Shown one piece after another: positions 1 to 33,313 of a stretch of DNA of 33,313 bases (position 1 is its first letter; each line of letters starts with the position of its first letter). The translations under genes and the position numbers were made by a program. Source of the DNA: Pseudomonadota bacterium (lineage in GTDB: Bacteria; Pseudomonadota; Alphaproteobacteria; Acetobacterales; Acetobacteraceae). The stretch lies in assembly GCA_021805665.1 (NCBI GenBank), contig JAJZEV010000094.1, positions 1 through 33,313 on the forward strand, given 5' to 3'. Below the pieces are notes generated by a model, which saw nothing but the letters and a program-made list of their open reading frames with translations, was not told the origin of the DNA and made no database searches.

Positions 1-720
1 ATCCCGCCATCCACCGTGATGGTCTGGCCCGTGATATACGATGCGTCCGGCGAACACAGAAACCGGATCACCGACGCGATTTCCGACGGCTTGCCGAAAC
101 GCTTCAGCGGGATTTCCCGCCGGTACGAATCGCCGCGTTCGGCAATGATCGGATCGGCCATCTTTGTTTCGATGACGCCCGGCGCAACCGCGTTCACCAG
201 CACATCCGGCGCCAGTTTCCGCGACAACGCCCGGGTCAGCCCGACGATCCCGCCCTTCGCCGCCGCATACGGCACACGATCCGCACTGCCGCGCCGGTAA
301 GCGATGGAACTCGCGAAGACGATCCGCGCGGGCTCGCGCCGGTCGAAACGGGTGCTGAACGCCACCGCCATGTCATAGGCATTGGTTAGATTCGCCGCGA
401 TCGCCCGGTTCCACACGCCATGGTCTTCCGGGTCCAGCCCATCCCGCTCGAAAACCCCGGCCAGATGCACCAGCGCATAGACCGGCGCGCCCGCCGCCTC
501 GATCACCCGGGCACATTCCGCGGGCGTGTCCAGCGGCGAGGCGATGGTCGCCAACCGCACCCGCCCCAGGGTCGCCTGCGCACGTTCCAGCGCCGCCTCG
601 TCGATATCGGCCATGATCACATGGCCGCCCTGTTCCATGAACCCGCGAACGGTTTCGATACCGATACCGCCCGCCCCGCCGGTGACGACAATCCGCTTGC
701 CGGTGAATACCGAGGACATC
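1..720 (-). CDS. SDR family oxidoreductase (3' end truncated by window start)
   Basis: Minus-strand reading from ATG at 720: [24 protein letters not shown]..., ending ...YAAAKGG...[11 protein letters not shown]; TGGxGGIG cofactor motif and YxxxK active site. Open to window edge. Confidence 0.88.
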
Positions 721-1600
721 ATGCCACCAGTGCCGGATAATCCAGCGTCGCCATCACCTGCGCCCGGCGCATATAGCGCGGCTCATCCGGCAGATAATCG
801 GCGATCGCATTGTGGACGGTGCCAATATTATCCCACATCAGCACGTCGCCCACCGCCCAGCGGTGCGCATAGAGAAACTCCGCCCGTTCCTGATGCCGAA
901 ACAGATATTCCGTGATCCGGTCGCTCTCGTCGCGCTCCATCCCGTCGATCCACATCGTATAGCCGGGGTTCGCATACAGAATTTTGCGCCCCGTCAGCGG
1001 ATGAACCCGCACCAGGGGCTGCGAAACCGGCGGCTTCCTGCGCTTCTGCTCCTCGGTCAGCGGATTGCGGCGCGATCCGGGGCGAAGGCGCATCACCTCC
1101 CAGAATTTCTCGAAGTCATGGGTCGCGGTGCGGCCTTCGATCTTGTGCTTTATCTCGTCCGGCAATTCGTCATACGCGGCGTGCATGTCGCGGAACTGAG
1201 TCTCGCCCACCGGCTTGCCGTTGCGCATCGGCACCGCCCGGGCATGCAGGATGTTCGCCAGCGCGATGTCCTTGCTATAGGACATATCGGTGTGCCAGCC
1301 CTGCCCGGCGTCGTTCAGACCCACCGGCTTGCCGTCCGCCCCTGTCTGGTTGGACAAGATCATGATCTCGGGAAAGCCCGGCTCATAATACAGATTGGCG
1401 ACGTTCACTTCCAGGTCGCCGAACCGCCTGGCGAAGGCGGCCAGGGCCGGGGTGTCGAAGGTCTGTTTCGGGAAGCACAGCACCCCGTGCCGGCCCAGCG
1501 CCCGCAGCACCGTCCGAAAATCGCCGTCGGACAGCGGCATGCCGAGATCGACGCCCTCTACCCGGGCGCCAAGGGTCTGACCGCTTGGAACGATTTCCAT
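719..1600 (-). CDS. TauD/TfdA-family Fe(II)/2-oxoglutarate dioxygenase
   Basis: [23 protein letters not shown]...GWHTDMSY...[14 protein letters not shown]; HxD...H facial triad. Start chosen at MEIVPSG inside ORF 719..1666; stop overlaps start of the downstream SDR. Confidence 0.88.
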
Positions 1601-1622
1601 GATCGCATCTCCTGTTTCGCCG

Positions 1623-2513
1623 TTATGCCGCCGATGCCGCCAAACGCACAACCGCGGCCACCACATCGTCCGGGTTTTCCCGCGACAGGAAGTGGCCCGC
1701 CAACGGTAACTGCCGACGTTCGATCAGCCCCGTCAGCAGCTTGTCCCGGGGGATCGAACCGGCGGGCGACCCGACCCCGTCGTCTTCCCCGTGCAAGACG
1801 ATTGTCGGGACGGCAATCGTCGGCTGGGCAGCAAGCCGCGCCTCCAGATCGTCGTATGCCGGATCGCCCGCGGCGTTGCCGTAACGATGCCGATAGGACT
1901 GGATCGTTACATCGACAAAATCCGGATTGTCGAAGCTGGCTGTTGTCGCCGCCAGAGTCGCGTCGTCGAATGTCCAGTTCGGCGACCACAGCCGCCACAG
2001 CAGCCGTGTCAGCTCCCCCCGGTTCGCGGTCAGCCCGGCCCGCCCGCGTTCGGTGTGGAAATACCATTGATACCAGTAACGATGTTCCTGCTCCGCGGAC
2101 CCGGGATTGCCCGAGGCCGCGATATCCTGAATCCCGTAACCGGTGATCGCCACCAGCCCGGTCACACGCTCCGGCCAAAGCGCCGCCACCACGCAAGCCG
2201 CCCGGCCGCCCCAGTCGTACCCGGCCAGAATGGCACTTGGTATCCCCAGCGCGTCCATGAAATCGCGCACATCGGCACCCAGCGCGGCCTGCTGCCCGCT
2301 GCGCGGGGTGGCATCGTCCAGAAACCGCGTCGCCCCGAAGCCGCGCAGCCAGGGCACCAGCACCCGGTACCCGGCGGCAGCCAGCGGCGGCACCACATCG
2401 TCATAGTCATGCACATCCGACGGCCAGCCGTGCAGCAGAATGACCACCGGCCCATCCGCCGGCCCGGCCTGACGATAGGCGATCTCCAGCACCGGAGTCC
2501 GAACGGTGTTCAT
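1623..2513 (-). CDS. alpha/beta hydrolase, epoxide hydrolase-like
   Basis: MNTVRTPVLEIAYRQAGPADGPVVILLHGWPSDVHDYDDVV...GYDWGGRAA...HGEDDGVG...GHFLSRENP; HGWP oxyanion motif, nucleophile D in GYDWGG. Confidence 0.85.
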   Translation of the reverse strand: MNTVRTPVLEIAYRQAGPADGPVVILLHGWPSDVHDYDDVVPPLAAAGYRVLVPWLRGFGATRFLDDATPRSGQQAALGADVRDFMDALGIPSAILAGYDWGGRAACVVAALWPERVTGLVAITGYGIQDIAASGNPGSAEQEHRYWYQWYFHTERGRAGLTANRGELTRLLWRLWSPNWTFDDATLAATTASFDNPDFVDVTIQSYRHRYGNAAGDPAYDDLEARLAAQPTIAVPTIVLHGEDDGVGSPAGSIPRDKLLTGLIERRQLPLAGHFLSRENPDDVVAAVVRLAASAA

Positions 2514-2515
2514 CG

Positions 2516-3238
2516 TCAGTATGCCAAAAACCCGCCGTCCACCGGCAAGGTAACGCCGGTGACATAGCGCGCGAGGTCGGAGGCCAGAAACACCGCCGGC
2601 CCGGCGATATCCGCCGGTTCCCCCAGCCGTCCCAATGGAATGCGCTGGGCGAAGTTGGCCATGTAATCGGGGTTTTGCCGAGCGTCGGCGTTCAGGGGGG
2701 TGGCGATCATGCCGGGGCCGATGGCGTTCACGCGCACGCCCCGCGGCGACAGCTCGATCGCCAGCGCCTTGGTCAGCGCCCGCACACCGCCCTTCGACGC
2801 GGTGTACGCCGCCGAGTTCGGCAGTGCCACGAACGATTGGATCGATCCGATATTGATCACCGATCCTTTCGTCGCCTTCAACTGCTCCAGGAACGCCGTC
2901 ACCATGTTGTATGGGCCATCCAGATTGATCGCCATCGTCGCGTCCCAATCCTGGCGTGCGGTGCCGGATTCCAGCTTGCCGCGGCGGATGATGCCCGCAT
3001 TGTTCACCAGCACCGAAACCGGCCCCACCTTCGCCGCCAGCGCATCGCACGCCGCGCGGTCGGAGACATCCAGAACGTAGTATTCGCCGCCGGTTTCCGC
3101 CGCCACCCGCGCCGCGCCGGCTTCATTGACGTCGGCAACGATCACCCGGGCACCGTTTTCGGCGAAAGCCTTGGCGATACCCTCGCCGATGCCCGAACCG
3201 CCGCCTGTCACCAGGGCCAGCTTTCCTTGCAACAACAT
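2516..3238 (-). CDS. SDR family oxidoreductase
   Basis: MLLQGKLALVTGGGSGIGEGIAKAF...NNAG...YTASKGG...VDGGFLAY. Confidence 0.92.
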   Translation of the reverse strand: MLLQGKLALVTGGGSGIGEGIAKAFAENGARVIVADVNEAGAARVAAETGGEYYVLDVSDRAACDALAAKVGPVSVLVNNAGIIRRGKLESGTARQDWDATMAINLDGPYNMVTAFLEQLKATKGSVINIGSIQSFVALPNSAAYTASKGGVRALTKALAIELSPRGVRVNAIGPGMIATPLNADARQNPDYMANFAQRIPLGRLGEPADIAGPAVFLASDLARYVTGVTLPVDGGFLAY

Positions 3239-3239
3239 G

Positions 3240-4040
3240 TCAGTTCACCGCGACTTGGGTCACTGCGCCGCCGGTCGCCGTCCGCCCGCCATCCACTACA
3301 TACTGCGCGCCGGTAATGTTGGACGCGAGGTCGGAGGACAGGAAAATCACCAGATTGGCGACTTCCTCGGCCGTGCCATAGCGCCCCAGCGGAATCGCGG
3401 ACTGATACCGGGCGCCGACAGCGCCAGGATCGTTGGGGTTCAACATCGTCTGCAAGGACTGGATCATCCGCGTATCGATCGGGCCGGGGCAGATGCAGTT
3501 GACCCGGATGCCCATGCGCGCGACCTCGCCCGAGGCCGACTTGGTCAACCCGATGACCGCGTGCTTGGACGCGACATAGGCCGGCATTCCCGGTGTGCCG
3601 ACCAGCCCCGCAATCGAAGCGGTGTTCACCACCGAACCGCGTCCCTGCCGGATCATGACCGGCAACACATGCCGCATGCCCAGGAACACGCCCTTCACGT
3701 TCACCGACATAACCCGGTCGAACATATCCTCATCGTATTCGTGCGTCGGCGCGACGCTGCCTTCGATACCGGCGTTGTTATGGAAGCAGTCGATGGCGCC
3801 ATACTTGTCCAGCGCGACCTTCACATAATTCTGCACATCGGCGGTTTGGGTCACATCGGCGGCAACGAAATGCGCTTCGCCGCCCTGCTGGCGCAATATG
3901 CCGGCGGTTGCTTCGCCCGCCGCCTGGTCGCGATCCACAATGACGACCTTGGCGCCCCGGCTGGAGAATCCCAGCGCCACCGCCCGGCCAATGCCGTTGC
4001 CCGCGCCCGTGATCAGGGCGACTTTTCCATGGAAGTCCAT
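3240..4040 (-). CDS. SDR family oxidoreductase
   Basis: MDFHGKVALITGAGNGIGRAVALGF...NNAGIEG...YVASKHAV...VDGGRTATGG. Confidence 0.92.
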   Translation of the reverse strand: MDFHGKVALITGAGNGIGRAVALGFSSRGAKVVIVDRDQAAGEATAGILRQQGGEAHFVAADVTQTADVQNYVKVALDKYGAIDCFHNNAGIEGSVAPTHEYDEDMFDRVMSVNVKGVFLGMRHVLPVMIRQGRGSVVNTASIAGLVGTPGMPAYVASKHAVIGLTKSASGEVARMGIRVNCICPGPIDTRMIQSLQTMLNPNDPGAVGARYQSAIPLGRYGTAEEVANLVIFLSSDLASNITGAQYVVDGGRTATGGAVTQVAVN

Positions 4041-4143
4041 CGTTTCCTCGCATCCTTGTTGGTATTGCGAGGCAGACTAGACCATCCATGCGCCGACGGG
4101 AATTGTGTTCAAAACAGCCAGCACCACTGCCCGCCGCGACCGC

Positions 4144-4338
4144 TCATGCTCGGCGGAGCTGCGCCTCATCGACCACGCGTTCGTGGTTGTCCAGCGCGCA
4201 CTTGGCGCGATACTGGCAGCCCTGGCTGGACACCGGCATCCTGCGAACGATGGTGTAGATACCGGGGCGAACATTGACGTTGGAACTGTTCGTCATCAGC
4301 GCGACTTTGTCGCCTGTCGTGAACTTGTAGTCGGTCAA
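4144..4338 (-). CDS. small conserved hypothetical protein, 64 aa, TTG start
   Basis: (M)TDYKFTTGDKVALMTNSSNVNVRPGIYTIVRRMPVSSQGCQYRAKCALDNHERVVDEAQLRRA; TTG start preceded on the minus strand by GGGAGGTGGC (Shine-Dalgarno). Confidence 0.65.
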   Translation of the reverse strand: MTDYKFTTGDKVALMTNSSNVNVRPGIYTIVRRMPVSSQGCQYRAKCALDNHERVVDEAQLRRA

Positions 4339-4357
4339 TCGCCACCTCCCGGTTGAA

Positions 4358-4386
4358 ACAAAAAAGGCGGCGCATGATGCGCCGCC
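4358..4386 (-). terminator. Rho-independent terminator downstream of the cold-shock gene
   Basis: Plus strand ...AAAAAAGGCGGCGCATGATGCGCCGCC: perfect GGCGGCGCAT/ATGCGCCGCC stem followed by a T run on the minus strand. Confidence 0.85.
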
Positions 4387-4393
4387 CCAGATG

Positions 4394-4600
4394 TCAGCCC
4401 GCCTGAAGGTTGACGGCCGAGGTTTTACCCTGCTGCCCACGCTCCAATTCGAAGCTGATCGTCTGACCCTCATTCAGGGTCTTCATCCCGGCGCGCTCAA
4501 CGGCCGAAATGTGGACGAACACGTCCTTGGAGCCGTCTGCCGGCTGAATGAAACCAAAACCCTTCTGGGGGTTGAACCACTTAACTGTACCTGAAGCCAC
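4394..4600 (-). CDS. cold-shock protein (CspA family)
   Basis: GTG start; [71 protein letters not shown]1 KGFGFI and RNP2 VFVHIS. Confidence 0.96.
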
Positions 4601-4686
4601 GTGAAGTCTCCGCAACTGGCCAAATCCCGCGCACATGCGGGATATCTTACTTTTCAATTGGGGAGAGAACGGCGCGTCGCGGTGCG

Positions 4687-4692
4687 ATTATA
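4687..4692 (-). promoter_or_regulatory. candidate -10 element for the cold-shock gene
   Basis: Exact TATAAT on the minus strand about 87 nt upstream of the GTG; no good -35 found. Confidence 0.35.
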
Positions 4693-4822
4693 CATCACAG
4701 GGCGGAGCGAAATAGGGATCTTGCCCCGGCTGAAAAGTTCAGCCGTCCAGCGTTCATACAGGACCTGCCCCCAATAAGACAGCACTTTGTTGGCCGAATT
4801 GTAACGCGATACGCCGAGCCCC

Positions 4823-4847
4823 AAAAAAACACCGTCACGTATCGGTG
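4823..4847 (-). terminator. Putative Rho-independent terminator at the end of the sox operon
   Basis: Minus strand CACCGATACGTGACGGTGTTTTTTT: 5-bp stem plus T7, overlapping the stop codon. Confidence 0.6.
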
Positions 4848-7800
4848 ACCACCGGATCCGCGAGCTCCAACCGAGCCTGTTCCAGACAGTCCCAGACGTA
4901 AGAAACATACGACCGTGCCACATCGAGGTGGAACAGATCACCCGCGACCCGCCAAAGCACCACCGGAACCTTGCCCAAAAGCGTCCGCGTACACATGCCA
5001 ACCGGAAACGCCGCCAGATCCAGGTCCAGCGCACAAAATGCGTTCAAACACCATGCGGCGGCCGATCCCGCCAGTTCGATCGTGCGCGTGGCATGCGACA
5101 CATCGACCACACTGACCGGATGCCCCGCCGCCGCCTTCAGCGCCTCGGCCCGCAGATCTCCGGCATCGTCCGGTGCCACGATCAACCATTCATCCGGTCC
5201 CAACCACAACGCCGCCCGGTCGCGGGCGATCACAGACCGATTCGGTACCGTCGGCAGCAACACCCCGCTAGCCAAGCCAATGCCCGTCGCCGCCGGCCCG
5301 CCAGCCCGGATCGCCAGCCGGGTCGTCGGGGCTAGAACCGTCAGCCGAACAGAAGCGGCTGGCCGGCAGGTTGGCGCCCGCCAGGGCCGCGGCGGCAATA
5401 AAGGCTCCGCCGCCACCGGCTGAACCGGCCGCGCTTTCAGCCGCTGACCCGGCTTATCGATAAACACCGGATCGACAACGGTTACCGCGATATCGCCCCG
5501 CGGCATCCGCACGGACAGCGTTGCACCGATCCGCGCCCGGCCGCCGGCAATCGACGCCAACGCGAAACCCCGCCCCAGAGCGGGACTGAAATAAGAGGAG
5601 GTCACATGGCCCAGACTCGCCACCGCCCCGTCGCCTGCCACCTGCGCGCCCTCCTCCAGCACCACGGCCGGATCGCTCGGCAGCAACCCGACCAACTGCT
5701 TGCGGTTCGGCCGCTTCATGTCAGGCAGCGACAAAGACCGCCGGCCGACGAAATCCCCGGCCGCGATCGTCCATGCCAACCCCGCGTCGTCCGGCGTGAC
5801 GGTTCCGTCGGTGTCCTGCCCGACGACGATGTAGCCTTTCTCCGCGCGCAGCACATGCATCGCGTCGGTGCCATACGGGGTCACGCCGCGCTGGAGGAAG
5901 GTATCCCACACGCGCTGCGCCTGATCCGGCGGCACGTTCAGTTCGAACCCCGCCTCCCCGGTGAAGCTCACCCGGAACAGGCGCAGCGGAATGTCGCGGA
6001 TATGGCCATCCCGCACGCTCATATGCGGCATCGGCCCAAGGTCGATATCCGGGATGAACGGCGCCAGCACCTCCGCCGACCGCGGCCCCTGCACCGCGAT
6101 CACCGCCCATTGTTCGGTGATCGAGGTCAGCCAGACCCGTAAGCCGGGGAATTCGGTTTGCAGGTAATCTTCCATGTGGTGCAACACGAAGGCCGCATCG
6201 GCGGTCGTGGTTGTCACATGAAACCGATCGGCGGTCAGCCGGGCGACGATGCCGTCGTCGCGGATGAAACCATCCTCCCCGGTCAGCACCGCATAGCGGC
6301 AGCGCCCGGGCACCAGGCCGGTGAAATCGCCAGTGTAGATCAGACTCAGGAACGCCGCCGCATCGGGTCCGGCAACCTCGATCTTGCCCAGCGTGCTGGC
6401 ATCCAGCATGCCGGCTTCGTTGCGGACAGCCAGACATTCCCGCACCGTGGCCGCTTCGGCGGTTTCGTTGCCCACCGGATAGCAGCGCGCGCGTTTCCAG
6501 GTGCCGGCATCCTCCAGAACCACACCCGCCGCCGCGATGGGCGGCAGCCTGACGGGCGCGAACAACGCCCCCCTGGCAACACCGGCAAAGGCGCCGAACG
6601 TGACCGGTGTGTACGGCGGGCGGAACGTGGTCAGACCGACCGCCTGCATGTCCTGCCCGGTCAGGGCCGCCATGGTGGCCAGGGCGTTCAGGTTGGAGGT
6701 CTTGCCCTGGTCGGTGGCCATCCCCGCCGTGGTGTAGCGCTTCGTATGCTCGATCGAAACGAAACCCTCGGCGGCGGCGATGGCCAGGTCCTTGGTCGTG
6801 ACATCGTTCTGGAAATCCACGAACGCCGACCGGTGCGGCTTGGCCGCGGCCGGTGGCCGTCCATGCGCCAGCGCCGGCATCCCGGCCACGGCGAAACGCC
6901 GCGGCTCGCTGCCCCCGGCCTCGGTCCCGTCGCGCAGGCAGGCAGCCAGGTCGAACACCCCGGCACAGGCCCCGACCGCACCTTCCGACGGCAGACAGGT
7001 GCCGGAGCCGGCATCGAACACAAGCTGCCCGCGCGACTGGCTGAACAGATGCACCGACGGAGTCCACCCGCCCGACATCAGGATCGTATCGCAAGGAATG
7101 ACGCCTGTGCCGTCGGACAGCTTGGCGGAATGGACGCGCGACCGGCCCTCGGTCCCGGCGATCGTCTGGCCGGCGCGGATCGCGATCCCCAGCGCGCGCG
7201 CCGCCTGAACCGCCTCGCCATCCACCCGGGTCCGGCTATCGACGATACCGGCGATTTCGGTTCCCGCCGCGTGCAGATCGATCGCGGCGCGGTAGGCGCT
7301 GTCATTGTCGGTGGCGATCACGATCCGCCCGCCCACCTTTACGCCATAACGGTGCAGATACGTTCGCGCCGCCCCGGCCAGCATGATGCCGGGACGGTCG
7401 TTGCCGGGAAACACCAGCGGCCGTTCGATCGCACCGGTTGCCAGCACCACTCGTTCGGCCCGCACCTGCCACAACCGCTCCCGCGGCAAGGTCCCGTCCA
7501 GCTGCGCCAGATGATCGGTGACGCGTTCCAGCAGCCCGATCGTGTTGCCGGGATACCACCCGAACGCGGTCGTGCGGGGCAGCAGAGTGACCGACCCGCC
7601 CAGCGTGGCGATCGCCTCGCGCACCCAGTCCGGCGCGGGCCAGCCGTCGATCGTGACGCCGGGTTCGTCCAGCAGCGAACCGCCCGGTTCGGCCTGCTCA
7701 TCGCACAGGATCACCCGGGCACCGGTCGCCGAGGCCCCCAATGCGGCCGCCAGACCAGCCGGTCCGCCGCCGACGATCAGCACGTCGCAATGGCCGTACC

Positions 7801-8299
7801 GGTGCGAATACCGATCCGGATCGGCTTCTTCCGGCGCCCTGCCCAGCCCGGCCGCTCGGCGGATCAGCGGCTCATAGACACGCCGCCAGAACGACGGCGG
7901 CCACATGAAGCTTTTGTAGTAGAACCCGGCCGAAATCAGCGGCGCGGCCAGTCCCGCCGCTGCCCCCAGATCGAAACGCAACGACGGGAAGCGGTTCTGG
8001 CTGCGGGCGGTCAGCCCGTCGTACAGCTCGATCGCGGTCGCCCGCAGGTTGGGCGTGATCCGCCCCGGCCCGCGGTCGATCGCGACCAGCGCGTTCGGTT
8101 CCTCCGACCCCGCCGACAGGATGCCGCGCGGGCGGTGATACTTGAACGACCGCCCAACCAGATGCACATCGTTGGCCAGCAGCGCGGAGGCCAGCGTATC
8201 GCCGGCATAACCCTCGTACGGCTGTCCATCGAAACTAAAACGAACCGGTCGGCCGCGATCGACACGCCCGCCCGCCGCGGTTCGGAACGGCTGGGTCAT
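4835..8299 (-). CDS. soxA: sarcosine oxidase subunit alpha with C-terminal gamma-subunit-like domain (apparent SoxA-SoxG fusion)
   Basis: MTQPFRTAAGGRVDRGRPVRFSFDGQPYEGYAGDTLASALLANDVHLVGRSFKYHRPRGI...CDVLIVGGGPAGLAAAL...GcvT-like C-domain; then RLTVLAPTTRLAIRAGG...DRAALWLGPDEWLIVAPDDA...VSVVDVSHATRTIELAGSAAAWCLNAFCALDLDLAAFPVGMCTRTLLGKVPVVLWR, which looks like SoxG. One uninterrupted frame of 1154 aa. Confidence 0.9.
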   Translation of the reverse strand: MTQPFRTAAGGRVDRGRPVRFSFDGQPYEGYAGDTLASALLANDVHLVGRSFKYHRPRGILSAGSEEPNALVAIDRGPGRITPNLRATAIELYDGLTARSQNRFPSLRFDLGAAAGLAAPLISAGFYYKSFMWPPSFWRRVYEPLIRRAAGLGRAPEEADPDRYSHRYGHCDVLIVGGGPAGLAAALGASATGARVILCDEQAEPGGSLLDEPGVTIDGWPAPDWVREAIATLGGSVTLLPRTTAFGWYPGNTIGLLERVTDHLAQLDGTLPRERLWQVRAERVVLATGAIERPLVFPGNDRPGIMLAGAARTYLHRYGVKVGGRIVIATDNDSAYRAAIDLHAAGTEIAGIVDSRTRVDGEAVQAARALGIAIRAGQTIAGTEGRSRVHSAKLSDGTGVIPCDTILMSGGWTPSVHLFSQSRGQLVFDAGSGTCLPSEGAVGACAGVFDLAACLRDGTEAGGSEPRRFAVAGMPALAHGRPPAAAKPHRSAFVDFQNDVTTKDLAIAAAEGFVSIEHTKRYTTAGMATDQGKTSNLNALATMAALTGQDMQAVGLTTFRPPYTPVTFGAFAGVARGALFAPVRLPPIAAAGVVLEDAGTWKRARCYPVGNETAEAATVRECLAVRNEAGMLDASTLGKIEVAGPDAAAFLSLIYTGDFTGLVPGRCRYAVLTGEDGFIRDDGIVARLTADRFHVTTTTADAAFVLHHMEDYLQTEFPGLRVWLTSITEQWAVIAVQGPRSAEVLAPFIPDIDLGPMPHMSVRDGHIRDIPLRLFRVSFTGEAGFELNVPPDQAQRVWDTFLQRGVTPYGTDAMHVLRAEKGYIVVGQDTDGTVTPDDAGLAWTIAAGDFVGRRSLSLPDMKRPNRKQLVGLLPSDPAVVLEEGAQVAGDGAVASLGHVTSSYFSPALGRGFALASIAGGRARIGATLSVRMPRGDIAVTVVDPVFIDKPGQRLKARPVQPVAAEPLLPPRPWRAPTCRPAASVRLTVLAPTTRLAIRAGGPAATGIGLASGVLLPTVPNRSVIARDRAALWLGPDEWLIVAPDDAGDLRAEALKAAAGHPVSVVDVSHATRTIELAGSAAAWCLNAFCALDLDLAAFPVGMCTRTLLGKVPVVLWRVAGDLFHLDVARSYVSYVWDCLEQARLELADPVVTDT

Positions 8300-8333
8300 C
8301 GACGGCACCGGCCATCGGGACAAGGAATGCCGC

Positions 8334-8603
8334 TCACGCCACCGCCTCGCCGGGTTTGTGGGTCGAGGCGATCCGGTCGGTGACGGTATCCCGCACGCAG
8401 GTGAAAAACCGGCCGCAGCCATGCAGGTGGCGCCAGCGTTCCACATGCCGCCCCTTGGGATTGTCGCGCAGATGAAGGTAGGCGCCCCAAGCGGCATCGC
8501 TGACCGCCGCCGGATCCGCCGGCCGGATCACACCGGCCTGACCGCCATAGCGGAACTCGTTTTCCGGACGCGGTCCGCACCAGGGGCAGGGAATCCGCAG
8601 CAT
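8334..8603 (-). CDS. soxD: sarcosine oxidase subunit delta
   Basis: [76 protein letters not shown]; start overlaps soxB stop. Confidence 0.94.
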   Translation of the reverse strand: MLRIPCPWCGPRPENEFRYGGQAGVIRPADPAAVSDAAWGAYLHLRDNPKGRHVERWRHLHGCGRFFTCVRDTVTDRIASTHKPGEAVA

Positions 8604-9880
8604 CAGTGCGCCACCGCCGCGGCGGCGGCTTCGTCGATCATGCGTCCGGTGGCGAAACGATCCAGGCTGAACGGCGCGGCGATCGGATGCGGCTGCCCGC
8701 TGGCCAGCGTCGCGGCGAAGATATGGCCCGAACCCGGCGTGGCTTTGAACCCGCCGGTACCCCAGCCGCAGTTCACGAACAGCCCCGGTACCGGGGTCAG
8801 CCCGATAATCGGAGACCGATCCGGGGTCGTATCGACAATCCCGCCCCAGTTGCGCAGCATCCGCAGCCGGCGGAACCGGGGGAACATCTCGCAAATGGCT
8901 TCCAGCGTTTCGCAGGCAATGTGCAGCCCGCCGGCCTGGCTGTACGACGTATAGGCGTCCGTTCCGGCCCCGATCACCAGTTCGCCCTTGTCGGACTGAG
9001 AGATATACGCATGCACGGTGTTGGACATCACCACGCAGGGCATAACCGGCTTCACCGGCTCACTGACCAACGCTTGCAGCGAAAACGATTCCAGCGGCAT
9101 CCGCACGCCCGCCATCGCCATCAGCACGCTGGTATGGCCGGCCGCGGCCACGCCGATGCGCGCCGCGCCGATCGGCCCGCGCGTGGTTTCGACGCCCACC
9201 GCCGCACCCGCCGCATCTCGCACGATCCCGGTGACAGCACAATTCTGGATGATGTCCACACCCATGGCGGAGGCCGCCCTGGCATAGCCCCAGGCGACGG
9301 CGTCGTGACGGGCGACTCCGCCGCGGCGTTGCAGGGCGGCACCCAGAACCGGGTAACGGGCATCCGGCCCGATATGCAACGGCGGACAGAACGCCTTGGC
9401 CTGCGCCGGGGTCAGCCATTCGTTATCGATGCCTTGCAGCCGGTTGGCATGCACATGGCGCTTGAACACCTGCACATCGTGGTGGTTATGCGCCAGCATC
9501 AGCACACCGCGCGCCGAATACATCGTGTTGTAGTTCAGCTCCCGCGACAGGTTTTCCCACAGCTTCAGCGCGTGTTCGTACAGCGCGGCACTTTCCGGCT
9601 GCAGGTAGTTGGACCGGATGATCGTAGTGTTCCGTCCGGTGTTGCCGCCGCCAAGCCAGCCCTTGTCCAGCACGGCGATGTCGCGAATGCCGAATTCCTT
9701 GGCCAGATAGTAGGCCGTCGCCAGCCCGTGCCCGCCGGCCCCCACGATCACCACGTCGTACGACGCCTTCGGCTGCGCGTCCCGCCACTGCCTCGCCCAG
9801 GTCTTTCCAGCCCCGTGCCGCAGCAGGGACAGAAAAGAGAATCGTGCCGCTTCGCCTGTCACGCGCCCTTCCTGCCACAC
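8603..9880 (-). CDS. soxB: sarcosine oxidase subunit beta
   Basis: ...[79 protein letters not shown]...; FAD-binding Rossmann motif. Exact start may be internal (GTG at VTGEAARF). Confidence 0.95.
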
Positions 9881-9962
9881 CGCACGCCCGGCGGAAAGCC
9901 GCGAGCCTTCCGCCCCGCCCCACCCGGCGCTATACCGGAGTCACAAACGGGGGATGAGACGC

Positions 9963-11579
9963 ATGGCCGAGTTCGACTACATCGTCGTGGGCGCCGGTTC
10001 AGCCGGCTGCGTGCTGGCAAACCGCCTGAGCGAGGACGCACGCTGCACCGTCCTGCTGCTGGAAGCGGGTCCGAAAGACAGCTCCATGTGGATCAACATC
10101 CCCGCCGGCTTCACCAAGCTGCTCAACAACCCCCGCTATAACTGGAACTTCGAAAGCGAGCCGGAGCCGAATACCGCCGGCCGCCGGATTCCCATCCCCC
10201 GCGGCAAGACGCTGGGCGGGTCCAGCTCCATCAACGGCATGCTGTATGTCCGCGGCAATCCGCTGGATTACAACACCTGGTCGCAGTTCGGGAATCGCGG
10301 CTGGGGCTACGATTCCGTGCTGCCTTACTTCCGCAAGGCGGAGAATTTCGGCCCCGGCGGCGACGAGTCGCGCGGCCGCGGCGGCCCGCTGAATGTGGAA
10401 CACATGCGCGAACGCGCCGAACTGCTGGACGCGTTCATCGACGCGGCGGTGGACCAGGGCTATCCGCGCAACACCGACTACAACAACGGCCAGCAGGAAG
10501 GCTTCGGCTATTTCCAGGTAACGCAGAAGAACGGCGAACGCTGGTCCTGCGCGCGCGGCTACCTGGACCCCATCCGCAACCGCCAGAACCTGAAAATCGA
10601 AACCGAAGCCTATACCACCAAGGTCCTGCTGGAGGGTAAACGCGCCGTCGGCGTCGCGTACACGCAAGGCGGCGTGACCAGGGAAGCCCGCGCCAACCGA
10701 GAGGTGATCGTCGCCGCCGGCGCGGTGAAGTCGCCGCACATCCTGGAGCTGTCCGGCATCGGCAATCCGGCCCTACTGTCATCCATGGGAATCAACGTAG
10801 CGCACGAACTGCCGGGCGTCGGGGAGAACTACCGCGACCATTACGCACCCCGGATGAACTGGCGGGTCAAACTGCCGGTCACGCTGAACGAGCGCAGCCG
10901 CGGCATCGCCTTGGCCAAGGAGGTATTCAAATACTACACCCAGCGGCGCGGCATCCTGACCTTCACCGCCGGCATCGCCTTCGGGTTCGTGAAAACCCGC
11001 CCCGAACTGGAAGAACCCGACGTCCAGTTCCACTTCGCCCACGCCAGCTATGGCAGCGCACAGAAACGCGACCTGGAAACCGAACCCGGCATGACCCTGA
11101 CGGTGTATCAGTGCCGGCCGGAGTCCAAGGGCTCGATCCACGCGAAATCCAGCGATCCAATGGACAATCCGTCCATCCGGCCGAACTATCTGGCCGATCC
11201 GTACGACCAGCGCGTCCTGGTCGATGGCATGAAGATGGGGCGGGCGATCATCGACAACCGGATCATGGACAAATACCGCGCCTACGAGATGAACCCCGGC
11301 GACAAGGTCCAGACCGACGCCGAATGGCTGCAATTCGCCCGCGAGAACGGCCAGACCACCTATCATGTGATCGGCACCTGCAAAATGGGCCAGGATCCGA
11401 TGGCGGTGGTCGATGACACCCTTTGCGTGCGCGGCATCGACGGCCTGCGGGTGATCGACGCGTCGATCATGCCGACCGTGCCGTCGGGCAACACCAACGC
11501 CGCGGTGATCATGATCGCGGAAAAAGGCGCCGATATGGTCAAAGCGGCGTCGAAGGAGCGCCTGAAAGCGGCCGCTTAG
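9963..11579 (+). CDS. GMC family oxidoreductase (choline dehydrogenase-like)
   Basis: [36 protein letters not shown]...[19 protein letters not shown]...[43 protein letters not shown]. An in-frame ATG at 9954 is an alternative start. Confidence 0.93.
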
Positions 11580-11585
11580 GCCGCT
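11567..11585. terminator. Hairpin at the convergent GMC/glycosyltransferase ends
   Basis: AGCGGCC-GCTTA-GGCCGCT perfect 7-bp inverted repeat covering the GMC TAG and reaching into the opposing stop codon. Confidence 0.45.
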
Positions 11586-12702
11586 ATAAGCCGATCGTCT
11601 GCTGTCGCAGGGCGGCCAGCCGCCCCGCGATGACCGGAACATCGAACCGCAAGGCACGCTGCCGCCCGGCCTCGGCCAGCGCCGAACGCCGCCCCTCGTC
11701 GCTCGCCAGCGATCGGATTGCGGCGGCAATCTCCGCCGGGTTATCCGGATTGGCATAGATCGCGGCATCGCCCGCCACTTCCGGCAGCCCGCCGCGCGGC
11801 GAGCAGACCAACGCGGCCCCGCTGGCCAATGCTTCCAGCGCCACCAGCCCAAACGGTTCCGGCCACCGGCTCGGTACCACCACGATGGCCGCCCGTCCCA
11901 TCGCGGCCAAGACCTCCGGGTGGTCGCGATAGCCCAGCATCCGCACGTTCGCCCCCTCGGCGGCGGCGCGCACCATCTGCACGAACGCCGTGTCGGGGCT
12001 GTCGAAGTTGAACCGGTCGGCACCGATGATTTCCGCCCGCCAGCCCGGCAAATGCGGCAACGCCGCCGCGCAGGCGGACACGAACGCATCCGGCGCCTTG
12101 TCCGCGACCACCCGCCCGGCGAACAGAATCAGCCGCTCCCGCCGAGCGGGCGGGGGCATTTCGGTGAGGTCGAAGCAGTTCGGCAGCACCACCGGGTCTT
12201 TCGCCGGCGCCGCCACACCATCCAGCACGCGCTGGCGCAAATATTCGGACGACGTCATCACCCCGGCCAGACGGCGCAACATGTCCGCCCGCTCCGTGGC
12301 CGAAGCGGCGTCGCGCATGCCCTGCGGGTCGTTGTTCAGGATTAGCGTCACCGGGATATCCGCCAACCGGGCAGCCAGCACCAGGGCGATTTCGGGGCGA
12401 TTATGCACCTCGACGATCGCCGGGCGGCGCTTCTTCAGCACCCCGGCGACCGCGACGGCAAAGCGCACATTCGTGTTGCCGGGTGGCCAGAACACAGGCG
12501 AAACGGGGACGAAATCGATCCCCGGAAATACCGGTCCTTCCTGCTTGCCGCCGAAAACAACCGTATCGAAGCCCGGTGTTTGCACCAGCCGGCGCGCCAG
12601 CAGCCCGATGGCACCCGTCCGGCCCGGGCCAAAGCCCTCACGCGGAGGCAGGATAACGGCGACGGTGGGGGGGGATACGGACATGGGTGCCGGCATATAC
12701 AT
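11584..12702 (-). CDS. glycosyltransferase family 4
   Basis: ...LFAGRVVADKAPDAFVSACAAALPHLPGWRAEIIGADRF...VVVPSRWPEPFGLVALEALASGAALVCSPRGGLPEV; GT-B EX7E-like motif. ATG at 12684 is an alternative start. Confidence 0.88.
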   Translation of the reverse strand: MYMPAPMSVSPPTVAVILPPREGFGPGRTGAIGLLARRLVQTPGFDTVVFGGKQEGPVFPGIDFVPVSPVFWPPGNTNVRFAVAVAGVLKKRRPAIVEVHNRPEIALVLAARLADIPVTLILNNDPQGMRDAASATERADMLRRLAGVMTSSEYLRQRVLDGVAAPAKDPVVLPNCFDLTEMPPPARRERLILFAGRVVADKAPDAFVSACAAALPHLPGWRAEIIGADRFNFDSPDTAFVQMVRAAAEGANVRMLGYRDHPEVLAAMGRAAIVVVPSRWPEPFGLVALEALASGAALVCSPRGGLPEVAGDAAIYANPDNPAEIAAAIRSLASDEGRRSALAEAGRQRALRFDVPVIAGRLAALRQQTIGL

Positions 12703-12782
12703 CGCGCCGGTTCATTGCACCAACAGGGTAAATCGTGTCCTCCGTGCCCATGTAGCCAACGCAACGCAGCAGGAGATCCCCC

Positions 12783-13556
12783 ATGGCCATCGCAATCGCC
12801 GCCGTCATCCTCATCGTCCTGGCGATCGTCGCCCGTTCGGTTCGCATCGCATCGGAATGGCAGCGCGCCGTCATCCTGCGGCTGGGGCGGTTCAGCCACG
12901 TCGCCGGCCCCGGCATCTATCTGGTGTTCCCGGTCATCGACGCGGTCGCCCAGGTCGTCGATCTGCGTATCCAAACCACCACGATCACCGCCGAACAGGC
13001 ATTGACCCGCGATACGGTCGCGGTCGGCGTCGATGCCATCGTGTTCTGGAAGGTCGAAAATGCCGAAACCGCCGCCATCAGGATCGCCAATTACCGCGAA
13101 GCGATCGAACGCGTCGCCCAGACCAGCCTGCGCGAGATGATCGGCGCCACCGACCTGTCGAAACTGCTGTCCGACCGCAAAACCGCCGACGAGCAGCTTC
13201 GTCTGACCATCAGCTCCAAAACCAGTTCCTGGGGCGTGACCGCCAGCAGCGTGGAGATCAAGGACGTGTCCATCCCGCGGGAGTTGCAGGACGCCATGAG
13301 CCGTCAGGCCCAGGCGGAGCGGGAGAAGGACGCCCGGGTCACGCTGGCCTCGGCGGAAAAGGCCATCGCCGAACAAATCCTGGAAGCGGCGAAACTGTAT
13401 GGCAGCGACCCGAATGCGCTGAAGCTGCGGCAGATGAACCTGCTGTACGAGATGAACAAGGAACGCGGGACGACTGTGCTGATTCCGACCGATATGGCCA
13501 ATAGCTTGGGTACGGTGGTTGCCCTAGCGAGGGCAACCGCTAACGATGCAGGCTAG
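12783..13556 (+). CDS. slipin / SPFH (stomatin-like) protein
   Basis: MAIAIAAVILIVLAIVARSVRIASEWQRAVILRLGRFSHVAGPGIYLVFPVIDAVAQVVDLRIQTTTITAEQALTRDTVAVGVDAIVFWKVENAE...; N-terminal TM then SPFH domain; SD AGGAGA upstream. Confidence 0.93.
   Translation: MAIAIAAVILIVLAIVARSVRIASEWQRAVILRLGRFSHVAGPGIYLVFPVIDAVAQVVDLRIQTTTITAEQALTRDTVAVGVDAIVFWKVENAETAAIRIANYREAIERVAQTSLREMIGATDLSKLLSDRKTADEQLRLTISSKTSSWGVTASSVEIKDVSIPRELQDAMSRQAQAEREKDARVTLASAEKAIAEQILEAAKLYGSDPNALKLRQMNLLYEMNKERGTTVLIPTDMANSLGTVVALARATANDAG
13517..13538. repeat. Inverted repeat at the 3' end of the slipin CDS
   Basis: GGTTGCCCT-AGCG-AGGGCAACC, perfect 9-bp arms. Confidence 0.7.
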
Positions 13557-13698
13557 TTTTGAGCATAATTTCAGCAACACAAACGATGCAGCTTATTTAT
13601 GTATCAATTTTGCCACAGATTATAGGACAGTGAAAAAAATGCTGCGATGCAGCACGAAAACGCTTGCATGCTGCAGCCGCGAAGTGCAATGTCGTTCT

Positions 13699-13781
13699 TG
13701 CAGACGCGCTTAGGCGCACTGCTTTCTTGGACGTTTCCTCCCTAAACTTCGGCGGTGCCAAAAGCACCGCCGTTTTTTTTT
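13699..13781 (+). ncRNA. Candidate trans-acting small RNA with UUUCCUCCC motif and terminal hairpin
   Basis: Promoter-like TTGCAT (13664) -17 nt- CAATGT (13687); short GCGC-TTAG-GCGC hairpin; single-stranded CTTTCTTGGACGTTTCCTCCCTAAACTT; then GGCGGTGC-CAAAA-GCACCGCC + T9. TSS estimated, not measured. Confidence 0.5.
13751..13781 (+). terminator. Rho-independent terminator
   Basis: GGCGGTGCCAAAAGCACCGCCGTTTTTTTTT. Confidence 0.9.
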
Positions 13782-13943
13782 GCCCATACCCGTAACCGCC
13801 TGTGGCCGGGCCCCGACCAGGCGTTTGTCGAACCAACAAAGCGAAGTAGCCAAGCGAACCGCAGCAACGCCTGAGGCAAACCGCCGAACGCCAGCCCCCC
13901 AGCGAGTCCGGCCGCTCTGTCTTCCTTTCATTTGAAAGAGCAC

Positions 13944-14007
13944 GGAGGGCGGGAAGCGCCGCGAAGATGTCCGGGACGCTCTCCCTCAGCGGCCCTTCCC
14001 GCCCTTC
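13944..14007. repeat. Long imperfect intergenic stem-loop
   Basis: GGAGGGCGGGAAG-c-GCCGC ... GCGGC-c-CTTCCCGCCCTTCC; about 18 paired bases, 26-nt loop, one symmetric C/C mismatch, one G-U pair. Confidence 0.6.
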
Positions 14008-14204
14008 CAGGCAAACCACCCAAGCCAAACACCGGCTTCGGCGTCTAACGAGGCGCACTGAACGCGAGGACCACACGGAAAAACCATCCGCGTGCCCGAA
14101 ACAGCCGCCGCCCGGACCCGGCCAAACTCAAAAAGCGGTTCGTCACAATGAACGGATTGGGAAGGAATCCGCCATGTTTCATCACCGGGAATGAACGACA
14201 GCCC

Positions 14205-15077
14205 CTAAAAGGTGTCGTCCGTCCCTCCACCGCTGTTGTCGGTCCACGACGAGTCATCGCTGCCGCCGCTGTTATCGGTCCAGGACGAATCCGTCCCCGA
14301 ACCCGACTGGTCCCAGCCCCCGTTATCGACGTAATCCTGATTGCCGGCCGGTGCTCCACCCTGCCCCCAGGCGCCGGTATCGACGTAGTTCTGATCGGGC
14401 GCGGCCGGAGTCGCCCAAGGGCTTGCCGCCGGCGCTCCACCGAAGCCGCCCCCGCCAAATCCGCCGCCGTAACCCTGATGCGGGGAGAACAGCCCCATCA
14501 ACGCATTGCCCGCCACCATGCCGCCAGCCACGCCCGCGGCCGTCGTCAGCGCCGAACCCAGAAAACCGGACCCGCCGCGCTGCTGAAACATGCCCTGCTG
14601 ATAATTCGGCGGATATTGCGGCGGCGGCGGCGCCTGCTGGTATGGCGGCTGCTGCGGATAGCCGGGCTGCCCGCCGCCCCAGCGCGGGTCGCCTTGCGGC
14701 GGGGCCTGCTGCGGCCGGGCACCGCCGCCGCCGAACAAGCCGCTGAAGAAGCCGCCGCCCGGCCGGGAATCCTGCGGTTGCCCCGGAGGCTGTTGGGCCG
14801 CCTGCCGTGCCTGCTGGAGTTCCCATTCCAGGCGTTGGATACGGTTCTGCGCCTCGGCCAGCGCGTGTTCCTGCACGAACGCCAGTTGGGTGATACGGTA
14901 CCGCGCCTCGGGATATTGCGCGAAACCTTGCGCGATAAACGCATCGGCCTCCCCGTCGATCGGCGGCAGCGCCGGCTGGGTCGCCGGCACCGACCCCGCC
15001 GCGAAGCCCGACGGCTGGCCGGCACCGCCAACGCGGGCGATGAATTTCGTGATGATGTCGCGTTCTTCGTTCGTCAT
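14205..15077 (-). CDS. DUF2076 domain-containing protein
   Basis: MTNEERDIITKFIARVGGAG...PPIDGEADAFIAQGFAQYPEARYRITQLAFVQEHALAEAQNRIQRLEWELQQAR...; Gly/Gln/Pro-rich centre and acidic C-terminal repeats. Confidence 0.88.
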   Translation of the reverse strand: MTNEERDIITKFIARVGGAGQPSGFAAGSVPATQPALPPIDGEADAFIAQGFAQYPEARYRITQLAFVQEHALAEAQNRIQRLEWELQQARQAAQQPPGQPQDSRPGGGFFSGLFGGGGARPQQAPPQGDPRWGGGQPGYPQQPPYQQAPPPPQYPPNYQQGMFQQRGGSGFLGSALTTAAGVAGGMVAGNALMGLFSPHQGYGGGFGGGGFGGAPAASPWATPAAPDQNYVDTGAWGQGGAPAGNQDYVDNGGWDQSGSGTDSSWTDNSGGSDDSSWTDNSGGGTDDTF

Positions 15078-15145
15078 CGGGAATCCCCTGGGGGTCTGTC
15101 AGCAAGACCCGGACGAGCGGAATGTGGCGTGGAACCCGCCGCGGT

Positions 15146-15583
15146 TCAATGGCAGCGTTGTTCGGCGTAAAATGGCCCGATCCGCCGGTCCTCGATCACC
15201 GGACAGCGGTCCATCGCCACCCTTACGCCGGCCGCCCGCGCCCGGTTCACGGCGTCCTGGTCGATAACGCCCAACTGCATCCAGACCGTCCTGGCCCCGA
15301 GAGCGACCGCGCGATCCGCCACGGCCCCGGCATGGATCGATGCCCTGAAGATATCCACCATGTCCAGCGGGCCGGCTTCCGCCAGGGACGCCACCACCAT
15401 CCGCCCATGGATCGTCTGGCCGGCAAGCCCGGGGTTCACCGGCGTCACGTCGTATCCGCGCGAGAGCAGGAATCCCATCACCTCATGCGACGCGCGCCAG
15501 CGCTTCGCGGACGCCCCAACCAGGGCGATGCGCCGGGTCGTGGTCAGGATGTCGCGGATCGTCTCGTCGGTGTTGCCGTCCAT
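15146..15583 (-). CDS. CoA-binding domain protein (YccU-like)
   Basis: MDGNTDETIRDILTTTRRIALVGASAKRWRASHEVMGFLLSRGYDVTPVNPGLAGQTIHGRMVVASLAEAGPLDMVDIFR...VWMQLGVI...MDRCPVIE. Confidence 0.92.
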   Translation of the reverse strand: MDGNTDETIRDILTTTRRIALVGASAKRWRASHEVMGFLLSRGYDVTPVNPGLAGQTIHGRMVVASLAEAGPLDMVDIFRASIHAGAVADRAVALGARTVWMQLGVIDQDAVNRARAAGVRVAMDRCPVIEDRRIGPFYAEQRCH

Positions 15584-15693
15584 GCTGAAACCTTGTCGCC
15601 GTCAGCCTGGCCGGTCAAGCCGCGTGCCACGGCCCGGGGCACCTTCGGCAAATCGCTACCGGCGCGAATCGAGATGACCAACCCGCCCGGGGA

Positions 15694-16197
15694 TCAGACA
15701 ACCCGCATACCAATCCGCGGCGGCGATTTCAGCGTTTGCAGGATCACGCAATACCGTTCCGTGGTCTGGATCATTCGCTCCAGCTTCGCCCTGTCGGCAT
15801 CGCAATCGACATCGAATTTGACCGTCACCTCGGTCAACCCAACCGGTGTGTTGCGATCGACACCCAGCGTGCCGCGCGCGTCCCACTGTCCCTCGGCGAT
15901 GACCTTACCGCCGCGGATCGTCACCCCCATCGCGGTGGCGACGGCGCGCAACGTAACGCCCGCGCAACCGACCAGCGCCTCCAGCAGCATATCGGCCGAA
16001 CAGGCCTCCTGGCCCGACCCGCCGCCGGCCTTGTGCAACCCGGCCGTCACCTTGCCATGCCAGGCATCCACCTCGATGGCGATATCGTTCGGATCCAGGC
16101 TGCCCTCCGCCCGGGCTATCACCAACGCGGCCTCTGGCTGATCGCGATAGAGCTGCTTTAGCGGCGCCTGTTTGGCGCGAAGTTCATCTGCATTCAT
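15694..16197 (-). CDS. OsmC family protein
   Basis: ...GSGQEACSADMLLEALVGCAGVTLRAVATAMGVTIRGGKVIAEGQWDARGTLGVDRNTPVGLTEVTVKFDVD...QTTERYCVILQTL. Confidence 0.9.
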   Translation of the reverse strand: MNADELRAKQAPLKQLYRDQPEAALVIARAEGSLDPNDIAIEVDAWHGKVTAGLHKAGGGSGQEACSADMLLEALVGCAGVTLRAVATAMGVTIRGGKVIAEGQWDARGTLGVDRNTPVGLTEVTVKFDVDCDADRAKLERMIQTTERYCVILQTLKSPPRIGMRVV

Positions 16198-16211
16198 GGC
16201 ATTACTTCCTT

Positions 16212-17006
16212 TTATTGAACGGGCGGCACGTCCAGGCGAACGACGATGCCCTCAAGCTCCGGCGATGGCGCCGGGTAGCGCCGCATCACCAGCGGATCGT
16301 GCCCCGGAACGATCAGGTCCGGCGAGGCGGCGTGCGCGCGCAGCGTATCGAATCCCTCCAGCATATCATCGAGATGCAGGGCGGTGGTGAACGGACGGTA
16401 GGATTCCATATTCTCATAGAAATGCGTGACATCGGAAGCCAGCACGACCACGCCGCGCTTGGTATTCACCTTCACGAATTGCAGGCCGGCCGAATGACCG
16501 CCGGTCGGCACAAGGCCGATGCCGGGCAGCACCTCGGCCGGACCATTGTGATACCGCACCCGCCCATCGAAGTTCAGACGGACGATGCCGCAGACATCGT
16601 CGGGTTCAAAGCTTCGCGCCAGCTGGCGATAACGCATGTGCCGGCCCACCGCGTAGTGCATCTCCGGTTCTTGCAAATGAAACCGGGCCTTGGGGAATTT
16701 ATGAAAATTGCCGACGTGATCGTAGTGCATGTGGGTCAGGATCACGTCGTCCACGGTCGCCGGATCGACCCCCAGCAAGGACAAGGAGTCAATCGGGCAC
16801 CGCGCCTGCGTCCGGCCGCGCTTGCCGCCGCTTTCAGCCGTGAAGCCGATATCGATCACCACCGCGCGGTCGGCGTTCTTCGCCACCCAGACGAAATAGT
16901 CCATCGGCATCGGGCCGTCATGCGGATCGCCGCCAATAAAATGCTCATGCCGTTGCGCCTGACGGGTGGCATACCGCAACGCGAACAATTCGTATTCAGC
17001 AGTCAT
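16212..17006 (-). CDS. N-acyl homoserine lactonase-like MBL-fold hydrolase
   Basis: ...VILTHMHYDHVGNFHKFPKARFHLQEPEMHYAVG...VPTGGHSAGLQFVKVNTKRGVVVLASDVTHFYEN...IVPGHDPLV; HxHxDH metal motif. Confidence 0.85.
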   Translation of the reverse strand: MTAEYELFALRYATRQAQRHEHFIGGDPHDGPMPMDYFVWVAKNADRAVVIDIGFTAESGGKRGRTQARCPIDSLSLLGVDPATVDDVILTHMHYDHVGNFHKFPKARFHLQEPEMHYAVGRHMRYRQLARSFEPDDVCGIVRLNFDGRVRYHNGPAEVLPGIGLVPTGGHSAGLQFVKVNTKRGVVVLASDVTHFYENMESYRPFTTALHLDDMLEGFDTLRAHAASPDLIVPGHDPLVMRRYPAPSPELEGIVVRLDVPPVQ

Positions 17007-17009
17007 GGC

Positions 17010-18038
17010 TTAGATACTTTCCTGATAGGCCGTAAGGTCGGGCATCACATGTCTGGTGAACAGATCGATCGACCGCAGCGCTTCGCCGCCGGTAATGTCG
17101 CCGAACGCAAAGCGGCACAGCAGATAATTCAACCCGGCGTCATCGACGGTGCGCTGAAGAAAGTCGCGAACCTTGTCCGGCGTGCCGGCAACCGCCCGGC
17201 CCTGCGCTTCCGCGTCCTCATACCGTTCCGGGAAGATCGCATGCGCGACCGGCATCATGTCGTTTTCGATCCACAGCTTCAGGAAGCTGGCGCGCCATTT
17301 GTCATAGCCGCGGCGGGCGATCTCCAGGGCTTCCCTCTCGGTTTCCGCCACCACGACATGCCGGCCCACGCCCATCAGCGGCAGCTCCGCCGGGTCGTTA
17401 CCAAGTGCATCCCATTCGGCACGATAGCGATCCGTCAGCGCCCGCATCCCCTTACCCGGCAGGTTGCCGACGATATTGACGCGATTCCGAACGGCCCAAG
17501 GGATCGCCTCCGCTCGGCCCAACCCGTACCATAGCGGCGGATGCGGCGTCTGGAACGGTGTCAGTTCCATCGGCACGTCGCGATAGGTGTAGTGTTTTCC
17601 CTCGAAATTCAGGCGAGGATTGGTCATACCGCGCAGCAGTATTTCTAAAGCCTCGGCGTACATAGACGGGGTTTGTTCCGGGTCCAGACCGTAATACCGC
17701 AGCTCGACCGGGGATATCCCTCGCCCGACACCCAGCATCAGCCGCCCGCCGCTGATCTGATCCAGCATGCAGATCTCTTCCAGCAGCTTGATCGGATGAT
17801 ACAGCGGCAGCAGATACACCAGCGGCCCGAACCGCAACTGTCTGGTGCGCTGGGCCACGGCGGCCAGCCACACACCGGGCGAGGGTGCCACACCCAGCGG
17901 AGTCGCGTGGTGTTCCGCCACATGATACCCGTAGAATCCGGCTTTGTCATAAGCCTCGACCAGCTTCAGCCGTTCCTCGTAGAACTGGTGCAGCGGCGAC
18001 AGGCCGCGATCCATGTGGTCGAAAACACCGAGTTTCAT
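17010..18038 (-). CDS. LLM class flavin-dependent oxidoreductase
   Basis: MKLGVFDHMDRGLSPLHQFYEERLKLVEAYDKAGFYGYHVAEHHATPLGVAPSPGVWLAAVAQRTRQLRFGPLVYLLPLYHPIKLLEEICMLDQISGGRLMLGVGRG. Confidence 0.92.
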   Translation of the reverse strand: MKLGVFDHMDRGLSPLHQFYEERLKLVEAYDKAGFYGYHVAEHHATPLGVAPSPGVWLAAVAQRTRQLRFGPLVYLLPLYHPIKLLEEICMLDQISGGRLMLGVGRGISPVELRYYGLDPEQTPSMYAEALEILLRGMTNPRLNFEGKHYTYRDVPMELTPFQTPHPPLWYGLGRAEAIPWAVRNRVNIVGNLPGKGMRALTDRYRAEWDALGNDPAELPLMGVGRHVVVAETEREALEIARRGYDKWRASFLKLWIENDMMPVAHAIFPERYEDAEAQGRAVAGTPDKVRDFLQRTVDDAGLNYLLCRFAFGDITGGEALRSIDLFTRHVMPDLTAYQESI

Positions 18039-18200
18039 GATGCGCGGCTATTTTTCGGCCGGGGGCGGAAGGCCTGTTCCGATAGCGCACGATCACGCTG
18101 GCGACCGCGGCAAAGGCTTCTGCCCGCAACAGCGTGTTTGGCGGCGGCAGGCTCCCGCGGAATTCCCCCCCGGCGCGGCATGATCGTCATTTCCGACGTT

Positions 18201-18218
18201 TCCCCTTCAAGCAGGGGA
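18201..18218 (-). terminator. Possible hairpin at the end of the GNAT gene (no T tract)
   Basis: TCCCCT-TCAAGC-AGGGGA inverted repeat over the stop codon. Confidence 0.35.
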
Positions 18219-18698
18219 TTCGTACTCGCGGGTATCGGGCTTGTCCAGGCCGGCGCCCGCCAGCCGCTTGCGCAGGAAATAACGCGTCTGTCCGTTCGGG
18301 TAATCTTCCAGCGCGCCGAACTCGCTGTAGCCAAGCCGCAGGTAAAACGCCTTGGCCTGGAAGGTGTCCAGCCAGACCGAGTGGCAGCCCGCAGCCGCAC
18401 CATGTCGTTCGGCCCGCGCCATCAGCGCCGAACCCGCCCCTTTGCCCCGCAGGTCCGCATGAACCCAGACCGCGTCGATAAACAGCCACCCCCAGGACAT
18501 CGCCCCACTCAGTCCGCCAGCCAGACCGCCCGAATCATCGCGCAATTCCAACGCGAAACGGCTGGAGGCGAACGGCACCGTCTGGCTGTGAAATGCATTG
18601 ATCGCCTGCCCCAGGCCAGCGCGAAATGCCATCGGCGGGTCCATCTCCAGGGTCAGGCGGAAGCCGTCCGGAACCGGCGGCTCGGCGGATATCGGCAT
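18207..18698 (-). CDS. GNAT family N-acetyltransferase
   Basis: MPISAEPPVPDGFRLTLEMD...GWLFIDAVWVHADLRGKGAGSALMARAERHGAAAGCHSVWLDTFQAKAFYLRLGYSEFGALEDYPNGQTRYFLRKRL; RGKGAG acetyl-CoA loop. Start set inside the longer ORF. Confidence 0.9.
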   Translation of the reverse strand: MPISAEPPVPDGFRLTLEMDPPMAFRAGLGQAINAFHSQTVPFASSRFALELRDDSGGLAGGLSGAMSWGWLFIDAVWVHADLRGKGAGSALMARAERHGAAAGCHSVWLDTFQAKAFYLRLGYSEFGALEDYPNGQTRYFLRKRLAGAGLDKPDTREYESPA

Positions 18699-18765
18699 CG
18701 TTATTGATCGCACTCCGGTATCATGCTTGTTGCGGCGCATCTGTTCGCAAGAGGCCACTTTACCC

Positions 18766-19578
18766 ATGTGCCGGGACTGTCCCGCCCCGGCCGGCAGCCG
18801 CCCACGGCTGACCCGCCGATCATTCCACAAGGGCGTGCTGGCTGCCAGCGTGGCCAGCCCCGTCGCCGCCAACTGCCTGACCGAACCGGCCGGCGCAACG
18901 ATCGAACCGCACATGCGGCTGGTTGTTCCCGTTGGCCAACCACGCACGGTCGCACTGACATTGGACGCCTGCTCTGGTGCTGCCGACATGCGGATCGTGG
19001 ACACCCTGATCGGCCTGTCGGTGCCGGCAACGATTTTCGTCACTGGATTGTGGATCCAAAACAACCCCCGGACACTGTCGTTGTTCCAAAGCCGGCCCGA
19101 CCTGTTCGCCCTGGAAAACCACGGCGAAAAGCATCTGCCCCCAATCCTGGGCAACCGCACGATCTACGGTCTGCCGGTTGCCGGAACCATGGCGGCGATC
19201 GCCCGCGAAGTGGTTCGGGGCGCCGACGCCCTGGCAGCGGCCGGCGGCCGCCCGCCGCACTGGTATCGCGGCGCGGCAGCCCGTTACAGCCCGGCCACCA
19301 TCGCACCGATCGAGGCACTGGGCTACCGGATCGCCGGCTTCTCGCTGAACGCCGATCAGGGCGCCTCCCTGCCGGCGGCATCGGTCGCCCATCGGATGGC
19401 CTCCGCTGTCAGCGGCGACGTCATCATTGCCCACGTCAACCAGCCGCTGCGCCCCAGCGGTGCCGGGGTCGCCGCCGGGGTAACGGCGCTCCATGCGGCC
19501 GGGTCGGTTTTTGCCAGGTTGGACACCTTGCCCGTGGCCGGGTTGGACTGCGAGGAGCGGCGCGCGCCCGTCGCCTGA
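18766..19578 (+). CDS. Tat-exported polysaccharide deacetylase family protein
   Basis: MCRDCPAPAGSRPRLTRRSFHKGVLAASVASPVAANC (twin-arginine signal); RTVALTLDACSGAADMRIVDTLIGLSVPATIFVTG...ENHGEKH...WYRGAAARYSPATIAPIEALGYRIAGFSLNADQGA; NodB-like motifs. Confidence 0.85.
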   Translation: MCRDCPAPAGSRPRLTRRSFHKGVLAASVASPVAANCLTEPAGATIEPHMRLVVPVGQPRTVALTLDACSGAADMRIVDTLIGLSVPATIFVTGLWIQNNPRTLSLFQSRPDLFALENHGEKHLPPILGNRTIYGLPVAGTMAAIAREVVRGADALAAAGGRPPHWYRGAAARYSPATIAPIEALGYRIAGFSLNADQGASLPAASVAHRMASAVSGDVIIAHVNQPLRPSGAGVAAGVTALHAAGSVFARLDTLPVAGLDCEERRAPVA

Positions 19579-19584
19579 GGGCCG

Positions 19585-20478
19585 CTACTTCTTTTCCGGC
19601 AACGGAATCCCGGTCAGCGCTTCCCATACCCGGATCACATAGGAATCGTCCTTCAACCCCTGCCCGTTCGCCGCCGCCGCCAGGAACAACTGGTGCGCCG
19701 AAGCGGCCATCGGCAGCGGGAAGGTCAACGCCCGCGCCTGATCCAGCACGATGCCCAGGTCCTTGACGAAGATGTTGACGGCCGAGGATGGCGTGTCATC
19801 CCCGGACAGGATGTGCGGCACCCGGTTCTGCCACATCCACGAACTGCCAGCCGATTCCGAGATCACATTGAACAGCGTCTCCGGGTCCGCGCCCGCGCGG
19901 ATTCCCAGCGCCAGTGCTTCGGCGGCGGTGGCGATATGAACGCCGGCCAGCAGTTGATTGACCATTTTGACGGTGCTGCCGACGCCGATTTCATGCCCCA
20001 GGCGCCAGACCTTGGTGGAGATCGCGTTCAGTACCGGATCGGCCTTGTCGAATGCCGCGTCCGAACCGGACCCCATCACCGTCATGGTGCCGGCCTTGGC
20101 GCCGGTCGAACCGCCGGACACCGGACTGTCCAGCATCAGAAACCCGGCGTCCTCGATCTTCTTACCCAGGGCTTTCGCCGCCTCCGGGGCGACGGTGGCG
20201 CAGCACAGCACGACCGCGCCCTTTTCCATGCGGGGCAGGCAGCCTTTTTCGCCGAACAGCACCTGTTCTGTTTGTGCGGCGTTGATGACGAAGACGACGA
20301 TTGCTTCCAGGTCCGTCGGCAGTGCATCCGCCGACACCACGGCCTTGCCGCCCTCGGCCGCGAATGCCGCCCGGGATTCCTCCCGCGGTTCGCAGCCGGT
20401 GACGTCGTGGCCCTTGTGCAGCAGGTTAAGCGCCGCCCCCATGCCCATGTTGCCGAGCCCGATGACGCCAACTTTCAT
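19585..20478 (-). CDS. NAD(P)-dependent beta-hydroxyacid dehydrogenase (GarR/GlxR-like)
   Basis: MKVGVIGLGNMGMGAALNLLHKGHDVTGCEP...MLDSPVSGGSTGAKAGTMTVMGSG...GSTVKMVNQLLAGVH...FVKDLGIVLDQAR. Confidence 0.92.
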   Translation of the reverse strand: MKVGVIGLGNMGMGAALNLLHKGHDVTGCEPREESRAAFAAEGGKAVVSADALPTDLEAIVVFVINAAQTEQVLFGEKGCLPRMEKGAVVLCCATVAPEAAKALGKKIEDAGFLMLDSPVSGGSTGAKAGTMTVMGSGSDAAFDKADPVLNAISTKVWRLGHEIGVGSTVKMVNQLLAGVHIATAAEALALGIRAGADPETLFNVISESAGSSWMWQNRVPHILSGDDTPSSAVNIFVKDLGIVLDQARALTFPLPMAASAHQLFLAAAANGQGLKDDSYVIRVWEALTGIPLPEKK

Positions 20479-20649
20479 GTGCTGCTTCCCTTTGGGTTAC
20501 ACGCCGGCCTGATGCCGGGCCGCGCTGGATTAGCCCTTCAGGCAGCGAAGGGATAGCGCCTCCGACGGCAAAACGCTCACGGCGACGGAAGCCAACCTCG
20601 GGCAAACCCCCTTGCGTCATAACCATGCGGTACGGGATCGCCAAAGAGT

Positions 20650-21870
20650 CTAGCGCCGTTCCAGCGCCCGCAGGCAAATCGCCTCGAACTGCCCGGCCAC
20701 GCGCGACCAGGAAAACCGCTCCTCCACCAGCCGTCGGGCAGCAGCGGCGATGCGTGCCCGCTTCCCGGCATCGTCCAGCAGCCCCGGGATCGCCCGGGCA
20801 AATGCCTCGGCATCGTCCGCACACAGGAAGTTCTCCCCGTCGGTGACGTCCAGCCCCTCGATCCCCAGCGTGGTGGACACGACGGGCCGCCCCATCGCCA
20901 TCGCCTCGAACGCCTTGATCCGCGTGCCGCTGCCGACGAACAGCGGGATCACATAGACGTTGGCATCCGCCACATAGGGCCGGATATCGTCCACGAACCC
21001 GGTCAGGGTGACGTTCAGCCCGCGTTCCTTGATCTTCCCGGCCAACGAGGCCGGCGGATTGCGGCCAATGATCACCGCCTTAATCCGGGGCCGCGCGGCC
21101 AGCAGGCGCGGCCAGACCTCATCCAGCAGGAAGTGGATGCCCTCCACATTCGCCGCCCAGCTCATGGTCGCGGTGAAGATCAGGGTGCCGCCATCCTCGC
21201 CGGGATCGGGTTCGCTGTCGGGCGGGTTCATCGCGAAGAAATCCAGATCGACCCCGGTGTCGATCGCCTCCACAACGGGCAGGCCGTAGCGCTTGGCCAG
21301 CACGTCGCGGTCGCGATCCGACACCGCCACCACCGAGTCGTACCGGCGCAGGCTGTCCTGCTCCAGACGCGCCATCTTGCGGCTTTGGTTGGCCCAGACG
21401 AAGCCCCACAGACCAGTTTCGCGCTTGGCGTGCCGCTCGAAGATCTCCGCCTCGACATTATGGGTGAACATCACCGTGGCGGCGTCGATACGCGGCGGCA
21501 TCAACACGTCGGCATGCGGGAAATCGACCACCACGACATCGGGCTTGTCGGCCAATACCTGCCGCACCACCGCACTGCCGGCGGCGGAGCGATCGGTTGC
21601 CGCCGCCACCGGCAGCCGGCTGGTTAACGCCAGCACGCGGCGGATGCGGGATCGGGGCTGTTCCGGCCACGACACGAACCGGTCGCAGCAAGCCGCGATA
21701 TCCGTCGCATACCGCGCATGGTCCGCCGGCGCCGGGGAGACCAGCGTGATATCGAACGCCCCGCCCTTCATGCCGCGCAGCGTGTTGCCGGAGCGGATTT
21801 TGCCGCCCTGGTCCATCGGGAACAGAAAGCGCGGGCTGACGAACAGCAGCCTCGGGCGGCTCACCAGCAC
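20650..21870 (-). CDS. glycosyltransferase (GT4-like)
   Basis: MLVSRPRLLFVSPRFLFPMDQGGKIRSGNTLRGMKGGAFDITLVSPA...TFTATMSWAANVEGIHFLLDEVWPRLLAARPRIKAVIIGRNP...PLFVGSGTRIKAFEAMAMGRPVVSTTLGIEGLDV. Confidence 0.9.
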   Translation of the reverse strand: MLVSRPRLLFVSPRFLFPMDQGGKIRSGNTLRGMKGGAFDITLVSPAPADHARYATDIAACCDRFVSWPEQPRSRIRRVLALTSRLPVAAATDRSAAGSAVVRQVLADKPDVVVVDFPHADVLMPPRIDAATVMFTHNVEAEIFERHAKRETGLWGFVWANQSRKMARLEQDSLRRYDSVVAVSDRDRDVLAKRYGLPVVEAIDTGVDLDFFAMNPPDSEPDPGEDGGTLIFTATMSWAANVEGIHFLLDEVWPRLLAARPRIKAVIIGRNPPASLAGKIKERGLNVTLTGFVDDIRPYVADANVYVIPLFVGSGTRIKAFEAMAMGRPVVSTTLGIEGLDVTDGENFLCADDAEAFARAIPGLLDDAGKRARIAAAARRLVEERFSWSRVAGQFEAICLRALERR

Positions 21871-23177
21871 AGACCCTCATAGGTAATGCCGGGATGCGCG
21901 CGCAGATCGGCGATTCCCGCCAGGTCGATCACCGTATGATCCTTCAACGCGGCCATCAGGGCGGGCCGGTCCTCCGGCGCCACATGCCCGATAACGGCCA
22001 CCTTGGTGCCGGACAACGCCGCCTCCGGACTGACCACCATCAGCCTCTCCAAATGCGGTATTTCCTGATCGATATACGCTCGGTTGGACCCCATCAGAGT
22101 CGCTACCTGCACGAAACGATCGTAGATGCGCAGGTCGTAGCCCTTGCCCAGCAGCTTTTCCGCCAGCAGCACGAACGGGGATTCGCGCAGATCGTCGGTC
22201 CCCTGCTTGAACGCCAGACCGAACAGCGCGACCGGCTGGCGGCCGTGCCGCGCGACCGCCTGAAACGTGCGGTCGATGATGGCGGTGTTCGCCGGCAGCA
22301 GATTCTTCAGCATCGGCGCCGACAGGTTCTTCTGGTCCGCCAGCGACAGGAAGCTACGCACGTCCTTTGGCAGGCACGACCCGCCGAACGCGAAACCCGG
22401 CCGCAGATAGGCCGGGGAGATGTTCAGCACCCGGTCCTCGCACAGCAGCCGCAGCGCCTCCCGGGCATCGACCCCGTGGGCGGCCAGGATGGCACCAACC
22501 TCGTTGGCGAAGGTCAGCTTGACCGCGTGGAAGACGTTGGAAATGTGCTTGACGCTCTCCGCCACGCGGATCGGGGCGACATGCACGGGCGCATCGATGG
22601 CGGCGTAGATCTCCCGCAGGATCGCGGCGTCATCGCCCGCCGGGGCGCCGATCAAGGTAAACGGCGGCGCCCGGAAGTCGCGCACCGAGGAGCCTTCGCG
22701 CAGGAATTCCGGGTTGCTGTAGTAGGACACGCCATCGCCCAGCCGCCGGCCGCTGGCGTCCTCCAGCAGCGGGATGATCCTGTCCTCCGCCGTGCCGGGC
22801 GGCACGGTGGAACGCATGACGACGGTGTGCGCCCCGGTCTTGCTTCGGATCGCCGCGCCGATCTGCTTGATCACACCCTCGACGTAACCCAGCGCCACGC
22901 TGCCATCGGCGGCGCTGGGCGTGCCAACGGAGATAAACGAAACCTCGGTGCCATGCACTGCCGCGGCGACATCGCCGGTCGCGGTCAGCCGCCCTTGCTG
23001 GACGGCCCCGGCGATCAGCGTATCGATGGCTTCCTCGACGATCGGCGACCGGCCGGACCGCAGCATCGCGATCTTGGCTGGCGACACATCGACGCCCACG
23101 ACCTCATGCCCCAGTTCCGCGAGGCAGCCGCAGGACACGACGCCGACATAACCGATACCGAAGACCGAAATACGCAT
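21861..23177 (-). CDS. UDP-glucose/GDP-mannose dehydrogenase family (GDP-mannose 6-dehydrogenase, AlgD-like)
   Basis: MRISVFGIGYVGVVSCGCLAELGHEVVGVDVSPAKIAML...MRSTVPPGTAEDRI...NPEFLREGS...FGGSCLPKDVRSFLSLA...FGLAFKQGTDDLRESPFV; overlaps the GT4 by 10 nt. Confidence 0.9.
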   Translation of the reverse strand: MRISVFGIGYVGVVSCGCLAELGHEVVGVDVSPAKIAMLRSGRSPIVEEAIDTLIAGAVQQGRLTATGDVAAAVHGTEVSFISVGTPSAADGSVALGYVEGVIKQIGAAIRSKTGAHTVVMRSTVPPGTAEDRIIPLLEDASGRRLGDGVSYYSNPEFLREGSSVRDFRAPPFTLIGAPAGDDAAILREIYAAIDAPVHVAPIRVAESVKHISNVFHAVKLTFANEVGAILAAHGVDAREALRLLCEDRVLNISPAYLRPGFAFGGSCLPKDVRSFLSLADQKNLSAPMLKNLLPANTAIIDRTFQAVARHGRQPVALFGLAFKQGTDDLRESPFVLLAEKLLGKGYDLRIYDRFVQVATLMGSNRAYIDQEIPHLERLMVVSPEAALSGTKVAVIGHVAPEDRPALMAALKDHTVIDLAGIADLRAHPGITYEGLCW

Positions 23178-23245
23178 GCCCTGGCTGTCCTTGCCGTGTG
23201 GGGGCAGGTCTTATCACACGAAATCGCGATGGCGCGAGATCGGTG

Positions 23246-23626
23246 TTAAGCCTGCGCCGGACGGGCCTCGACACGGTCGGCCATGGTGAAGGGGTCGATT
23301 TCGACGTGTAGCATTTCCACCACCACCGTCGGCACCCGCCGACGGTCCACCGTACGCATTTCCAGCAGCCCAAACGCTTCCATCTTGCCCAGCGTGCGCA
23401 GCAGGTTCGGTTCCGCCCGGTTGGTCAGACGCGCCAGCGCGGCGACCGATTGCGGCTTCGCATCGCGTATCGTGCGCAACAGGCTTCGGTTATCCGCCGT
23501 CAGCAGCCGCAACAGCACTTCGGCCGATTCAACACTGGGCAGGCCGGCATCCGGGGGCGCGGGGATGTCACCACGCGCGACAGCCTTCATTTCGGCCATC
23601 AAGTCCTTCATGGACTGTATCTTCAT
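23246..23626 (-). CDS. winged-HTH (HVO_A0114/MarR-like) regulator, candidate TumA-type antitoxin
   Basis: MKIQSMKDLMAEMKAVARGDIPAP...SAEVLLRLLTADNRSLLRTIRDAKPQSVAALARLTNRAEPNLLRTLGKMEAFGLLEMRTVDRRRVPTVVVEMLHVEIDPF; AGGAGA SD inside the upstream gene, TGATG overlap. Confidence 0.75.
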   Translation of the reverse strand: MKIQSMKDLMAEMKAVARGDIPAPPDAGLPSVESAEVLLRLLTADNRSLLRTIRDAKPQSVAALARLTNRAEPNLLRTLGKMEAFGLLEMRTVDRRRVPTVVVEMLHVEIDPFTMADRVEARPAQA

Positions 23627-24036
23627 CACGATCTCCTGTCCGTCACGGCGATGCCGCCGGTTGTGTCGCTGTCCAGGCCCCGCTCCGCGAGGCATCTCTG
23701 GACCGCTGCCTCGAAATCCACCAGTAACTGTTCGGCGGTGGTGAACCGATAGGGCCGTCCTTCGTCGTCGCCGGTTCGGTGCCAATGGTCATGCGCCGTG
23801 TCCGGCCGGTGAAAGCGGGAGCCTTTGGGGGCCACCCGATGAGCATTGTCGAACCCAAGCAGCCGCCGCCCGGTTCGATCGTGCAGTGTGAACGAATAGC
23901 GCAAACCATGCGGCCGTTCCGGTGTCGGCGCTGTCCGCCCGATTTCGAATTTCAGCCAGTGACCCTGCTCGAGGCAATGGATTCGGCCATCGAACGCAAG
24001 CAGGAACTCCAGCGTGTGGTCTTCAGGGAGATGCAT
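23626..24036 (-). CDS. DUF6516 / TumE-like toxin candidate
   Basis: MHLPEDHTLEFLLAFDGRIHCLEQGHWLKFEIGRTAPTPERPHGLRYSFTLHDRTGRRLLGFDNAHRVAPKGSRFHRPDTAHDHWHRTGDDEGRPYRFTTAEQLLVDFEAAVQRC; ATG at 24036 has AGGAG SD. The listed ORF start at 24054 is a GTG. Confidence 0.65.
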   Translation of the reverse strand: MHLPEDHTLEFLLAFDGRIHCLEQGHWLKFEIGRTAPTPERPHGLRYSFTLHDRTGRRLLGFDNAHRVAPKGSRFHRPDTAHDHWHRTGDDEGRPYRFTTAEQLLVDFEAAVQRCLAERGLDSDTTGGIAVTDRRS

Positions 24037-24048
24037 GAGCGCTTCTCC

Positions 24049-24063
24049 TATCACCAGATGATA
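24049..24063. promoter_or_regulatory. Inverted repeat upstream of the TumE-like gene (candidate autoregulatory operator)
   Basis: TATCA-CCAGA-TGATA, 13-27 bp upstream of the ATG. Confidence 0.4.
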
Positions 24064-24194
24064 TGCATTTTTCTCCCGTTGTCCAGAACTTTTCTTGGCC
24101 TTCGGGGATAGCCCGCGTCTCGATCATAAACCGGATGATGACGCCGACGGGTTAACGGGCGGTAAATGGTCCCTGCGTTTGCAGGCGATCCGCG

Positions 24195-25592
24195 CTATTT
24201 CCCGCGAGACCACGCCCCGCCGGCGATCGATGCCGTCACCCCCAGCCCGAACACCGCCAGCGCGAGGCCGATCATCGCGAACACTGAAACCAGTCCGCCG
24301 CCCAGCCGCAGCGCGATGGCACTGCCGCCCGCCGCCACCACCAGCCGCAGGAACTGCGCCGTCACCGGCCAGGCCATCCGTCCGGCGCCCTGGGAGGCGA
24401 AGTACAGCACCAGCCCCAGACCCAGGAACCCATAGAACGGCCCCACCACGCGCAGATACTGCGTGCCGGTCGCCAGCATCGCCGGGTCTGTATCGAACAG
24501 CGACAGCCATGCCACCGGAAACGCCGCCGCCAGCAGCCCGATCGCCTCGGTGATGCCGAAGCCGATCGCCGCCCCGATCCAGGCCGCCCGCAGTGCGCGC
24601 TGCCGCTTCCCGGCGCCGATATTGGTCCCCACGATCGCCACAAGCGGCCCACCGACACCGAACGCGATCGGCACCATCAGATACTCCAGCCGCGACCCGG
24701 TGCCGAACCCGGCCAGCGCCGCCGGCCCGAAACCGCCGACCATCCCCGTGGTTGTCATGATCGCCAGATTCGTCTGGATCGAGCTGAGCGACGCGATTCC
24801 GCCAACCTTCAGGATGGCGCCGAACAACCGGGCCCTGAGCTTCATGCCAGGCAATCGAGGCCGCAGCACCGACCGGCCGCCGAACAGATAGGCCCCCTGC
24901 AGCACGATCCCCAGGACGTAATAGCCCACCAAAGCGATCGCCCCGCCAGCCACGCCCATGCGCGGAAACGGACCCCAGCCCATGATCAGCGCCGGAGAAA
25001 TCGGGACCAGCAACAACGCCCCGCCGCAGACCACGACGGCGGGCACCAGCATGTTGCCGGTGCCCCGGATCGCGCTGGACAGGGCGTTCATCGACCACAG
25101 CAGGATCGCCCCGGCATAGATGATGTTGGAATAATCCATCGCCGCGCGCAGCGATCCGCCCTTGCCACCGAGCGCGATATACAGCGGCTCGCCATACATC
25201 AGCATCCCCAGGGAACAGATCAGCCCCAGCACGCCGTTGATGACCAGTGCGTGCCAGACCAGGTTCGACGCATCGTCCTTCCGCCCTGACCCCAACGCGC
25301 GGGCGATCGAGGACGATATCCCCCCGCCCATCGCGCCGCCCGAGAGCATTTGCATCAGCATCACCCCCGGGAACACGATCGACACGCCGGCAAGGGCGTC
25401 GGTGCCCAGCTTGCCGACGAAATAGGTCTCGATCAGTCCGGTGGCCGATTGCGCCAGCATCAGCAGGATGTTCGGCGCCGCCAGACGCAGCAGCAGCGCC
25501 AGCAGCGGGGCGTCCAGCAGCGTGCGGGTACGCCTGTCCAGCGCGGGCGGCGCGACTTCGACCGACCGGTCGGTCACAAGAGTGGCGCTCAT
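24195..25592 (-). CDS. MATE family efflux transporter
   Basis: MSATLVTDRSVEVAPPALDRRTRTLLDAPLLALLLRLAAPNILLMLAQSATGLIETYFVGKLGTDALAGVSIVFPGVMLMQML...; about 12 hydrophobic segments; GAGGGA SD supports ATG at 25592. Confidence 0.93.
   Translation of the reverse strand: MSATLVTDRSVEVAPPALDRRTRTLLDAPLLALLLRLAAPNILLMLAQSATGLIETYFVGKLGTDALAGVSIVFPGVMLMQMLSGGAMGGGISSSIARALGSGRKDDASNLVWHALVINGVLGLICSLGMLMYGEPLYIALGGKGGSLRAAMDYSNIIYAGAILLWSMNALSSAIRGTGNMLVPAVVVCGGALLLVPISPALIMGWGPFPRMGVAGGAIALVGYYVLGIVLQGAYLFGGRSVLRPRLPGMKLRARLFGAILKVGGIASLSSIQTNLAIMTTTGMVGGFGPAALAGFGTGSRLEYLMVPIAFGVGGPLVAIVGTNIGAGKRQRALRAAWIGAAIGFGITEAIGLLAAAFPVAWLSLFDTDPAMLATGTQYLRVVGPFYGFLGLGLVLYFASQGAGRMAWPVTAQFLRLVVAAGGSAIALRLGGGLVSVFAMIGLALAVFGLGVTASIAGGAWSRGK
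25560..25575. promoter_or_regulatory. Perfect 16-bp palindrome, candidate TetR operator inside the MATE 5' coding region
   Basis: GACCGACC|GGTCGGTC, shares GACCGACCGGTC with the palindrome upstream of tetR. Confidence 0.5.
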
Positions 25593-25603
25593 GGGTATAT
25601 CCC

Positions 25604-26179
25604 TCAAATCAGGATGACGGAGAAAACGATGCGCTCGAAGCGCTTCAGCGCAGTGTCGTCGCGATCCACCTTGGTGCGCAGCACCGCACCCTCGAACGCG
25701 TCGATCAGGAACGCGGCGATCGTCTCCGGGTCCTGGCCGGTTGTCAGTTCCCCCGCCGAGCGGGCTTCGCGGATGCAGGTGGCCAGCATCTGGGTCCAGG
25801 CCGCCAGGACCGCCCCGAGCCGGTCGCGCATCAACCGGCTTTCAGCGGCCATTTCCGCGGAGAAATTGCCGATCATGCAGCCCTTGTCGAATGGGCCCGT
25901 GACCTGCGCCTTCGACGCGAAATAGGCCTTCAGCCGCTCCAGCGGCGGGCGAGACTCATCGCTCAGGATCGTTTGCGCCCGGCTGGCCCGCTGCTCCCAG
26001 TATCGCCCCAGCACATCGGCGCCAAAACGCTCCTTGCTGTCGAAATGGGTATAGAAAGTGCCTTTGGGCACTTCTGCCGCCGCGACGATGTCCTGGACGC
26101 CACAGGCATGGAAGCCGCGCGCATGCAGCAGCTTCAAGCCAACGCCGATCAGATGTTCACGGGCACCGGTCTGTTTCAT
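25604..26179 (-). CDS. TetR/AcrR family transcriptional regulator
   Basis: MKQTGAREHLIGVGLKLLHARGFHACGVQDIVAAAEVPKGTFYTHFDSKERFGADVLGRYWEQ...; TetR_N HTH. Confidence 0.95.
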   Translation of the reverse strand: MKQTGAREHLIGVGLKLLHARGFHACGVQDIVAAAEVPKGTFYTHFDSKERFGADVLGRYWEQRASRAQTILSDESRPPLERLKAYFASKAQVTGPFDKGCMIGNFSAEMAAESRLMRDRLGAVLAAWTQMLATCIREARSAGELTTGQDPETIAAFLIDAFEGAVLRTKVDRDDTALKRFERIVFSVILI

Positions 26180-26184
26180 GCCCC

Positions 26185-26213
26185 CAATATGACCGACCGG
26201 TCAGTTATTGCAA
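26185..26213 (-). promoter_or_regulatory. tetR promoter with operator between -35 and -10
   Basis: Minus strand TTGCAA-TAACTGACCGGTCGGTC-ATATTG; 17-nt spacer occupied by near-palindromic ACTGACCGGTCGGTCAT. Confidence 0.6.
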
Positions 26214-26244
26214 GAGCCGCCGCGACGGAATCCGCTGCCAGTGG

Positions 26245-26568
26245 TCATGCAACCAGCACCGCCCCGTCGCGCACCACCGCCTCCACCGCCGTCAGGCGGT
26301 CCCCACGGCACGGTCCCGACACGCACAGCCCGGTATCCAGCGTGAATTCCGCCCCATGCGTCGCGCAAATCAGATACCGCCCGTCCGCCGACAAAAACCG
26401 GTCCGGAGTCCAGTCCAGCGGCGTGCCGATATGCGGGCAGGAATTGACATACACATGCACGCGCTCCCCAAGCCGCACCGCCACAAACCCGGTGAACGTC
26501 CCCTCCGGTCCCGCGAACCCCTTGGCCCCGTTATCGGGAATGTCGGCCACCTGGCACAGCGTCCGCAT
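26245..26568 (-). CDS. Rieske [2Fe-2S] domain protein
   Basis: MRTLCQVADIPDNGAKGF...VHVYVNSCPHIGTPLDW...YLICATHGAEFTLDTGLCVSGPCRGDRLTAVEAVVRDGAVLVA; CPHxG...CxxHG motif. Start overlaps the EVE stop. Confidence 0.92.
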   Translation of the reverse strand: MRTLCQVADIPDNGAKGFAGPEGTFTGFVAVRLGERVHVYVNSCPHIGTPLDWTPDRFLSADGRYLICATHGAEFTLDTGLCVSGPCRGDRLTAVEAVVRDGAVLVA

Positions 26569-26984
26569 TACCGCGTCCACCCGCCCATCCGGCAGATCTT
26601 CTCCCAGTGCTGGGCCGAAATCGCCATCACCGACAGCCGCGACTGCCGCACCAGCGCGATCTCCGCCAGCGCCGGCTCCGCCTTGATGTCCGCCAGCGTC
26701 ACCGGCTTCGGCAGCGGCCGCACCGCTTTCATATCGACACACACCCAGTCGCCGCTGTCCGCCGTCGGGTCCGGATAGGCTTCCTTCGCGACCTCCACGA
26801 TCCCCACGATCTGCTTGCCGATGTTGGAGTGATAGAAGAATGCCCGATCGCCCTTCTTCATCGCCTTCAAATTGTTCTTCGCCGTATGGTTCCGCACCCC
26901 GGTCCAGGGCTCGATCTTATTCGCCACCTGCTGATCCCAACTGAACGCATCCGGCTCCGACTTCACCAACCAATAGCCTGTCAT
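26568..26984 (-). CDS. EVE domain-containing protein
   Basis: MTGYWLVKSEPDAFSWDQQVANKIEPWTGVRNHTAKNNLKAMKKGDRAFFYHSNIGKQIVGIVEVAKEAYPDPTADSGDWVCVDMKAVRPLPKPVTL. Confidence 0.96.
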   Translation of the reverse strand: MTGYWLVKSEPDAFSWDQQVANKIEPWTGVRNHTAKNNLKAMKKGDRAFFYHSNIGKQIVGIVEVAKEAYPDPTADSGDWVCVDMKAVRPLPKPVTLADIKAEPALAEIALVRQSRLSVMAISAQHWEKICRMGGWTR

Positions 26985-26993
26985 CGTTCTTCC

Positions 26994-27446
26994 TTAATTC
27001 GCGGCACAGGCCGCGCACTGGCCTTCCGCCTCGATCGTGGCCTTGCCGACCTTGAACCCCAACCGCCGGGCGGCATCCTCCAGCGCATGGGACAGTTCGT
27101 GGTCCTCCAGTTCCGTCACCTTGCCGCAGGTGCGGCAGATCAGGAACTGCGCGGCGTGGTCGTGATCCTCATCCGCGATGCAGCCGACGAACGCGGCCAT
27201 GCTCTCCAGCTTATGCACCAGCCCTTGTTCCTGCAGGAACTCCAGCGCGCGATACACCGTCGGCGGCGCCGCACCCTGGCGAGTCCCGCGCAACTGGTCC
27301 AACAGGTCGTACGCGCCGGTCGGGGAATCGCGGTCAAGGATCAGACCCAGCACCTGACGGCGCAAATCGGTCAGCCGCACCCCGCGCCCCTCGCAAATGA
27401 CGTTGGCTCTGGACAGCAATGTCTCGGTTCGGGGGGAAAACCCCAT
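26994..27446 (-). CDS. zur: Fur family regulator, Zur-like
   Basis: MGFSPRTETLLSRANVICEGRGVRLTDLRRQVLGLILDRDSPTGAYDLLDQLRGTRQGAAPPTVYRALEFLQEQGLVHKLESMAAFVGC...CRTCGKV...QCAACAAN; two CxxC motifs. Start placed by AAGGAG SD; an upstream in-frame ATG at 27494 exists. Confidence 0.85.
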   Translation of the reverse strand: MGFSPRTETLLSRANVICEGRGVRLTDLRRQVLGLILDRDSPTGAYDLLDQLRGTRQGAAPPTVYRALEFLQEQGLVHKLESMAAFVGCIADEDHDHAAQFLICRTCGKVTELEDHELSHALEDAARRLGFKVGKATIEAEGQCAACAAN

Positions 27447-27492
27447 AAAGCACTCCTTGGCGGCGGGCTCTGCCAGCGCCAAGATATCATCC

Positions 27493-27906
27493 ATGAACGA
27501 AATTACCACTTCCGCCGATGCGGTTTTGTCCGCCATCGGCTTCGACGCCAACGGCCTTGTCCCGGCCATCGCCCAGCAGCACGACACCGGGGAGGTGCTG
27601 ATGATGGCCTGGATGAACGCCGAATCCGTCCGCGAGACCCTGGCGACCGGCCGCGTCTGCTACTACAGCCGCAGCCGCGGCAAGCTGTGGCGCAAGGGCG
27701 AAAGCTCCGGCCAGACCCAACACCTGCATGAACTGCGGGTCGATTGCGACGGCGATACGCTGCTGCTGCTGGTGCATCAGGACGGCGTCGCCTGCCACAC
27801 CGGCCGCCGCAACTGCTTCTTCAGGGCCGTGCGCGACGGCGAACTGGTGGAAATCGCCGCGCCCGAGGTCTCCCCCGACGCGCTGTACGGACACGCCCAT
27901 GGCTGA
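27493..27906 (+). CDS. hisI: phosphoribosyl-AMP cyclohydrolase
   Basis: ...[90 protein letters not shown]. Confidence 0.97.
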
Positions 27907-28900
27907 GACAACGCCGGTCACCGTGCTGACCGGCTTCCTGGGCGCCGGCAAGACCACGCTGCTGAACCACCTGCTGCGGCAACCCGCCCTGGTCCGCACC
28001 GCCGTGCTGGTGAATGAGTTCGGGGAGATCGGGCTGGATCACCTTCTGGTGGAGAAGCTGGACGACTCCACCGTGCTGCTGAACGCCGGCTGCCTGTGCT
28101 GCACCGTGCGCGGCGACCTTGCCCGCGCCCTCCGCGAAATGCTCCCCCGCGCTCGGCGGGATGAGATATCCCGCATCGTGATCGAAACGACCGGGCTGGC
28201 CGACCCGGTGCCGATCCTGGCCACGCTGATGAGCGATCCGGTCGCCGCGTCGGCCTATCGGCTGGATGGGATTGTGACGGTGGTGGATGCGGTGAACGGC
28301 GCGGCGCATCTGGACACGCAGGAAGAAGCCGTGCGGCAGGTGGCCGTGGCCGACCGGCTGATCATCAGCAAAGCCGATTTGGCGGACACGGCCGCCCTGC
28401 GGGTTAGGCTGGCGGCACTGAATCCCGGCGCGCCGGTGGCCGAGGCGATCGGCGGCGTGGTCGATCCGGGGTTCGTGCTGGGCGCGGGGCTGTTCGATCC
28501 ACGAAGCAAAATCCCCGATGTCGCGGGATGGCTGAACGCGGCGGCGTTCGAGGCGCACGAGCACCACCATCACGACCCGAACCGCCACGATGCCGCGATC
28601 CGCGCCTTCTGCGTGACGCTGGACCAACCGCTGGACTGGCCGGCGATGGCGATGTGGCTGGAGATGCTGGTTGCCTCCCGCGGGGAAAACCTGTTGCGGG
28701 TGAAGGGAATTCTGAACCTGAAAGGCCACGACCGCCCGGTGGCGATCCACGCGGTGCGGCACCTGATGCATCCCCCCGCCAAGCTGGCGGCCTGGCCGGA
28801 GGGCGACCCCAGGACCAGCCGGCTGGTGTTCATCACCCGCGACCTGCCGCGTTCGGTGATCGAGGAGGGGCTGCGGGCGTTTCAGGCGGCGGGGGGATAG
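27899..28900 (+). CDS. CobW/COG0523 G3E-family GTPase (putative metallochaperone)
   Basis: [28 protein letters not shown]...[16 protein letters not shown]...[11 protein letters not shown] (CxCC)...SKADLAD...[12 protein letters not shown] His-rich linker; start overlaps hisI by 8 nt. Confidence 0.95.
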
Positions 28901-29056
28901 GCGGTTGGCGGGGAGGTTTTGGCAGGTCGCGAGGCGACTTGCTGGTAACCGATGGTCTATCGACACGTGTAGGGCTGGCGCGGGCAACTGCTCTTGACCC
29001 TACGCGGTCCTTCACAGCGACTGCCGGATCGGCTGAGATTGGCCGGAAGCTGAATG

Positions 29057-29079
29057 GCCGCTTTGGAGCGAGCAGCGGC
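29057..29079. repeat. Intergenic inverted repeat in a non-coding-looking stretch
   Basis: GCCGCT-TTGGAGCGAGC-AGCGGC within TGAATGGCCGCTTTGGAGCGAGCAGCGGCGAAATGCAG. Confidence 0.45.
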
Positions 29080-29320
29080 GAAATGCAGTCTTTGTTGATT
29101 TTGGCTTGCTGCGGATTTTGGGTTCAACGCGGCGCCCTGCCGCAGATGGTGGTGCTCATTCTTGCGGATGGTTGGAGCTACCTGGAGTGTCGTCCGCATG
29201 ATGAAGGAAGTCACCGTACGTCCGAATCATGCCGGAGGTCAGTGATCGCCGCCTCCCTGGCTGTCGCGATAAAATCTGTTATCAAGAATAAAGCCAGAGC
29301 AGAAGCAGCTAGGGAAAGCC

Positions 29321-30019
29321 ATGACAGACGGCGGGGACACAGTTGCCGATGTGCGGGCATGGACGGACCGGCTGCGGTCGTGCCTGCCGCAATCCGTCGA
29401 TGTCCGGGCCTTGGGCGTCGTGTCGAAGGCTCCCTTTCAAATCCTCTGCACCCGGGAAGCCTTGATCTGGCGAACTGAGGAGCTGGCGCGAACTGCCTGT
29501 GATGCATTGGAGCGCGACGACTTCGCCGCTGCGGCGATTTTGGCACGGGCCGTTACTGAAAACGCTGCCCTGACGTGGAAGCTGATGGCCGTTCTTGATG
29601 AGCGCGCAAAATATACGCCGCAGAAAATGAACGACCTGCTTATGCGCATGCTGGCCGGGTCGGGAAAATGGCCGGAAGTTCCGAAGCCGATTCATGTGAT
29701 GGATTGCCTGAGAGAAATCGACAAAAAGGTTCCGGGCGCTATGTCAAGCTATGATGGCCTAAGCGAGATCGCGCATCCCAATTGGCTGGGTGTTTCCGGG
29801 CTGTATTCGAAAAACGACGAGCCTAACTACATCACATACTTTGGGCGCGGGCTGCGCGGGGCGGATAGCTCTCGCGGCATGATCGTCAACTCGATCCTCG
29901 GTTCGCTCGGAGCATTCGAGTATGCCTACAACCGGATATCTGAACTGATGCCCAGCTTCCTTGCGGAATTGGAAAGCATTTGGTCGAATGAAAAAGATGA
30001 TTGGCCTAGCACCCGATAA
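29321..30019 (+). CDS. orphan hypothetical protein, possibly DUF5677/HEPN-like helical
   Basis: 232-aa ORF MTDGGDTVADVRAWTDRLRSCLPQSVDVRALG...AAAILARAVTENAALTWKLMAVLDERAKY...MSSYDGLSEIAHPNWLGVSGLYSKND; AGGGA upstream of ATG; no other coherent ORF here. Confidence 0.72.
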   Translation: MTDGGDTVADVRAWTDRLRSCLPQSVDVRALGVVSKAPFQILCTREALIWRTEELARTACDALERDDFAAAAILARAVTENAALTWKLMAVLDERAKYTPQKMNDLLMRMLAGSGKWPEVPKPIHVMDCLREIDKKVPGAMSSYDGLSEIAHPNWLGVSGLYSKNDEPNYITYFGRGLRGADSSRGMIVNSILGSLGAFEYAYNRISELMPSFLAELESIWSNEKDDWPSTR

Positions 30020-30038
30020 ACCCGCTTATCACGTGCTA
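30007..30038. repeat. Two-part inverted repeat spanning the orphan-gene stop codon
   Basis: TAGCAC-CC-GATAA-ACCCGC-TTATC-AC-GTGCTA. Confidence 0.65.
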
Positions 30039-30207
30039 ATCGGTTTCTGGTCGGGCGGGGGCATTCCGCACCGAAAAGCCGTTATATTTCAATGTTCGAT
30101 TTTTGCTGCGAAATTCTTGAATTACGCAACAAAGGTCTCACAAACCTGTGTGCAGCCAACATGTGGTGGTGTATAAAGCTCACGGGCATCAACTTTTCGT
30201 AGCTATC

Positions 30208-30816
30208 ATGACAATCACAGCGGACACATGGGCGATAGTCAGTGCGACTGGCCTAGGCCCAGTTTTAGCCGTAGCCCTCACCCTTTGGCGTGAAGCGGCC
30301 AAGGCTAAAAATAGCCGCCGCCTGCATGTGTTTCGAACACTCATGGCAACACGGAGAATACATATTTCCAATGACCATGTGAGTGCTATCAATCTTGTTG
30401 AGGTCGATTTCTACAAGTGCAGGAATGTTGAAGCAGCATGGAAAGAATATAGAAACCACTTGATTGATAATGGTAAGCTGGAAGATCAATATTGGCGTGA
30501 GAAAAAAGAAAACCTACTTGCAAAATTTCTTTGCGAGATTGGCGTTGTCCTTGGTTTCAAAATCCCGGCAATCGATATTTTTAGGGGTGGCTATGCTCCC
30601 AAGGGTTGGGAGCACCGGGATAATAGAGCTACGAATGCAGTGGAATATATTTATGAATTGTCGCAGGGCAAGCGGTCAGTGCCCATGGCGGCCACAAGTT
30701 TTCCCGTCTCGCAGGATGCGGTGGACAAGCAGAACTCGGTCCAGGACGCCCTTTTTAAGACTCTCTCTGGCGAACGACCATTGAAGATTAAGTCTGAGGG
30801 TGGGGTAGATGCGTGA
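30208..30816 (+). CDS. DUF6680-like hypothetical protein with N-terminal TM helix
   Basis: MTITADTWAIVSATGLGPVLAVALTLWREAAKAKNSRRLHVFRTLMATRRIHISNDHVSAINLVEVDFYKCRNVEAAWKEYRNHL...; family name recalled, not searched. Confidence 0.75.
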   Translation: MTITADTWAIVSATGLGPVLAVALTLWREAAKAKNSRRLHVFRTLMATRRIHISNDHVSAINLVEVDFYKCRNVEAAWKEYRNHLIDNGKLEDQYWREKKENLLAKFLCEIGVVLGFKIPAIDIFRGGYAPKGWEHRDNRATNAVEYIYELSQGKRSVPMAATSFPVSQDAVDKQNSVQDALFKTLSGERPLKIKSEGGVDA

Positions 30817-31261
30817 CGATCTGATATTGCTTGTATGCCTTGGTGTAATCTACGCGGTTGTCTCAGTTAGGACGCGCGATTTCTATGTTGTAATCCGTGA
30901 GTTTCGTATCGTTACTCCCGGTGAATTCGGTAAGGGTAAGCAGATAGAAAGCGCAGACGTGCATCACTTTGATGACTATGCCGCTGCAAAGGCGTTTCGC
31001 GACCTGCACGACACTTACGCTGCATGGCCACATTATGAAAACCAGCAGAACATAAACTATCTATACGCCGTTCCTGCCCTAACAGCCAAAAGGGCGAGCG
31101 CGAAGATGACAAATCAGATTCATCATGAGGCAAAGCTGTTGATGGAGACACCCCATTCAATACTCTCGGCTCTGAAGAAACATTGGGATGAGGAGCGTAA
31201 AGCCCGCGCTGAACTGGAAGAGTTGGAATCCCAACCCACACCTCTAGGCGAAACCGAATAA
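30809..31261 (+). CDS. hypothetical membrane-anchored protein, 150 aa
   Basis: MRDDLILLVCLGVIYAVVSVRTRDFYVVIREFRIVTPGEFGKGKQIESADVHHFDDYAAAKAFRDLHDTYAAWPHYENQQ...; N-terminal TM; ATGCGTGA overlap with preceding gene. Confidence 0.65.
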   Translation: MRDDLILLVCLGVIYAVVSVRTRDFYVVIREFRIVTPGEFGKGKQIESADVHHFDDYAAAKAFRDLHDTYAAWPHYENQQNINYLYAVPALTAKRASAKMTNQIHHEAKLLMETPHSILSALKKHWDEERKARAELEELESQPTPLGETE

Positions 31262-31364
31262 GTCCGCTTCTCCTTCCTGTCATTGGCTGCGATACACTCC
31301 GGCTGCAAAGGCTTCATAACGTTCGGTTCGGTTAAGTTGGGTCATCGCGGCTAAGCGAGTGCCG

Positions 31365-31433
31365 CATAACCGCCAATTATGGCAAGTGCCCATGTTCGCC
31401 AGTTTGACCACATAACGACAAGTTATGGAAAGT
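31365..31433. repeat. Pair of similar 23-nt direct repeats, each with internal inverted CATAA/TTATG arms
   Basis: CATAACCGCCAATTATGGCAAGT (31365-31387) and CATAACGACAAGTTATGGAAAGT (31411-31433), 18/23 identical, 46-bp period. Confidence 0.55.
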
Positions 31434-31643
31434 CGGCGCGCTTGCTTGCCCGAGAAAGTCGCGCCGCCGCCGCATCACACGCCCCTATAACAATGCGGCG
31501 CTTGCGTGTCCGTGAATGTCCGGGAGGCAACCCACTGTCCGGCTTCGCGAGATGGCCCACCCCGTCCAGGACGACTTAAATGGGCGCAACCCAACCGCCC
31601 GGGCTCAAGCGCCCTATCAAGCGTGCCGCCCCAAACCGAATGC

Positions 31644-33011
31644 TCAGTGCGCGGCAAGGCTCCGCCGCAGCCGCGTGATCGCCGCAGGCAAGCCGCGCAC
31701 CCTCATCACCCGGCCCGTCTCATCGTACTCCTCCGACAGAACCCGCGCGCTTTCATACACCTCGCCGATCAGCCCTTGTTTCGCATAGGGCAAGACCAGC
31801 ACATCCTCCACCATCGCCGCCTCGAAGAACGCGATGATCGTGTCCCGCAAAGCGCTCACATCCTCAGGCTTGTGGGCAGACAGCAGGATCGCGTCTGGAT
31901 GCTTCTCCATCAGGGCCGCGCGGCCGGCGGCATCCACCCGGTCCATCTTGTTCAGCACCAGGCGGGACGGCACCGCATCCGCCCCGATCTCCCGCAGCAC
32001 GCCACGGCTGACCTCCAGTTGCGCCTCATAGGTCGGGTCCGATGCGTCCACCACGTAAAGCAGCAAGGAGGCCTCCAGCGCCTCCGCCAAAGTGGAACGG
32101 AACGATGCCACCAGATCGTGCGGCAGTTGCTTGATGAAGCCGACCGTGTCGGACACAAGCACGCGGGGCCGGGTCTCTGGCTGCAGCGCGCGCACGGTGG
32201 TGTCCAGTGTGGCGAACAGCTTGTCCTCCACCAGCACCTGGCTGCCGGTCAGCGCCCGCATCAGCGAGGATTTGCCCGCATTGGTATAGCCGACCAGCGC
32301 CACCCGCAGTTGGTCCCGGCGGGCGGAGCGGCGTTGGTCGCTGTCGCGCTGCACCGCCGCCAACTGGTCCTTCAGTTCAGAGAGACGGTCGCGGATCTTG
32401 CGGCGATCGAGGTCCAGCGTGCTTTCGCCGGCTCCGGGGCCTTGCTGCCGCCCGCCGCCAGCCGAGGACTCCCGCATCCGCGGCGCCACGTATTTCAGCC
32501 GCGCCATCTCCACCTGCAGCTTTGCCTCCCGGGTGTTGGCGTGGCGGTGGAATATTTCGACGATGACGCCGGTGCGATCCAGCACCTGCGCCCCGGTGGC
32601 GCGCTCCAGGTTGCGGATCTGGCTGGGCGAGAGTTCATGATCGACGATGACGAATTCCGGCTTGCGGCCGGGACCCGCGCCCGGTTCAGCGGCATCGGAC
32701 ATCGCGGGGCCGCTCGTCGCACCAACGCCTTCGAACCGTTGCCGCGCCTTGGACTTCGCGGTTGGCGCCATCGGGCCGACCACACCGCTGCCACCGGTCA
32801 GCGCCGCCAGTTCCGCCAGCTTGCCGCTTCCCAACAGCGACGCTGCGCCAGTTCCCTCGCGCTTTTGCGACACCGAACCGGCAAGCTCATAGCCCAGCGT
32901 CTTTACCAGCCGCCCCAGTTCCTCAAGGCTGGCTTCGTGCGCGACGTCATCGACATCGGGGGTCTGGATGCCGACGAGGACGGCAAGCGGAATGGGCGGT
33001 TTGGTTTCCAT
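31644..33011 (-). CDS. hflX: GTPase HflX
   Basis: ...EFVIVDHELSPSQIRNLERATGAQVLDRTGVIVEIFHRHANTREAKLQVEMARLKYVAPRM...GYTNAGKSSLMRALTGSQVLVEDKLFATLDTTVRALQ...VSDTVGFIKQLPHDLVASFRSTLAEALEASLLLYVVDASDP. Confidence 0.96.
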   Translation of the reverse strand: METKPPIPLAVLVGIQTPDVDDVAHEASLEELGRLVKTLGYELAGSVSQKREGTGAASLLGSGKLAELAALTGGSGVVGPMAPTAKSKARQRFEGVGATSGPAMSDAAEPGAGPGRKPEFVIVDHELSPSQIRNLERATGAQVLDRTGVIVEIFHRHANTREAKLQVEMARLKYVAPRMRESSAGGGRQQGPGAGESTLDLDRRKIRDRLSELKDQLAAVQRDSDQRRSARRDQLRVALVGYTNAGKSSLMRALTGSQVLVEDKLFATLDTTVRALQPETRPRVLVSDTVGFIKQLPHDLVASFRSTLAEALEASLLLYVVDASDPTYEAQLEVSRGVLREIGADAVPSRLVLNKMDRVDAAGRAALMEKHPDAILLSAHKPEDVSALRDTIIAFFEAAMVEDVLVLPYAKQGLIGEVYESARVLSEEYDETGRVMRVRGLPAAITRLRRSLAAH

Positions 33012-33102
33012 GCGTGTTCAAGTAGCACGGATACGCCCGAAGCGTGGAAATCGCTCCTTCGGTCTGATCCGGCGTTCGGGGGAACCCCGCGCACCGCGCG
33101 TC

Positions 33103-33138
33103 TGCAATTTAAGATTGCAATTCCACTCAACCTATAAT
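33103..33138 (+). promoter_or_regulatory. Promoter/operator candidate for the gene at 33176
   Basis: TGCAAT-TTAAG-ATTGCA inverted repeat (33103-33119) overlapping a possible -35 TTAAGA (33109), and exact TATAAT at 33133. Confidence 0.5.
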
Positions 33139-33175
33139 AGAAAAGAACATATCACGAACAACGGACCCCACCCAA

Positions 33176-33313
33176 ATGCCAGACCCAAACCCAACCTCCA
33201 TGGAACTGGCGCTAAAAACCATCTGCCTCAACCTGATAGCCTACGTCCTGCCAGCAGCCGATGGCGACCCGGTCAAAGCCAGCGCCCTGATCGCCGACAT
33301 GGTCCACGCCTAC
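33176..33313 (+). CDS. hypothetical protein, 5' part only (runs off window)
   Basis: MPDPNPTSMELALKTICLNLIAYVLPAADGDPVKASALIADMVHAY... open to window end; promoter-like sequence upstream. Confidence 0.5.
   Translation, partial: MPDPNPTSMELALKTICLNLIAYVLPAADGDPVKASALIADMVHAY

Follow-up and report, generated by a model that had tools for sequence, protein, structure and literature searches.

A species-specific island with a DUF5677-like gene, a DUF6680 gene and an overlapping small membrane protein gene in an Acetobacteraceae genome

We analyzed a 33,313-nucleotide stretch of DNA from an Acetobacteraceae bacterium (the window), which is the whole of contig C14 (JAJZEV010000094.1) in an assembly of 347 contigs and 4.55 Mb (GCA_021805665.1). 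Between a cobW-like gene and hflX lies a species-specific stretch of ~2.7 kb (28922..31620, no strand assigned) that carries three small genes on one strand, called A, B and C here. Its borders were set by blastn against the hflX and cobW loci of the genus. Congener homology stopped at 28921 on the left, where G904 is the closest relative (cobW 91% identical to that of the window in DNA and 95% in protein), and picked up again at 31621-31660 on the right. An initial annotation of this DNA had given the island as 29321-31261. These limits are right for the ORFs, but the species-specific stretch is longer, and ~400 bp at its left end carry no gene. The three ORFs, their order and strand, and an 8-nt overlap between B and C were all confirmed where that annotation had placed them.

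We observed a GC content of 0.48-0.51 in the island, compared to 0.64-0.68 around it. GC at third codon positions (GC3) was 0.66 in A, 0.49 in B and 0.50 in C, compared to 0.81-0.87 in six flanking genes (MATE, TetR, Fur, HisI, CobW and HflX). Rare codons accounted for 1.3% of A, 5.9% of B and 8.0% of C, compared to 0-1.8% in flanking genes. These data bear out the lower GC and deviant codon use noted before. In 500 shuffles of the B-C segment, a chance ORF of 202 aa was never reached, and one of 150 aa was reached in 0.6%. No integrase, tRNA or terminal repeats were found at the island borders, and scanning the island for Rfam families, tRNAs, repeats, promoters and terminators returned no matches.

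The left flank encodes a COG0523/CobW-like GTPase (27902..28900, + strand) with matches in 25 of the 33 genus genomes, its own included (best relative, 95%). The right flank encodes the HflX GTPase (31644..33011, − strand), found in ~15 congeners at 85-93%. The space between the two had been proposed as an insertion hotspot, which our comparison with relatives does not support. We inspected 13 congener loci around HflX, none with a CobW match nearby, and 12 around CobW, none with an HflX match nearby; some of these loci end early at contig ends. The flanks were thus not neighbors in any congener locus examined, and the same flanks with different cargo were not found. The 3′ neighbors of cobW and of hflX also differed between genus genomes. 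Because the two genes lie apart in the congener loci inspected and have variable 3′ neighbors, their adjacency is peculiar to the window genome, and gene order there is generally fluid.

Gene A (29321..30019, + strand) encodes a 232-aa protein that is soluble and, in an AlphaFold model, helical, as first described. Searches with this single sequence recovered no relatives from 250 genomes of the order, plasmids, phages, viral contigs or genome contigs. A degenerate DNA pattern for LSExAHPNWxG, run over 84,980 species genomes, gave 31 loci, most of them encoding A relatives. Twenty relatives were aligned, with identities of 58-61% in Mesorhizobium, 47% in Bradyrhizobium and ~35-39% in Acidobacteria, and these homologues back the reality of the gene. 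The family motif reads R76-x3-E80 ... Y144-DGLSEIAHPNWLG. R76, E80, G113 and Y144 were invariant across the 21 rows of the alignment. The codons of R76-AVT-E80 lie at 29546..29560 (+ strand), and those of YDGLSEIAHPNWLG (residues 144-157) at 29750..29791 (+ strand). Since LSExAHPNWxG was the search pattern, the invariance of its columns is by selection; R76, E80 and Y144 are independent of it.

No database family reached its cut-off with A. The match to DUF5677 (PF18928; E = 0.023) scored 15.2 bits, under the cut-off of 27.1, and A has an SExAHPNWxG motif of its own. DUF5677 matched 17 of the 21 A-family members (best E = 7.8e-6), and a remote relationship between the two is supported at the family level. 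The AlphaFold model of A (pLDDT 88.5, pTM 0.85) is all-helical save one small hairpin. Foldseek gave no significant match for this model, and PDB profile searches with A and with B gave nothing significant. The second Foldseek name, the haem dioxygenase MarE, was rejected (E = 0.17, not significant; TM-score 0.33).

The initial annotation had suggested that A is a HEPN/DUF5677-like effector. The DUF5677 part of this suggestion holds as a remote relation, but the HEPN part is not supported. It is possible, though doubtful, that A works as a genuine HEPN ribonuclease of the DUF5677/AbiV type, a reading that concerns A by itself and would be compatible with our preferred explanation of the island. 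AbiV was the first Foldseek name (E = 0.15, probability 0.77) and the sacsin HEPN domain ranked 49th (E = 1.5). Like the AbiV/HEPN superfamily, A is all-helical, with conserved polar residues (R/E) in helix 2 and a His at the end of a later helix, and the DUF5677 matches across the family point the same way. Against this, A lacks the HEPN Rx4-6H motif (residues 145-147, ahead of H152, are D, G and L), the Foldseek E-values are not significant, and TM-scores to HEPN-type targets, by target, stay below 0.5 (0.37-0.49). Some HEPN families, such as AbiV, also lack Rx4-6H (PMC3710099).

We then compared the neighborhoods of A relatives. The A relative of Mesorhizobium (L110, L119) overlaps or abuts a CoiA-like gene, and in L110 a HEPN/Toprim-N gene and IetS (IetAS system, E = 3e-294) lie upstream on the same strand. 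A GIY-YIG gene adjoins the A relative in L111 and an Mrr-like gene in L126. In L113 (1880-3767), a PRTase gene with matches to PsyrT (2e-8) and ShosT (2e-4) comes immediately before the gene of a 432-aa fusion protein, in which the A domain makes up the C-terminal half. The N-terminal part of this fusion is a separate domain of ~200 aa. It looks SLOG-like by eye (GDADGAD); no library confirmed SLOG, and a PDB search with it gave chance matches only. DprA-PRTase pairs are validated defense that protects from T7 and lambda, and shosTA has DprA homologues as its antitoxins (PMC9122126). L113 may represent a new architecture of a ShosTA-like pair. The window has neither a PRTase gene nor the L113 N-terminal domain. 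In Bradyrhizobium (L129), the A relative overlaps a DUF4238 gene, and one DUF4238 protein has been validated against T7 (PMC9122126). Over a few kb, the surrounding region (L129:3783-8000, Bradyrhizobium sp. AUGA SZCCT0283) has an ArdC-like gene (by eye), the DUF4238/A overlap and genes for a PLD-like and a DUF6680 protein, and it looks like a defense island. At least five A relatives are lone genes among housekeeping genes (L114, L116, L120, L123, L134). Given these lone cases, the defense-type settings of A relatives are suggestive and do not constitute an enrichment.

Gene B (30208..30816, + strand) encodes a 202-aa protein that proved to be a full member of DUF6680 (PF20385; 144.5 bits against a cut-off of 23.2, E = 3e-42), where mere likeness had been noted, and homologues back the reality of the gene. 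The ATG at 30208 is the more likely start than the in-frame GTG at 30148 because it fits the family alignment, in which M46, R49, N62, Y129 and P131 are invariant. B carries the TM helix of the family, its LMxTR...HVxALN core and its YxP residues. Hydropathy showed a single N-terminal hydrophobic helix (Kyte-Doolittle maximum 1.95 at residue 10). In the AlphaFold model (pLDDT 83, pTM 0.60), residues 5-47 form one helix of 43 residues that includes the TM segment, and there is also a helical domain, presumably cytosolic. Foldseek found nothing significant for this model.

Of 399 genomes surveyed in the phylum, 12 had a DUF6680 member, as had 8 of 289 surveyed in the class (window genome counted in both), and B also had matches on Vibrio parahaemolyticus plasmids. 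Most relatives are lone genes with housekeeping genes around them (for example L016, L017, L151, L152 and L153). In the Yersinia P2-like phage vB_YenM_31.17, a DUF6680 gene annotated as hypothetical lies between gpA and gpQ (L163:3905-4567). This interval is a defense hotspot of P2-like phages, where P2 itself carries old and tin (PMC9122126). On a Klebsiella plasmid, the DUF6680 gene adjoins a YpjF-YfjZ toxin-antitoxin pair, and in a prophage of congener G248 (L177) it lies near the portal gene. DUF3644 and PLD-like genes stand beside DUF6680 in L022, and a related PLD-like gene lies near DUF6680 in L129. A RelE/HigB-type pair (by eye) neighbors DUF6680 in L148, as does Fic in L174. In three loci, a small protein gene (~110 aa) is directly beside DUF6680 (L150:5368-6275, L018:2490-3865, L175:5160-6059), and the start-stop junctions of the two genes overlap in L018 and L150. 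The assignment of this small partner to GrlR is weak (E = 0.018). The GrlR-like gene and DUF6680 may form a conserved two-gene unit. In L024 and L025, DUF6680 is in broken pieces near a 772-aa glycosidase-like gene that in L015 stands next to an unbroken copy, which points to repeated decay of DUF6680 at one site in these relatives. PADLOC neighbor tallies were rejected as an enrichment test because the library holds generic housekeeping families that dominate them. Since these tallies are generic, and many A relatives and most B relatives are lone genes, no enrichment was demonstrated.

Gene C (30809..31261, + strand) encodes a 150-aa protein. Its ATG at 30809 precedes the TGA of B at 30814-30816, giving the 8-nt overlap ATGCGTGA. 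Hydropathy showed an N-terminal hydrophobic helix (Kyte-Doolittle maximum 2.56 at residue 4), so that B and C each have a single N-terminal TM helix, as first reported. Searches of the family libraries with C returned no family, and we found no C relatives in plasmids, phages or viral contigs. In the order (210 genomes) and the genus (33 genomes), clear relatives were limited to remnants in two congeners. The copy in G203 matches residues 48-144 (97 aa, 48% identity), is truncated and has stops upstream; it differs from C at 35, 28 and 60 sites in codon positions 1, 2 and 3. The G903 relative is a 25-residue piece at a contig end, and this piece adjoins genes for an AbrB-type antitoxin and a PemK-like toxin (by eye; region L161:8815-9694). 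Because a congener homologue exists and shows an excess of third-position differences, C is confirmed as a protein that this lineage makes but readily loses, with no fixed partner seen. C was beside none of the ~26 other DUF6680 genes examined, unlike in the window. The proposal that B and C form a membrane complex is plausible from the TM helices and the overlap, but no conserved pairing was seen among these genes.

The initial annotation had treated the three genes as one candidate system. Read as a single system, A, B and C would be one operon encoding a membrane-linked defense system, with A as a soluble effector and B and C as a membrane sensor complex. The genes share strand and order and have foreign composition throughout, B overlaps C, and there is no terminator-like site between A and B. 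We nevertheless consider a single system very unlikely. Among the 33 genus genomes, besides that of the window, DUF6680 occurred in three and A relatives in four, with none in common, and C occurred as remnants. Within the genus, the genes were thus largely seen in unrelated contexts and never together. L129 is the single neighborhood with both an A relative and a DUF6680 gene, ~2.1 kb apart. This proximity is consistent with an island rich in cargo, but it might point to a link between A and B. The two genes are convergent on opposite strands, are separated by the PLD-like gene and others, and fall into different gene groups. Because A and B relatives share no congener genome and the L129 pair is loose, we divide the island into two units, A and B-C. 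The independence of A is further argued by its GC3, which differs from that of B and C, by the 188-nt gap between A and B, and by C never being seen beside A relatives in the loci examined.

Our preferred explanation, to which we give about an even chance, is that the island grew by accretion from cargo of defense or genetic-conflict type, acquired in independent events. Its accessory, defense-type character, proposed earlier, is supported by the family contexts of A and B relatives. The first unit would be A, a stand-alone soluble DUF5677-like helical protein, most likely a cytosolic sensor or effector responding to nucleic acid or nucleotide. Conserved R76, E80, Y144, S148-E149 and H152 would line a polar pocket, whose chemistry we infer from these residues. 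In relatives, the same module is joined to varied enzymatic partners (CoiA-like nuclease, GIY-YIG, Mrr, DUF4238 and a PRTase toxin-like gene). The second unit would be B-C, a pair of membrane-anchored proteins translated from a single message, with putative coupling between the two. The first helix of B would sit in the inner membrane with its helical domain in the cytosol, and C, also anchored, would be its small partner. On sensing phage, B-C may impair the membrane or block infection, acting as an exclusion or abortive unit, as the topology, the overlap and the relative in the phage hotspot suggest; the analogy here is to moron-type exclusion genes carried by P2-like phages. An anti-phage function is inferred for A and B-C. 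PADLOC models gave no match to A, B or C at E up to 1. To our knowledge, none of the three families includes a member whose function has been tested.

The island could also be toxin-antitoxin or addiction cargo without an anti-phage role, with B-C as a membrane toxin and its regulator and A as an antitoxin-like module. The small overlapping genes would suit this, as would the toxin-antitoxin-type neighbors of B relatives (YpjF-YfjZ in Klebsiella, the RelE/HigB-type pair seen by eye in L148, Fic in L174) and the AbrB-PemK type pair seen by eye beside the end of a C relative in G903. We judge it unlikely: B and C show no resemblance to known families of toxins or antitoxins, and B is usually alone. 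It is less probable still that the genes are neutral remnants left by the decay of a mobile element and lack any function as a set. The borders without integrase, repeats or tRNA, the geneless left end, the truncated C relative in G203 and the broken DUF6680 copies in L024 and L025 would agree with decay, but the three frames are intact, A keeps its family motif and B keeps the DUF6680 invariants.

Among the known systems closest to the island is the gpA-gpQ hotspot of P2-like phages, whose cargo includes old/tin, DUF4238 and DprA-PRTase genes (PMC9122126). A DUF6680 gene sits in this hotspot in vB_YenM_31.17, and two of its cargo families, DUF4238 and PRTase, are joined to A relatives. In contrast, the window island is chromosomal and has no adjoining phage genes. 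The island itself is ordinary accessory cargo. What it adds is concrete anchors for DUF6680 and for the DUF5677-like A family, two widespread families that have gone unstudied and can now be tested as defense components: a DUF6680 gene at a P2-like defense hotspot, and an A-family domain in an apparent PRTase toxin-antitoxin or defense pair. A broader proposal, which we hold as speculative, is that DUF6680 is an undescribed membrane-anchored phage-exclusion family with swappable small partners (C or the GrlR-like protein), and that A-family domains serve as a portable sensor of DUF5677-like type, combining with diverse effectors (nucleases or PRTases) and in one form making up the C-terminal part of a ShosA/PsyrA-like protein. 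Elsewhere in the window, we observed two further dips in GC content (0.58-0.60), at 4001-5000 and 13001-14500, with no convincing accessory gene in either.
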